Shown piece after piece: positions 1-55,316 of a stretch of 55,316 nt of DNA (position 1 is the first letter of the stretch; each line of letters starts with the position of its first letter). The notes beneath the pieces were generated by a model. The model worked only from the letters and a program-made list of their open reading frames with translations, was not told where the DNA came from and searched no databases. The stretch is from IMG/VR virus record IMGVR_UViG_3300025151_000045, positions 1 through 55,316 of that record; one strand, given 5' to 3'. The position numbers and the translations under genes were made by a program. This DNA comes from a virus.

Positions 1-2
1 AT

Positions 3-278
3 GATAGTGAAGGGAAGGTTATAGCCCTTCAGATAGTGAGTGGAAGGGAAGGTATTTCCCTTCGTCAAGCAGAGGCTCTGGTATACTTTAACATTGACTT
101 TAGTGCCACCAGTTACTGGCAGTCCAGGGATCGAATGACTACTAAGGATAGACTACGCAATGATGTGTATTGGGTTTTTAGTAGAGGGGGGATTGAGGAA
201 AAAATATATGAGGTTGTCATGAGTAAAAAGAATTATACATTAAGCCATTTTAAGAAGAATATGTTTGATGGGATCTAA
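3..278 (+). CDS. SNF2-type helicase, C-terminal fragment (5' end outside window)
   Basis: The reading frame is already open at base 3, so the gene begins before the window; the GTG at 36 is internal. The visible 91 residues carry superfamily 2 helicase signatures: a motif V-like stretch (SGREGISLRQAE) and a motif VI-like stretch (YWQSRDRMTTKDR). This is the C-terminal RecA-like lobe of SNF2/DEAD-type phage helicases, which use ATP to move on DNA in replication or recombination. The end overlaps the next gene, as in a translationally coupled cluster. The exact helicase subfamily cannot be set from this fragment. Confidence 0.8.
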   Translation, partial: DSEGKVIALQIVSGREGISLRQAEALVYFNIDFSATSYWQSRDRMTTKDRLRNDVYWVFSRGGIEEKIYEVVMSKKNYTLSHFKKNMFDGI

Positions 279-660
279 ACGCACATGTAAGGTTTGTAAT
301 AAAAAGTTTGATTTGGAATCTTTTCCAATTGCTAACACCAAGCCAGATGGTAGTAGATGGTATAGACACAAATGTAAAAAGTGTTACCATAAATCTCAAA
401 CACACAAGAGGATTAGAAATAGAAAGTGGTTGTATGAATATAAAAAATCTTTGTGTTGTGAGGTTTGTGGGTATTCTCAAAAAACTCATCCAGATACTTT
501 TGTAACACAAGCGTTAGAATTTCATCACCCTAAAAAGAATAAAAGATTTGCTGTAAGCGATGGATCTAACAGAGGTTTTGCAATTAAAACCATATTAAAA
601 GAAATAAAAAAATGTAAAGTCTTATGTAGTAGGTGTCACATTGAGGCGCATTATTCTTGA
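268..660 (+). CDS. HNH endonuclease-like zinc-finger protein
   Basis: A 130-residue protein beginning at ATG 268, inside the last codons of the helicase; an in-frame TTG lies one codon earlier. An N-terminal CKVCNKKF and a CKKC form a first zinc finger. The C-terminal half has CEVCG, then LEFHHPKKN, then CSRCHIEAH, which is the HNH order with structural CxxC pairs and the HH catalytic core. Such proteins nick or cut DNA and occur as homing or packaging-associated nucleases. Free-standing HNH genes in phages are often mobile, and the tight overlap with its neighbours does not show a recent insertion. Family call good; role inferred. Confidence 0.82.
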   Translation: MGSKRTCKVCNKKFDLESFPIANTKPDGSRWYRHKCKKCYHKSQTHKRIRNRKWLYEYKKSLCCEVCGYSQKTHPDTFVTQALEFHHPKKNKRFAVSDGSNRGFAIKTILKEIKKCKVLCSRCHIEAHYS

Positions 661-690
661 CTATTACTATTATTGTTAATATATTTGCTT

Positions 691-933
691 ATGACTGAAG
701 GTCAAATACAAAGTAAGAAAATCAAACAACTTGAAGCTGAAGGATACTACGTCTTAAAATTAATGAAGACGAATAAAAATGGTATTCCAGACCTCATCGC
801 ACTTAAACCTAATCGCCCAGCTTTATTCATTGAAGTTAAAACCCCAGTAGGAAAACTTAGTAGACTTCAAGAGTACAGGTTGACAGAACTTCAAAGGTTA
901 GGTTTTGATATAGAAATTTACAATGGAAAATGA
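691..933 (+). CDS. VRR-NUC domain nuclease
   Basis: An 80-residue protein from ATG 691; an upstream TTG at 673 is less likely. It is essentially one compact VRR-NUC domain: GIPDLIAL supplies the catalytic Asp and FIEVKTPVGKLS supplies the Glu-x-Lys of a PD-(D/E)XK-type active site, followed by the Q of SRLQ. Stand-alone phage VRR-NUC proteins are structure-specific nucleases thought to resolve branched replication intermediates. Its position next to a helicase and other nucleases fits DNA processing. Length is normal for the stand-alone form. Confidence 0.85.
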   Translation: MTEGQIQSKKIKQLEAEGYYVLKLMKTNKNGIPDLIALKPNRPALFIEVKTPVGKLSRLQEYRLTELQRLGFDIEIYNGK

Positions 934-1027
934 TAACGACTACCTTTTATTTTTTATAATATGGAGTGCTGCTTCAATGTGGGGTATTCTTTTAACATCT
1001 TATTTAATAAAAACAAGTACATTATGA
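923..1027 (+). CDS. Small single-span membrane protein (34 aa)
   Basis: A short ORF starting inside the end of the VRR-NUC gene and ending in an ATGA overlap with the next gene. The translation has an acidic start (MENDNDY) followed by about 20 hydrophobic residues (LLFFIIWSAASMWGILL) and a short basic tail, the pattern of a one-pass inner-membrane peptide. It fills exactly the gap between two genes, which supports it being real, but no family is recognised. It could instead be untranslated spacer. Confidence 0.45.
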   Translation: MENDNDYLLFFIIWSAASMWGILLTSYLIKTSTL

Positions 1028-1419
1028 ACAAAACACAATTATTAAGGGCTATTATCCTGGATCTATTACACCAGGATGTTATGAAGAAATCACAAAAGAG
1101 AGAGATGGTGGATGCTAGAAAGATATATGCCAATATACTTTTTTCTAAAGGGTTTGGTAAAACATTTATTGCTAGAAGCATTTTAAAAAACCATGCCACA
1201 ATATTACACTATTTAAATGACACAGAGGTTTTATTACTTATGGATGCTAGTTTTAAAGAAAAGTATGAGAACATCTCTAATGCTTTTGAAAGGAGATTAG
1301 CTGACAGCAGTATGAACCTAATGAACAGAACAGAGCTGGAGAATGAGCTGGAGAGATTAAGAGAGGAGAATCATGAACTTAAACTTATGTGTTTAAAAAA
1401 AATTAATAAATCAAAATGA
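1024..1419 (+). CDS. DnaA domain IV-like DNA-binding protein with C-terminal coiled coil
   Basis: A 131-residue protein; ATG 1024 is chosen because it forms a 4-base ATGA overlap with the preceding ORF. Residues about 20-60 resemble the helix-turn-helix of replication initiator DnaA domain IV: a basic KKSQKREMVDARKIY stretch, then FIARSILKNHATILHYL, where NHATILHY parallels the DnaA signature DHSTVIH. The DnaA ATPase domains are absent. The C-terminus (LENELERLREENHELKL) is a coiled coil likely to dimerise. Such short DnaA-C proteins may bind an origin or promoter; the target site is not known. It ends in an ATGA overlap with the next gene. Confidence 0.65.
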   Translation: MNKTQLLRAIILDLLHQDVMKKSQKREMVDARKIYANILFSKGFGKTFIARSILKNHATILHYLNDTEVLLLMDASFKEKYENISNAFERRLADSSMNLMNRTELENELERLREENHELKLMCLKKINKSK

Positions 1420-1604
1420 TACCAGATTATAGGGAACGCATTAAACTCAATCGTGTAAATCAAACAATGGATGATCTTCATGATCGAACCAATGACATTT
1501 ATGAGCATTGGGTGGAAGATGATTTTCCAGAAATGAAGGAAGCTATAAAAAAGCAAATTATAGAATTAAAAAAACTACTACATGGACTCCAAGAAGAAAC
1601 CTAG
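1416..1604 (+). CDS. Small hypothetical protein (62 aa)
   Basis: Starts in an ATGA overlap with the upstream gene and overlaps the next, so it is translated as part of the same run. The protein is charged and predicted helical, with a C-terminal KKQIIELKKLLHGLQEE stretch that could form a coiled coil. I do not recognise a family. Context suggests an early DNA-metabolism or regulatory role. Confidence 0.65.
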   Translation: MIPDYRERIKLNRVNQTMDDLHDRTNDIYEHWVEDDFPEMKEAIKKQIIELKKLLHGLQEET

Positions 1605-1806
1605 AAAACGAGGATTAAATTATTACAGACAAGTAAAGGACACAGTATATAAACATCCTAAGAAATCAACTAACGACTTTAGATACCAGAATTTACTGGG
1701 GGACCTGAAAGCCTTGTCTTTAAGACATGGTAACGACCAGGAGTTAGGTGGTGCAGTTAGAAGATTAATACTTAAAAACAATGAGAGGGAACAACACAGG
1801 TGCTAA
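1582..1806 (+). CDS. Small basic hypothetical protein (74 aa)
   Basis: Overlaps the genes on both sides (23 and 26 bases). The N-terminus is very basic (MDSKKKPRKRGLNYYR) and the rest is mixed helical with several Lys and Arg residues, compatible with nucleic-acid binding. No family recognised; the overlapping arrangement is the main support. Confidence 0.6.
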   Translation: MDSKKKPRKRGLNYYRQVKDTVYKHPKKSTNDFRYQNLLGDLKALSLRHGNDQELGGAVRRLILKNNEREQHRC

Positions 1807-2257
1807 GGCTAGACTTAAGATCGCACAACTAAAAGAAGACAGCTTTAGAAAACTTTTTAAAAACACACAACTTCCTACTAAGAAGCAAGACATGTTTGAA
1901 CATTGGGATGTTCAAGTAAACTTCAAGGTTGATGTAAAGGGTTTGAAGAAAGTTAAAATGAAAGACAAAAAGCCTGATGAAAACATCCACTGGATTGAAA
2001 TAAAAAACGTGTTAGGTAATAAAGGGTGGCTATATGGCGAGGCTGATTTTTTTGCCTTTGAAACTCATAAGTATTGGATAGTAGTCCCTAAGGTCCCTTT
2101 GCAGGATTGGGTCGCTAAGAACGTGTCTAAGGAGTTTTTCAGTCATCCAGAGATGTATAAACTCTACAGCAGAGCTGGGAGACAAGATATAATCACCTTA
2201 GTTTCCAGTCACGACCTATATTTTCTAAGCGAAGTGGTGTTAGAGAAGGAAGGTTAG
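1781..2257 (+). CDS. PD-(D/E)XK-like nuclease candidate
   Basis: A 158-residue protein that begins inside the previous gene and ends 4 bases past the tail of the convergent giant gene. A central block (VDVKGLKK, about 30 residues, then IHWIEIKNVLGNKGWLYG and EADFFAFE) has the Asp...Glu-x-Lys spacing of a restriction-endonuclease-like fold. It is followed by beta-strand-like segments (YWIVVPK). This suggests a small DNA nuclease. The fold assignment rests on motif shape only, so the activity is inferred. Confidence 0.6.
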   Translation: MRGNNTGAKARLKIAQLKEDSFRKLFKNTQLPTKKQDMFEHWDVQVNFKVDVKGLKKVKMKDKKPDENIHWIEIKNVLGNKGWLYGEADFFAFETHKYWIVVPKVPLQDWVAKNVSKEFFSHPEMYKLYSRAGRQDIITLVSSHDLYFLSEVVLEKEG

Positions 2258-5200
2258 TTATTTTTAAGCATCTCTGTAATTGCTTCGTTAACGTCTTCTT
2301 TCGCTTCGTTTTGTAATTTTTCTATTTCCTGAACTTCTGGAAGGTTTTCATGATATTCTTCTTGAGCTTTCTTTTCCTGATAAGCTTCAAAGTCTATCCA
2401 TCTTAATGGTTTAGCTGGATCTATTTGATCTTTTAGTGCACCTTTAGGGAAGCCTAGAATAGCTGGTATAGTTTCATCTAACTCTACGTCATCTTTAAAA
2501 AGATCAGACATTGCTAACAGTGGATCTATATTAACACTAGATAGATAAAGCATTTTTGTAGCCATTCTTCTATATGCACTCTCCACTTCTTTATCAGTTT
2601 TTGTTTTGTCACTCACGTCTTGGAGTCCAGCGTAAAACTCAAAAAACGTATCTACTATTGGGTTGTACTGCTTTGATGCTCTATTTCTAGCAGAGTATGG
2701 ATCCATATCGTTGAGGTACATTAAATTTACAGCTTCAAAAATGTCACCTAATATTATTAATGAAGATTGAAACATCTTTAACCCTGTAGCATAAGCAGTG
2801 AGATCTCTCACAAACTTCTCTTCATCTTCTTCATCTCCTGTGAGTCTTAAAAAGTTTCCAGCTGTGAAAAATAAAGCGTTAGCTAAGCTTACATTTAAAG
2901 CCATACTCCTTACAGTTCTCTTACTGAAGTCTTTATTGATAACCATGTTATAGCTTTCTTGCATAAACTTATTAAGCTGTAGTATAGATGTAGATGCAAA
3001 AGCTGTAAACAGTCTAAGAAATGGACTTTTCATTAATTGTATTGCACTTAAATCTTGTGCTCTCCTGGTTTGTTGGGTTTCATTATATTTATTAAAAGCT
3101 CTTAACGCTTTGTCCCTAGACATTCCATTTTCTATATTTCTTTTGTAGTTAATAAAATACCCCATTACACCTAACTGATCACCCACCTGTGTGGTCCACC
3201 CTGCAGCTTTTTCAAATTTCCTGGCAAACTTACCTTTATTTAATACACTTCTATTACGTTGTATACCAGTTGCTAATGAATACAAATCTCCATCTTCTAC
3301 TCTATCTCTAAACGTAGCTGAAACTTTTTTAGCTTCTTGAAAATTCTTTCTATAGTTTATAGCCATTCTAGCTGTGTCATAAGCAAAACCTAAAGCATCT
3401 TGAATTTCTTTTGCAATCACTCCCCCTGCACCTTTTGGCTTGAAGTTTGGATTATAATTATAATCTGCATAGGCAGTAATAAAAGATGTAGCCTGCTTTA
3501 ATATCTGAACAGCTTTAAATGCTAAAACACCAACAGTAAACCTAGATAAGTTTTTATCCAGAAGATCATTACTCATCAACTCCATGAGTGCTTCAGGGTT
3601 TATAGTTTGTGTCAATTGTTTTAAGATTCTGCTGTTTGAACCAGTAACAAGCATAGCCTTGCTAATACCATCAGATTTAAACACTGCACTTACATCTTTT
3701 AACCCTTCAGCATAGGCTTTAAATTTTTCCATTTCTGAAAAATGGTTGTCTAAGACGCTAAAAAAGTCTCTGCCTCTTGTTTGCACTTGACCTAAGTTAG
3801 CTGATCTATTTTTTAAAGCTGATGCGTATTGAGCATTAAAAGCTTTATGAAAATCTCCATCTTTAACAGCATCTACTAACTGTTGTTGTGTTTTTTGATC
3901 TGTTTTAACTTGTCTAGGAAAATAGTTTTTAGTCTTAGGAAGAGACACATAGTTAGTAGCTTCATAAACTTCATTAACTCCTTCGTAGTACTGATCACTT
4001 AAATACTCTACAGTCCTGTCTACAAACTCTTTTGTTTTTGAATCAAGTATCTCATCAAGCTGTTGTTGTAGATCGCTTCTAAATTTAAAAGATCCCCTGC
4101 CTCCCTCTAAAATCATTAAAGCTGTCTCTTCGTTTTTCATTAAAGCGTATAGGTTCATTAACTCTCCAATGTTAAAGTTTTTAACACCCTTCTCCATTTT
4201 TAAGTCTACATTCTTAGAAGCATTATCCATCACCCCCTGAATGCCTTTGTCAAAACCAAAGATACTATTAGCCAGAGCATCCATATAATCTTTCTGATTA
4301 AACTTTCCTCTTATATAGTCCTCACTCATGTCAGCTAACTTATCAATAACATTTTCGCTTAAAAATTTATTGTTTTTCGTTTCCATTAACCTAAGCAGAG
4401 TATTGGTGCTTGATGCAGGGTTTTTAGCTAGCTGATTAAAAAACTTTATATAAAACCTTTTATCTTTTATTTTTTTGAAAGACTTAAGCATTTCATTTAC
4501 AATTTTTCCTGCTGCCTTATCTTTACCTTTAGCACTTAAAATTCTTTCTCTTAAGGAAGCCCAGTTGTCTTTAATTTCATCTTCAGTTAAAAACTCTTTC
4601 TCCTGTATTTGAATAACATTTTTAGTAGATATCTTTTTAGTTTTTTCACTTACAGTTTCTTCGATAACAACTCTAAATGTCTTGCCATCAACCTCTACTG
4701 TGCTTTCAGAGTTACCATCCCACTTATCTAATACCTTAGTACCAAATGTTGTTTTTTCCTCATTACTAACAGGTCTAAAGGTAGTACGATCACTAGTGAT
4801 TATGTCATTGAAAGACTCAGACATTAAATTGTCAGTACCCTCTTTTATCTCTCTATTTCTTCTGGCTCTTTGATAGATCTGATTACCTAGTTGTTGTCTA
4901 GATGCATCCTCTACATTCTTAAAGTTTTGTAAAATACTTTTAATATCTTCTAATGACTTAGAGTTAATTTGAGAAAGTAAACTATAAATTCCTAATTTAT
5001 TCACTAAAGCCATTTCTTCTCTAGTTGCTTTGGAATCTTTAGTCTCGCTTTCCATCTTATCTACAGCTGCTTGCACCTCAGCTTTAACACCTGTCACTAA
5101 TCCATCAACAACATCAAACAATTCTGCTTGCAACCTGTTAATTGTCTTCTCATCATTCTTAGCAAAAGCTTTCAACTGTTTAGCAGCCTCTGCAAAAAAC

Positions 5201-8200
5201 CTAATTCCACTAGCATCTATTCTGCCTTTAGAAACTGTTCTCCCAGATTTACTTCTACCAACCTTAGCTAGATTGGTAAAGTTTTTAATAGTCTCAGCTA
5301 TCAACGCTTTCTTTTGCCTTACCTCAATGTCTTCTGCTAACTTTTCAATCTTAAGCATGCTGGCATCGAAGTTATCTAACTTAGCATCTCTGAGTATCCT
5401 TAAGGCTTTGTTGTATTCACTCTTAGTAACCTCTTTGATAGCTACCTGTTGACGAAGTAAGCTGGTAATTCTTTTCTTCATGGATTGAAGGTTGCTTTCA
5501 TTTACCTTCATGCTTCTTATTTGAGTCTTAAGAAGATCCATTCTTTCGCTTAGATTCTTACCCTCATCAATATCCATTAACTTATCTAGATCCACCTCTA
5601 GCTGTTTCTGAAGTTGTTTGTTTCCAGTCAACAGCTTATATACCTCATGATTCCTTAACAGCTTTCCAGCCATCTCTCTCATCTGGATCCTGGTAAGTGG
5701 CTTACCTTCTTTGTCTCTTTTCTTTTTAGTTTTTTTAAGGGTGTTTCTTATGTCACTAAGCATGGCTATTCCTTCACGCATACCTCCAATTACATTACCA
5801 AAAGATGCAGGGACATTGTAGTCCTGGAATAAACCAATCTGCCCACCTTCAAAATCTATTGTAGATTTTATTTCTTCTATAGTAAGCTTTGGATACATAG
5901 ATTTTACAACCTCTATTATTGAAGCGTCTGTAAAACCTTGCTTTCTACCTTCTCTTATTATCTCTATGGCTGATAAGCCACCCATTACTTCAAACCTAGC
6001 CCTGGAAGTTTTGCCAGCCTCAAATGCTGGATCAAAGGCAGCTGCTTCTTTTTCCATAGCAGTCTTGCCAGAAAACAAATCAGCAAGTGCAATGTTTTGA
6101 AAGTCATCAATACTTAAGTTGGCAATGTCCTCCATCTTAGTTTCTTTACTGGTAGTAAATTTTTCTTGTATGTATTTGTACATACCATTTAACCAAGATA
6201 AAAAATTAGATCTCACACTAGCTTTCGCAATGTTCTCTCCTTTGGTAGCTATACCTTCTACTAATGCTTCTTCTAAAACTAAATCTTCATTAGTTAAATT
6301 ACCATCAGCATCAAACTCACCATACTTTTTCTTTGCTTTCTCATAATAAGAGGTGTCTTTAATTAGTTCCAACCCTTTATTTAAAAGTGCTGTTCCTTTT
6401 TTCCCACTTGCCTTTGATCTTAAAAAGTCAATCCATATGTGACCAAACTCGTGTATAGGTGTTGCTAGGGTTGCTTTATCTGGATTAAGATATATCTGTC
6501 CATCTTTAGTAAGACCCAAAATGACTTTTCCTTTAACCTTACTCGTCAGCACTCCAGGCTCATTAATTTTTTTATTAAACTCTTGTTGACTATTAATAAC
6601 ATTTACTTGAGGAAAAGCATATCTCAATTTTGCTGTTATAATTTCAATTGGCGACATTTTACTGGCTTTAATTCTTGCACCAACAAATGCGTTGTCAATA
6701 AAAAACGAACCACCAACTTGATCCCTAACTTTTTCTTTACTTGGTAAAGATTTAGGTTTACCAGTGGCTTTTTCTATTTCAGGTTTAAATACTCTAGATG
6801 CTTTTGCAAAAAACTCTGGAAACACATTGATGCCATTAGTAGGGGTTTCAAGTACTCCCAAGAATTTACCCTTTGGTCCCCATCCATAATTTTGATGATC
6901 AGCTCTAACTACTTTAGGATTAATTACATCAATACCCATAAACCCCATGACGTCACCTTTTCTAGCTTGCATCATTGCAGGCTCTCCAATATCATCAAGT
7001 AATAATTTTTCACTAAACATACTTTTTTGATCAGGCTGGGAATCAATATCGTTTAACGTTTTTGCAATAAGTCTACCACCAACCTTCTGAGTTTTAGCTG
7101 GACTAAAAATCTTATGAAATAAATATTTTTTAGAATCTAAAGGTAAGTGACCAGCTTCAGCTGTAGCATCTTCTTTAGTTTTTTTCTTAGCTCGTTCTTG
7201 ACTGTCTTTAACAACTGCATCTAATAATTGATCTATGGTTTTAATTTCTGGGTTATTTTCTAAAAACTTTTTAAAGTCAGCTTTAGCTTTTTTTAAATCT
7301 TTCCCTGTTATTGGCTTGTCTAAATCTTTTACAAAAGTTTTAAATGCTTCAGTCCTAGCTTCTAAAGAATATTTTTTTATTGTTGGGTTAATCCATCTAA
7401 ATGTAGCTTCATTAGAATATATGGCACTATCTGCCATTCTCATTACAGTTAAAGGAACCATTCCTTTGTATTTAGGATTATCTGCCCACCAGTTATTAAA
7501 ATACTCTTTATTGTTTTGGTACACTTTTACAGCGTTATCAACCATTTTTTGAGCACCTTCAAAATCTACTCCTGCCCATGCTAGATTTTTATTAGGACCT
7601 AAAAGATTATACATTAGTCCACCTCGAACATCTATAGGATTACCTTGTGAATCTTTGAGAGACTTACCTGTAGCCAACACATCAGACATCGCCATAAGCG
7701 TTGGAGTATTGTCAAATTCTTCTAAAGTAACTATTACTTCATCTTCATTTAATCCCAGTTTTTTTAATGCCTTAGCTATTTCTTTTTTATTTACTTTAGA
7801 TACTTTAACAGCATTCACCTTAGTATCTGGCTGGCTCGTAGGCTCTGTGAATTGTATCTGAGCATCCAGCATTTTGTTCATTGCATCCTCAATCTTTTTA
7901 ATAGACACCTCGTCTTCTAACTCAACCTCTTCTGCAATTTCAAATCTAGCATCTCCTTTCTTAGAGGAGATGTTAAGACCTAGTGCTTGAGCCAATACTT
8001 CAGCCTCATCCTTCACTACTTTTTCAACCTCTTGATCTACTTTGGTTTCTTCTACAACTTCACTAACCTCAGTAGTGGGGGTTTCTGTTTTAGGTGACAT
8101 TAAGAATCTACTAGGACCAATCTTTTCTATTACTTCAAAACCTTTAGATTTAAGCATTTTTTCCATTACAGGGCTAACAACATCTACTTCTACTGTAGCT

Positions 8201-11200
8201 TCAGGATTCATATCTTGTATTTCAAAGGGTAAATCTTTTACTTGGTCTAACAACTTAGAACCAACTCCCTTGCCCTCTACAGACTTATCTACCACAACAT
8301 CAAAAGTATATTTACCTGTTGAATTATCATAAGAAGTGTATGCACCTCCTACAATTTTACCATCTTTATCTCTTGCTATAAATGCTATTTCTCTATCTGA
8401 AGTAATTCCTAAATCTCTTTCTTTAGCAATATTTCTAACTTTGTCTTCTGCTTCGTAATCTATCTCCCCATCTTCTGTTACAGCAGGTTCTAATGTAACC
8501 TCTTGATCTACTTCTTTTTTCGCTTGGTCAACTTGGACTTCTTCTTGATTTAATAAATTATAATATTCGTCTTTACTTAAATTCTTTATACTAATTCCCC
8601 CTCTATCAATTTCAGATACTTGATATCTAGCTGTACCATCATCATATAATTGAACAGTAAATTTATATTTTTTACCTCCTATTTCTATAATTTGCACTCT
8701 TTCTCTAACAGCTACTAAATCTGTTCCTCTCTGTCCTTTTTTTCCTTCAGCTTTTGCTTTTTCTACCGCTTCTTTTCCTATAATTTTTTCTATAACTTTA
8801 TCTGTTCCTTCTTCATATATTGTTAAAGTTGGTATATTATCTTTTGCTTCTTTAAATTCAGGAGTAATTCCATCTATTTCTAATTGTTTTTCTATTTTTA
8901 CTTGCGTCTGGTCAACTTGGATTTTTTCTTGACTCTCTTGGGTAGGCGTTTCTTGGGTGTCTCTTGTTCCCAACGTTTCGCCATCTGTGGATTGTTGCTG
9001 TACATCCACTTTCTCTGTGCTTGGCTTTTGAATGGCATCTATCTCTTGGTTTTTAGTTTTTAAAATGTCTTGAACCTCTTGGTTAGGGTTTCTTATAATA
9101 ATGTTGCTATTAATAAGATCCTTAGAACTCATCTTATTTAAGATCTTAACAAACTGTTTAGCGTTGTATTTTCTACCATTAACAGTATAGCTTTGTCCTA
9201 GCTGTGGAAGCTTAACCTGATTCTCTTTACTTCTTACTTTTCCTGAAGTTATAATCTCATTTATCTCTTTGTTGATTTCAGAGATCTGAGGTCCATAAAT
9301 TTCTTTGCTTTGCTGGTAAAAGTTTCTAGACTTTATCAATTCAGCTACCCTGCTTTTTAATTTTGCCTTTCTCCCTCTACCTCTTACTTTCTGAATTACT
9401 GATTCTACAGTAGTTTTTTGAGATACTGTTTCTTGATCTGTTGGAGCCACATCTTCTGTTACAGCCTCAGTAGTAGTTTCAGTAGTGCTTTCTAATACAG
9501 GTAGTTTTATTTTTATTTTAACTTTACCTGGACCTCCTTTAATGGTAGATGTTTCAATTCCTGGGTATATCTCTTGAAGTTCATTAACAATATTATCAGC
9601 CTCAGCTTTACTAACTACAACATCTTTGTAGTCTGTAGACTTTCCAGTTATACCTTCTTTTGTGGCTTGATTTAATGTTACCTCTTTAGTAATTACATTT
9701 CCATTTTCATCAACACTTTCTTTATACCCTTTCTCTTTAGATTTATTCCAAACCCTTAATCCATCTTTAGAAACACTTTTAGTCTCCATCCATTGATGAC
9801 CTTCAGGTAATTGAGTTTGAGCATTGGCTATCATTTTTCCAAACCCTTTGCCATCTACTACCTGCATTTTAGATGTAAACTTATTAGTTGGCTTACCATT
9901 TTCATAAACTCTGTAATAACCTACAAAATTTTGATTAGTGCCTGTGCTACTAATAATTATATCTACTTGACCATTTTCATTTGAATAAACGCCTGTAGAA
10001 ACTTCACCATCAGTAGTCACATCAGAAATCTTAGGAGCACCAGGAATTCCTGGAGCTTCTTGAGTTTCATCAAATAATTTTTTATCTCTATTCTTTACTC
10101 TTTGAGCAGCCTCTTCAGTAGTAGTTTCTTGATCTGCTCTAAGTTTTTTGTTAGTAAACGCCCCCTTAAATCTTGGAGCCACATCTTCTACTGCTTCTTC
10201 AGTAGCAACTTCAGACGCAACCTCTTCTTCTGCTATTGCTAAGTCAGGGTTGCCATTTTTAATATATTCCTGAGCTGTCTTCTTAGCTGCCAGGTTGTCT
10301 GTAATCTGTTGATATGTCACATCATCAATCTGCCCAGTCTCCCTCATGTTGTTGGTCCAAGCTAAAATTTTCTTAGGGCTTGCAGTTTCTTTCATGATGT
10401 TTTTTACATCTGTCAGCGACTCAGCAAATTGAATTTTTTGAGCACGACTATTAACGTCATACATGTTTTTAGCTATATTGGCATACTGAACAGGAGCACC
10501 TAATGATCCTAACATCTCATCTCCTACTTCATTCCAAGCAAACTTATCCTGATCTCCAATAAAAGCCATTCTTGATGCCTGAGCAGCTACCTCTCCTAAT
10601 CCTTCACCTAAAGTTACTGTTGAAAACTCAGCACCTACCATCGCACTTTTTGCTACAGCAGATTGAGTAAACGCCCTTCTCCCAGCACCAAAGATTTTAC
10701 CACCCATTTTTACAGTCAACATGTTAACCAAAGCAATAGGCACACCTCTAGCTAACCCTCTGTTTCTAGCGTCTTTCCAAACCTCATCATCTTCCATTGC
10801 AGTCTTCCAGTCTTGTGGTAATGTAGGGTTGTAACCCTTCTCAGCAGCCACATCTAATATAGCATTGGTGTATTCTACTAGTCCACTAGCTATAGCAAAA
10901 GTTTCACCTGCACCTTCAATAGCACCTAGTCCTGCACCAATAGCAAGCCCTGGAATACCACCTTCACCACCAACAGCAGCAGTGGCAGCAGCCCCACCAA
11001 TAGCACCCTGCCTACCTCTTTGAACTATTCTAGCACCCATTATAGGGACAGCTATTTTTAATCCATAAGGTAGCATTTGGCTCATAGAGTTAGCAAATAA
11101 TGCACCTGCTACCTCAAAAGGATCTCTAAAAACAGTTGCCCAATACTCACTTCCAGAATCAAAAAAACCTTTTCTAGTGTATCTATTGTGACGTTTTAAA

Positions 11201-13314
11201 GCTAAACTTTCTGTGCTGTTGTTTGCTGATTGCAAGTAAGCTGCAACCTCTTTAGACATCTCTTCTCTAGTTTGTGAGTCATGACCTGTAAGACCCATGC
11301 CATACCATAACAAGACATCTCCTGCGCTACCCCTTTTATAACCTTTGTTAAACTCACCTTTAAACCCCTCATAATTTCTTTTTGTATTCTCAGTTATGCT
11401 TTTGTCAAACTTCATGTCAAAAAAGGTCCTAGCATTTAAGTATGAATTAGCTGCTTCTTTTTGAGATATGTTTATGCTGTTTATATTATTGCTTAGTTGT
11501 CGATATTGTTCATAATCGTTTAGCGTTTTAAGATCCCCTTGACCTAAAATAATCTCACCTTTCTCATTCACCACCACTTCAATATCTTGAAACTGTTTGC
11601 CAAATATTCTTTCTGACTCTGCCTGTGAAACGTCATATGCTTTTTTTGAAGCTTTATCTACTTCTGCTGCTAAAGCCATACTGTTCTGTCTTTCTTTTTC
11701 AGCAAAGAAATCAAACTCATCCATTGTGTCACTAATGTAGGTATCAAACACTGACCCTGCACCATAAACCTCAGCTAGCTTCTCATATTGTTGTTCCCCA
11801 TCTTCAACAATCTTAGCCAGCGTAGCTGGGGTTTTAGGCACTACTATTCCATTTTTTAAAGTCATAAAAAGATCTGGAAATCTTCTAGTGTCTTCTTCGC
11901 TATACTTCTGATATTGAGAATTAGGGTCTTCCAATAAAGCATCAGCTAAAGTTAATTTGTCTTGTAGGTGTTTATAGTTTCTACCCCCTGCAGATACTGC
12001 ATAATAATTTAATCCTTTATCTTCAAAAAACTTAACAGCTTTTTTATTTGCCACATCCATTAAGTCATCTTTGGGTGAGATGTTAAGGTCAGCATTGTTC
12101 TTTAAGAATTCTGTCAATAAGTCAAAATCTTCTATCTGATCTAAGTCAACGTCAATGACATTTCCATTTATGTCAACAACACCAAAACCATTACCTATTG
12201 CATTAGATATAGTAGGCATAGCACTAAAGCCATATCTACCAAACTGTTTATTAAAAGCCTTTATTCTATCTTCTGCAGAGATATTGTCTTTTGCTATTTT
12301 ACTCAACGAGTCATTAGTCAGCAGCTCTGCAAACTCTTGATCATTAGCAATCTGTTCATTTCGTTGATTAGATAATCTTTCTTTTTCTAACCATTCCTTT
12401 TTTTGATTCTCTATCTCTACTGCTTTTCTCTCAGTATATTTTTTTAGTTCCTGAATCTTATCATCACCAGGAGCAAACTGTCTGCCTGTCTCATCAAAAA
12501 TAGTTTTGTAGGTAGACTTACTTTCATCAACCTCTTTATTGTGCTCAGTTAATGCTGCTTCTTTTTTCTTGTCAACAGCCTCTATATCTTTCTGATCAAT
12601 AACACCATCATTGTTTACGTCATACTGCTTATTGTTTTGGTAAGCTTTAGACATCATGCTAACACTGCCATCTGTTGTACTTTCGTTAGCTATAAAGTTT
12701 TGTATGTTTTGCTTTTCATCTGGAGCTTCAGGTTGACTTGTTAATCCTTTTCCACGTTCTCGTGCAGCTGAAAGCTTTTCAATTCTTGATTTATATTCTT
12801 GATATTGTGGAGAGGCATCTATATAAGCCTGGCTAAATTTAACAGCTTCTGGAGTGTCGTTTAAAGGATTACCTGCGTAAATGTCAAGCTTACGCCCACG
12901 TTCATCTCTAATCTCTCTATACCCTTCTTTCTGTTGGTTTAAGAAACTAAAATCTTGTTTAGCTTCTCCAGATTCCAAAGAGCCATCTGTGCTTTCTTCC
13001 TTGGTAGTAGATTCCATACCTTCCTCTTGAGAAGAAAATTCTGGTTCGTCTTTTTTTTTTAATGTACCATCTTGTACCAAAGAATCAAATTCGTCTCCAT
13101 AATAAGATTTTAGTTCAGACTCTCCAACCTCCATACCATTTGGAGTAGTATAAAGTATTTCACCATTAGATGGCTGAATATTTTCAGTAGAAGACACCTC
13201 AGCTTTTAATGTGCCATCCTCAACTAAAGAATCAAATTCATCTCCATAATAAGATTTTAATTCTGATTCTCCAACCTGCTGTCCATTAGGGGTAGTGTAA
13301 ACTGTTTCTTCCAT
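2254..13314 (-). CDS. Giant polyvalent virion/ejection protein (3686 aa)
   Basis: Last gene of the structural block. The N-terminus carries a near-perfect duplication (residues about 5-37 and 54-86; YTTPNG, VGESELKSYYG, DEFDSLV). An EF-hand-like loop (DVNNDGVIDQKD) lies near residue 230, and a Gly/Ala-rich hydrophobic stretch near 745-825 could insert in a membrane. A GNAT-like acetyltransferase block (VDKSVEGKGVGSKLL) is near 1640-1740, and a zincin motif HEFGH is at about 2288. Long helical segments fill the rest, with more hydrophobic helices near the C-terminus. This multi-enzyme architecture matches the large polyvalent proteins that phages package and inject to protect incoming DNA. No DxDGD motif of crAss-type virion RNA polymerase is seen. 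Catalytic roles are inferred from motifs. Confidence 0.85.
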   Translation of the reverse strand: MEETVYTTPNGQQVGESELKSYYGDEFDSLVEDGTLKAEVSSTENIQPSNGEILYTTPNGMEVGESELKSYYGDEFDSLVQDGTLKKKDEPEFSSQEEGMESTTKEESTDGSLESGEAKQDFSFLNQQKEGYREIRDERGRKLDIYAGNPLNDTPEAVKFSQAYIDASPQYQEYKSRIEKLSAARERGKGLTSQPEAPDEKQNIQNFIANESTTDGSVSMMSKAYQNNKQYDVNNDGVIDQKDIEAVDKKKEAALTEHNKEVDESKSTYKTIFDETGRQFAPGDDKIQELKKYTERKAVEIENQKKEWLEKERLSNQRNEQIANDQEFAELLTNDSLSKIAKDNISAEDRIKAFNKQFGRYGFSAMPTISNAIGNGFGVVDINGNVIDVDLDQIEDFDLLTEFLKNNADLNISPKDDLMDVANKKAVKFFEDKGLNYYAVSAGGRNYKHLQDKLTLADALLEDPNSQYQKYSEEDTRRFPDLFMTLKNGIVVPKTPATLAKIVEDGEQQYEKLAEVYGAGSVFDTYISDTMDEFDFFAEKERQNSMALAAEVDKASKKAYDVSQAESERIFGKQFQDIEVVVNEKGEIILGQGDLKTLNDYEQYRQLSNNINSINISQKEAANSYLNARTFFDMKFDKSITENTKRNYEGFKGEFNKGYKRGSAGDVLLWYGMGLTGHDSQTREEMSKEVAAYLQSANNSTESLALKRHNRYTRKGFFDSGSEYWATVFRDPFEVAGALFANSMSQMLPYGLKIAVPIMGARIVQRGRQGAIGGAAATAAVGGEGGIPGLAIGAGLGAIEGAGETFAIASGLVEYTNAILDVAAEKGYNPTLPQDWKTAMEDDEVWKDARNRGLARGVPIALVNMLTVKMGGKIFGAGRRAFTQSAVAKSAMVGAEFSTVTLGEGLGEVAAQASRMAFIGDQDKFAWNEVGDEMLGSLGAPVQYANIAKNMYDVNSRAQKIQFAESLTDVKNIMKETASPKKILAWTNNMRETGQIDDVTYQQITDNLAAKKTAQEYIKNGNPDLAIAEEEVASEVATEEAVEDVAPRFKGAFTNKKLRADQETTTEEAAQRVKNRDKKLFDETQEAPGIPGAPKISDVTTDGEVSTGVYSNENGQVDIIISSTGTNQNFVGYYRVYENGKPTNKFTSKMQVVDGKGFGKMIANAQTQLPEGHQWMETKSVSKDGLRVWNKSKEKGYKESVDENGNVITKEVTLNQATKEGITGKSTDYKDVVVSKAEADNIVNELQEIYPGIETSTIKGGPGKVKIKIKLPVLESTTETTTEAVTEDVAPTDQETVSQKTTVESVIQKVRGRGRKAKLKSRVAELIKSRNFYQQSKEIYGPQISEINKEINEIITSGKVRSKENQVKLPQLGQSYTVNGRKYNAKQFVKILNKMSSKDLINSNIIIRNPNQEVQDILKTKNQEIDAIQKPSTEKVDVQQQSTDGETLGTRDTQETPTQESQEKIQVDQTQVKIEKQLEIDGITPEFKEAKDNIPTLTIYEEGTDKVIEKIIGKEAVEKAKAEGKKGQRGTDLVAVRERVQIIEIGGKKYKFTVQLYDDGTARYQVSEIDRGGISIKNLSKDEYYNLLNQEEVQVDQAKKEVDQEVTLEPAVTEDGEIDYEAEDKVRNIAKERDLGITSDREIAFIARDKDGKIVGGAYTSYDNSTGKYTFDVVVDKSVEGKGVGSKLLDQVKDLPFEIQDMNPEATVEVDVVSPVMEKMLKSKGFEVIEKIGPSRFLMSPKTETPTTEVSEVVEETKVDQEVEKVVKDEAEVLAQALGLNISSKKGDARFEIAEEVELEDEVSIKKIEDAMNKMLDAQIQFTEPTSQPDTKVNAVKVSKVNKKEIAKALKKLGLNEDEVIVTLEEFDNTPTLMAMSDVLATGKSLKDSQGNPIDVRGGLMYNLLGPNKNLAWAGVDFEGAQKMVDNAVKVYQNNKEYFNNWWADNPKYKGMVPLTVMRMADSAIYSNEATFRWINPTIKKYSLEARTEAFKTFVKDLDKPITGKDLKKAKADFKKFLENNPEIKTIDQLLDAVVKDSQERAKKKTKEDATAEAGHLPLDSKKYLFHKIFSPAKTQKVGGRLIAKTLNDIDSQPDQKSMFSEKLLLDDIGEPAMMQARKGDVMGFMGIDVINPKVVRADHQNYGWGPKGKFLGVLETPTNGINVFPEFFAKASRVFKPEIEKATGKPKSLPSKEKVRDQVGGSFFIDNAFVGARIKASKMSPIEIITAKLRYAFPQVNVINSQQEFNKKINEPGVLTSKVKGKVILGLTKDGQIYLNPDKATLATPIHEFGHIWIDFLRSKASGKKGTALLNKGLELIKDTSYYEKAKKKYGEFDADGNLTNEDLVLEEALVEGIATKGENIAKASVRSNFLSWLNGMYKYIQEKFTTSKETKMEDIANLSIDDFQNIALADLFSGKTAMEKEAAAFDPAFEAGKTSRARFEVMGGLSAIEIIREGRKQGFTDASIIEVVKSMYPKLTIEEIKSTIDFEGGQIGLFQDYNVPASFGNVIGGMREGIAMLSDIRNTLKKTKKKRDKEGKPLTRIQMREMAGKLLRNHEVYKLLTGNKQLQKQLEVDLDKLMDIDEGKNLSERMDLLKTQIRSMKVNESNLQSMKKRITSLLRQQVAIKEVTKSEYNKALRILRDAKLDNFDASMLKIEKLAEDIEVRQKKALIAETIKNFTNLAKVGRSKSGRTVSKGRIDASGIRFFAEAAKQLKAFAKNDEKTINRLQAELFDVVDGLVTGVKAEVQAAVDKMESETKDSKATREEMALVNKLGIYSLLSQINSKSLEDIKSILQNFKNVEDASRQQLGNQIYQRARRNREIKEGTDNLMSESFNDIITSDRTTFRPVSNEEKTTFGTKVLDKWDGNSESTVEVDGKTFRVVIEETVSEKTKKISTKNVIQIQEKEFLTEDEIKDNWASLRERILSAKGKDKAAGKIVNEMLKSFKKIKDKRFYIKFFNQLAKNPASSTNTLLRLMETKNNKFLSENVIDKLADMSEDYIRGKFNQKDYMDALANSIFGFDKGIQGVMDNASKNVDLKMEKGVKNFNIGELMNLYALMKNEETALMILEGGRGSFKFRSDLQQQLDEILDSKTKEFVDRTVEYLSDQYYEGVNEVYEATNYVSLPKTKNYFPRQVKTDQKTQQQLVDAVKDGDFHKAFNAQYASALKNRSANLGQVQTRGRDFFSVLDNHFSEMEKFKAYAEGLKDVSAVFKSDGISKAMLVTGSNSRILKQLTQTINPEALMELMSNDLLDKNLSRFTVGVLAFKAVQILKQATSFITAYADYNYNPNFKPKGAGGVIAKEIQDALGFAYDTARMAINYRKNFQEAKKVSATFRDRVEDGDLYSLATGIQRNRSVLNKGKFARKFEKAAGWTTQVGDQLGVMGYFINYKRNIENGMSRDKALRAFNKYNETQQTRRAQDLSAIQLMKSPFLRLFTAFASTSILQLNKFMQESYNMVINKDFSKRTVRSMALNVSLANALFFTAGNFLRLTGDEEDEEKFVRDLTAYATGLKMFQSSLIILGDIFEAVNLMYLNDMDPYSARNRASKQYNPIVDTFFEFYAGLQDVSDKTKTDKEVESAYRRMATKMLYLSSVNIDPLLAMSDLFKDDVELDETIPAILGFPKGALKDQIDPAKPLRWIDFEAYQEKKAQEEYHENLPEVQEIEKLQNEAKEDVNEAITEMLKNN

Positions 13315-13316
13315 GC

Positions 13317-15206
13317 TTATAATTTAATTACATAGTTACCTTTTAATTCATCTCCTTGAGCCATCTGTTTGTATAACGCCTCGAAGTTTCCTCCTTGAAT
13401 TTTAAATTCACCATCTGTTTTTGTTAAAGGGAATTTATATTTATTTCCTTTATAACCAAATATAATACCCTCTGAAAACTTACGACCATACTTATCTTCT
13501 GTTTCATCTCCAGAATATTCATAACCAGTAAAGTTAAGGTCTGCATCTAACCCTCCTGACACAAGGGAGCTATAGGCGTCTATTACTGTGTTTATGTTAT
13601 CTTCCTCTATAGGATCTTTAAACACCTTGCTAGGACTAATCTCGTCATTACCAAACTTCATGAGTGGAAGATCTGAATATTTTTTAGAAGAAAGCCTAGT
13701 TGTTGTAGCAGTATAATCTTTATTTGATGTTCCATAAGAATCTACTTGGTTGTAAGAGTTAACTGCATCTTTTGGTGGTGCAAAGCCATACATAAAAGAG
13801 AAATAAGCATTCATAAACTGCCTATTGTTCATGCCAGTCATATCAATCTGATCTTGTACTGGTTCAGTTGTTTTTTTCCCAGTTTGGGGGTCAATTGTTG
13901 TTATTGTTTTTTCCATGTAAACAATTCCATCTTTTCCTCTCCTAAGATCATCAAGTTTCACCTCTACTTTATCACCTCCCTCACCAGTAACTACAACAAA
14001 GTTTTTTAAAGCACTAACTGATTCATTGTATCCACCTTCGTTACTACTAAAAAGTTTGTTAATTAAATCTAGGTTTGATTTTTGTTCCTTTAACTTATCC
14101 CCTCTTTTATACTGCCACTCTTGCATTTGTGCTGGAGCTCTTCTTTCTGTTATGGTTTCTTTTAATCCAAGTCTAGAGCCTACGCCATTTTCAAAAGTAG
14201 TCTTGGCTTTTTCTGATGCTTTTATAAAGTTTTCATGATCCCTAATAGGATTAAGTCTACCATCCTGTCCAGCCTCAACTAATATTAAATTTTTATTAGC
14301 ATCAGCCTCATCTTTATCTTCTGTGTAATTATATTGAGTGCCAGCTGGCATACCATCTGGTCCTGGAACCCCTTGATCAGTAATAAGGCTTAATATCGAA
14401 TCGTCATTATTACTTACTGTCTCCCACTCAGCATTAATGTATGCCATAGCCTCATCGTTTTGCCTAACATCTGACATAGTCTTTATAAACCTACCTTTAA
14501 CATCAGCTTTTAAGAATACTCCTAGCCCCTCAGCTGTAGTGTCATACACACTGTTCATATCTACATTGTCATACTTTTGAACTACAGCAGACAATGACCC
14601 TGGAAGTGTTCTATAATCCCCCACCTTTTTAGATGGGTTGCCATTTTTATCAAACTTTGCAAATAGCAAATCGCCATTTGCTGTAAACTGAAAGCCATGA
14701 TCTACCATTTGAGCTAAAGCCCCTAAACCTTCCATGTTGTAAGCATCTAATGTAGACCCTTGACTTAAAACTTTCGAGCCTTCCAATGTCCCTGCTTTTT
14801 GTCTAGCCATCGCTTCTTCATACTGAGTGTTAAACTCTGTAATAAAAGCTTTCATTTGAGTAGCAGAATTGTTAATCTTATTGGTTTTATTAAGCCATTG
14901 ATCTCTAGTCATCTTACCCCTTCTGTACAAATTGTTTGCTTCTTGCAACATCAATGAGCCTTCCTCCATGGCTTTAGTAACTCTAGGAACCAACATATCC
15001 CCACTAGCAGCTGTTAGCTCTGCATTTTCCTGGACTGTTTCATTAAAAGCATCTTGAGTTTTGTTGATGTCTGTCAACATGGAGTCCCTAGTAGCTAGTC
15101 CTGACTCAATAGCATCTGAAAAACTTTTTGAAAACGCACTGTAATCTACAGCTGTTTCTTTTATTACTTTTGACTCAAATTGTGTGGGTTGTAATGATTC
15201 TGCCAT
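13317..15206 (-). CDS. Internal virion/cargo protein (629 aa)
   Basis: Lies directly upstream of the giant gene with a 2-base gap, so the two are co-translated. The first 150 residues are helical and rich in Gln, Asn and Ala (including RRGKMTRDQWLNKTNKINN), a composition seen in internal and ejection proteins; the remainder is mixed, with Gly/Asn-rich loops. No catalytic motif is visible. Position between the muzzle-associated proteins and the giant protein supports a role as packaged cargo or ejection protein. I cannot name a specific family. Confidence 0.65.
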   Translation of the reverse strand: MAESLQPTQFESKVIKETAVDYSAFSKSFSDAIESGLATRDSMLTDINKTQDAFNETVQENAELTAASGDMLVPRVTKAMEEGSLMLQEANNLYRRGKMTRDQWLNKTNKINNSATQMKAFITEFNTQYEEAMARQKAGTLEGSKVLSQGSTLDAYNMEGLGALAQMVDHGFQFTANGDLLFAKFDKNGNPSKKVGDYRTLPGSLSAVVQKYDNVDMNSVYDTTAEGLGVFLKADVKGRFIKTMSDVRQNDEAMAYINAEWETVSNNDDSILSLITDQGVPGPDGMPAGTQYNYTEDKDEADANKNLILVEAGQDGRLNPIRDHENFIKASEKAKTTFENGVGSRLGLKETITERRAPAQMQEWQYKRGDKLKEQKSNLDLINKLFSSNEGGYNESVSALKNFVVVTGEGGDKVEVKLDDLRRGKDGIVYMEKTITTIDPQTGKKTTEPVQDQIDMTGMNNRQFMNAYFSFMYGFAPPKDAVNSYNQVDSYGTSNKDYTATTTRLSSKKYSDLPLMKFGNDEISPSKVFKDPIEEDNINTVIDAYSSLVSGGLDADLNFTGYEYSGDETEDKYGRKFSEGIIFGYKGNKYKFPLTKTDGEFKIQGGNFEALYKQMAQGDELKGNYVIKL

Positions 15207-15216
15207 TGTAAATTTT

Positions 15217-16101
15217 TTATTGTCCTATGCCACCTATAATTCCTTGCACTGTTTCAAAAGGCAGGTTTTGAAATAAGTAATCTGTAATTTGCTCATCTCC
15301 AGCACCAGAATATAGTAACTCACCAAAACCTTTACCAAATGTTTCATTAGATAACAGTGCTCCTTTTAACGCTTCATTGTTGTCAAAATCAGCAACATCA
15401 CCACCAAACCCTGACATAGTGTTTTTAAAATAATCTTGTATAGGTGTTTCTGATCCAGCAGCTACAGGTGCATTTAAAGATGCTTTATCTAAAAGTTGTT
15501 TTTGAGCAACCTTAGTGTCAATACCTTCAATTAACCCTGGGATTACTGCTTCACCTACTGTAGATATAGCCTCTCCAGCTGATTTTCTAGCTTGAGCTCT
15601 AAGGTCTACCTCTTGTTCTTGATAAGCCTTACCTGCCTCAAATTGCTGATTAGCTTGTCCTAGCTCAATACCACCTATCTGCTCTGCTATTCTTCTATCT
15701 TCCTCAGCAATAGCTTTTTGAATATCTTGTTGTTGTTTTATTTCAAAATCTTGAACTTGACTTAAACCTTTTGTTAAGATAGCTTGTTGTCTAGCAGCTC
15801 CAGCACTTGCACCTCGTTGATCTCCAACTCCTAACTGCTGACTCGCTTGACCAGCAATCAATGCGTCAATAGCATCTTCAGAAGCTTTCTTATTGATAGT
15901 TAGCTGTTTCATATAATTAGAAGCACCTATCCTGTCAATAACTTTTTGCTGTAGTCTTTCACCTTGCCTTAGTGCATCATCAGATCTTCTTTTAGCTTCA
16001 TTAGCTTTACTTAAACTTCCAAGAGCTGAAGCAGTTTGTCCTGTCACAGATAAACCTAAAGCCACTAATGTTCCTGCTGTTAATCCTAATAATGCTACCA
16101 T
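15217..16101 (-). CDS. Helical internal virion protein (294 aa)
   Basis: Begins with a hydrophobic, glycine-rich segment (MVALLGLTAGTLVALGLSV) that may be a membrane-inserting helix. This is followed by a long Ala/Gln/Lys-rich region with heptad-like spacing (residues about 30-180). The pattern, a hydrophobic N-terminus and helical bundle, resembles podoviral internal core or ejection proteins that help build a channel in the cell envelope. It heads the three-gene ejection set transcribed towards the giant gene; a TATATTTG promoter-like element lies 52 bases upstream. Function is inferred from composition and place. Confidence 0.6.
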   Translation of the reverse strand: MVALLGLTAGTLVALGLSVTGQTASALGSLSKANEAKRRSDDALRQGERLQQKVIDRIGASNYMKQLTINKKASEDAIDALIAGQASQQLGVGDQRGASAGAARQQAILTKGLSQVQDFEIKQQQDIQKAIAEEDRRIAEQIGGIELGQANQQFEAGKAYQEQEVDLRAQARKSAGEAISTVGEAVIPGLIEGIDTKVAQKQLLDKASLNAPVAAGSETPIQDYFKNTMSGFGGDVADFDNNEALKGALLSNETFGKGFGELLYSGAGDEQITDYLFQNLPFETVQGIIGGIGQ

Positions 16102-16152
16102 AATAAATATTTTTATTTTAAATGCCCTTTAAAAGAGCTTAATGCTAATATG

Positions 16153-16160
16153 CAAATATA
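16153..16160 (-). promoter_or_regulatory. Putative -7 promoter element TATATTTG
   Basis: Reading the - strand, TATATTTG matches the Bacteroidota -7 consensus TAnnTTTG and lies in the 64-base spacer before the 294-aa ejection gene. A second match (TAATTTTG) abuts it on the upstream side. No clear -33 TTTG is present, so strength is uncertain. Confidence 0.35.
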
Positions 16161-16165
16161 CAAAA

Positions 16166-17053
16166 TTACTTTGATCGTGGATTAGGTTCACTAACCATCA
16201 CGTCAGATCCCACAGCAAAAAGCTCTACTGCGTTAGTGTTAATATTTGTTAATTTAAACTCTAAGTAGTGTCCAAGTAAACCATTAGACTCTGCTATTGA
16301 ATTTTTAACTGAGAATAAAAGATCTGTAGGGTTTGGGGCTACACCACTGTATCCAGTAGGATTAACAGTAATGGTATTGGCTGTAATCGCACTTACTAAA
16401 CCTACAGGGTTAGGGTTAGGCGTACCTGCAAAATTATATATTAAATCTCCACCAACACCTGTAGTTGGATCACCAGGCTTTACAAAAACTGGGTTTATAG
16501 TTATGGTACTAGCAAATGTCAACACCCATCCTGTAGGGTTTGTAGTGTCTACACTTAGTAAGTTACCTATGCCATTAACAGACCTTAACTGTAAGTCAGG
16601 ACTTGTAGAATATGAAGTTCCACTTCCAGACTCAGGAAGCTGATTGGTTCTGATAAAAGCAAAAAAGTCAGATTCTTTTTTCTGCCAGTAATTAGCAGCA
16701 GGTGGAGGAGCAATAGCTGAGTTTGAAGTATTACCTTTTATAAACCCAGTAATAACATCAGTAGTAAACTCACCCTCCCAAGTATCATCAGATTCTAAAT
16801 AAAAAGTTTTAAAAACCTTGTTAGCTAAAGGATCTCTGTTGACTATACTTGTAACCTCTGACCTAGCACCTAATGCTGGATCTGTAACGCCATAAAATAC
16901 ATTCCTGTTATCATTGACATTATGTCTATATAGATTTCCATTTTTAAAAGTGTACAGATAATTATTCATCCCTATTATCTTCTCAGGATAAAATGAATAA
17001 AAAGATACCCATCCAGGTATATTAGAGTCCCATGACAATGTGTAGTTTGGCAT
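16166..17053 (-). CDS. Virion structural protein (295 aa)
   Basis: Starts MPNYTLSWDSNIPGWVSFYS and continues with FKNGNLYRHN and other strand-rich stretches, then Thr/Pro/Gly-rich beta repeats. The composition is that of an extracellular beta-structured virion component. It sits between the muzzle/tail genes and the ejection proteins. I recognise it only as a conserved-looking structural protein in phages of this general layout; the precise role is unknown. Confidence 0.55.
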   Translation of the reverse strand: MPNYTLSWDSNIPGWVSFYSFYPEKIIGMNNYLYTFKNGNLYRHNVNDNRNVFYGVTDPALGARSEVTSIVNRDPLANKVFKTFYLESDDTWEGEFTTDVITGFIKGNTSNSAIAPPPAANYWQKKESDFFAFIRTNQLPESGSGTSYSTSPDLQLRSVNGIGNLLSVDTTNPTGWVLTFASTITINPVFVKPGDPTTGVGGDLIYNFAGTPNPNPVGLVSAITANTITVNPTGYSGVAPNPTDLLFSVKNSIAESNGLLGHYLEFKLTNINTNAVELFAVGSDVMVSEPNPRSK

Positions 17054-17062
17054 AATATTATT

Positions 17063-18028
17063 TTAAGGTGGACAACTGCCAATAGCAATTATCACACTGT
17101 TAGCGTCAATTTCAAAATATCCACTAGCTGATGAAGAAGTAAAGCCATAAAAACCAGCTCCACTACTTGTTGCTAATTTAGTGCTTCCTGCCACATCTGT
17201 AAATATTACATCATATAAAGCAGGTTCACCAGCTGTCCCTGTAACTGGTCCATTGTAATAGGTGTTTGAATTAGTTGCAGCACAAGCATCTACTGCTGCT
17301 CCAAATCTACCACTCGCACTAAAACTTGTTAAGGCTACTGGACATGTGTTACTCAAAGATACTGAATTTAAATTAGCTCCAACAGGTCCAACGATTCTTA
17401 TTGTAGCAGTTCTAGGTTCAGCTGCAATCTTTGGTATAAATAAGTTAACAACTCCTGGGTTTAAAGCAACTCCAGAAACATCACTAGGGGCAACCACAAT
17501 GTTTTCTGTGGATCCTGAAGGAACAAAGCCTGTGCCTACACCTGAGCCATTAGATAGTCCATCCCAGTTCATTTTATTGACAGCGTATGGAGAAAAGTTA
17601 GGAAAATCATAAGCAGTGATTTCAGAGTTCTTTCCAAAGTATGGACCAGCTAACCAACCATAAGCACTAGAGCTTCCTGCTGAATATACAACACTATTGT
17701 GTGTAACAAAAATACCTGTTGGTATATCTGAGGATGTTAGTTTTACTTGCCAATTAACATTGGTTCCTGTTCCTAAATCTATTTCAAAATCATAAACCCC
17801 TTGACTAGCTGTTGTCCATCCAGCTGTAGGCTTAGTTCCACATACAGCCTTTTCACAAAATGGGCAAATTTGAATAGGACCAAGAACCCCAGATGTTTGC
17901 TGTCTGTATTGTCCACAGTTCTGATAATAACCATCAGGGGCTTTAGTGGTTAGTTGTGCATCAGTATACACTGCTGTAGCAGTGGTAAAGGATTGCGAGT
18001 CTATATAATATGGTGCTGGTGTTGGCAT
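17063..18028 (-). CDS. Virion structural protein with Cys motifs (321 aa)
   Basis: ATG 18028 (MPTPAPYYID) is preferred over the TTG three codons upstream, because it lies 2 bases after the stop of the muzzle gene. A CPFCEKAVC motif near residue 45 could bind metal or form disulfides; the rest is Ser/Gly/Thr-rich beta structure typical of tail components. It is co-transcribed with the muzzle gene. Role in tail or receptor contact is inferred from position. Confidence 0.55.
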   Translation of the reverse strand: MPTPAPYYIDSQSFTTATAVYTDAQLTTKAPDGYYQNCGQYRQQTSGVLGPIQICPFCEKAVCGTKPTAGWTTASQGVYDFEIDLGTGTNVNWQVKLTSSDIPTGIFVTHNSVVYSAGSSSAYGWLAGPYFGKNSEITAYDFPNFSPYAVNKMNWDGLSNGSGVGTGFVPSGSTENIVVAPSDVSGVALNPGVVNLFIPKIAAEPRTATIRIVGPVGANLNSVSLSNTCPVALTSFSASGRFGAAVDACAATNSNTYYNGPVTGTAGEPALYDVIFTDVAGSTKLATSSGAGFYGFTSSSASGYFEIDANSVIIAIGSCPP

Positions 18029-18030
18029 AA

Positions 18031-21000
18031 TTAACAAAGTTGTTTTGAGGTTACTCTAGTATTTGATCCCACAGTTTCTACATAGCATATTTCATTTGGC
18101 GAGGTAGATAGTCTAAACCACCCTGGAGCTAATACCCCCAAAGATGTTCCACTCTGATCCAAAAATATGTTGTCTCCAATTTCAGGAAGCGTACCAGTAC
18201 CATCATGATAATACGTTTGATTATATACAGGGACTGAACATATAGTAGTAAAATCTGCCATAGGTCTAGTTGAAGAAAATGATTTATACTCTGTACAAGT
18301 AGTACACTCACAGCAAACATCATCTATACTCGAACCATCGTAACATAAATCAAGTAACGTAGATTGCCTGTAATCAAAAACTAAATACAAGTAATCATTA
18401 GTGCTAGATGCAGGCATAGTAAATGAACCTCTATAGGTTTGTGGTGCATTACTAGTGTCTGTAGTGACAGGAGTAGCTAAAGACAATAATGTATTGATAT
18501 CAGCTGGAGTATTAGTATATTCTGTTGAAGAAACTAAATATGCAAAATTATCTGTGGCTGTATCAAAAACAAAGTTGTCAGGAGAAATTTGGCGTGAAGA
18601 CATAAACACAACACTTCCATCAATAGGTATAGATGGCGTTCCTTGTGCACCTGACAATACTTGATATTGAGAAACAATAGGAAAGGATCCAGATCCAAAA
18701 ACTACAGCTTGTGAATTTAAAGGTGAAAAAACAGTTGAAGATAAATAGCTGTGTCCATTATGAATACTTTGCCCTGCCTCACTCTGACTTGTCACACATA
18801 CTGAAATAACATTTAATATCTTAGGTACAGGACATTCAAAATTAAAAGTAAATGTAGAAACAGTAGCGTTTCCAGTAATAACAATGTCAGCTGTTTGAAT
18901 ATGAGGTATATCTTTATTAAAAGAAATAGATCCAGATGCAGTAACGTTAGTCTGTGTAGTATCTATACTGTTGTAGGTTACCTTGATGTCAATATCAGAA
19001 CCTGCTAAATCTTCAGTATAGTTCATTACAGCACTACCTACAGCACTATCGTAATCAACACAAAACCTAACCACCTGACCAGCTGTTACAGTTATTTCTT
19101 TTCTACCCCCACAACTAAAACATGGCTCATTAATAGGTATCTCAGTTTCGTTGGAGTGTAAAATATATTCATCCATATAAGGATCATAACCACCTAGTTT
19201 CTGCGTGTAAAAAGATCCTTGAAATAAATCTCTAAACCAAGAGTCCATACCCACTTCAGATACTACGTCAAGCTTTTCTGCTTGCCCTGCACCATCCAGT
19301 TTTAATACCACTCCTCTTTTTGCATCAGTAAAGAACTTCTCTCTTCCCCATTGAACATAACTTTCTGGATTAAAACTTATACCATACTTTTCAGTTCTAG
19401 CAATTTGAGTTCCTAAAACCTCAGGGACAGAAGTAATTGCACCACCACCAGTAGAGTCACTCAACAAGTTTTTCCCCACTAACACATAAGATATTCTATC
19501 TTCTTGCAAAACCAACATGTCTGTTTCTCTTGCATCTAAAACTTGAATATCCCCAAACGTCTGTTCTAAAGTTTTAAAATTTGCTAATCCTAAATTAAAT
19601 TCATTTAATCTATTTATGTTTTGTTCTTGACTATAAGTTCCACTATAAGTTACATCAGCAAACCTTCTAATAGCTCTATAGTTTTCATCTGTGGTTATAT
19701 TAGTTCTATTTCCAAATAAAAAGAATTGCTGACTTAAAGAATCTAATATTCTAAAACTTTCCACGCCATTGCCAAAAGTAAAACAATTGTAAAAATCTAA
19801 ATTAATAACCCCCTCTGTGCCAGCTGCAATATCTTGACTTACATCGTTGTTAGCAGTTATACCTAAGTGATTACCATTAGCATCTATACCATAAGTCTCA
19901 GCACTTTCGTAATAAAGATCAGCATTAGCATCTGTAGGAATAGTTTCAAAAACAATAGTGTTGGGGTTTTTTGTAACTACAATCTCAACCTCTAAAGAGT
20001 TGCCCTTTTTTCTACCACTGCAAAATGGATATCCACCAACTACTCGCATGAATAAATAATCTTGTCCAGCAGTAGCATTTGGAACCTCGTAAAATTGAAT
20101 TTGAGATGTGCCTTGCAATGCTAAATAACTATCACTTCCTGGATCAATTTGGAATGTACCACTAGATGTGCCTTGAGCTAGTGTAGAATAGTACACAGCA
20201 GCTCCAGATCCAGCGTCATCTATGCAATCTATAGTGTCATCAGGAGAGTTTTGCCATCTCGCTACCAATCCCTCTCCTTCAAAAAACTCTTGAAAGTTAG
20301 GGTAATTAGCACTAGAGACAATACTTACTGGTGTTATATCATTAGTACCTAGCAGTGATTCTTTAGCACCACATGTGTCCTTGCATTTCTTTTGAGCATC
20401 TCTTCTTACTCTTACATATATGTCAACTATATCTCCAGCCTCTACAGTCCATCTAGTTGCTGTGGCAGCTGATCCTGAATATACTGGATAATCAACAAAC
20501 AAGTAATCTTTATCTCCAGAACCCACTAAAGAAGCTCCATTAGTGTCTCTATCTTTTTTACTAGTTACATCTATGTTTCCACTTGTAAACACCTGAGTCA
20601 AGCTATTGTCAGCACTAAAACAACTTTCCTTAACTTTCATGTAGACGCCAGCTCTTTGATTAGTAACCTCAACATTACTAGGATCTGTTCCAGTTAAAAA
20701 GTTTCTTTCTTTATTTTGCTTGTCTAAAACCTCAACTTCACAGCATCTATCTACAGGTCCATTAACATCAGCCTTAGGTCTAAGGAAATCTCCAACCTCT
20801 ACTTTTTGTTGGTTTTCTCCCTCCAATTGTATCCAGGTAATATTGGTTCCTGTTTCAGCGTACCAGTTAGTTGCGTATATGGTTTGATATAAATATCTAT
20901 CAGGTTTTATGTACCACCTATAAAACTTAGCCCATGAAGGTGCTTGTTGACTTATAGGAATGTTAGCCACTAAAGTATTTTTAAAACCTACAGCAGAGCA

Positions 21001-22857
21001 AGGCACATAGACACTGTTGTTTTCACTCACCTGAACTGTAGACTGTCTTCCAAACTCATCTAAGTAAGCAATCCCTACCTCATAATTTCTGTCAGTATGT
21101 AAACTTTTATTACTTGTTACATTTTGAGAATAACCAGTTGCTCCTGTTATTTGAAAGGTTTCAGCAAGTAAGGGGTTTAAGTTTGTTGTCTCTTTGTAAG
21201 AGGCAGCTAGTATTCTAAATGAAACAGTGTTGTTTCCTGGAGAGCTAGGAACATACATTGATTCTCCACCATTAGATCCATTGTATCCTGTCCTAAATAT
21301 TGTCCAGGTATTTGAAGCTGAAGTCTTAGGCGTACTGATGTTGCAGTTATAAACATCTGTTAGCGTGCCTCCTAAAGCACAATTATTTACCTGCTGTATG
21401 TTAGTAACTGCTGGATTAGTGTTAGTTAGGTTAGCCCCTATTGCTGATCTAAATTCTGAACTATTTACCACGTCATATACAGTTGCATAGGTTTGTGGTA
21501 GAGTATAAGTTAACTCTATGGTAAATGGTGAGTTACCACCAGTGGGGGCGTCTATAGCTGGTGGAGGCGTATAAAGGGATTGAGTTACATAGTTATGGTG
21601 TTCTATGTTTATAGAAAAATACCATATGGTATTAATATTTAATTCTGCGTTAGATAAATCAAAAGTAACTGTTTGATTAGTAAACGTTCCTTGACTATTA
21701 CCTAAGATAGAAACAGCACCACTTGCAAAACTTGTGGTAAAAGCATTAAAATTTATCGCCTCTCCATTCTGCTCTAAAATGTAATCCATGTTAGTAAGAG
21801 CACCACTACTGGTAGTAAGGTCGTATCCTTCTAAATAATTACCATACATTATTCTATTACCCATTAATGTTTGAGCTTGTGCTAATCTTGGCACATTATC
21901 AAAAAGTCTTAACACTTCAGACTCAGGAAGTATGGTGTATGTTTTACTATTGTCAAAAGCAATAGTGTGTAAAGTGTTGTCAGGAAGATCTTTATCAACC
22001 CTTTCTACTACTCTAATAAAATTGTCATCTGCAAACTTAAAACATATGTCATAGCCAACCACTTCTTCAGGTCCAGTATTAACAGTTACATCAACAGCGT
22101 TAAATTCATTTAACATGCCACTGTTAGTAAAGTTGTCAGTGTTTATAAAAAATGGTCTAGGATCAAAAGCGATCTGAGTAAATGGTGATAAAGAACTATA
22201 TTGCCCATCCTGATATTTATATCTATAAGCAAAACTTACAAACCTATCCTCTAAATAATTAACATTATGCTGGGTGTTAAGAAGATCAATAGTTGGAGCC
22301 AACATAGGTGGCTTTTTAATGACATAAATTAAATGTTCATTACCATTATCCAAACTAGCACCATAAGACCTTTTAACGTTTAACTGTTTGGGAGGATTAT
22401 AGTTATCTGTAAAAAACAATAAGTCCTCTATAATATTAACACTATTGATGAGGTATTTAGGATTAAAGTTTAACGCAGTTCTAATACCTGATCCATCATC
22501 TATAGATTGAACTATGTATGTAAGTGTAGATGAGCTTACATTAAAAGAAACTATTAAGTCAGCTATATTAGTTGAAGATACTGGATTAGCAGGATCATGA
22601 ACAAACCAGTAGAGAGTTTCATTAGCACCATCTTCAAAAGCACCTATACATATAGCTTGAGATGATAAAGCCTGACCTCCATAACTTAATGTGGTAATAG
22701 CAGCATTACCCTTAGTGTTTTCTAAAGATCCAATATCTGTTAGCTCAGTATTACCTACCCTAACATTTAATGCATCAATATACTCACCATCTGGCAATAA
22801 GCGTTCATCAACGCTTTTATTCATCCTACCTTTTATAAAACTACGAACTAACTTCAT
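18031..22857 (-). CDS. Muzzle/tail stabilization protein (1608 aa)
   Basis: The N-terminus contains GRMNKSVDERLLPDGEYIDA followed by LNVRV, a hallmark of the long tail-stabilization or muzzle proteins of crAss-like and related Bacteroidota podoviruses. The next several hundred residues are beta-rich with propeller-like repeats (for example LINSVNIIEDLLFFTDNYNP). The C-terminus has a dense Cys cluster (DVCCECTTCTEY). In the virion this protein would form the distal tail tube and close the portal channel. Its stop lies just before the next structural gene and its start overlaps the ring-protein gene by one base. Size is at the large end for the family. Confidence 0.75.
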   Translation of the reverse strand: MKLVRSFIKGRMNKSVDERLLPDGEYIDALNVRVGNTELTDIGSLENTKGNAAITTLSYGGQALSSQAICIGAFEDGANETLYWFVHDPANPVSSTNIADLIVSFNVSSSTLTYIVQSIDDGSGIRTALNFNPKYLINSVNIIEDLLFFTDNYNPPKQLNVKRSYGASLDNGNEHLIYVIKKPPMLAPTIDLLNTQHNVNYLEDRFVSFAYRYKYQDGQYSSLSPFTQIAFDPRPFFINTDNFTNSGMLNEFNAVDVTVNTGPEEVVGYDICFKFADDNFIRVVERVDKDLPDNTLHTIAFDNSKTYTILPESEVLRLFDNVPRLAQAQTLMGNRIMYGNYLEGYDLTTSSGALTNMDYILEQNGEAINFNAFTTSFASGAVSILGNSQGTFTNQTVTFDLSNAELNINTIWYFSINIEHHNYVTQSLYTPPPAIDAPTGGNSPFTIELTYTLPQTYATVYDVVNSSEFRSAIGANLTNTNPAVTNIQQVNNCALGGTLTDVYNCNISTPKTSASNTWTIFRTGYNGSNGGESMYVPSSPGNNTVSFRILAASYKETTNLNPLLAETFQITGATGYSQNVTSNKSLHTDRNYEVGIAYLDEFGRQSTVQVSENNSVYVPCSAVGFKNTLVANIPISQQAPSWAKFYRWYIKPDRYLYQTIYATNWYAETGTNITWIQLEGENQQKVEVGDFLRPKADVNGPVDRCCEVEVLDKQNKERNFLTGTDPSNVEVTNQRAGVYMKVKESCFSADNSLTQVFTSGNIDVTSKKDRDTNGASLVGSGDKDYLFVDYPVYSGSAATATRWTVEAGDIVDIYVRVRRDAQKKCKDTCGAKESLLGTNDITPVSIVSSANYPNFQEFFEGEGLVARWQNSPDDTIDCIDDAGSGAAVYYSTLAQGTSSGTFQIDPGSDSYLALQGTSQIQFYEVPNATAGQDYLFMRVVGGYPFCSGRKKGNSLEVEIVVTKNPNTIVFETIPTDANADLYYESAETYGIDANGNHLGITANNDVSQDIAAGTEGVINLDFYNCFTFGNGVESFRILDSLSQQFFLFGNRTNITTDENYRAIRRFADVTYSGTYSQEQNINRLNEFNLGLANFKTLEQTFGDIQVLDARETDMLVLQEDRISYVLVGKNLLSDSTGGGAITSVPEVLGTQIARTEKYGISFNPESYVQWGREKFFTDAKRGVVLKLDGAGQAEKLDVVSEVGMDSWFRDLFQGSFYTQKLGGYDPYMDEYILHSNETEIPINEPCFSCGGRKEITVTAGQVVRFCVDYDSAVGSAVMNYTEDLAGSDIDIKVTYNSIDTTQTNVTASGSISFNKDIPHIQTADIVITGNATVSTFTFNFECPVPKILNVISVCVTSQSEAGQSIHNGHSYLSSTVFSPLNSQAVVFGSGSFPIVSQYQVLSGAQGTPSIPIDGSVVFMSSRQISPDNFVFDTATDNFAYLVSSTEYTNTPADINTLLSLATPVTTDTSNAPQTYRGSFTMPASSTNDYLYLVFDYRQSTLLDLCYDGSSIDDVCCECTTCTEYKSFSSTRPMADFTTICSVPVYNQTYYHDGTGTLPEIGDNIFLDQSGTSLGVLAPGWFRLSTSPNEICYVETVGSNTRVTSKQLC

Positions 22858-23780
22858 TATTTAATCCATTTAGCTTGCCCTCTTAAGTTCATTAAAAGCC
22901 TGCCAGGATGAATGTTACTCAATCTTATTTTGGCATTTCTTAATAGAGCAGATTTATTTTTTTGAGTTCTTCTTACTATGTATTCCTGAACCCCTACTTT
23001 ACTTTTTAAAATAGCATATTCTATATATGCATACACATATTCTTCAAACAATTTATTAACTGTTATTTTGCTATTGTCTCCATTGTATAAGCCATCAGAT
23101 ATGTACTCTAAAATGCAGGACTCACCTGACATTCCAGAACTAAAATTTATAACGCCAGCTTTTTGATCAATCCTAAATGTAGGGTTTTGGTTTGCTGTTT
23201 CTGTGTTTAATCCAAATCTTGCACCAATGTTATAATCAAAATACCAGCACCCATCAATATTCCATCCATCCATTCCATGGTAAGGACTCCCTTCGTTTAA
23301 GTAAATACTTGTTTTTGTTTTATCTAATCTTGCCTGATCTATTTCTGAGTTGTTTGGACGTAAAACATTTCCATCAGCGTCAAACAAAATCTTACAATTA
23401 TTGTCTTGCAGATATGCATCAGAGCTAATAGCTTGAATATTTTCAGTTAAAGGGAATAAAGTTCCATTCTTCCATAGTGATATTCTAATCCAATTAACAT
23501 AATCTGGTGGTAAAACAAAACGCAAGTTTTCACACACATCTAATTGTAAAACCTTAGTTTCTTTAAATGCATCGTAATTTAATTCTTGAATAGCTCGTTT
23601 AGCATGAAATAATATTTTGTATCTCTCCTCATTATTTACTAAGGAGTGATTGCCCTGATACATTAATAAAAAATTATTAACAATATCTTCCAATGAAACA
23701 TATTGGTATGAACCCCAGTTAGCATTTTCTGGAGCTACTCCTCCATTCTCATAATATTGATACGCTGATATATATGCCAT
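22857..23780 (-). CDS. Tail tubular/ring protein (307 aa)
   Basis: The segment YVSLEDIVNNFLLMYQG, followed by RYKILFHAKRAIQELNYDAF, is characteristic of ring or tail-tubular proteins of crAss-like podoviruses that stack below the portal. PPDYVNWIRIS is another conserved-looking stretch. The gene shares its start/stop base with neighbours on both sides, so stoichiometry is probably set by coupled translation with the second ring protein and the muzzle. Confidence 0.72.
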   Translation of the reverse strand: MAYISAYQYYENGGVAPENANWGSYQYVSLEDIVNNFLLMYQGNHSLVNNEERYKILFHAKRAIQELNYDAFKETKVLQLDVCENLRFVLPPDYVNWIRISLWKNGTLFPLTENIQAISSDAYLQDNNCKILFDADGNVLRPNNSEIDQARLDKTKTSIYLNEGSPYHGMDGWNIDGCWYFDYNIGARFGLNTETANQNPTFRIDQKAGVINFSSGMSGESCILEYISDGLYNGDNSKITVNKLFEEYVYAYIEYAILKSKVGVQEYIVRRTQKNKSALLRNAKIRLSNIHPGRLLMNLRGQAKWIK

Positions 23781-24649
23781 TATCTAGTTCTTTTTGTTGG
23801 TAAATTTACACTCTCCTCAGCATCTTGCTCTTTCTGTTCAGCTTGCCCAAAGTTTACAACTGCAATTTCTCTAATAGACATGCCTGCGTACTGAAGTATC
23901 TTATTAACTATGTCTGTTGAATCTGACAATGGCAATTCAAAGTCTTGATAATTAGCAAGTGATGGGTTAAATATAGCCTCTCCTGTCTCTGCACCAGCAG
24001 CATCTGTTAGCGTTGAATATGTCCAGTTTGGTGTTTTAGGATATCTAACGTAAGTTAGTCCACAAGATAATGTGCATCCAGATGTAGGTGCTGGAAACAA
24101 AGTAATTTGATTACTTAAATTACCATACGTTCCACCTGGAGGAGCTCCTGATCCTGGACCTTCTGTAGCAGGATATCCTTGTTGTGTAAGAATATAAGCT
24201 GGAAAAAGAGTTGATGGTGCAGTTAAATTAGATCTTAACAACCTTCGTATTTGATATTCACTTACTCGTTCTGCTTCCTTATTTGCAACATCGTCAGATG
24301 CTCTAGAACAGTTTTGCCCCCAAATAACCTCTACGAAAGTATACCAATCATTAGGTAAGTCAAATGTTTGTGTAGATACTTGAGGGGTAAGAGATAGTGA
24401 CAAGTTTTGAAATTGAGTAAACGTATCTATAACTTCTTGTATCTGTCTGTTAATATCAGCACTTTCAGTTCCAGAAAGTCTTTGGTTCTCTGCGTTAATC
24501 TGCTTGTTAAATTCATAAAAATAATCCTGAAATAAATCTAACTGTGCCTGCTCTGCAAACAAGTTAAAGTCTATTGGGGATATATATCCATAGTTATTTT
24601 TATTAAGAATAGAGAGTACAGTTTCTCTAACACGATTTATCATTGACAT
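23780..24649 (-). CDS. Ring/head-tail connector protein (289 aa)
   Basis: The N-terminal pattern NNYGYISPIDFNLFAEQAQL with DLFQDYF matches a second class of head-tail ring proteins found beside the previous one in crAss-like phages. LPNDWYTFVEVIW follows near residue 100. It is the first gene after a terminator and a TATCTTTG promoter-like element, so it starts a new transcription unit containing both ring proteins and the muzzle. Confidence 0.7.
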   Translation of the reverse strand: MSMINRVRETVLSILNKNNYGYISPIDFNLFAEQAQLDLFQDYFYEFNKQINAENQRLSGTESADINRQIQEVIDTFTQFQNLSLSLTPQVSTQTFDLPNDWYTFVEVIWGQNCSRASDDVANKEAERVSEYQIRRLLRSNLTAPSTLFPAYILTQQGYPATEGPGSGAPPGGTYGNLSNQITLFPAPTSGCTLSCGLTYVRYPKTPNWTYSTLTDAAGAETGEAIFNPSLANYQDFELPLSDSTDIVNKILQYAGMSIREIAVVNFGQAEQKEQDAEESVNLPTKRTR

Positions 24650-24667
24650 TTTTCAACCTATTTCTTA

Positions 24668-24675
24668 CAAAGATA
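24668..24675 (-). promoter_or_regulatory. Putative -7 promoter element TATCTTTG
   Basis: On the - strand TATCTTTG fits TAnnTTTG and sits 18 bases before the start of the ring-protein gene, immediately after a terminator hairpin. That arrangement supports a new transcript starting here. No -33 element is evident, because the terminator T-run occupies that position. Confidence 0.45.
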
Positions 24676-24678
24676 ACC

Positions 24679-24711
24679 AAAAAAAAAGAGCACCTTAAAA
24701 AAGTGCTCTTT
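24679..24711 (-). terminator. Rho-independent terminator after head accessory gene
   Basis: Reading the - strand, AAAGAGCAC pairs with GTGCTCTTT across a 9-base loop and is followed by a run of 9 T. It lies 21 bases after the stop of the 181-aa head accessory gene and separates the capsid unit from the ring/muzzle unit. Confidence 0.8.
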
Positions 24712-24732
24712 AGTAGTAGTGAGTAAAATGAA

Positions 24733-25278
24733 TTAAGTTAATTCAATACCAATAACCTTGATGTCATCAGCTGAAATTAATGCATCTCCTATTTCGTTAT
24801 AAGATGGCTCATTCCATTTAGTCTGTAAAGCTCTAACAATTTGTGATTGAACAGTGTCTCTAGCCACCTCACTGCCAGCAGCAATTGGGGTGTGAGTCAA
24901 TGTAATTAAATCATTACCACTAGTAGGGGCATCATACGCTATAGTAGTAGTACTAGTAGAAAGTTGTTCTACTAACCCTACATCAACACCTGAAACCAAT
25001 ACGCCAGTTGAGGCAGTTCCTGAATGAATAAAGAAAGTTTTCCCTGAAACTACAGGAATTACTGCTGATGGCTCTAACTTAGCTAATGTTAAATTGTTGT
25101 CATCAACTTTAGTTAAAACTTCGTAATAATAATTGTCAGTGGATTGATGTAAGATATCTCCAGGGCTTACATTGGCAAATAAATTACCTGTTGTTTTTAT
25201 ATCTACACCAATACTAGGTGTTGTGGACGTTCCAGTTACAACTAAGTCTTGCACTGGTATATTTAAAAACTTTTCCAT
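24733..25278 (-). CDS. Head accessory protein, paralogue of the next upstream gene (181 aa)
   Basis: Starts MEKFLNIPVQDLVVTG and ends with ALISADDIKVIGIELT. The start and C-terminal half parallel the 93-aa neighbour (MQKFLSIPV; LIEQAST versus LVEQLST; a Trp followed by a conserved tail), with an extra approximately 70-residue insertion. Position between capsid and ring genes suggests a head decoration or auxiliary protein. It precedes a strong terminator. Family not named. Confidence 0.65.
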   Translation of the reverse strand: MEKFLNIPVQDLVVTGTSTTPSIGVDIKTTGNLFANVSPGDILHQSTDNYYYEVLTKVDDNNLTLAKLEPSAVIPVVSGKTFFIHSGTASTGVLVSGVDVGLVEQLSTSTTTIAYDAPTSGNDLITLTHTPIAAGSEVARDTVQSQIVRALQTKWNEPSYNEIGDALISADDIKVIGIELT

Positions 25279-25282
25279 AATA

Positions 25283-25564
25283 CTAAGTTAATGCGATTCC
25301 ACTTACTGCGAAAGGCAGGTTAGAAACTGGTTTAGTAACATCTCTCCAAGGCTGTTGTAAAGCTAGCACAACTTCATCTTGAATTTTATCTCTCATTGTT
25401 TCTACTCCTGCACCAGCAGTAGCATGAGTTAGAGTTGCTATCTTTCCAGATCCATAAGAAATAGTCACTGTTGTAGTAGACGCTTGCTCAATTAATTTAA
25501 TGTCATTACAGGAAACGAGCTGATTTTGTTCCCCTGTGACTGGTATACTTAAAAACTTTTGCAT
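25283..25564 (-). CDS. Small head accessory protein (93 aa)
   Basis: The start is set at ATG 25564 (MQKFLSIPVTGEQ) rather than 19 codons upstream for two reasons: its paralogue begins at the same place (MEKFLNIPV), and a TACCTTTG promoter-like element lies just upstream, inside the longer frame. The protein is a compact beta-rich domain with VTISYGSGKIATLTHA. Role as a head auxiliary protein is inferred from gene order and paralogy. Confidence 0.62.
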   Translation of the reverse strand: MQKFLSIPVTGEQNQLVSCNDIKLIEQASTTTVTISYGSGKIATLTHATAGAGVETMRDKIQDEVVLALQQPWRDVTKPVSNLPFAVSGIALT

Positions 25565-25594
25565 GTTTAAAAAATTAAGTTGGTTAATAATAAA

Positions 25595-25602
25595 CAAAGG
25601 TA
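25595..25602 (-). promoter_or_regulatory. Putative -7 promoter element TACCTTTG
   Basis: On the - strand TACCTTTG fits TAnnTTTG, 30 bases before the 93-aa gene. An ATTG 16 bases further upstream could be a weak -33 element. It supports the shorter start of that gene. Confidence 0.4.
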
Positions 25603-25627
25603 ATAAAAAAACCTCAGTCAATATCCT

Positions 25628-26404
25628 TTAAGATTCTAGGTAATTTTCAAGTTGTTTTTCTAAAATCTTTAAAGTTTCTAACCCATCGTCAGACTGTAAA
25701 AAAGAAGCTAATATGTAATCCTTACTTTCTCCATAAGGGACAGTAAGAACTTTCTTCTTATTGGTTTTTAGGTTAAAATAAACATCTTTATTGTTCTTAT
25801 AAGAAAGAATACCATAAGTAAAGAAGTCATGAACTTTAGATACTAACTCTAACATAGGATCATTTAACACATCCATAAAGTCTGAAGGATGTTGTCTAGC
25901 AAAAAGTAGAACATCACGCTTTACTTCTGCTGAACTCATCTTATCTGTATTAGCACCTAACGCTGATCTAGCCACTTGCACAGCCCTGTTAATGTCTAAT
26001 TCTCTAGCTGCAATTAAAGCATCTACTTCAGTAGTAATTCTAGCCACCTCAATATTTGCATCTTTCTCTTCATTTACCTCTTCAAAAAGATATCCATTGT
26101 CTGGATGTAGGTGTAAAAACTTTTGTAATACTTGATTTTCTTTACGCACAGTTAAAAAACCATCTTCAAAAACAATAGGCTGCATGATTGCGTTACCATC
26201 TTGCTCATCTTCATAAGGTGATTTTTGATTTATAGCATATCTTAATGGTCTGTTTTGACCTAAAGATTCATCGAAATATAAAAGGGGTTTTCTTTTAGTG
26301 TGTTTAGAAAGTAACATATACACCAAGGGTGCAGCATCTCTTTTAAGTTTATAGATCTTATCTACATACTTATTCTTAACTGGTTTGTTTTTTGTTTTTT
26401 GCAT
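25628..26404 (-). CDS. Conserved head-module protein downstream of capsid (258 aa)
   Basis: A soluble, charged helical protein with a basic N-terminus (MQKTKNKPVKNKYVDKIYKL) and a central acidic stretch. It lies just after the major capsid gene, past a terminator. A gene of similar size in this place occurs in crAss-like phages, where its role in head assembly is not well defined. No catalytic motif seen. Confidence 0.55.
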   Translation of the reverse strand: MQKTKNKPVKNKYVDKIYKLKRDAAPLVYMLLSKHTKRKPLLYFDESLGQNRPLRYAINQKSPYEDEQDGNAIMQPIVFEDGFLTVRKENQVLQKFLHLHPDNGYLFEEVNEEKDANIEVARITTEVDALIAARELDINRAVQVARSALGANTDKMSSAEVKRDVLLFARQHPSDFMDVLNDPMLELVSKVHDFFTYGILSYKNNKDVYFNLKTNKKKVLTVPYGESKDYILASFLQSDDGLETLKILEKQLENYLES

Positions 26405-26427
26405 TTTATTTTATTTAATTAAATTTT

Positions 26428-26456
26428 AAAAAAGGGGGAGGCGTTAACCTCCCCTT
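26428..26456 (-). terminator. Rho-independent terminator after major capsid gene
   Basis: On the - strand AAGGGGAGG pairs with CCTCCCCCTT around a 6-base loop, followed by T residues. Located 15 bases after the capsid stop codon; probably trims a capsid-rich transcript, with partial read-through to the next head gene. Confidence 0.8.
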
Positions 26457-26470
26457 AATTGTAATCAATA

Positions 26471-27925
26471 CTAATCTTCCATCAAGAAGAAGTTGTTAGC
26501 ACCTAAAGTACAAACAGCTCTTTCAGATAAGAAGTTTACTTCCATAACATCTTTTCCAGAAGTTCTTGCACCACCAGCAGAACCAGTAATCCAAGTTTTG
26601 TAACGTCTGTCTTCAGTTTCAGAAGCTCTGTAACGAACATGAAGGAAAGGTCTTTTAGCGTTCTTCCCTAAGATTTGATCATAAACAGTAGTAGAACCTG
26701 CAGGAACCATAAGTCCATAGATTTTACCAGCGTTAATACCACCTCTCATAGAAGCATCGTTAAGATATTTCCAGTCAGATTTGTAGAAGTCATAACCTCT
26801 TCTAAACCCTGTGAAACCAAGGTTAAGAGCCATTTCTTCATCATTGTCAAATAATCCATAAGAAGTACCACCTGCACCATAAGAATTTTGAGCAGCTAAC
26901 ATGTCATCAATGTCAAAGCTTAATTCTCTGTTTACAAATAATACATTCTCTTCGATAGAACCTTGCTTATCTAATCTCTGAATAATTGCATCAAAGTCAG
27001 CTAAAGCAGCTGGAGCACCTTGGAAAACATTTCCTCTGTTTTTAACAACATAGAAAACACCTTGAGATCCACCTTGACCATCTGTACCACCTGCATTACC
27101 AAAGAATTTAGCAGCACCAGATGCGTTGTCAGCTGGAACAGCTTCAACCATCGCAGTCTCTAAATAATCATCATATCTCATTCGAGTATCAGACTCAGAT
27201 TTTAAATACCAAAGGTATCCATTTGCTCCTTGCTCAGATGTAATTTCAATCCAACCAATTTGAGCCATATCTGAACCATTAACAGCGTACTTGTCTTTAA
27301 TGATTATTGGGTTATTTTCAAAGATGTAGTCATCAGATTCTAAGCTATCTTCCATAGAATCAGTTCCTTTTTTGAACTCTGATCCATAAATGAAAACAGT
27401 TAAAGTATCTGTTGTTGCAAATGTTTGACCACCTGTCTCATAGTAAGCTACATCAAAAGTACCAGCTGCATAATTAACATCAGTAACCACAGCTTTATTA
27501 AATAAAGTTGAAGCACCTGTATTTGCTGAAATCATTACAGTTTGGTTTTTTCTAATAGCAATACCACCTTGACCAGCAGTAGTTGTTCCACCACCTGCAA
27601 GGGTAGGGGCTAATGTGTCACTTACAGTAATAGTTGCTGTTTCTGAAGCAGCAGCTGAACCTGAAGCACAGTCTACATATTTAATGTGCAATCTGCCTTG
27701 TTCTGCCCATTTAATAAGGTCAGAGTTAGAAGGCATTTCTGCTCCTACCATTCTTAGGAAAGAGCTTATACTTCTATTACCATATCTTTCAAATTCTTTT
27801 TCATAAGTATCAGGTAAATACTGATTCATGAAATTAAAATCTGCGTTAGTAAGGTAATTAGTACTAAGGGCTACTCGTTCTGCACTTGGAATCAAGTCAA
27901 ACCCTGGAGTTGCTAATACACTCAT
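26471..27925 (-). CDS. Major capsid protein (484 aa, crAss-like HK97 type)
   Basis: Residues about 40-85 (YEKEFERYGNRSISSFLRMV then GAEMPSNSDLIKWAEQGRLH) are the recognisable N-terminal signature of crAss-like major capsid proteins, and the length of 484 aa is normal. The gene follows a scaffold-like protein and is closed by a strong terminator, as expected for the most abundant virion protein. The encoded GroEL/GroES and the GroES-like protein near the terminase may assist its folding (inference). Confidence 0.85.
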   Translation of the reverse strand: MSVLATPGFDLIPSAERVALSTNYLTNADFNFMNQYLPDTYEKEFERYGNRSISSFLRMVGAEMPSNSDLIKWAEQGRLHIKYVDCASGSAAASETATITVSDTLAPTLAGGGTTTAGQGGIAIRKNQTVMISANTGASTLFNKAVVTDVNYAAGTFDVAYYETGGQTFATTDTLTVFIYGSEFKKGTDSMEDSLESDDYIFENNPIIIKDKYAVNGSDMAQIGWIEITSEQGANGYLWYLKSESDTRMRYDDYLETAMVEAVPADNASGAAKFFGNAGGTDGQGGSQGVFYVVKNRGNVFQGAPAALADFDAIIQRLDKQGSIEENVLFVNRELSFDIDDMLAAQNSYGAGGTSYGLFDNDEEMALNLGFTGFRRGYDFYKSDWKYLNDASMRGGINAGKIYGLMVPAGSTTVYDQILGKNAKRPFLHVRYRASETEDRRYKTWITGSAGGARTSGKDVMEVNFLSERAVCTLGANNFFLMED

Positions 27926-27950
27926 TTTTTCATTTTTTTAGTTTAAAAAT

Positions 27951-29054
27951 TTATTTACGTTTTCTAATTCTTAATCTATTTCCATCACTAGGATTGGAAG
28001 TAGACTTAACTTGTAACCCACCCTTAGAGCTTGTTTCTGGAGCTTTATTCATTTTAAGATCAATGTTCTTTGCTTTCTTAGCGTCTGATGTCACTGCATC
28101 AGCTTGACCTTTTTCATAAAAAAACTTCGCAAACTTGTCTGGATAGTTTACTACTGCCAAAGCTTTGTGAAAACCCTTGTAGTCTTTAATTTGCCCATTA
28201 TCATCTAAATAACTTTTAACCCAACCAGTTACATCATTATTTTTAGACTTAAGCTCATCTACACTACCTGGATTATACGAAAAGGTATTATCGTTTATCT
28301 TAAATTCAAAACCTTTGAAATCAGAATTAAACGTTTCGTCTAGTTTCTGCAAATAGTCTTTTCTATTTTTAGCAACCATCTCTTCGTAACCTTGCTTTGT
28401 TTTTTGTTGCTCTCTATAAGCTTCAAGTTCTTTTTGGGTTTTTTCATCAATACCATTTCCAACACTTGACTCAAGGGGAACATTGTATTGACTTTTTCTT
28501 TCCTCAAAGAATTTTTTAGCCTCAGCAACTTGTCTTTTTTTAGCTAACTTTAACTTCTTAATGTCTTTCTCATCATCTAGATCTTCGTCATAATTAAACT
28601 CGTCTAGCATAGAGGCAACATCATCATCATCAAGATATTCATCTTTTGTTTTGTAATAGTTAGCCAAAAGCTCATCAGGATCAACTTTAGAAAAATCTCT
28701 GTTTAACTTAACAAAGTCTTCTATAGATCTCCCAGTTTCTTTTTTGTACTTAAAGTAAGCAGCAACATCTTCAGGTAATTCCTCTGACTTGCCCCTTTCT
28801 TCAAATAACTCATCCAGAGAGTTAATGGTTTTACCATATCTCTCATTAATATGTGAAAGAACATCATCATCGCTATACGATGGTTTTTGATTTTCTACAA
28901 CTTCCTCTGTCTTAGTTTCTGTGTTTTCTGAAACTGGAGTAGATTCTGTAGAGTCTTCAAACTGATCTTCATGCTTCTTTAACAATTCTTCTTCAACTTG
29001 TTGTTTAGATTTCTGTTCTACATCATCTAAAACTCTTACTTTAATATCTCCCAT
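27951..29054 (-). CDS. Putative scaffolding protein (367 aa)
   Basis: Very acidic and Lys/Glu-rich, almost entirely helical, with coiled-coil-like stretches (for example KDIKKLKLAKKRQVAEAKKF) and a basic C-terminal tail (RLRIRKRK). This composition and its place between portal and major capsid genes are typical of phage scaffolds, whose basic C-terminus contacts the capsid protein. No protease domain seen. Confidence 0.65.
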   Translation of the reverse strand: MGDIKVRVLDDVEQKSKQQVEEELLKKHEDQFEDSTESTPVSENTETKTEEVVENQKPSYSDDDVLSHINERYGKTINSLDELFEERGKSEELPEDVAAYFKYKKETGRSIEDFVKLNRDFSKVDPDELLANYYKTKDEYLDDDDVASMLDEFNYDEDLDDEKDIKKLKLAKKRQVAEAKKFFEERKSQYNVPLESSVGNGIDEKTQKELEAYREQQKTKQGYEEMVAKNRKDYLQKLDETFNSDFKGFEFKINDNTFSYNPGSVDELKSKNNDVTGWVKSYLDDNGQIKDYKGFHKALAVVNYPDKFAKFFYEKGQADAVTSDAKKAKNIDLKMNKAPETSSKGGLQVKSTSNPSDGNRLRIRKRK

Positions 29055-29077
29055 TTTATTTAATTTAATTTGTTATA

Positions 29078-29085
29078 CAAAATTA
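29078..29085 (-). promoter_or_regulatory. Putative -7 promoter element TAATTTTG
   Basis: On the - strand TAATTTTG fits TAnnTTTG, 23 bases before the scaffold gene in a 61-base AT-rich spacer. It could boost scaffold and capsid transcription; the -33 side is not clear. Confidence 0.35.
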
Positions 29086-29115
29086 TACAATTTTTAAACA
29101 CGAAAAAACACACTT

Positions 29116-31551
29116 TTATCTAGGCTCAAATTCAGCTAAATCAAAGCCATCTAATGAATCTTCATTTGATTCAAATGATGTAGGTGGTAAATTGTTTTTT
29201 CGTTGATTAATAAGTTTTGACTGCTGAGTGTTGGCTTGATCAATTCGTTGAGCTTTAGCATCTTCTCTTTGAGTCTCTCTTTCTTGTAAAGCTTTTTCAG
29301 ATATATCTCTGAGCTGCTGTTGATAACCAAACTCTTCAGCCATTAGTGCTTTTTTAAGTTCTGCTTCTGCTTGAAGTTTTTGTGTTTCAAACTGTATCTC
29401 TGCTTGAATTACAGCAATCTTAGATTTAGTTTCCATTTCAATCTTAGCCATCTCTGTTTGAGATTTCATTTGCTGTGCTTGTAACTGAGTTTGAGACTGC
29501 ATCTGCTGCATCATGAGTTGCTGCTCTTTGTCAGCCTCTTCTTTCTGTGATCTCTTAAGTTTTAATAACTGATTAGCTAGTTTAATATTTCTCACTTCTC
29601 TAATGTCAATGGCATCTTCAAGATTGATGTCATTTTTAGAGAGAGCCATTTGAATGTTTTGCTCTAACTGAGCTTTTTGAACTTCATCAGGTGATACAGT
29701 AATGTGAATACCAAAGTCATAGAGATACAAACTTTTTATATCGTCAAGTATTTTTAAATTATACTTTCCTATTTTATTAGCAAACTCTTCCTTAAAATCT
29801 GTATATTCTAACACATCAGATATTCTATAAGAAAGACCTTGAGATATTTTTCTCAATATATAAAGACCAGCATCCAGTATGTGCCTAGTGGCTGTATTGG
29901 AGTTTAAAGCTGCAAGTTTTTGAACCCCCACTAATGATCTAGAGTCAGGAGTTGAAGCATCTCTAGCTTCATTAAGTCCTGTTACTGCCCTGATCATGTC
30001 TAAGTAATGGTTATAGTTTTGAATCAGCATTTGCATTTTGCCTGTACCATTATTAGAGTTTAATTGCTGGATAGGCATTTTACCTTGGTTGTACTCTCCA
30101 TCCTGAGTGTAACTTCTACCAATTACTGATCCTGTTTGAAAATACAACCTTAATGCGTCTTGAGGATTATACGCAGCACCTGTACCCAGGTCTACTTCAT
30201 TTAATCCATCAGCATCAATATATACCCCATCAGGAACTACTCTAGATACGACTTGTTGTAATTTTAAATGAGTAACTTGTATTAAATCAGCAAATGGAAT
30301 CATTCTAGAAACTAATGACTCTATGTTGCCTTTGTACATTCTAGGGGCAACTGCAACGTACTGAGGTAACGCATACTGAGAAGCTGACTTAGGTCTAACC
30401 ATGTTTTTTGCCATTTCCCATTTCAATATAATGTTGGTTCCCATTACCATTACACCTTCATACCAAACCTCTATAGTTTTTTCTATCTTTTCAAAATTAC
30501 CCTCTTCCATAATTTCTTCTGGAGGATTAAAGGTGTCTTCTTTTTCAATAACCCTTTCTGCACCACTATCCATTTTCTTTTTCTTATGAACAAACTTTTG
30601 AGTTGTTTTATAGTTAAAGTACATAAGAGTGGCAGTGTCTCTAGCGAAGATGCTATTCTGATACCATTGAGCAACATTAAAATAATCATACCATGTTTGA
30701 CTATACTTAGCAATTTCTTTAAGATCATCATTGGTTAATGTTGGATCAATTTTTAATAACTCAGTGGTTGCTACAGTTTTTATCTCACCCCAATAAAAAC
30801 AATCTTTCAAAAAGGGATCTTCAGAATAACTATAAACCATATTGGCAGGATCTACATACTCTACCTTAATTCCAGCTCCTGGTAAAAAATGTTGTTTCGC
30901 AGCTGCAATACCACAAACCATTAGATCGTAATCAAGTCTTTTGCGTAGATCTTGATATTCATTTTCTTCTAATAAGGTGTTTATACCTATTTCTTCTGCA
31001 ATCTCTATAGCTGGTTTGTATTTCATTTGCATGTACAATCCTAACTGCTCATCATCAGCTGGTATGTCATCAGGGTTCATATCAAATGGGTTCATACCAA
31101 ATGTCTCACCCATACTAGATAAGAAATCTTTAGCCACCATCTGGCGTTCTACATTTTGTTGAAATATGTTTTTTCTTTCAGAAGATAAAGCGTCTTGAGC
31201 TTCACATTTTACTTCAAAGACTCTATCAGACATGCCATTAACAACAATGTCTACAAATTTGGGTAGTATAGGAACTGGGGTCCAGTCTAGGTTTAAGTAA
31301 CTTAAGTCTCCATCTATAGACAACTCATTTTTATATTTCTCTATGGATTGCTCTCCTCTAGCGTAAACTCTTCTTCTTGCAAACTCATTCCATTGATTAT
31401 AAAATCTACATTGATTTCCATCTTTCCTAAACCACTCGTACTGAATAGCCTGCCCAATTTGTAATCCATAGGCGTCTGTTTTTTTCTCAGCATCTGAGAC
31501 ATATTGACTAGGGAAACCATTTGGCGTTATTTCTATACTTATATCTTTCAT
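29116..31551 (-). CDS. Portal protein (811 aa)
   Basis: Large portal of crAss-like type: an N-terminal segment with RRRVYARGEQSIEKYKNELS, a central stem/wing region with conserved-looking VKVEYVDP-like and TGLNEARDAST motifs, and a long Gln-rich coiled-coil C-terminus (repeats of QMQSQTQLQAQQ type, residues about 690-770). It would form the dodecameric channel at the capsid vertex and bind the terminase. It shares one base with the upstream terminase gene, so the two are coupled. Confidence 0.82.
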   Translation of the reverse strand: MKDISIEITPNGFPSQYVSDAEKKTDAYGLQIGQAIQYEWFRKDGNQCRFYNQWNEFARRRVYARGEQSIEKYKNELSIDGDLSYLNLDWTPVPILPKFVDIVVNGMSDRVFEVKCEAQDALSSERKNIFQQNVERQMVAKDFLSSMGETFGMNPFDMNPDDIPADDEQLGLYMQMKYKPAIEIAEEIGINTLLEENEYQDLRKRLDYDLMVCGIAAAKQHFLPGAGIKVEYVDPANMVYSYSEDPFLKDCFYWGEIKTVATTELLKIDPTLTNDDLKEIAKYSQTWYDYFNVAQWYQNSIFARDTATLMYFNYKTTQKFVHKKKKMDSGAERVIEKEDTFNPPEEIMEEGNFEKIEKTIEVWYEGVMVMGTNIILKWEMAKNMVRPKSASQYALPQYVAVAPRMYKGNIESLVSRMIPFADLIQVTHLKLQQVVSRVVPDGVYIDADGLNEVDLGTGAAYNPQDALRLYFQTGSVIGRSYTQDGEYNQGKMPIQQLNSNNGTGKMQMLIQNYNHYLDMIRAVTGLNEARDASTPDSRSLVGVQKLAALNSNTATRHILDAGLYILRKISQGLSYRISDVLEYTDFKEEFANKIGKYNLKILDDIKSLYLYDFGIHITVSPDEVQKAQLEQNIQMALSKNDINLEDAIDIREVRNIKLANQLLKLKRSQKEEADKEQQLMMQQMQSQTQLQAQQMKSQTEMAKIEMETKSKIAVIQAEIQFETQKLQAEAELKKALMAEEFGYQQQLRDISEKALQERETQREDAKAQRIDQANTQQSKLINQRKNNLPPTSFESNEDSLDGFDLAEFEPR

Positions 31552-33800
31552 TACTTAATTAATTCACTAATATTACCCTTATTACTATACCTTGCAAAGT
31601 TAATTCTAATTTTTGATTGTTTTTTAACCTGTGGTTGATACAAATGTTTCTGGTTAGCCATTATAGCTAATCCTGAACTTATGGTCGCATCATACTTAGT
31701 TCTATTGTTTATATTAAACTTTGCCCAATCTTCTAACGTCCTTGTAAAGTGCATTTCTCCCATTTCTCCCATAGTCCTAAAATGCCCATCCATATCTAAA
31801 CCTATATGCTTCTCAATATAACTCTCAATGGCTGCAGCGTGTGCTTGCTTTATATCCTCTGAAGAGTTGGGTATTCCTCCAAGTTCCTTTTCAGTTACAG
31901 ATAATTTATTCTTATGCTTGTCTGGTCTATTTAAAGAAAAACCTCTATATCCTCTATTTTTAAAATGATACAATAGTCTAGGTTTATTATTTTCTACCAA
32001 AATAGGCATACCATAAAACACACAAGCCATTAATACTTCTTCAAAAAATATCTCTGCTGTTTGAGGTCTAGCAATATACTGAAGAAAAAACTGATTAGTT
32101 GGACCTTCATCCATGTGAAATTTTGTTAATCCATGAAGTGCTCCATTAGAAGCACCTCCACCAACAGTTCCTGAGATGTCATAGCTATCACAACCAAAGG
32201 ATCCCATGTGTTCATTACCAGGATATTTAACTCCATTTTTTTCAAAAAAATTATTTTGCAAATTTTTACCTGGAGTCCAGGTAACTAAAAATCTTCCCTT
32301 TGGATCTGGAGTCCATATAACTTGAGTATCTTTAACGCCATCCTTCCAATAAAACTTACCCCTAGTTAAAAAATGCTCAGATATTAATGAATCATTATAA
32401 TCTACCTGTTGATATATTTTAGTTAGATTAAATAAAGAAGCTTTACTTTCATCTCTAAAAGCGTGAGACTCAGTTCTTGGGAACTGACGATAAAACTCAT
32501 TTAATGCATCTGGATCAGATTTTTTTGACTCTACTTCGTTTTCAAAATACTCAATGGCTCCCTGGTAAATATATTCTCCATCAACACCCATAACTTCTTT
32601 TTCTGGGTTATTAAACACAGGCATTCCATACCTGTCTATAAAACCCTCCATGTTCCATTCCATAGGAATAAACAAAGAATATAATCCTGACTTAGTCTGT
32701 CCATTAGCATTTCTTGTTTCTAAATTAGAATCGTAATACAGTTTTTTGAAGTTATCACCTCCTTTTTCAAGTGCATTACATGTAGATCCCATCATGCATT
32801 TACCAATAATCTTTCTACCTAATCTTAAGCAGGTTTTAGTAACCCTCCAGTTATTTAGTATATTGGTAGGCTTCAACCATTTACCACTTTCGTCATGTGC
32901 TAAAAATAAAAGCTTCTCTCCATCGTAAGAGTTGTCATCTGTGTTTTTCCAATCAATCGTAGTGTCTAACCCATCAAGTTCATTAGACGCTACCTCATAC
33001 ATGTTTTTCTTGGTAATTTTACTAGCTGGAACTCTGTATGCTAATTCAGTTTTAGGACGATCCATACCATCCTGAATAGGCTTAAAAAAGAATGGATAGT
33101 TGTTAGAAATAGGCACAACCTTGTCAGTAAACATTTTTTTTGCATCATCCCCTTTCTTTGATAATATACCTATACGAGCATCTTTTGATATAGTGCCTAT
33201 ATTTGCACATTCTTCTGAAGCCATAAATGAAAAACCAGAACGTCTAATTTTTAAATAACACATGCCAAAGGATCTAGAGTCAGCCTTACACGCTTCCCAG
33301 TATAAGTAAAATATTCTATTAGCTTCTCTGAAATCTGGTAACCCTACATCTATTTTTGTCCATTGTAAATACATGTAATGGGATCCTGTAAGATACGTTG
33401 GCTCACCATTATTCATAAACCAAAAACCTTGTTCTCTTCTATTAAATTCGTTTTCAATATAGTCTACCCAGTTACTTTTAAAAGCAGCTGGCATTTCATT
33501 CCATTGAAAAATACTTTTTATTTTAGAAAGATCAGTGGGGTATTCAAAAGGTTTCCAATATTGATCTGCTTTTTTTGACGATCTTTTAAAAACACTTTTA
33601 GGACATTTGGGAAGACCTATTCTCAATCCATTGATAACATAAATATCTCCTAACGTACCATCTTTAGAAATAACAACCAAGTCATACTTTGAATCATAAC
33701 CATACTTCCAAGATTTGTTTTTGTTTTTTAAAGAAACAACAGATCCAGGAATGGTTGACTTAGCAACCCTGTATAAACTATTTTGAGTTTCTTTCTGCAA
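31551..33800 (-). CDS. terL: Terminase large subunit (749 aa)
   Basis: DNA-packaging motor. Residues about 125-170 (FWFMNNGEPTYLTGSHYMYL, then PDFREANRIFYLYWEACKA) are the signature of crAss-like and related terminases. A Walker A-like element is RRSGFSFM (186-193) and Walker B with catalytic carboxylate is LLFLAHDE (297-304). A C-terminal RuvC-like nuclease domain begins near residue 530 with GCDSYDISG. Order terminase-portal-scaffold-capsid is classical. Its start overlaps the small-subunit candidate. Confidence 0.9.
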   Translation of the reverse strand: MQKETQNSLYRVAKSTIPGSVVSLKNKNKSWKYGYDSKYDLVVISKDGTLGDIYVINGLRIGLPKCPKSVFKRSSKKADQYWKPFEYPTDLSKIKSIFQWNEMPAAFKSNWVDYIENEFNRREQGFWFMNNGEPTYLTGSHYMYLQWTKIDVGLPDFREANRIFYLYWEACKADSRSFGMCYLKIRRSGFSFMASEECANIGTISKDARIGILSKKGDDAKKMFTDKVVPISNNYPFFFKPIQDGMDRPKTELAYRVPASKITKKNMYEVASNELDGLDTTIDWKNTDDNSYDGEKLLFLAHDESGKWLKPTNILNNWRVTKTCLRLGRKIIGKCMMGSTCNALEKGGDNFKKLYYDSNLETRNANGQTKSGLYSLFIPMEWNMEGFIDRYGMPVFNNPEKEVMGVDGEYIYQGAIEYFENEVESKKSDPDALNEFYRQFPRTESHAFRDESKASLFNLTKIYQQVDYNDSLISEHFLTRGKFYWKDGVKDTQVIWTPDPKGRFLVTWTPGKNLQNNFFEKNGVKYPGNEHMGSFGCDSYDISGTVGGGASNGALHGLTKFHMDEGPTNQFFLQYIARPQTAEIFFEEVLMACVFYGMPILVENNKPRLLYHFKNRGYRGFSLNRPDKHKNKLSVTEKELGGIPNSSEDIKQAHAAAIESYIEKHIGLDMDGHFRTMGEMGEMHFTRTLEDWAKFNINNRTKYDATISSGLAIMANQKHLYQPQVKKQSKIRINFARYSNKGNISELIK

Positions 33801-34056
33801 AACCTTGGTTAGTTTTTTTAGTTAAGTTTTTATTAGATAATTCAATGTTTTCTTTTTCTATTTCTATTTTATTTAAAATCTCAAACGCATCATTAATAGC
33901 TAACTTTTTTGTAGCAGCTGCGTTCTTTAATCTGTCTGCTGCTAATTCATCATCAGGATCAGGTTTTATAATTTTTTCTTTAGCAACTTTTATGAGTTGA
34001 TTAACAGCTTCATATCCTGCTTCTATTATTTTTAATTTAATATCATTTGACTTCAT
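33778..34056 (-). CDS. Putative terminase small subunit (92 aa)
   Basis: Short helical protein overlapping the start of the large-subunit gene by 23 bases. The block DELAADRLKNAAATKKLAIN with DAFEILNKIE resembles a small protein conserved directly before the large terminase in many Bacteroidota phages. By size, composition and place it is the likely DNA-recognition subunit; no clear helix-turn-helix is visible. Confidence 0.55.
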   Translation of the reverse strand: MKSNDIKLKIIEAGYEAVNQLIKVAKEKIIKPDPDDELAADRLKNAAATKKLAINDAFEILNKIEIEKENIELSNKNLTKKTNQGFAERNSK

Positions 34057-34619
34057 ACTACCATAGTTATATTGTGTGTATACATTCTATACAACTTCTC
34101 TCCATCTACATTAAACTCATATTCACTTTCAGGTTGAAAGCCAACGACATCACCTTCATTTACTCCAAGTGCAGCAAGTGATTCATTGCCATATTTAACT
34201 ATACCCATTAAGGGTTCTTCATTAGTATTCTTTAGTAAATAATGATTATCCTCAACATCTATTGGCTTTACAAAGCAATACTGCAAACAACTATTCCATT
34301 TTCCATCTTTTTTATAAGCATAAAACTGCGTGGTGTCTACAAAAAAAGTGTTGTCTTTTAAAAAACTTTTTCCACTTTTTTCTCTACCCTTCATGTCATT
34401 ATAATATTTAAAAACATTGTGATGAACTAAAATTTTATCTCCTGGAGATATAGGACCTTTGTACCCAAGTGGTGTTTCTACCACAATAGCTTCTCTATTA
34501 GAGAATTTAAAATCTTCTTTAGAGCTGCTAGTTATAAACTCCAAACCACCCCAATCTACAGTGCTGTTATATCTTCTGTCCTTATCAGGAGTTATTATAA
34601 AATAAAAAGGTGACTTCAT
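34053..34619 (-). CDS. GroES-like (two-half) putative co-chaperonin (188 aa)
   Basis: The C-terminal half (FVKPID near 115, then PLMGIVKYGN, then LGVNEGDVVGFQPESEYEF and DGEKLYRMYTHNI) has the order of the GroES beta-barrel: start strand, glycine turn, VxxGDxVxF strand, DGExLxxM hairpin and final strand. The N-terminal half repeats the idea (FIITP, VVETPLG, GPISPGDKILVHHN). The layout recalls double-Cpn10 proteins. Located next to the packaging genes, it may help fold virion proteins, as T4 gp31 does. Fold call is by eye and needs structural confirmation. Confidence 0.5.
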   Translation of the reverse strand: MKSPFYFIITPDKDRRYNSTVDWGGLEFITSSSKEDFKFSNREAIVVETPLGYKGPISPGDKILVHHNVFKYYNDMKGREKSGKSFLKDNTFFVDTTQFYAYKKDGKWNSCLQYCFVKPIDVEDNHYLLKNTNEEPLMGIVKYGNESLAALGVNEGDVVGFQPESEYEFNVDGEKLYRMYTHNITMVV

Positions 34620-34620
34620 A

Positions 34621-34848
34621 TTAAAAATTTATATTATACTCTATCGAAACTGGCATTTGCTCTCCAAACTCTTTCCACAAATAAACCTCACTGCCTGATA
34701 TAATAAAAATCTTATATGAGTTTCTTTTAATGTCTCTTTTTATACAATGGATTATATACTTTCCATTTAAAACTTCTTGATTTACAATATAATGCATAGC
34801 ACTTGACTTATAGTCAGCACCTACTGATATTTTTCTAATATCATCCAT
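34621..34848 (-). CDS. Small hypothetical protein beside terminase (75 aa)
   Basis: Starts MDDIRKISVGADYKSSAMHY and ends MPVSIEYNINF; strand-rich, with SYKIFIISGSEVYLWKEF near the middle. The stop lies 1 base before the start of the GroES-like gene, so the two are likely made together. Small proteins of this appearance sit near terminase genes in aquatic phages, but the role is unknown. Confidence 0.55.
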   Translation of the reverse strand: MDDIRKISVGADYKSSAMHYIVNQEVLNGKYIIHCIKRDIKRNSYKIFIISGSEVYLWKEFGEQMPVSIEYNINF

Positions 34849-34859
34849 TTAATTAAATT

Positions 34860-36179
34860 TTAATACACCACACCCAACTGAGCTGCGTTCCCAGCAGGGA
34901 GAGGTGATGTTCCTACCACATAGATATCTCCAGCTACTAATCCTGCTGCTAAAGCTGCAGTGTTGGTTGGAAATATGTAATTCGTTTTCATTGCTGTAGC
35001 TACAGCACTAGAAATAGCTAACATGGGGTTGCCTGCAATTTTAATTGTTGCTGCAGCTTGCCTCCCTAACGCTATACAAGCTTCATCAGCATTACTGCCT
35101 TGACCTATAGCCACTGCAGTGTCTGAGCTTGAAGCACCTTTTCCTATGACAACTGAGTCTGACACATTGCCAGTAGCTAAAGCACCAGATCCTATTACCA
35201 CATTGTTACTTCCTACTAAGCCAACACCACCACCTTTTCCAGCTTGATATCCTATCAAAGTGTTGTCGTTGTTGTTTTGAATATTTTTACCTGACTCAAA
35301 ACCTAGAGTAGTATTTCTTAATCCAGCTAAAATCTCTTCTGACGAGGCTAACCCTAGAGCTGTATTGTGCGTACCTGTTGCTGCACTTTTTAATAAAGCG
35401 TTTGCTCCATAAGATAAATTGTTATCACCAAAAGGGTGAGTAACATCAGCCCTGTAAGCTCCTAATTGAAGTGTATAATTAGTTCCCCCAACTTTTCCTA
35501 AAGTTACTTTAGGATTAGGAACTACAGCTGCAGGATCTACTAAAACAAAATCACTTGCTACTGCATTACCTGAAGCATCACCAATAAATATGTTTGTCGC
35601 TGTTAATGAAAGTAAACTCGAAACATTACTCCAAACTAAAGGAGATCCAGGACCAGCTGATGATGGAACCTGTCCTGTTGATCCAGAAACAGCATTAAGC
35701 TTTATTTCAGATTTAAAATCTGCGACTCCCTCAACTATTGTTCCATTAGCTGCACTAACAGAAACATTACTACTACTTCCTGAGGGTTCTAAAATAACCA
35801 CTCTACCAACAGGAGCAGCGACCTTAGTGTCATTAGCTCCTGAAGAGGTGTAAAGCCCTCCATCTAAAACAACATCAGAGGTGTTGCCTACTAGAGAAAT
35901 ATCACCTGTAACATTTACATTTCCTGTTCTAGTAATGTTTCCTGAGCCAGTTAAATCTCCACTTAAGGCTATGTTTCCTGTGAGATTTATACTTTGAGTT
36001 GCAGTGTTTCCTGCATCTAATACTTCTTGCAAGGTTACCTGACCATCAATAAAATCTGCCAAAGCCTGGACAGTAACAGTTTTAGTAGCGTTAGAACTAC
36101 TAGTGTCTGTTAATATTAAAAAATCACTAGCTTCTGGAGTGATGTTAGGATAAGCAGAAGTGTTAGATATTTTAGCCAT
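34860..36179 (-). CDS. Fibre protein with YadA-like head repeats (439 aa)
   Basis: N-terminal attachment segment (about 1-60), then a beta-helix-like region of NVTG/NLTG repeats (60-120). The second half has repeats such as GSNNVVIGSGA, SVVIGKGASS and TAVAIGQGS that match the left-handed parallel beta-roll of trimeric autotransporter (YadA-type) heads. Such repeats build trimeric, elongated fibres on virions. A short C-terminal hydrophobic/globular tip follows. It could be a head or tail fibre; receptor binding is inferred. Confidence 0.72.
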   Translation of the reverse strand: MAKISNTSAYPNITPEASDFLILTDTSSSNATKTVTVQALADFIDGQVTLQEVLDAGNTATQSINLTGNIALSGDLTGSGNITRTGNVNVTGDISLVGNTSDVVLDGGLYTSSGANDTKVAAPVGRVVILEPSGSSSNVSVSAANGTIVEGVADFKSEIKLNAVSGSTGQVPSSAGPGSPLVWSNVSSLLSLTATNIFIGDASGNAVASDFVLVDPAAVVPNPKVTLGKVGGTNYTLQLGAYRADVTHPFGDNNLSYGANALLKSAATGTHNTALGLASSEEILAGLRNTTLGFESGKNIQNNNDNTLIGYQAGKGGGVGLVGSNNVVIGSGALATGNVSDSVVIGKGASSSDTAVAIGQGSNADEACIALGRQAAATIKIAGNPMLAISSAVATAMKTNYIFPTNTAALAAGLVAGDIYVVGTSPLPAGNAAQLGVVY

Positions 36180-36426
36180 TTTTGTTTTTAGTTATTTCGC
36201 CTGTATGTAAATTAATTACAGCATCAGACCCATGTTCTTTAATTAGTTTTTTTTCTTCTACAACAAACAAATGCTTAATTTCTTTTACTTTTTCAATTAA
36301 TTCAACTTCTTTTAGTTTATTCTCCCCTAATGCTAGTTTAAGTTTAGAATATTCAGCGTTTAAATCTTGTAAGTGTTTTAATACTTTTTCATCTAATTTG
36401 TTGTTAAGTTCAATAGTTTTTCCCAT
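36172..36426 (-). CDS. Small coiled-coil protein (84 aa)
   Basis: Overlaps the fibre gene start by 8 bases. Residues 5-60 are Lys/Glu/Leu-rich with heptad spacing (LKHLQDLNAEYSKLKLAL), predicting one long coiled coil. It could be a chaperone or connector for the fibre, given the coupling. No family recognised. A TATCTTTG element lies upstream. Confidence 0.55.
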   Translation of the reverse strand: MGKTIELNNKLDEKVLKHLQDLNAEYSKLKLALGENKLKEVELIEKVKEIKHLFVVEEKKLIKEHGSDAVINLHTGEITKNKNG

Positions 36427-36452
36427 TTTATTTTATTTAATTATTAATGTCC

Positions 36453-36460
36453 CAAAGATA
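36453..36460 (-). promoter_or_regulatory. Putative -7 promoter element TATCTTTG
   Basis: On the - strand TATCTTTG fits TAnnTTTG, 26 bases before the coiled-coil/fibre pair and directly after the holin stop codon. No -33 element recognised. Confidence 0.4.
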
Positions 36461-36461
36461 G

Positions 36462-36929
36462 TTATTTTTTATCTTTCATGGCTGATCCATAAAAGTATCC
36501 AAAAATACTCAATGTTATACCTTCTGTAATTCCTATTAAGTGTATCCATATTTCTTTATTCCCTTCTGGAATAGTAAGGTATACAATTGCATATACTAAA
36601 AAAGAAAAAGCTGCTAATCCTATAATGCCAGTTAAGTTAAACATAAAGTCAAACTTTTTTACTTTAGCAATCTCTATCTCTCTATTTCTAGCAGAATCTC
36701 TATCAGCAACCTCTGTTTTATAAGACTCAATTAATTGCTGATGAATTAATTTTTTAGTCTCAGGATCTATAGAGTCATCCCTGTCTATTAGGTTTTTTAC
36801 AATGCCTAAAGCACCTTTGTCTGGTAATACATCACCCACGACATCTAAAATGTGTGGAGCTTTTTCTTTAAGAAATATTCCAAACTTAGTGTCTTTAAAT
36901 TTTTTTCTATCTTTTTTCTCTTTAGCCAT
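36462..36929 (-). CDS. Holin-like membrane protein (155 aa)
   Basis: ATG 36929 (MAKEKKDRKKFKD) is chosen because it overlaps the endolysin stop by 8 bases; the longer frame would run far into the endolysin. An amphipathic first half includes LDVVGDVLPDKGALGIVKNL and a helical ESYKTEVADRDSARNREIEI. Two membrane spans follow (about 98-123 and 130-150). This matches the holin family related to gene-transfer-agent 3TM holins. It would permeabilise the inner membrane and release the endolysin encoded just upstream. Confidence 0.7.
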   Translation of the reverse strand: MAKEKKDRKKFKDTKFGIFLKEKAPHILDVVGDVLPDKGALGIVKNLIDRDDSIDPETKKLIHQQLIESYKTEVADRDSARNREIEIAKVKKFDFMFNLTGIIGLAAFSFLVYAIVYLTIPEGNKEIWIHLIGITEGITLSIFGYFYGSAMKDKK

Positions 36930-37302
36930 TCCACCTAGCTTTAGTACCTCTACGATCATAATGCGTAAATGTATCATATCTACCTAACCCACCTTCTTCA
37001 ATAGCTCCTATTCTTATTAATCCCTCAATCACATCAGCTAGTTGTTTGGGAGTGTGATCATGAGCAACCAGGTCACTTGCGTTTCCAGTAAGATGCTGCG
37101 ATTTGGAAGCTCCCCCAACCTTAGAATTGTAGCTAGGGCATCTGTACCCTGAGTTTATTCTTATGGACTCATTTAAAAAGTCTCTAATTACTTGTAAATT
37201 TTTGGCATGCAACTTGACATTATCAAAAACATCTTCTGGCATGTCGCAACCACAATTGCAGTTGAACTCTGATTTGCTAAAGTTTTTAGTTAGATCTCCC
37301 AT
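36922..37302 (-). CDS. Endolysin, M15A-type L,D/D,D-peptidase (126 aa)
   Basis: Single-domain peptidase of the VanY/M15A type. INSGYRCPSYNSKVGG leads into SQHLTGNASDL, giving zinc ligands H70 and D77, with the third ligand H114 in TFTHYD; length 126 aa is normal for the family. The N-terminal NCNCGCD cluster is typical of these phage enzymes. It cuts peptidoglycan cross-links in the periplasm. It is paired with the overlapping holin gene, forming a compact lysis cassette inside the structural block. Confidence 0.85.
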   Translation of the reverse strand: MGDLTKNFSKSEFNCNCGCDMPEDVFDNVKLHAKNLQVIRDFLNESIRINSGYRCPSYNSKVGGASKSQHLTGNASDLVAHDHTPKQLADVIEGLIRIGAIEEGGLGRYDTFTHYDRRGTKARWNG

Positions 37303-37303
37303 T

Positions 37304-37567
37304 TTATTCTACAGGAATTGGCTCTGACCAAGCTGGAGTACTCATCAAGGTAAGTGCCTCTTCGTGTGTTAATGTTTGACTTGGTACAACTGTTCCATCC
37401 TTTATAAAAGTAGGCTCTGCATTGTATTTAATTACAAAGAGAGTGTCATCTAAACTTCTTCTAATAGTTCCAGCAGAACTTTGCCCCACTTGTGAAAAGT
37501 CAATGTTTTGCAAATCTGTGGCAATGTTGCAAATTGCGTATACTAAGTTATTTAATCTTGCTTCCAT
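37304..37567 (-). CDS. Hypothetical protein upstream of endolysin (87 aa)
   Basis: A soluble protein with helical N-terminus (LNNLVYAICNIATDLQNID) and a strand-rich remainder (DDTLFVIKYNAEPTF). It stops 1 base before the endolysin start. Its neighbours are structural and lysis genes, so a virion or lysis-related role is possible. Not recognised. Confidence 0.5.
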   Translation of the reverse strand: MEARLNNLVYAICNIATDLQNIDFSQVGQSSAGTIRRSLDDTLFVIKYNAEPTFIKDGTVVPSQTLTHEEALTLMSTPAWSEPIPVE

Positions 37568-37577
37568 TTTTTATATA

Positions 37578-37985
37578 TTATGTTGAAACTATCCAATATT
37601 CTACTCTTGTACCTCCACACCACTCAGCAAAAATAATATTTAATGCACTTGTTGTGTATGTCCCACTTCCTATTAATACCCATCCTGCTGGTACTGTAGG
37701 GGCTGAACCATCGTTATGGTAAATCTTTTGTACTATTCCTAATTTTGCATCAGTTAAAGAGTTGGTTATGTTTCCTGTTCCTGGTGATGCTGATGTGTTA
37801 TATATTAGCGACTCATTAAACGCTATTACAGTGCCTGTAGTTGCTGTAGCACCTGTGGCTCCACTCTTAATATCTGCATAGGTATATATTGTTCTTGCAC
37901 TATTAGTTTGATTTGAACCTCTTTCAGTCAAATCATAAGTTGAAGTTATTCCTACAAACTGCTCATTACTTGGTATTGTGGGCAT
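37578..37985 (-). CDS. Putative fibre-associated protein (135 aa)
   Basis: Thr/Ser/Gly-rich beta protein (SGATGATATTGTVIAF and similar), ending in WCGGTRVEYWIVST. The composition resembles small tail-tip or fibre-associated proteins. It lies directly downstream of the LamG adhesins behind its own TACCTTTG promoter-like element. No specific family recognised. Confidence 0.5.
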   Translation of the reverse strand: MPTIPSNEQFVGITSTYDLTERGSNQTNSARTIYTYADIKSGATGATATTGTVIAFNESLIYNTSASPGTGNITNSLTDAKLGIVQKIYHNDGSAPTVPAGWVLIGSGTYTTSALNIIFAEWCGGTRVEYWIVST

Positions 37986-38001
37986 AATTTAATTGTTTTT
38001 A

Positions 38002-38009
38002 CAAAGGTA
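38002..38009 (-). promoter_or_regulatory. Putative -7 promoter element TACCTTTG
   Basis: On the - strand TACCTTTG fits TAnnTTTG, 16 bases before the 135-aa gene, in the spacer after the first LamG adhesin stop. -33 side not recognised. Confidence 0.4.
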
Positions 38010-38021
38010 ATAAATTTATTT

Positions 38022-40112
38022 TTAACTTGGCACATCTGTTTCTCTATCGCTTTCAGTCATATTAAAACTAACTGCGTTGTTTGTGCTATTAGGTGCGTCA
38101 CCTACTCTATCCTCTATTGTCATATTTGCAGATAATCCACCACCAGTATAATTAGGCGCATCACCCTCTAGATCTGCTATTGTCATATTTACACTTGCTA
38201 CTGTACTACTTCCAACTTGGTCAGGAATACTCCAATTAGTATTAAAGGTTGCATTTTCTCCCATTCTCCAATGTGCTACCGCCCCTCTTATTGTAGTAGG
38301 TACTCCGCTGTTGTAAATAGCTGTTATATCACTTGCGCTTTTAGCTGTATTCCAAAGTGCTATTTCATCCAACAAACCTGGAAAACTTGTTGCAGTGCTT
38401 CCATTTCTCATTCCTATTCTACTAAAAGAATGTGCATTTGTATTTTGACCGCTAAAATCAGGTGAAGAAATTGTTGTATATAAAGAACCATTAATATAAC
38501 TTTTTAGCTCATTAGCTGTGCTATCGTAAGTTAAAGCGAAATGGTGCCAAGTATCTATTGCTAATGCTCCACTCATAGCGGTCCAGCCACTTGTTAAAAA
38601 TAAAGTTATGTTAGTTCCATCTAAAGAAACATATCTTAATATACCACCTTTTGCTGTTGAGCTATCTTGCCCAAAAATACCATCAAAATTACCATTACCT
38701 GTTCTATGAAGCCAAACACTTGTTGTAAAATCTGTTAAAGTAGTTGGTGTTGCTACTGTCATATAATCATCCACCCCATCAAAACTAAATGACCTTGTTG
38801 AGTAGTTGCTTAATGCTGAATTGTTTACTAACCAATTATCAGTAAAGTTAGATCCCTCTCCCATTTTCCAATAAGCAGTAGCACCTGTTATGGTAGTAGG
38901 AGTACCGCTATTGTAGATAGAAGCTACATTTGAACTTTGGTCACTATTCCAAACTGCTACCTCGTCAACGTTGCCATTAAGAAGGAAAGTTCCACTACCA
39001 GTACCACCAATCACAAAATTTGCTGGGTCATTGTCAATAGATGCTGGTATTGAAGTTGTATTTTCTTGTTCTAAATTTCCATCAACATATAATCTTAGGT
39101 AAGTAGATGGGTTAAAAACTGCTAACAAATGATGCCAGTTTCCATCGTCAACTCTTGCTCCAGTAGCTGGTGTTTGATGTAATGTTGAAGAGTTGTATAT
39201 AAAAAATGTAGGTTGGTGTGTTCCTCCAAAATCATCAACCCATAAACCATAACTTCTATCACCACCACTTGTATTTGACTTTGTAACTAAAGCCATATCA
39301 TTACCTGTAAATTTAACCCAAGCAGATATACTTAAAGCACCTGTTATTTGTAAACTTGCTGGATTGCCAAAATCTACATAATCATCCACTCCATCAAATT
39401 CAAAACTATAATTAGAAACTTTATCCTTATTACTATTATTAGGTAGTAACCACTGTGGAGATTTGTAAGAACCATTATCGCCATTTCTGTACCAAGCAAC
39501 AGGATTAAGTGAGGATAAATCGTTAGGTACTCCTGAGTTGTAGATCGAAGTTACGTTTTCAGCAGTTAAAGGAGAATTATAAAGCGAAACCTCATCAATA
39601 TTCCCAACAAAATGAGAAAAATTATTTTCGCTTTTTCCTATGTGTAAATCATAACCTGTGCCAGTATCTTGACCACTTCCATCGACTGTAGCTTTTAAAA
39701 CACCATTAACATATAGTTTTAATTGACCAACACCTGCTGTACCTCCATCTTCATCAAAAACCCCAACTATATTATACCAATTATTTATTGTTAAACCACA
39801 ATCTACAAAACCTGTCATACATCTCGTATCTGTTACTCCTGTTCTTCTACTTATAGATACAAAACCTGTGGTTATTTGTAAACCAGCAAAAATTCCTTTT
39901 TTTGTTGTTATTGCTCCACTATCTAAAAAGTAATTATAAGAACTAAAAGAAGTGGGATATATCCAAGTACTAAAAGAAATGTCACCAGTTTGTAAATTAG
40001 GGATTGAACTTCCAGCATTAACAAAATCATCCACACCATCGAAGGCTAAGGAGTAGGTGTTGGCGAATGAGGGGCTCAATACGTTTAATATGCTGCTATA
40101 ATATCTACTCAT
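38022..40112 (-). CDS. Adhesin with three LamG/concanavalin-like domains (696 aa)
   Basis: Three similar jelly-roll domains begin near residues 18, 233 and 440. Each opens with a variant of SLAFDGVDDFV and contains the LamG landmarks WIYP or WVKF, WYN or WHH, LYVNG and DEV...W or DEV...Y, then the linker SIYNSGVP. Such domains bind sugars. The C-terminus holds three 18-20-residue pseudo-repeats of the form NMTxxDxxGDAPN. It is likely a receptor-binding virion adhesin for cell-surface glycans, paralogous to the next upstream gene. Confidence 0.75.
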   Translation of the reverse strand: MSRYYSSILNVLSPSFANTYSLAFDGVDDFVNAGSSIPNLQTGDISFSTWIYPTSFSSYNYFLDSGAITTKKGIFAGLQITTGFVSISRRTGVTDTRCMTGFVDCGLTINNWYNIVGVFDEDGGTAGVGQLKLYVNGVLKATVDGSGQDTGTGYDLHIGKSENNFSHFVGNIDEVSLYNSPLTAENVTSIYNSGVPNDLSSLNPVAWYRNGDNGSYKSPQWLLPNNSNKDKVSNYSFEFDGVDDYVDFGNPASLQITGALSISAWVKFTGNDMALVTKSNTSGGDRSYGLWVDDFGGTHQPTFFIYNSSTLHQTPATGARVDDGNWHHLLAVFNPSTYLRLYVDGNLEQENTTSIPASIDNDPANFVIGGTGSGTFLLNGNVDEVAVWNSDQSSNVASIYNSGTPTTITGATAYWKMGEGSNFTDNWLVNNSALSNYSTRSFSFDGVDDYMTVATPTTLTDFTTSVWLHRTGNGNFDGIFGQDSSTAKGGILRYVSLDGTNITLFLTSGWTAMSGALAIDTWHHFALTYDSTANELKSYINGSLYTTISSPDFSGQNTNAHSFSRIGMRNGSTATSFPGLLDEIALWNTAKSASDITAIYNSGVPTTIRGAVAHWRMGENATFNTNWSIPDQVGSSTVASVNMTIADLEGDAPNYTGGGLSANMTIEDRVGDAPNSTNNAVSFNMTESDRETDVPS

Positions 40113-40118
40113 AATATC

Positions 40119-41507
40119 TTAACTTGGTACGTTTTCCTCTCTGTCAGATTCAGTCATATTGTAACTTAAGGCGTTTAAAGTAATATTAGGTGCTTCACCT
40201 ACTCTATCTTCTATGGTCATATTTTCAGATAATCCATCAGCACTTCCAACCCCATCTGGAATTGTCCAGTTAGTGCTAAACGTAGCCTCTTCACCCATTT
40301 TGTAATGTGCTACTTTACCACTTGGTAATGTTGTGGGTTCTCCACTATTATAGATTGAAGTTACATTTTCAGAAGTTAAAGCTGTATTGAAAAATGCAAC
40401 ATCATCCATCATACCAACAAACAGCTTTGCACTATAAGAGCCTACTCTTGCAAGTCTAAAATTATTATTAGCCACAAAAGTAGTATCTGGTGTGCCACCA
40501 AGTATGTTAGTTGCTAAAGAGCCATTTAAATATAATTTCATTCTATCTGCTTGAGGTAAAGAGCCATCAAAAACAAAAATAAAATTATTCCAAGTGTTTA
40601 AAGTTACAGGTAAAGGGTCAGCTCTATAAACAGCACTACCATTAAAATTTATTCTTACATCGTCAGTAGATTGCTTCATAGTAAATCTAAAGCTATTATC
40701 ACCCATAAAATATTGCCAATCATTGTAGCTTGTATTAAACCAAAAAGAAATACTAAAAGCCCCTAAACCGTCAAGCACACTTGTTCCTAAGTTTATGTTA
40801 TCCCCAACACCATCAAAAGCAAAACTATAATTCGATACCTTATCTTTATTACTATTTTCAGGTATTAACCATTGTGGAGATTTATAAGAACCATTGTCTC
40901 CCATTCTCCACCAAGCAGTTGGGTTGAGTGAAGTTAAATCAACAGCTCCACTTGCTGAATATATAGAGCCAATGTTTGCGGTTTGGTCAGAGTTCCATAT
41001 TGCTACCTCGTCAATGTTTCCATTAAAGAACCAACCACCAGCCTGATAGGCAATACCAATAGAATTTAAGGTAAAATTACCACTTCTACTTGATGAACTT
41101 CCAAAAGCAGTACCATTTCTAAAAGCTGTTACATTATTTGAAGAATCTCTTATTATTATAATGTGTTGCCAACTATCTAAAACAAGGTCATTTCCTGAAC
41201 TTTCGGTAAATGTTACAGCACCACCAGCACATTTAAATTTTATTGAAGTTGTTGAATCTAATCTTACAAAATTACTATTATTAGAAATATCACCAAGAAT
41301 TGCTTTTGTTGACACGCTTGAAGGTTTTATCCAAAATGAAAAACTAAACGTTGAACTATAAACAACTTCATCTAAAGAAATATAATCATCTGTTCCATCA
41401 AAGGCTAAGGAATAGGTGTTAGAGAAACCTCCACCTCCTCCTCCAGAAGCTGCTGCACCATTCATCTGAGAAGATGAGGTGATCATATTTCCAACAGCTA
41501 TGTACAT
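40119..41507 (-). CDS. Adhesin with two LamG/concanavalin-like domains (462 aa)
   Basis: Two jelly-roll domains (about 33-195 and 230-410), each opening with AFDGTDDYI or AFDGVGDNI and carrying LYLNG, DEVAIWN and SIYNSGEP landmarks. A flexible AASGGGGGGFS linker follows a short N-terminal anchor. The C-terminus (NMTIEDRVGEAPN, NMTESDREENVPS) is nearly the same as that of the three-domain adhesin, showing duplication. Probably co-assembled as a receptor-binding complex; sugar specificity cannot be read from sequence. Confidence 0.75.
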   Translation of the reverse strand: MYIAVGNMITSSSQMNGAAASGGGGGGFSNTYSLAFDGTDDYISLDEVVYSSTFSFSFWIKPSSVSTKAILGDISNNSNFVRLDSTTSIKFKCAGGAVTFTESSGNDLVLDSWQHIIIIRDSSNNVTAFRNGTAFGSSSSRSGNFTLNSIGIAYQAGGWFFNGNIDEVAIWNSDQTANIGSIYSASGAVDLTSLNPTAWWRMGDNGSYKSPQWLIPENSNKDKVSNYSFAFDGVGDNINLGTSVLDGLGAFSISFWFNTSYNDWQYFMGDNSFRFTMKQSTDDVRINFNGSAVYRADPLPVTLNTWNNFIFVFDGSLPQADRMKLYLNGSLATNILGGTPDTTFVANNNFRLARVGSYSAKLFVGMMDDVAFFNTALTSENVTSIYNSGEPTTLPSGKVAHYKMGEEATFSTNWTIPDGVGSADGLSENMTIEDRVGEAPNITLNALSYNMTESDREENVPS

Positions 41508-41508
41508 T

Positions 41509-42018
41509 CTACCAAAGAGCTAGTAAATTAGTAGCTGCTGTTCCTGTAGTTGTTGCAAAAACTCTTATTACTTGAACAGGTAAAAAAGTTCCTGCTAAAA
41601 CACCTATAAACTCTACTTCACTTCCACTAACAGTTTTTACTTTTAAATCTCCAGCTCCACCAATATATAATACGCATCCCTCGCTATGGTTAGCTTTTGG
41701 ATCTAAAAATATTTTATATTCTTTTCCAGCTGTACTAATAATGTCAGCTGATAAACTTAATGTAGTTGCACTGTCAATCGCAGTAACAGTAGCAATAGTC
41801 CCATCTGTAACATTTACCACAATTGCTCCAGGTTTTAATCCTTGGATAGTGTCAAATGCTCCACCTTCAGTAGCTGCATTAGTGTTTACTAACTTACTAG
41901 ATACTGTGGCTCCAGCAGTAGTTCCACTAAGTTTACTAGAAGATTCTAAAGGAATGTCTATAGTGTCGCTAGGAATAACCTTAGCTGCTAAACCAACCTG
42001 TAATTTTTGATATGCCAT
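41509..42018 (-). CDS. Virion spike-base-like structural protein (169 aa)
   Basis: Beta-rich protein ending GDLKVKTVSGSEVEFIGVLA then GTFLPVQVIRVFATTTGTAA. This GxLxVxT...AGTFLPVQV pattern is found in small spike-base or decoration proteins of many tailed phages and gene transfer agents. It stops one base before the first adhesin, so it may anchor the LamG proteins. Family resemblance moderate. Confidence 0.6.
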   Translation of the reverse strand: MAYQKLQVGLAAKVIPSDTIDIPLESSSKLSGTTAGATVSSKLVNTNAATEGGAFDTIQGLKPGAIVVNVTDGTIATVTAIDSATTLSLSADIISTAGKEYKIFLDPKANHSEGCVLYIGGAGDLKVKTVSGSEVEFIGVLAGTFLPVQVIRVFATTTGTAATNLLALW

Positions 42019-42020
42019 TT

Positions 42021-42212
42021 TTATTTATTTTTTTTATATGGAAAAACTCTATTTAAAGTGTCTCGTCTTTCAGAACAGCCACAAGGTTTACCTAAAGCTT
42101 TGGATCCTTTTTCTACAATAGACTTAATACCAGTTGCTTTAGTTATCTTTTCTATTGAATCGCCCAATCCTCTAGAGGGACCTTTATATGAGTTAACCTT
42201 AAAATTAGCCAT
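42021..42212 (-). CDS. Small phage protein with CGC motif (63 aa)
   Basis: ATG 42212 (MANFKVNSYKG) is preferred; it overlaps the end of the small membrane gene. The sequence GLGDSIEKITKATGIKSIVE with PCGCSERRDTLNRVFPY is a pattern seen in small proteins of Bacteroidota phages near tail genes; the CGC could bind metal. Function unknown. Confidence 0.6.
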   Translation of the reverse strand: MANFKVNSYKGPSRGLGDSIEKITKATGIKSIVEKGSKALGKPCGCSERRDTLNRVFPYKKNK

Positions 42213-42372
42213 TCTCAACGTTTTCAAAGGCTAAAAGAAATTCTCTAATAGCTACACCAAAGGCTACACCTGCGTATAAAGGGTGCTTTTCTAAAATTAG
42301 AGCTAACCCAATTACTAAACAAACAACTGCTTTAAATAAAGATGAATTAATTGCGTCTTTTAAAAACTTCAT
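42205..42372 (-). CDS. Small two-segment membrane protein (55 aa)
   Basis: A short ORF that fills the gap exactly: it starts 2 bases after the stop of the 67-aa basic gene and overlaps the next gene by 8 bases. The translation has hydrophobic segments LFKAVVCLVIGLALIL and YAGVAFGVAIREFLLAF, separated by EKHPL, consistent with a helical hairpin in the inner membrane. It might be a lysis-timing or anti-holin type protein, but no family is recognised. Confidence 0.6.
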   Translation of the reverse strand: MKFLKDAINSSLFKAVVCLVIGLALILEKHPLYAGVAFGVAIREFLLAFENVENG

Positions 42373-42374
42373 AA

Positions 42375-42578
42375 TTATTTTCTAATGTTAGCACTGTTTC
42401 TTTTTTTAACACCTTCATATTTCATTCCATGATCGCCACCATAAGCGTGACCATAAATCTTTTTAGACATTGCTTTACTTTCATCTCTACGATCTTTTAA
42501 AGATTGCTTATGCTTCCCTTTATGTTTGTTTCCTAAAGACTCGTCTAATCTTGCGTTGTAACCTTGTTTCTTTGCCAT
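42375..42578 (-). CDS. Small Lys/Arg-rich protein (67 aa)
   Basis: Starts MAKKQGYNARLDESLGNKH and continues with KQSLKDRRDESKAMSKKIYG; strongly basic and His/Gly-rich at the end. This YNxRLDESLG...RRDESK pattern recurs in small proteins of Bacteroidota phages. One of a cluster of tiny cationic proteins; DNA binding or condensation is plausible but unproven. Confidence 0.6.
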   Translation of the reverse strand: MAKKQGYNARLDESLGNKHKGKHKQSLKDRRDESKAMSKKIYGHAYGGDHGMKYEGVKKRNSANIRK

Positions 42579-42593
42579 TTTTTTTAATTTTTG

Positions 42594-42770
42594 TTATTTT
42601 TTTGCTTTCCCTTTTACTTTTTTAAGATTAGGGTTTTTCTTTTTAGCTTTACCAGAAGACTTTCTAGAAGCACTAGCTAATATTGCACTAGCAGCTTTTT
42701 TTGAATAACCTCCCTTTTTTGCAATACTTGCTGCAACTTTTTTAAAGCCCTTTGGTTTTTTCTTTGCCAT
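42594..42770 (-). CDS. Histone-like Lys/Ala-rich protein (58 aa)
   Basis: ATG 42770 (MAKKKPKGFKKVAASIAKKG) is used. About a third of residues are Lys, with an Ala-rich helix (YSKKAASAILASASRKSSG) and a Lys tail (KKKNPNLKKVKGKAKK). The composition resembles H1-type or nucleoid-binding tails. A TATATTTG element overlaps the start region. Possibly packaged with DNA; unproven. Confidence 0.6.
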   Translation of the reverse strand: MAKKKPKGFKKVAASIAKKGGYSKKAASAILASASRKSSGKAKKKNPNLKKVKGKAKK

Positions 42771-42781
42771 ATGCAAATATA

Positions 42782-43078
42782 CTAATATTTTCCTTGCCTA
42801 TTTTTTGGAGAACTTTTTGTAGATCCCCCTTTGCCAGCCCAAAGGTTCTTGCATGCCCAATATCTAGCTGTCAACTTAGACTTGGCAGAAGAACACTTGT
42901 GGCGAGCTTTAAAACTTTTTCTAGCTGCAGATGAGTAGTTATGACCATAACCTTTAGCACCAAAGTGAATTACCTTCTCTTTGCCACCCTCACATCCCTT
43001 AACCATCTTTTTCTTTCCTGGTCTTGTGGATGATCTCACTTTATTGCAAGCCATCTTTGATTTATCTACTCTAGCCAT
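42782..43078 (-). CDS. Basic Cys/His-containing phage protein (98 aa)
   Basis: Basic protein with MACNKVRSSTRPGKKKMVKG, then CEGGKEKVIHFGAKG, and ARKSFKARHKC...SARYWACKNLW-like blocks. The pattern CxxP/R...GKEKxIxFG...RRKSFKARH...YW is shared by small proteins of tail-fibre regions in several phages. Cys and His may bind zinc. Function unknown. Overlaps the following 36-aa ORF by one base (TAATG). Confidence 0.6.
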   Translation of the reverse strand: MARVDKSKMACNKVRSSTRPGKKKMVKGCEGGKEKVIHFGAKGYGHNYSSAARKSFKARHKCSSAKSKLTARYWACKNLWAGKGGSTKSSPKNRQGKY

Positions 43079-43188
43079 TAGTATCCCTTTTTTTTCGATA
43101 CTTTCATACCTTTTTTCTTAGCATACTTCTTTGCTGCTGCTTTTCCTTTTGCAGTGTATGCAAACTTTTTCTTTCCTACTTTTGGCAT
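43078..43188 (-). CDS. Very small basic protein (36 aa)
   Basis: Sits exactly between two genes: it starts 2 bases after one stop codon and ends in a TAATG overlap with the next start. Translation MPKVGKKKFAYTAKGKAAAK with KYAKKKGMKVSKKKGY is about 40 percent Lys. It fits the same cationic cluster; real by context, function unknown. Confidence 0.6.
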   Translation of the reverse strand: MPKVGKKKFAYTAKGKAAAKKYAKKKGMKVSKKKGY

Positions 43189-43190
43189 AA

Positions 43191-43547
43191 CTATTTTCTT
43201 TTTACTGGTTTAACTTTTTTACCTCCTGCTCCTTGCATCCCAACTCTTCTTTTTTCTGCTTTTTTTCTAGCAAGTTCAGACTTACTCATCTCCCCTTTTG
43301 TTTTAGGAGTTTTACTAGAAACCCTTTTACTAGGTCTACAATATTCATTCTTACCTCCAGATCCACAAGGTTTTCCTGTTCTGGTGTCCACCCATTTCTC
43401 TGCACCCCACCTTTTTAGATTAGATCCAGCTTTAGTTTTTCTAACTTTACCTTTTCCCTTTCGGCACTTAGCTGTGGCTTGAGCTGCTCTTGCAGACCAC
43501 TTACCATAGCTTTTCATTATCTTTTTATAACAGGCGTCTTTTGGCAT
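43191..43547 (-). CDS. DUF5872-like protein (118 aa)
   Basis: Begins MPKDACYKKIMKSYGKWSAR with a following CRKGKGK and the block LKRWGAEKWVDTRTGKPCGS then KNEYCRPSKRVSSKTPKT. This PKDACYxKV...LKxWxxEKWVD...PCG...CRPSKRVSSKTPKT layout is that of DUF5872, a domain known from giant viruses and phages with unknown activity. Conserved Cys suggest metal binding. Part of the basic cluster. Confidence 0.7.
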   Translation of the reverse strand: MPKDACYKKIMKSYGKWSARAAQATAKCRKGKGKVRKTKAGSNLKRWGAEKWVDTRTGKPCGSGGKNEYCRPSKRVSSKTPKTKGEMSKSELARKKAEKRRVGMQGAGGKKVKPVKRK

Positions 43548-43556
43548 AACTATTTT

Positions 43557-43829
43557 TTATCCCCTAGATCTTTTATCTCCAGGCATATCATCTTTATCTC
43601 CTCTGTTCTTACTCTTCTTACAAAAAGCAATTCTTACTTTGCCTTTGTATTTTTTTTCGCAGGCATCAAGATCATCTCCATTACCATACGTTCCTTTCCT
43701 TCTATTAAACTTATTTAGCTTCGTTCTTTTTTTTGTAGCCTTAGTGGTTTTATTATACTTCTTATCATACGCTTTTTTCTTAGCGTAAGAATCTGGGTTT
43801 GATTTATAATGTTTAGCTGTAGCTTTCAT
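43557..43829 (-). CDS. Small basic phage protein (90 aa)
   Basis: Pattern LNKFNRRKGTYGNGDDLDA with a C-terminal SKNRGDKDDMPGDKRSRG recurs in small phage-encoded proteins of aquatic viruses. Rich in Lys and Asn. Its start overlaps the stop of the upstream coiled-coil membrane gene. Function unknown. Confidence 0.6.
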   Translation of the reverse strand: MKATAKHYKSNPDSYAKKKAYDKKYNKTTKATKKRTKLNKFNRRKGTYGNGDDLDACEKKYKGKVRIAFCKKSKNRGDKDDMPGDKRSRG

Positions 43830-44137
43830 TTCATTTTTAACCTTTCGTTTTCTTTTTCTAAAAATTCCACCTTAGTTCTTAATGAAGAAACCTCTGCAGT
43901 AAGATCTAACAAATTTTTTCTTAACTCATCTTTTTCTTTAGCTGACTCTGCTAAGAGTTCTTCTAACTTGGCTACTCGCTTTTTCAAATCATCTCTATAT
44001 TGGTGGCTGTCATTATTTTCAATCTCTTCTTTTTTTTGTTCTGCACGAACTTTAATTCTAGTTTCTGCAAATTTCCATATCCCTGCAGTTCCTAAAATAC
44101 CACCCACTATAGTTACTATTTCTGTTATATTATCCAT
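43826..44137 (-). CDS. Membrane-anchored coiled-coil protein (103 aa)
   Basis: One N-terminal membrane span (IVTIVGGILGTAGIWKFAE), then an unbroken coiled coil from about residue 25 to the end (KRVAKLEELLAESAKEKDEL and so on). This topology resembles an i-spanin-like component, which would finish lysis by joining inner and outer membranes. The main lysis genes lie about 7 kb downstream and no lipoprotein partner is seen, so this is only a suggestion. Confidence 0.55.
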   Translation of the reverse strand: MDNITEIVTIVGGILGTAGIWKFAETRIKVRAEQKKEEIENNDSHQYRDDLKKRVAKLEELLAESAKEKDELRKNLLDLTAEVSSLRTKVEFLEKENERLKMK

Positions 44138-44498
44138 TTCTGTGAAGTTGTTCTCTTTTTAACCTGATTAAACTTCCACCAGAACTTATAGCTAGTAATA
44201 CCCAGCCATAATGTGTAGCGTCATGTAGCCCATAAGGACTGTTAATATATAAAAGTAGTGTGACTACAAATAAACACAATGAGAAAAAAGAAGCTTTTAC
44301 CCTTAAGCATACCCTTTCTTTAGATACAGCATAAAGCTGGTAGATCCCACCAATAATAACTAAAGGTAAAAATATAGGCATAAAACCTATCTCTAAAAAC
44401 AAACATATAGGAGTTAGTGTTATGTTGCATAATCCTAGAGTGATCTCTGTAGGTTGCGAATCGCTATACTTCCATATATGTATCAATTTTTTTAACAT
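44130..44498 (-). CDS. Multi-span membrane protein (122 aa)
   Basis: ATG 44498 (MLKKLIHIWKYSD) is preferred over the longer start that overlaps the preceding gene. About four hydrophobic segments (LGLCNITLTPICLFLEI; FMPIFLPLVIIGGIYQLY; FFSLCLFVVTLLLY; YGWVLLAISSGGSL). No family recognised. Overlaps the next gene by 8 bases. Confidence 0.55.
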   Translation of the reverse strand: MLKKLIHIWKYSDSQPTEITLGLCNITLTPICLFLEIGFMPIFLPLVIIGGIYQLYAVSKERVCLRVKASFFSLCLFVVTLLLYINSPYGLHDATHYGWVLLAISSGGSLIRLKREQLHRNG

Positions 44499-44506
44499 TT
44501 TTCTAA

Positions 44507-44641
44507 TTAGCTTCCACAGCTGATGCACTCTTCATCATCCAAACTACACTGTCTTTCTGGAACTGGTTGCTCTTCCATCTTCTCTAATAATTTGTCAAAT
44601 TCTGATTTCTCCTCTGTCTTTACATTTTTCTTCTCTTCCAT
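44507..44641 (-). CDS. Short acidic protein with C-terminal Cys motif (44 aa)
   Basis: ATG 44641 lies 20 bases after a TATCTTTG promoter-like element, making it the first gene of the - strand virion unit; a longer frame starts inside the divergent gene and is unlikely. The sequence is Glu/Lys-rich, ending in CSLDDEECISCGS with three Cys. Could be a small metal-binding or redox peptide. Unknown. Confidence 0.5.
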   Translation of the reverse strand: MEEKKNVKTEEKSEFDKLLEKMEEQPVPERQCSLDDEECISCGS

Positions 44642-44661
44642 TAGATTTTTGTTTATTTTTA

Positions 44662-44669
44662 CAAAGATA
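44662..44669 (-). promoter_or_regulatory. Putative -7 promoter element TATCTTTG in divergent spacer
   Basis: Lies in the 52-base spacer between a - strand gene and the + strand winged-helix gene. On the - strand TATCTTTG is a perfect TAnnTTTG match 20 bases from ATG 44641. The spacer is short enough for the regulator to control both directions. Confidence 0.45.
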
Positions 44670-44693
44670 CTAAAATTAAATACACTTGAATTA

Positions 44694-45140
44694 ATGAGCA
44701 GACACATCCCCAGGAACTATTTAAAATACTACAGAGTTATAAGGTATTTTTTTTGTACGAAATACAAAATCACCTATCCTGATCTAGAGCTTTTGTTTTT
44801 TCTGTATTCAGAAAGATATTTCTCCAGGGAAGACTTCGATGGGTACAATGAGCTATTTAGCTGGAACGAACATAAGTTCTATAGACTTACTAATGATGGG
44901 TGGATAGACACCTTCAGAAAAAAAGAAAATGGAAAGAGGACAATGTATAAAGTGTCCTATAAAGGAGCTAGAATGATCGAATCTTTTTATAAGAAATTAG
45001 CTGGAGAAGAAATACCTGAGTCCCCCTCCAGCAATCCTTTGTTTTTAAAAAATGTAAAGTACACTGACAAAGTATACAGGAACATGATAAAAGAAATGAA
45101 TTCGTTTATTCGACAACAACGATATCTCTCTCCTGAATAA
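44694..45140 (+). CDS. Winged-helix-like transcription regulator (148 aa)
   Basis: The start is ATG 44694 (MSRHIPRNYLKYYR); the longer upstream frame is antisense to another gene. The body (YPDLELLFFLYSERYFSRED, then KFYRLTNDGWIDTFRKKENG, then TMYKVSYKGARMIESFYKKL) follows the MarR/winged-helix order: helix, recognition helix, wing with KRTMYKVS, and a C-terminal helix. It is the only + strand gene inside the large - strand region and converges on GroES, overlapping it by 35 bases. It may regulate the virion/chaperonin switch; inferred. Confidence 0.65.
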   Translation: MSRHIPRNYLKYYRVIRYFFCTKYKITYPDLELLFFLYSERYFSREDFDGYNELFSWNEHKFYRLTNDGWIDTFRKKENGKRTMYKVSYKGARMIESFYKKLAGEEIPESPSSNPLFLKNVKYTDKVYRNMIKEMNSFIRQQRYLSPE

Positions 45141-45363
45141 TTGTAACTGGATCTTCATTTATAATCATGGTAAAAGCTTGCCTTTTATCATAGTATACTA
45201 CATCGCCTGTGGCGATGTTTTTTACTTCAGTACCTGGAGTAAGCACTTTCCCTTTGGCATATCTCATGCTCTCACGATCTTTCCCTGACAACATGAGCCC
45301 AAACTCTGTGGTTACTGGCTCATCAATGTCTCTGATCATGATGTATTTATTTAAAGTCTTCAA
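45106..45363 (-). CDS. groES: Co-chaperonin GroES-like (85 aa)
   Basis: Shows the GroES order: MKTLNKYIMIRDID at the start, GLMLSGKDRESMRYAKGKVL (mobile loop then the KGxVL strand), TPGTEV, then IATGDVVYYDKRQAFTMIIN and the final VTIIQERDIVVVE. Slightly shorter than bacterial GroES (about 95 aa), with a compact mobile loop. It caps the phage GroEL. It lies after GroEL and a 45-aa bridging ORF, the reverse of the usual bacterial ES-EL order. Its end overlaps the convergent regulator. Confidence 0.8.
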   Translation of the reverse strand: MKTLNKYIMIRDIDEPVTTEFGLMLSGKDRESMRYAKGKVLTPGTEVKNIATGDVVYYDKRQAFTMIINEDPVTIIQERDIVVVE

Positions 45364-45484
45364 GGTATATTGTTTTAGTTAAAAATTCTTCAAAGGTATA
45401 TCCCAGCTGTTTTATCCCTAGGTATATGTATTCACCCCACAGCTTGTTCTTTTGACCTAGGCTTATAAATTTACTGGCTTTCAT
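45347..45484 (-). CDS. Bridging ORF between GroEL and GroES (45 aa)
   Basis: Starts 14 bases inside the end of GroEL and ends 17 bases inside the start of GroES, filling the otherwise empty gap. Translation MKASKFISLGQKNKLWGEYI then YLGIKQLGYTFEEFLTKTIY and LEDFK looks like a normal folded peptide. The double overlap suggests translational coupling of the chaperonin genes. No family recognised. Confidence 0.55.
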   Translation of the reverse strand: MKASKFISLGQKNKLWGEYIYLGIKQLGYTFEEFLTKTIYLEDFK

Positions 45485-47120
45485 AGGTTCTAGCTAAAGT
45501 TATTATTGCGTTAGTAGACATAATGGTGGTGGCTACAGATACTGCATTAAGCAACGCACTCTTAGTTACCTTGGCTGGATCTATTATCCCTTCTTTTATT
45601 AAATTCACCACCTGTTTATTCTTGGCATTAACTCCACGCACATTCCAATGACCCCCTTCTAGAAACTCACCAAAATGGGCAATGTCCTCTCCATCGCAAC
45701 CAGCATTTCTCATGATTGCCTCAAATGGTTTCTTTAAAGCTCTGCTTAATATTAGCCCAGCTGCTAAGTTAGCAGTGGTTCCAGATAGTTTCTTACCCCA
45801 AGACACACTCTTTTTACTAAATAGCATTTCAAAGCTATATAGGCAAACTCCCCCTCCAGGGAGTATTCCATCTTCCAGTGCAGCCTTTACTGCACAAACT
45901 GCGTCTTCTATTCTATCAAACCTTTCTTTCTGCTCAGTGTCAGTAAGCCCACCAGCGTAGATAACGCCAATTGCTCCTACCAGCGAAGCTATCCTATTAT
46001 TAATATGATCTCTATCAACCTTCTTAGTTGCTAGTTTGTACTGCTCCTTAAGTTGTGCAACCCTTTCATCAACACCCTCATTCTCCACTTCACCCTTTAC
46101 AATTACTGTAGTGTCCCTACTTACTGTTACCTTAGCAGCATGACCTAAGTCATTCTCAGTGATCAAGCTTAGATCATCACCAGTCTTTTCAGAAAAATAC
46201 TTCGCCCCCAAAGATAACGCTATGTCTTCCATCATCTCATGCGACTTATAACCAAAGCTTGGTGGTGGAATAATACACACCCTTACGCCATTCTTCATTA
46301 CGTTTGCTGCCAGCGTGTTGATCATGTTGGTTGAGCAGTTAGCAATAATCAATAGCTTATCTTTATTTTTTACCACTGGCTTTAATACATTCTCTATTTG
46401 AAATATATTATCAATGTCAGAATCACAAACCAATACCTTACAGTTCTCATATATACACTCATCCCTCTCATGGTTGTTTACAAACAGATGAGAGCTATAC
46501 CCTCTATCCAATTTAAACCCATCAGTAACGTCAGCGTAAGTAAGCTCAGTCTCTGACTTCTCTACAGTAACCATTCCATCAGGACCCACCTTCTGGTAAG
46601 CGTCAGCTATAATCTTTCCTATCTCCTTATCGTTGTTAGCAGAGATGGTAGCTACATCAATTAATTTTTTTTGATCCAACTTAATTGACTTCTTATTTAA
46701 TATTCCTACAAAGTCATTAGTCAACTTAACAATCTCATTTAAAAGCTCAGTCTTATTTAACGCAACTACACTATCCTCTAAAGCGTAGATGATCTCTTTA
46801 ACTAACGCTTCAGCAAGAACAATAGATGTAGTGGTTCCATCACCTGCGTCCAGTGCTGTCTTGGCAGCTGCCTGCTTCATTACCTTTACTGCTAAATTTT
46901 CTATTGGATCCAACATGTCGATTGACTTAGCTACAGTTACACCATCCTTAGTTACTGTTATTCCATGCGAATGGGACTGCGACTCAATTAACACAGTCTG
47001 TCCCTGGGGACCTAGTGTTGACTTGACAGCCTTAGAAAGTTTTGTGATTCCTGAAATTAATTTATCTCTAGCCTCCTTATCAAAGGTTAGATTTTTGGGA
47101 GAATATCCTAGTTCGTTCAT
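45471..47120 (-). CDS. groEL: Chaperonin GroEL (549 aa)
   Basis: Full-length group I chaperonin. Equatorial ATP site: TLGPQGQTVLIES, KDGVTVAKSI and DAGDGTTTSIVLAEAL. The apical domain is present and the second equatorial part has GGGVCLYSFE and GIIDPAKVTKSALLNAVSVA. The usual Gly/Met-rich C-terminal tail is missing (ends RTYESQ). Sequence is divergent from cellular GroEL in the apical domain, which suggests a phage-adapted client or partner. It would assist folding of virion proteins with the adjacent GroES. A good Bacteroidota-type promoter precedes it. Confidence 0.93.
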   Translation of the reverse strand: MNELGYSPKNLTFDKEARDKLISGITKLSKAVKSTLGPQGQTVLIESQSHSHGITVTKDGVTVAKSIDMLDPIENLAVKVMKQAAAKTALDAGDGTTTSIVLAEALVKEIIYALEDSVVALNKTELLNEIVKLTNDFVGILNKKSIKLDQKKLIDVATISANNDKEIGKIIADAYQKVGPDGMVTVEKSETELTYADVTDGFKLDRGYSSHLFVNNHERDECIYENCKVLVCDSDIDNIFQIENVLKPVVKNKDKLLIIANCSTNMINTLAANVMKNGVRVCIIPPPSFGYKSHEMMEDIALSLGAKYFSEKTGDDLSLITENDLGHAAKVTVSRDTTVIVKGEVENEGVDERVAQLKEQYKLATKKVDRDHINNRIASLVGAIGVIYAGGLTDTEQKERFDRIEDAVCAVKAALEDGILPGGGVCLYSFEMLFSKKSVSWGKKLSGTTANLAAGLILSRALKKPFEAIMRNAGCDGEDIAHFGEFLEGGHWNVRGVNAKNKQVVNLIKEGIIDPAKVTKSALLNAVSVATTIMSTNAIITLARTYESQ

Positions 47121-47144
47121 ACTTGATTAAATTTAAATTATAAA

Positions 47145-47175
47145 CAAATATAAATAAAAAACTATACTATACAAG
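47145..47175 (-). promoter_or_regulatory. Bacteroidota-type promoter of the groEL unit
   Basis: On the - strand CTTG, 19 bases, then TATATTTG: both the -33 (TTG) and -7 (TAnnTTTG) elements are present with near-ideal spacing, 25 bases before the GroEL ATG. This is the most complete promoter of this type found in the window. Confidence 0.65.
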
Positions 47176-47179
47176 TATC

Positions 47180-47320
47180 TTATTTTATTTTCACCAGCTC
47201 CAAGAGTGGCATCATAAATACTTTAACAAACCCCTTAGGCTTGTAAGATACTAAAGCATAACTTGTACTAAGGCTCTTTATATAAACCCTTTTACCATTA
47301 TGTGTTAACCTGCGTTTCAT
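47180..47320 (-). CDS. Small basic hypothetical protein (46 aa)
   Basis: Short ORF upstream of the GroEL promoter. Translation MKRRLTHNGKRVYIKSLSTS then YALVSYKPKGFVKVFMMPLL and ELVKIK is basic and strand-like, similar to small phage control proteins. A TGTGACGA repeat lies immediately before its ATG, so it may be regulated by whatever binds the repeats. Unrecognised; could be fortuitous. Confidence 0.45.
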   Translation of the reverse strand: MKRRLTHNGKRVYIKSLSTSYALVSYKPKGFVKVFMMPLLELVKIK

Positions 47321-47502
47321 TGTGACGACTTTTTAGGTATATACTATTATATATAATACTATGTAAAGGTAAATGTTTTTTTTATTTATTATTACTTTTT
47401 TTTCATCACAATTGTCACAAAAGAAATAAATAACTGATAATCAACTAGTTACACTGTGACGAGACTGTGACGACCTGTGACGATAATACTGATCTGTGAC
47501 GA
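47321..47502 (+). repeat. TGTGACGA direct repeats with AT-rich tract (operator or origin candidate)
   Basis: TGTGACGA occurs at 47321, 47455, 47466, 47476 and 47495, all in the same direction. The last four are spaced 11, 10 and 19 bases, about one or two helical turns, so they lie on one face of the DNA. Between the first and the rest is an AT-rich stretch (about 47340-47412) and an inverted TTGTCACAA. The arrangement resembles iterons beside an unwinding element, or operators. No protein-coding gene is seen at 47321-47518. Confidence 0.6.
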
Positions 47503-47518
47503 TCTTATATATAGGCAT

Positions 47519-47545
47519 AAAAAAAGGGTGGTAATTAAACCACCC
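47519..47545 (-). terminator. Rho-independent terminator after 58-aa gene
   Basis: On the - strand GGGTGGT pairs with ACCACCC around a 6-base loop and is followed by 7 T. It lies about 50 bases after the stop of the 58-aa ORF and isolates it from the repeat/GroEL region. Confidence 0.75.
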
Positions 47546-47595
47546 TCTTTCGAACAAACACACCTAATTGAAGGACATTGGTGAGAAGAAAACTC

Positions 47596-47772
47596 TTATA
47601 ACTTCTTGAATAAATTGATATTCGCATTTGCTAATTCATTAGCCTCTGCAATCATTCGAACCTTTTCAGCTCTTTTTAATTCTTTACGCATTCGAGCCAT
47701 TTTTGAAATACCCATTTCTGGCTCAGGTCTATCGTTGATCAACCTTCCTCGTTTTATATTTAATCCATCCAT
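47596..47772 (-). CDS. Small basic hypothetical protein (58 aa)
   Basis: Monocistronic ORF bracketed by a promoter-like TATCTTTG and a strong terminator. Translation MDGLNIKRGRLINDRPEPEM then GISKMARMRKELKRAEKVRM is basic and mostly helical in its second half. The -7 element ends only 4 bases before the ATG, so the message may be leaderless, or translation may begin at Met20. Not recognised. Confidence 0.55.
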   Translation of the reverse strand: MDGLNIKRGRLINDRPEPEMGISKMARMRKELKRAEKVRMIAEANELANANINLFKKL

Positions 47773-47776
47773 GAAA

Positions 47777-47784
47777 CAAAGATA
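47777..47784 (-). promoter_or_regulatory. Putative -7 promoter element TATCTTTG
   Basis: Perfect TAnnTTTG on the - strand, 4 bases before the ATG of the 58-aa ORF. Together with the terminator downstream it defines a single-gene unit. No -33 element recognised. Confidence 0.45.
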
Positions 47785-48426
47785 AGAAATTTTTTTTAGA
47801 TATCTGGAGATTTTGGGTTCTATAGCGATCTACGTCAAGCACCCCTCAGTGTGAAATGAAAATAAAAAAGGCGACCCTTCAGTGTTGTATCTGAGGTGGT
47901 GGAACTTTTTAGCTTTTTATCTACCTCTGTTGCTCGTCCAGGTCACGCCCTTTTCGTTTATCCTAGGCTACCCCCTTGACCACGTCACTCGACCACCATC
48001 CCAATGGCTCATTACACCTAGGAGTCACCCCTTCCCCCCTACCCCCAAGACAGAAGGAGAGAGTCTGAACACCTTCAGAGAGGAAGACCCTTCCCTCAGC
48101 CCCTGCCCCAACCCCAATCTTCCTAAACAAAACCACCAGAGAGAATGCGAGTCTAACTACCTGACAGTCAGTGGACTGAGAGTTGCACCACCTAAATGTG
48201 TCTAAAAACAGAAAATTCGCTACCTCTGTTAACAGATAAGAGATTTTGTTTAAGGTTGTGTCATATGGAGTAGACAGGTAGAATCTAAAATCAAAATGGT
48301 TAAACAAAACGTAAATAATTCGTCAATAACTTGTCAGTCTCAATCCCTTGCCATATCATTGCACCAACAACGAGTTCTTTGACATGCTGACCACACCGAG
48401 ACTATCAGTCGCACCTTCGGTACTCC

Positions 48427-48473
48427 CTCTAGAGTCCTTCTAGAGAGCACCTTTCGAGTCCTTCGAGAGAGCA
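48427..48473 (+). repeat. Two tandem hairpins with same loop and compensated stems
   Basis: Unit 1 is CTCTAGA-GTCCT-TCTAGAG-AGCA; unit 2 is CTTTCGA-GTCCT-TCGAGAG-AGCA. The 5-base loop and the AGCA tail are identical, while the 7-bp stems differ at three positions per arm in ways that keep pairing. That is direct evidence for selection on RNA (or cruciform) structure within one molecule. Confidence 0.75.
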
Positions 48474-48695
48474 TATGGAGTGGCAAGGTTAAATGCTTCA
48501 GATATAGAATACTCCACCTGATATGGAGTAGGGAATAAGCCTCTGATAAGAGTCAGAGCAGTGAGTCAGTAAGGTATCTGTTGAGTATGAGGAGCAGTAA
48601 AATGTACACCTCGTCCAGTAAAACCTATGGTAAGATGTTAATCAGAGCATCTAGAGTAAGGCTGGAAATGAAAGACAGAGAATCATCAAGACAAC

Positions 48696-48794
48696 GATGA
48701 GGTTAAATGCAGGGCAACCACTGAAACACAGAAGTCACACAATGGTGGACTTAAACTATACTCAGGGTAGGGAGTTCGATTCTCCCCCTTATCG
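48696..48794 (+). other. tRNA-like 3' element (T-arm plus acceptor pairing)
   Basis: GGGAG-TTCGATT-CTCCC (48770-48786) is a perfect T-arm with a canonical T-loop. The next 7 bases CCTTATC pair with GATGAGG at 48696-48702 (one G-T pair), as an acceptor stem would. The 67 bases between do not fold into a normal D-arm and anticodon arm, there is no encoded CCA, and the total is 99 bases. It may be a tRNA mimic or degenerate tRNA at the end of the structured region, not a working tRNA. Confidence 0.3.
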
Positions 48795-48814
48795 CTAACC
48801 ATAAAACAATAACA

Positions 48815-49015
48815 ATGAAAAAACACATCATCGAAATCATCAAGAGAAACGTAGAGTTATCTATGAACAGAGTAAAAATCATCGCTTCAAGGCTTCAGGA
48901 AGACATTCAAGAAATGGGTCTTGCTGGTGAAGACATTGAATCGTACATCGAGTGGGCAATGAGTAACGTTGCCTTCTTTGATATAGAGAACAGAGTAGTA
49001 TTAATTAATCAATAA
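48815..49015 (+). CDS. Small helical hypothetical protein (66 aa)
   Basis: First protein gene of the right arm, 20 bases after the tRNA-like element. Helical, with IKRNVELSMNRVKIIASRLQ and an acidic GEDIESYIEW stretch. The AT-rich leader (AACAATAACA) lacks a Shine-Dalgarno site. No family recognised. Confidence 0.6.
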   Translation: MKKHIIEIIKRNVELSMNRVKIIASRLQEDIQEMGLAGEDIESYIEWAMSNVAFFDIENRVVLINQ

Positions 49016-49018
49016 AAT

Positions 49019-49024
49019 AGGAGG
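49019..49024 (+). promoter_or_regulatory. Strong Shine-Dalgarno site AGGAGG
   Basis: Perfect AGGAGG with an 8-base spacer before ATG 49033. Such sites are uncommon in this AT-rich Bacteroidota-type genome; most neighbours have only A/T-rich leaders. It marks a gene with distinct translation control, the one that ends in the hammerhead. Confidence 0.7.
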
Positions 49025-49032
49025 AACATAAG

Positions 49033-49242
49033 ATGGAACAATCACGCAAAATAAAAATGATCGAAACAATAACTAACCTATCTGACGAGAGACTAAAAGA
49101 GGTATATGAGAGAGTTCTTGATGAGCTACTTTCATTCCCTTATGAAGAGGACTTGAAGGTAAGTCAGAAGTTTATGGAGTTCGAGATAGTAAGAAGGTGG
49201 ACGAGGTCACTTGAGGTGAATATAGTAGGGAAGAGACAGTAA
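49033..49242 (+). CDS. Small helical protein whose stop codon lies in the hammerhead (69 aa)
   Basis: Preceded by a perfect AGGAGG. Helical and charged (ETITNLSDERLKEVYERVLD; VSQKFMEFEIVRRWTRSLEV). The TAA stop at 49240-49242 is part of ribozyme stem I, so a ribosome at the stop codon would unfold the ribozyme and might delay cleavage. No family recognised. Confidence 0.65.
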   Translation: MEQSRKIKMIETITNLSDERLKEVYERVLDELLSFPYEEDLKVSQKFMEFEIVRRWTRSLEVNIVGKRQ

Positions 49243-49321
49243 TACTGATGAGTCCTAGAAGGACGAAACCTAGAGGTGAGGTGGCAATGGGGCTACCTCT
49301 TAAACTCGATGGTCTATTACT
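49238..49321 (+). ncRNA. Type I hammerhead ribozyme
   Basis: All core parts are present in order. Stem I is AGTAATA (49238-49244) pairing with TATTACT (49315-49321). Core CTGATGA is at 49245-49251. Stem II is GTCCT-AGA-AGGAC (49252-49264) with the conserved G-C first pair. Core GAAA is at 49265-49268. Stem III opens with ACC/GGT, has an inner GAG/CTC, and a distal GAGGTGGC/GCTACCTC stem with loop AATGGG. The cleavage triplet GTC is at 49312-49314, predicting a cut after 49314. Both ends lie in stem I, hence type I. Cleavage would separate the upstream gene's mRNA from a downstream message with a 27-base leader. Confidence 0.92.
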
Positions 49322-49341
49322 AATCAATTAAAATTAAAATT

Positions 49342-49464
49342 GTGAGACTATACACAAATGGAAACACTTGGAAATACTCATTAAGAATGGGTAGACTTTG
49401 GTTCTATTGGAAGCCAATTAAGAAAGGTAGAAAAAGATTTATTATTCAATTAACTAAAAATTAA
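49342..49464 (+). CDS. Small basic protein with GTG start (40 aa)
   Basis: First ORF after the hammerhead cut. GTG 49342 is chosen because its leader (ATTAAAATT) matches the leader of the next gene (ATTAAAATTATG). The peptide is aromatic and basic (GRLWFYWKPIKKGRKRFIIQ), plausible for nucleic-acid or membrane contact. No family recognised. Confidence 0.5.
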   Translation: MRLYTNGNTWKYSLRMGRLWFYWKPIKKGRKRFIIQLTKN

Positions 49465-49468
49465 AATT

Positions 49469-49660
49469 ATGAATCAGGAAATAACACTTCAGTTGACAGA
49501 AGGTCAACCAATATTTTACTCACGTTCTGGAAATTTACCGAAGGTACAGAAGGAACTAATACTCATCGATGGACTATCTGAAATAGATGTCCTTCCATTA
49601 TCGAAGATGGGAAAGAGGTTTAAGAAGAACATTCAAGAATTGTCTAATCTAATATTTTAA
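49469..49660 (+). CDS. Small hypothetical protein (63 aa)
   Basis: Beta-rich start (MNQEITLQLTEGQPIFYSRS), then a helical basic end (SKMGKRFKKNIQELSNLIF). Leader ATTAAAATT as in neighbours. Gap of 4 bases to the gene upstream and 3 to the gene downstream, so part of a polycistronic message. Unrecognised. Confidence 0.6.
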   Translation: MNQEITLQLTEGQPIFYSRSGNLPKVQKELILIDGLSEIDVLPLSKMGKRFKKNIQELSNLIF

Positions 49661-49663
49661 ATT

Positions 49664-49876
49664 ATGTCAGAGGAAATACAAGAGTTCCTAAAGGAATTAA
49701 ACACAGAGCTAAAGATTACAGTAAAGCAACTGAAAGATTTTTACATCAACAGTGGTCGTCTAGATGAATACGATGATAGACACCAATGGACAGATGAAGA
49801 TATTCTTGACTATGCCCTCAATGATGAAGGGTGGTTGATAGAGTATGATAAATTTATTAATCAACATAAAAAATAG
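49664..49876 (+). CDS. Small acidic protein (70 aa)
   Basis: Acidic, helical (MSEEIQEFLKELNTELKITV) with an Asp-rich centre (GRLDEYDDRHQWTDEDILDY). Small acidic proteins in this kind of region can be DNA mimics, but this is only a compositional hint. Precedes the ArdC-like gene by 4 bases. Confidence 0.6.
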   Translation: MSEEIQEFLKELNTELKITVKQLKDFYINSGRLDEYDDRHQWTDEDILDYALNDEGWLIEYDKFINQHKK

Positions 49877-49880
49877 AGCA

Positions 49881-50852
49881 ATGGCACAGAAGAAAAAAAC
49901 AGATATCTATGAGAAGATTACTAACATAGTTATCAAGGGACTACAAGAGAAGGGCTTGAATTGGTTCAAGTCTTGGACTAACGAATATGGTCAAGAGATG
50001 TTACCAGTGAATCACATCTCAGGTAAAGCGTATAGAGGAATCAATGTCTTTATCTGCTACGCTTCAGCAATGGAGTATGGATATCCAACGAATGAGTGGA
50101 TAGGGTACAAACAAGCCAAGGATATGGGATACAAAGTCCCTAAGGGAGCTACTGAGATATTCTATTGGTATACGATGTACTTCGATGCAACCAAGAAGAA
50201 ATGGATATACTTTGGTGAGTACAAGAAGTTAACCAAAGGGATGAGTGCAGAAGACAAAGCCAATAGGTTTACTCAGAGAATGTTCCCTAAGTCTCAGTTC
50301 GTATGGAACATAGCTCAGTTAACTGAAACGTTAGATGGCAAGTCAGCTACTGTAGAACCTAAGTGGACTCCACAGAAACCAATGATCATTGAAGACAAGA
50401 ACGCAGAGATTAAAAAAGCGAAGGCTGTCTACAAGAATATGGAGCTCAAGCCTTCCTTGAGACATGGAGGTAGCAGAGCATACTACAGACCATCAGCACA
50501 CCACATACAGATGCCTAAGCTAGAGACGTTCAAGACATCAGAGGACTACTACAAGGTACTGTTTCACGAGATGGTACACTCTACAGGTAACGAGCAGATA
50601 CTCAACAGAAAGGGAGTGGCTAAGTTCAATGGCTTTGGCACTGAGACTTACTCAAGAGAGGAACTTGTAGCTGAGGTAGGGTCAATGATGCTGTGCTCTA
50701 AGATAAATCTGATACCATCAGATGAGTACACTAACAGTAAAGCCTACATCAATGGATGGGTGAAGTACTTGAAGAATCACAAGAAAGAAGTGATGACTGC
50801 TTGTGCTCAGTCACAGAAGGCTGTCGAATATATCTTAAATGAAACCAAATAA
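49881..50852 (+). CDS. ArdC-like antirestriction protein (323 aa)
   Basis: ATG 49881 (MAQKKKTDIYEKITN) is used; the earlier in-frame start would overlap the previous gene. The N-terminal ssDNA-binding domain (about 5-140) has SGKAYRGINVFICYASA, EWIGYKQAKDMGYKVPKGA and IFYWYTMYF landmarks. The C-terminal zincin domain has HEMVHSTG with zinc ligands H229 and H233 and catalytic E230, and REELVAEVGSMML supplies a third ligand. ArdC-type proteins protect incoming ssDNA and counter restriction. Its stop codon begins the first of three homologous spacers. Confidence 0.85.
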   Translation: MAQKKKTDIYEKITNIVIKGLQEKGLNWFKSWTNEYGQEMLPVNHISGKAYRGINVFICYASAMEYGYPTNEWIGYKQAKDMGYKVPKGATEIFYWYTMYFDATKKKWIYFGEYKKLTKGMSAEDKANRFTQRMFPKSQFVWNIAQLTETLDGKSATVEPKWTPQKPMIIEDKNAEIKKAKAVYKNMELKPSLRHGGSRAYYRPSAHHIQMPKLETFKTSEDYYKVLFHEMVHSTGNEQILNRKGVAKFNGFGTETYSREELVAEVGSMMLCSKINLIPSDEYTNSKAYINGWVKYLKNHKKEVMTACAQSQKAVEYILNETK

Positions 50853-50893
50853 TTTAATCAGCCCCTCAGTTGAGGGGCACAATATTTATAACT
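50853..50893 (+). promoter_or_regulatory. Hairpin leader element, copy 1
   Basis: Runs from the ArdC stop to the next start: TTTAATCAG, hairpin GCCCCTC-AGTT-GAGGGGC (50861-50878), then CACAATATTTATAAC. No T-run follows, so it is not a terminator. Homologous to copies 2 and 3 with compensated stem changes. Confidence 0.85.
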
Positions 50894-51664
50894 ATGAGTG
50901 AATCTAAAAAATATGTAGTAATAGAAACTTGGAATGGAGAAGGATACTCTGATTCAGGTTGTAGTATAGTAACATCAAATGATATCGTTGCTCACTGCAA
51001 AGCCTTAGCTGAAGAAGAGGTTGCCCCTGTTGAAATGAAGAAAGTTCACAACCTTGACAATGACAAGGTAAAATTTCAATACTCAGTTGGTGAAAATGCA
51101 GGTGCAGTATGCTACGAGGAGCTAGAAGATGATATGTTAGCGATTGCAATTGAGCCCCTAACAAACAGCTACACTGTCCTTAGAGACAAGACAGATGTAG
51201 ACATAATGGCTAACTTTATCAAGAAACATTCTGAAGAGTACCAAGAGACTCAGCAGGTGTATGGTATATGTCACGAGAACTTTGATGGTGGGTTAATCTT
51301 ATGTGCTCTTATTGAAGATGAGCCTGAGGTTAAGCAAACCAAAAAGTACAAGGCAGAGTACTACCTACCAAGACACCTCAATGGGTTTGTACAATACAGA
51401 GGTTATCAGATGTTATGTGTGTTAGCCAATTCGTTATCCTCATTATCTGGCAGAGCAAGGTTTTACCTATCTGAAGAGGAGAGGGTAGATATGAAATGGT
51501 CTACCTATAGAGGTGAGGGTAGCTTTATGTCAGCTGTCGTTGAGGGGGACTTCTTGTCTGCTTATCACAAAGGGAGCACAGACCTACAAAAACTCTTGCT
51601 AGATGCTGTTAACAGTGGAGAGATTGAGCTACCTACTAACAGAGAGATACATAAGAACTATTAA
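50894..51664 (+). CDS. Hypothetical protein, paralogue of the gene at 52659 (256 aa)
   Basis: ATG 50894 (MSESKKYVVIETWNGEGYSD) is used because the hairpin leader ends there. The N-terminal domain (YVVIETW, then IVAHCKALAEE, VKFQYSV and VCYEELE) parallels the 245-aa protein at 52659 (YIIIDTW, VQNHCKDLAIK, ITFQDD, VVYYHLI). The middle (EEYQETQQVYGICH) and an aromatic/Arg-rich C-terminal block follow. Unknown function, flanked by hairpin leaders on both sides. Confidence 0.65.
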   Translation: MSESKKYVVIETWNGEGYSDSGCSIVTSNDIVAHCKALAEEEVAPVEMKKVHNLDNDKVKFQYSVGENAGAVCYEELEDDMLAIAIEPLTNSYTVLRDKTDVDIMANFIKKHSEEYQETQQVYGICHENFDGGLILCALIEDEPEVKQTKKYKAEYYLPRHLNGFVQYRGYQMLCVLANSLSSLSGRARFYLSEEERVDMKWSTYRGEGSFMSAVVEGDFLSAYHKGSTDLQKLLLDAVNSGEIELPTNREIHKNY

Positions 51665-51707
51665 TTTAATCAGTCCCCTTGTATGAGGGGACACAATACA
51701 TAAAACA
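51665..51707 (+). promoter_or_regulatory. Hairpin leader element, copy 2
   Basis: TTTAATCAG, hairpin GTCCCCTT-GTAT-GAGGGGAC (51673-51692), then CACAATACATAAAACA. Stop-to-start like copy 1. The first stem pair outside the C/G core changes from C-G to T-A compared with copies 1 and 3, a compensated change. Confidence 0.85.
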
Positions 51708-52100
51708 ATGGCAACAATAAACAATATCGTTAAGCAACTACAAGAGATGCAAGTAGATGGTGAAACTATGCAAGTCATAATAGAAAAGCTAGGTATGGAC
51801 GACCAAATGCTCAGACAGTTAGTGCTTACTAAACCAACTGAGATGACAGTTGAATTACTAGAAGAGAAAGAAACTCTTTATCCTTACCCAAGTTGGATAG
51901 GTGTAGAGTTACCACATCACAATGGAAACGTTAAGGTGTGTATTGGAATCAATCAAGAAGATGGGCATGAGGTATCCTTCTGCAACCAAGCAGACATAGA
52001 GCAATCCCCTAGTGACCCTTGGAATTTCGATGGAGACTTGGTGGTCAAGTATGGTAAAGACGAGAGGGTCTTCGATGACAACCACAAACTAAATAAATAA
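51708..52100 (+). CDS. Hypothetical acidic protein (130 aa)
   Basis: N-terminal helical region (MATINNIVKQLQEMQVDGET, then MDDQMLRQLVLT) followed by a strand-rich domain (SWIGVELPHHNGNVKVCIGI; NFDGDLVVKYGKDE). The helical part resembles the C-terminal part of the 169-aa neighbour (LNAVQLHYILKEMG). Unknown function; both flanks are hairpin leaders. Confidence 0.6.
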   Translation: MATINNIVKQLQEMQVDGETMQVIIEKLGMDDQMLRQLVLTKPTEMTVELLEEKETLYPYPSWIGVELPHHNGNVKVCIGINQEDGHEVSFCNQADIEQSPSDPWNFDGDLVVKYGKDERVFDDNHKLNK

Positions 52101-52143
52101 TTTAATCAGCCCCCTTTTACTAGGGGGCACAATACTTATAACA
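52101..52143 (+). promoter_or_regulatory. Hairpin leader element, copy 3
   Basis: TTTAATCAG, hairpin GCCCCCT-TTTACT-AGGGGGC (52109-52128), then CACAATACTTATAACA before ATG 52144. Loop differs completely from copies 1 and 2 while the stem is maintained. Confidence 0.85.
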
Positions 52144-52653
52144 ATGAATATAATTAAGAAAAGCAACACCAAGCACATCATCTATGCAGGAGATGATAGA
52201 TTTATGGTATGGAGAATGAACGTTGCAAACCAAGAACTAATAAGCAGACGTAAATGTTGGAACATATATAAATCGAACTACTTAGGTGACTCAGGAAGCT
52301 ATGTGGCAACAGTTGATACCTACGATGAGGCTATCAATTGGATAAAAGAATACCTAGAAGAGCCTGAGATAAACGTAACCATAAACCCAACAGAGATTGG
52401 TAAAGATTACCACAGATTAGTGATGGCAGGGCTACAAGACACAGCTGTAGCACAGATGTTGAGAGATAAGTACCACCAATCATTAGTTAACCAAGCCATC
52501 AATCAGCTATTGAGTTTAGGTTTGAATGCAGTACAGCTACACTATATCTTAAAAGAGATGGGACAAGACGTTCAGGTAGCTGATGAAATGAACAACCCCA
52601 CAAGAGACAGTAAAACAAATATCATTAACAATTTAAATAACTATAATAACTAG
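52144..52653 (+). CDS. Hypothetical protein (169 aa)
   Basis: N-terminal half looks like a small domain of mixed strands (KHIIYAGDDRFMVWRMNVAN; SGSYVATVDTYDEAINWIKE). The C-terminal half is helical with two helix-turn-helix-like stretches (LQDTAVAQMLRDKYHQSLVN; LSLGLNAVQLHYILKEMGQD), and the Asn-rich tail is probably disordered. Could bind nucleic acid; not recognised. Confidence 0.6.
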   Translation: MNIIKKSNTKHIIYAGDDRFMVWRMNVANQELISRRKCWNIYKSNYLGDSGSYVATVDTYDEAINWIKEYLEEPEINVTINPTEIGKDYHRLVMAGLQDTAVAQMLRDKYHQSLVNQAINQLLSLGLNAVQLHYILKEMGQDVQVADEMNNPTRDSKTNIINNLNNYNN

Positions 52654-52658
52654 AAAAT

Positions 52659-53396
52659 ATGAAGACATATATTATTATCGACACTTGGACTCGAAAGGTA
52701 GAATGGCTAAAAGCAGAAAGCCTTTCGTTAGTACAGAACCACTGCAAAGACCTAGCCATTAAGCACATTGAATCAATCAAGGGCAATGTGCATAGTGCTG
52801 AGGTTTTAGAGAGAAGAACAAAAGGTAGCATTACCTTTCAAGACGACAAGGTAAAAGGTGTAGTGTACTACCACCTAATAGGTAGGATTGCAGAGAATAC
52901 AAAGTTTGTCAAGGCTGTGTACCTCAACCCCACAGACCACAGCTATAAGTTGGTGATGGGAGATGAACTGCAGAAGATTGCACAAGGGTTAGAGCTATAC
53001 GCTGATGAGTACCAGGGTTATAGCTCACTGTTCAACACCCTTCATCAGATGAACCTCAAGCTATACACTAAAGGTAAGGAATACCTGCAGTGGATTGATG
53101 GAGACTTCATATTACTGAAGGTAGAGCCTGAGATAGTAGATGCTGAGTTAATCAACTCAGTGTCTCCACTACTAAGGGATGAGGTGTTGAGACTGATATC
53201 ATTTATCGAACACAACACCATATCTCTATGGACACCTGACCTTGACTCAACTATTGATTGCATATCTTTGGAATCAATGAGTAAAGATGAATATACTCAG
53301 ACATTCATGATCGAAGATGAAGAAGATACAAGAGCATTAAGTGGTGCTGAGATATCGAAATTAATAAGTACAATTAAGAAACGTTTAATAAAATAA
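52659..53396 (+). CDS. Hypothetical protein, paralogue of the gene at 50894 (245 aa)
   Basis: Shares the N-terminal pattern of the 256-aa protein (I-x-T-W, HCKxLA, ITFQxD, VxYY) and a similar middle (ADEYQGYSSLF versus SEEYQETQQVY). The C-terminal third is Leu/Ser-rich helical. Unlike its relatives it has a plain 5-base spacer upstream instead of a hairpin leader. Function unknown. Confidence 0.62.
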   Translation: MKTYIIIDTWTRKVEWLKAESLSLVQNHCKDLAIKHIESIKGNVHSAEVLERRTKGSITFQDDKVKGVVYYHLIGRIAENTKFVKAVYLNPTDHSYKLVMGDELQKIAQGLELYADEYQGYSSLFNTLHQMNLKLYTKGKEYLQWIDGDFILLKVEPEIVDAELINSVSPLLRDEVLRLISFIEHNTISLWTPDLDSTIDCISLESMSKDEYTQTFMIEDEEDTRALSGAEISKLISTIKKRLIK

Positions 53397-53401
53397 ATAA
53401 G

Positions 53402-53605
53402 ATGGAACAATCAATTAAATATGCAATATATTTTGACTATTCAACTCTAGGTCAATGGAATGGGGAAAAAGAATTACAAGTAATAACTAACAACCCTGAG
53501 AAATGGTTAGAGAAACACAATGCTCAAAGAGATGAAGATTCACAAGAATCATTAGATGATTTTATAATTGAAACCCTAACGAGTAAATATATAAATTATG
53601 ACTAG
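53402..53605 (+). CDS. Small acidic protein (67 aa)
   Basis: Begins MEQSIKYAIYFDYSTLGQWN; the second half is acidic (NAQRDEDSQESLDDFIIETL). Five bases after the previous gene. Its opening (YAIYFDYST) resembles the first strand of its larger upstream neighbours. Unknown. Confidence 0.58.
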   Translation: MEQSIKYAIYFDYSTLGQWNGEKELQVITNNPEKWLEKHNAQRDEDSQESLDDFIIETLTSKYINYD

Positions 53606-53646
53606 AACGAATCAAAAAAGGAAACGAACCATTTAAATTTTAAATT

Positions 53647-53763
53647 ATGAAGAAAGCAATTCACATGTATGGTTGGGATGTAGCCAAGATAACATCCACA
53701 TTAGTAATCTTCAGTACATTATTTGTGTACTGCATTGTTAAACTTTTAATACAGATATCATGA
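53647..53763 (+). CDS. Small single-span membrane protein (38 aa)
   Basis: Short ORF with leader TTTTAAATT as for neighbours; it ends in an ATGA overlap with the next gene. Translation MKKAIHMYGWDVAKITSTLV then IFSTLFVYCIVKLLIQIS: a short basic cytoplasmic end and one membrane helix. Likely real by context; role unknown. Confidence 0.6.
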   Translation: MKKAIHMYGWDVAKITSTLVIFSTLFVYCIVKLLIQIS

Positions 53764-54227
53764 GCCAAGTAATGAGAAATTGGAATACAGATAAAGGGTA
53801 CAAGGTATATTATAACCTGCACCTTAAGACTTACAGCATACTAGGATGGGATGCTGATAAGAATGGATGGAGACTCAAGGCTTATGCTGACAACCTAGTG
53901 CTCACAGATGTAGAGTTTAGGGTATCAGAAAAAGGTAGGCAAAGAGTAATCAAAGAGAAGAGAAAGAATGTACATGCCTTTGCAATAGCGAAGGTAGTAC
54001 AGCCTATATCTTTTGATAGAGTACCTGACCTAATAGTAAACAAAGGCTATAGGTCAGCCACCTACAACCCATACTTATACGATAGCTTTGTAGATGTAAA
54101 GACTAAAGCTAGGGTTAAGGGGTGTAAGGGTGCGATTCTCTTCAACAAAAGAATAGCTTATCTAGATCACCAGACAAACACAAAAACGTTTGAAGAAAAT
54201 CTTCAATCAATTTATAATTTAAAATAA
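53760..54227 (+). CDS. Hypothetical basic protein (155 aa)
   Basis: Begins in the ATGA overlap. Strand-rich and basic (GYKVYYNLHLKTYSILGWDA; VSEKGRQRVIKEKRKNVHAF), with a C-terminal GCKGAILFNKRIAYLDHQTN. Small basic beta proteins of this size in phages may bind nucleic acid. Not recognised. Confidence 0.62.
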   Translation: MSQVMRNWNTDKGYKVYYNLHLKTYSILGWDADKNGWRLKAYADNLVLTDVEFRVSEKGRQRVIKEKRKNVHAFAIAKVVQPISFDRVPDLIVNKGYRSATYNPYLYDSFVDVKTKARVKGCKGAILFNKRIAYLDHQTNTKTFEENLQSIYNLK

Positions 54228-54232
54228 GGAGG
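54227..54232 (+). promoter_or_regulatory. Strong Shine-Dalgarno site AGGAGG
   Basis: Perfect AGGAGG, 7 bases before ATG 54240; its first base is the last base of the stop codon before it. Second such site in the right arm. Confidence 0.7.
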
Positions 54233-54239
54233 AAAACAA

Positions 54240-54440
54240 ATGGTATATATATTCCCTATAACAGAAGCAGAGAAAAAGATGTTGATTACAGCAATGGCTC
54301 AGTTAGTAGCAGAATACAAAGAGGCAGCAGATTTTTACGATAGCATACCTGATGGTGAGCCACGAATAACTTGTGGTACTGATTGGAGATTAATGGAACA
54401 ACAAGCAAGAGAAATTATTAATAAACTTATAAAAAAATAA
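54240..54440 (+). CDS. Small helical protein (66 aa)
   Basis: Helical protein (EAEKKMLITAMAQLVAEYKE; WRLMEQQAREIINKLIKK) with one Cys (RITCGTDW). Strong ribosome-binding site. No family recognised. Confidence 0.6.
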   Translation: MVYIFPITEAEKKMLITAMAQLVAEYKEAADFYDSIPDGEPRITCGTDWRLMEQQAREIINKLIKK

Positions 54441-54444
54441 AATC

Positions 54445-54954
54445 ATGGAACAAGCAGAAAAAAAGACAAGACTTATGTATGAGATTTACAACACAGTAAA
54501 GAACATAAAACCACAGAGCGTTGATAGAGCATTAGCATTATTAGGTGATGCCTATCTTTATTTTAACAGTGCAGAAAATAGGAAGGGTGAGCCATTGACT
54601 ATTGAAGAAAAGATTGCATCTTTGCCATATGGCAGATTGGTTCAGCTGAGGGCATACCTATCAGAAGAAAAATACAATAAGGTCATGGAGGTTAGAGATA
54701 TAATAGGTAGAGTATTGCACACTGGCATGTCACAAGAAAGAAATATTAGATGGGTGTCACCATTAGAATTTAGATGTGATTGGGAAAGGCTACAAGACTT
54801 AGAAAAAAGTTTGATAGAACTCAGAACAGACATGGAGTTGGAGGAAGATGTGCATGAAGATTTTGATGGAGATGATGAGTTTGGCAGAGGAATAAACAGA
54901 ATATTATTTAGTTATAAATTAAAATTTAAACATGGAGACAAAGAAGAAATATAA
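54445..54954 (+). CDS. Hypothetical helical protein (169 aa)
   Basis: Helical throughout, with an acidic tail (VHEDFDGDDEFGRGINRILF). Blocks such as SVDRALALLGDAYLYFNSAE and SLPYGRLVQLRAYLSEEKYN look like a TPR-like or helical repeat pair, but this is weak. Overlaps the next gene by 23 bases. Confidence 0.6.
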   Translation: MEQAEKKTRLMYEIYNTVKNIKPQSVDRALALLGDAYLYFNSAENRKGEPLTIEEKIASLPYGRLVQLRAYLSEEKYNKVMEVRDIIGRVLHTGMSQERNIRWVSPLEFRCDWERLQDLEKSLIELRTDMELEEDVHEDFDGDDEFGRGINRILFSYKLKFKHGDKEEI

Positions 54955-55316
54955 TCATTCGCTGTACTACAAGACCAATAAAGTCTTAAACATGATGGAT
55001 GGTAACAGTGCTGATGAGCAGGAGTTTTTAAACACCATTACAGACATGTTGGTGGCACAGCATTTCGTAGGGGGAAGGGTGTTACTGTTTACCTCTAAGG
55101 AGGAAGCGTTTGAATTCTACATAAAGCAATTAGATGAGATGTTCAAGGATAAGGTTAAGAACCCCTTGAGTAATGCGTTAAACAACGTGTGCAACAATAA
55201 CCTATCATGTGCTGATGAGCTAGTTGACTTTGGAGATAGTAAGGAGAAGAGAGAGGGTGGTGGTATACGTCAAGCCACCTTCAACTTCTTATATGGACTT
55301 GAGAAAATTTACAAAT
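54932..55316 (+). CDS. Hypothetical protein, 3' end outside window
   Basis: An open frame from ATG 54932 to the window edge (128 codons visible). Translation begins METKKKYNHSLYYKTNKVLN and includes an acidic/hydrophobic FTSKEEAFEFYIKQLDEMFK and later KREGGGIRQATFNFLYGLEK. No motif recognised. The overlap with the previous gene supports this start. Confidence 0.6.
   Translation, partial: METKKKYNHSLYYKTNKVLNMMDGNSADEQEFLNTITDMLVAQHFVGGRVLLFTSKEEAFEFYIKQLDEMFKDKVKNPLSNALNNVCNNNLSCADELVDFGDSKEKREGGGIRQATFNFLYGLEKIYK

Follow-up and report, generated by a model that had tools for sequence, protein, structure and literature searches.

A hammerhead-like element that overlaps the stop codon of a small phage gene raises the question of whether it is a genuine ribozyme and what a self-cleaving RNA would do at this place. 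The element lies in a linear virus record of 55,316 bases (IMGVR_UViG_3300025151_000045), which was analysed at its full length and is called the window here. The major capsid protein of the window shows 62% identity to that of MW202828 (Manatee Spring podovirus), 50% to that of Maribacter phage Panino and 43-44% to those of Flavobacterium elemo phages. Thus, the window is assigned to a Bacteroidota-type podovirus. Its minus strand carries the structural genes and GroEL, and its plus strand carries the ArdC operon. The structural arm includes one open reading frame of 3,686 amino acids (positions 2254-13314, minus strand); the related MW202828 possesses a gene of similar giant size at 741-12320. 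No nucleotide similarity to the hammerhead region was found in annotated phages, and the hammerhead was absent from the stretches examined of MW202828 and Panino, the nearest annotated phages. Sigma-70 promoter-like sites occurred at chance frequency.

The hammerhead core is complete (C3 U4 G5 A6 N7 G8 A9, G12 A13 A14, the A15.1-U16.1 pair and H17 of the triplet GUC). Both the minimum free energy (MFE) fold and the centroid fold correspond exactly to the hammerhead structure (-28.2 kcal/mol, z -2.35), with 7 bp in stem I and 5 bp in stem II (Table 1). Stem III is not one helix: two 3-bp segments flank a UA/GAU internal loop, and an 8-bp hairpin follows. According to the MFE fold and the covariation in relatives, the three helices meet at the core and the core-adjacent pairs are intact. 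Stem I is open to the flanks and stems II and III are closed by loops, as in type I hammerheads. Inspection by eye revealed no obvious loop-loop pairing through which stems I and II could make the tertiary contact that gives fast cleavage, and no clear contact of this kind could be assigned. A first-pass annotation of the DNA had already read all core bases, all three stems and a TAA inside stem I from the sequence; direct reading, the MFE fold and the covariance search described below bear this out. The small neighbouring open reading frames gave no Pfam match, and a tblastn match for the 63-aa protein was not found. The 40-aa frame is preceded by an A/T-rich leader, ttaaaattaaaatt, and the same leader stands before the next gene.

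Table 1. Positions of the ribozyme parts and neighbouring genes in the window, and of tRNA-like minihelices in other loci
Feature	Position	Strand	Basis or remark
Upstream 69-aa ORF	49033-49242	+	TAA stop 49240-49242 within stem I; no Pfam match
Stem I, 5' strand AGUAAUA	49238-49244	+	sequence and fold
Core CUGAUGA	49245-49251	+	pattern search
Stem II hairpin GUCCU-AGA-AGGAC	49252-49264	+	fold; strands 49252-49256 / 49260-49264
Core GAAA	49265-49268	+	GAA 49265-49267, A 49268 = A15.1; sequence and covariance model R1
Stem III	49268-49313	+	outer ACC 49268-49270 / GGU 49311-49313; fold
Stem III internal loop UA/GAU	49271-49272 / 49308-49310	+	conserved in 54 loci
Stem III, inner part	hairpin 49278-49299	+	GAG/CUC, then 8-bp hairpin; fold
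C17, predicted cleavage after it	49314	+	type I topology and R1
Stem I, 3' strand UAUUACU	49315-49321	+	downstream RNA predicted to begin here with a 5'-OH; fold
GTG-started 40-aa ORF	49342-49464	+	start 28 nt after C17
63-aa ORF	49469-49660	+	counterpart (by eye) of the L121 67-aa ORF just downstream of its second hammerhead
ArdC anti-restriction protein	49845-50852	+	Pfam domains ArdcN and MPTase-PolyVal
Minihelices, minus-strand copies	L306 4377-4420, L307 3833-3876, L310 1476-1519, L321 1292-1335	-
Further minus-strand minihelices	L202 12219-12262, L204 289-332	-
Other minihelices (more exist)	L124 3066-3106, L063 5314-5354, L121 4568-4609, L266 1269-1310

A covariance model of 28 phage loci (R1), from which the window and its closest relative L121 were left out, was searched against the window. 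It revealed the hammerhead with 56.8 bits and E = 4.9e-15, the R1 loci having been collected with a subclass-derived pattern in which the fixed letters were preselected and the pairs of stem I, stem II and inner stem III were not. No second match appeared up to E = 10. Sequence simulated with the dinucleotide composition of the window (186 Mb) yielded 76 hammerheads, all permutations counted, under limits looser than those that the window hammerhead passes. This corresponds to about 0.02 per window, and none of the 76 equalled the window hammerhead in compactness and pairing. The whole window contains no other complete or degenerate hammerhead in any permutation; a loose type II pattern at 28774 was chance-like.

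An Rfam scan of the window at the gathering threshold yielded no hammerhead match. The top partial match was Hammerhead_HH9 (RF02275) with 16.2 bits; core and stem II agree with this model, but the match is confined to the core region, the gathering score of 52 lies far above it and HH9 is a separate hammerhead family. The first-pass annotation had named a score below the gathering threshold as evidence against the ribozyme. The score is indeed below, yet it is not valid as a refutation: in a control of 16 loci with more than 20 clear phage hammerheads the same models detected only one, a type II. Consequently, the silence of Rfam on the window carries no weight. Most of the phage hammerheads tried here escape the current Rfam models.

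IMG/VR was scanned with a pattern for one stem II variant, which returned at least 119 stretches; nearly all of these contain a complete hammerhead of type I or III. Among the ArdC relatives the nearest, L121 (53% identity), carries two hammerheads on one strand, at 5172 and 5708. They share stem I and the stem III loop with the window, differ by compensated changes in stem II and hold the TAA of their upstream reading frame at the same place in stem I. The second one precedes the counterpart of the window 63-aa gene, which is followed by ArdC.

The window hammerhead belongs to a subclass with the stem III signature ACC-UA-G...C-GAY-GGU, a 2x3 internal loop. Scanning for this signature revealed 54 non-redundant complete type I ribozymes, among which stem I occurs in 28 sequence versions; of ten loci matched by a first stem III pattern, six proved to be non-hammerheads and were left out. 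Across the subclass 93% of stem I positions pair, against 49% with swapped partners; the corresponding values are 99% and 71% for stem II and 96% and 66% for inner stem III. In the 28-sequence alignment 95.5% of the cells are paired, compared with 71.3% after shuffling and at most 47% in slid controls, and the relatives' alignment holds 107 two-sided changes versus 30 in shuffles. Beyond viruses the subclass was found in genome contigs, mostly of Paenibacillus and also of Cohnella, Rhizobium, Polaromonas and an unclassified Bacilli MAG.

Bias towards the loop was examined by a scan with all five loop letters open, which returned its full list of matches, followed by classification of the complete hammerheads across all loci. 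The compact 2x3 loops comprised 30 UA/GAY and two UA/AAU loops and only two others, which can be read as bulged helices; this count leans to UA/GAY, since it includes loci fetched with the UA/GAY pattern. No further true 2x3 loop came out of the open-letter scan, and the UA/GAY loop was not merely a product of the search pattern. UA_handle, UAA/GAN and the 11-nt-receptor are known internal-loop types. We take the UA/RAY loop to resemble the UA-handle type (CUA / (R)AYG), in which U and A likely form a reverse-Hoogsteen pair and a pyrimidine is bulged out; its likeness to the three types is one of sequence.

There is strong support for reading 49238-49321 as a complete type I hammerhead. That the element is a catalytically dead relic or a chance look-alike would agree with the missing Rfam gathering match and the interrupted stem III, and is very unlikely: the interruption is itself the conserved motif, the core is intact, the R1 search gave a highly significant E value and even much looser structures are expected far less than once per window.

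The hammerheads also keep a constant orientation. Among 80 phage ArdC loci the compact hammerheads lie on the ArdC strand in 27 of 27 cases, and among 51 phage GroEL loci they lie opposite the GroEL strand in 20 of 20, most of them at a distance of about 2-5 kb, which also holds for the window; both counts include related phages. A loose type II pattern within the ArdC gene of L226 was set aside from the strand count. The contig L305/L229, whose GroEL is the most similar (72% identical), lacks a hammerhead at the corresponding place, and a rescan of L305 gave only noise. Thus, the hammerhead is dispensable and comes and goes.

The two L121 copies, 536 nt apart on one strand, form a paired layout which recalls retrozymes and viroid-like RNAs, where ribozymes serve to circularise or ligate an RNA element. 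Such a function is highly improbable for the window, which has a single copy where a retrozyme has two flanking hammerheads. Moreover, the L121 interval carries two ordinary reading frames, and Perreault et al. (PMC3088659) sought circular or spliced products and found none.

The position of the stop codon was compared between topologies in loci that are related by descent and hence not fully independent. An upstream reading frame is clear in 173 type I hammerheads. Their stops are located at the 5' edge of stem I (median -2 nt), and 60% of them fall within -5 to +10 (53% counting one per locus). In contrast, the stop of 45 type III hammerheads is located about 35 nt before the ribozyme, with 2% within the same interval. 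The gap between stop and type III ribozyme is filled by a strong hairpin (mean z -2.2 versus -0.2 for 506 other stops of the same loci, p = 6e-11, with the same dependence by descent), and this hairpin abuts stem III with a gap of 0 nt in 27 of 37 cases. The upstream product of a type I ribozyme ends in stem III itself. Thus, both topologies leave a hairpin at the 3' end of the upstream mRNA. The median distance from stop to cut is about 55 nt in type I and about 40 nt in type III; the predicted cut of the window, 74 nt past the TAA and 28 nt ahead of the next start, is inside the type I range.

A near-identical hairpin, GTGTCTTCAAAGACAC, and its variants recur just before type III ribozymes of many phages, for example at L018 3342, L032 618, L048 2505 (minus strand) and L049 1701. 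In the GroEL phages L336, L337, L338, L339 and L343 (minus strand, near 1607-1867) the stem III loop of a type I hammerhead contains an apparent intrinsic terminator, AGCCCGCTCAGGCGGGTTTGTT.

The stop overlap could reflect compaction only, with a real hammerhead that splits the operon and a 3' hairpin that has no role. Genes around the hammerhead region are indeed densely packed according to the list of reading frames, and splitting of operons was proposed in 2011 (main text of PMC3088659). However, simple compaction would not give the observed difference between the types, because the same stop spacing would be expected for both, and type III hammerheads have a dedicated hairpin before the cut. 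We therefore regard compaction alone as a possible but rather unlikely account.

The overlap could also act as a translation-coupled switch. A ribosome terminating on the TAA would cover stem I and CUGAUGA and delay cleavage during translation of the upstream gene; cleavage would go ahead once translation ceases, so that the ribozyme would report translation. The TAA is inside stem I in the window and in both L121 ribozymes, the stop falls in stem I or the core in 72 of 165 type I phage hammerheads, and type III keeps the stop away from the ribozyme. On the other hand, many type I stops stand just outside stem I, compact genomes put any element directly behind a stop, and the upstream product keeps the whole core, so that a single cleavage between ribosomes suffices. 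A switch of this kind is doubtful and stands behind compaction in our estimate. The physical link of stop and ribozyme that the first-pass annotation had drawn holds as geometry and recurs in L121 and, statistically, in phage type I hammerheads. Termination and cleavage may act on one another, and the two transcript halves may come to differ in ratio. The cut after 49314 between the 69-aa and 40-aa genes fits the anatomy and the layout in the relatives, and as a cleavage event it is predicted from sequence.

We consider it probable that this Bacteroidota podovirus carries, in its early operon with ArdC, a type I hammerhead which is functional and acts as a terminator-like maker of 3' ends and as an operon divider placed directly on a stop codon. 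Structure, covariation, conserved strand and placement are computed, and from them we infer cleavage in vivo, end protection and an effect on expression. The nascent transcript would fold and cut itself co-transcriptionally after C49314. Hammerhead cleavage leaves a 2',3'-cyclic phosphate on the upstream product and a 5'-OH on the downstream product. The upstream RNA would accordingly retain the ribozyme and end in the stem III hairpin with a one-base overhang and a 2',3'-cyclic phosphate, and this terminal hairpin should shield the mRNA from 3'-to-5' exonucleases. On the downstream RNA the new 5'-OH would lie 27 bases ahead of the next start codon, and the portion for the 40-aa, 63-aa and 70-aa proteins and ArdC would gain a fresh 5' end. 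Because a ribosome halted on this stop codon would occupy stem I and the core, translation may compete with cleavage.

More generally, the cuts that phage hammerheads make in early-operon transcripts may serve to give the upstream mRNA a protective 3' hairpin. Tentatively, and with somewhat less than even confidence, we propose that phage hammerheads as a whole are a class of elements by which ribozymes make the 3' ends of mRNAs. Type I ribozymes would begin on the stop and provide stem III as the protective hairpin, type III ribozymes would have a separate hairpin from stop to cut, and in the subclass of the window the UA/RAY handle of stem III would additionally serve docking or stability. 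The phage loci provide a testable rule: the stop lies at the 5' edge, a terminal hairpin precedes or belongs to the ribozyme, and the cut falls at a set distance past the stop. This rule makes a role in mRNA 3'-end formation directly testable.

The ribozyme of the window is ordinary in kind, and phage hammerheads are already known. According to the main text of Perreault et al. (2011, PMC3088659), phage and prophage hammerheads flank genes including ardA, those flanking ardA in prophages cleave in vitro and in vivo, and a role in processing long phage transcripts and operons was proposed. A 2017 review described the role of prokaryotic hammerheads as still an open question (PMC6155905). The window hammerhead shares with the type I hammerheads of Perreault et al. 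the core, the open stem I, the phage operon, copies flanking small genes and a nearby anti-restriction gene, which is ardA in their case and ArdC in the window (PMC3088659). It differs by the conserved internal loop of stem III and by the stop codon inside stem I. The main text of the 2011 paper does not mention the conserved UA/GAY loop in stem III, does not contain the words "stop codon" and does not describe the type III hairpin (PMC3088659). The novelty of subclass, stop placement and type III hairpin, judged against this main text, is unproven. The type III phage hammerheads (for example L011, L018, L023 and L048) likewise stand between same-strand phage genes with a hairpin at the upstream mRNA 3' end. 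In contrast to the window, their ribozyme stays with the downstream RNA, a separate hairpin precedes the cut and the stop is about 35 nt upstream.

A recurrent tRNA-like minihelix of about 45 nt was also observed, often less than 2 kb from a hammerhead and on the same strand (Table 1). It consists of an acceptor stem of 6-7 bp, a linker of 11-16 nt and a T-arm with a TTCGANT loop; D and anticodon arms are absent, and TGG in the linker is invariant in 14 aligned copies. Across the loci (5.9 Mb, both strands) 28 different copies were counted, against none in shuffled sequence. ARAGORN did not detect the minihelix in L121 and L124, and Rfam gave only a sub-gathering tmRNA score for that of L306. 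The minihelix is possibly an RNase P-type processing signal, in which TGG may mimic the GG of a D-loop. The window contains at 48696-48794 (plus strand) a T-arm, GGGAG-TTCGATT-CTCCC, followed by CCTTATC, with a candidate acceptor strand GATGAGG 74 nt upstream; ARAGORN reported nothing in this segment, which is perhaps an enlarged minihelix or the remnant of a tRNA 3' end. In L121 a 141-nt stretch at 4616-4759, upstream of the hammerhead operon, shows a perfect 7-bp acceptor-like stem (ATCCCTA/TAGGGAT), a T-arm and an encoded ACCA.
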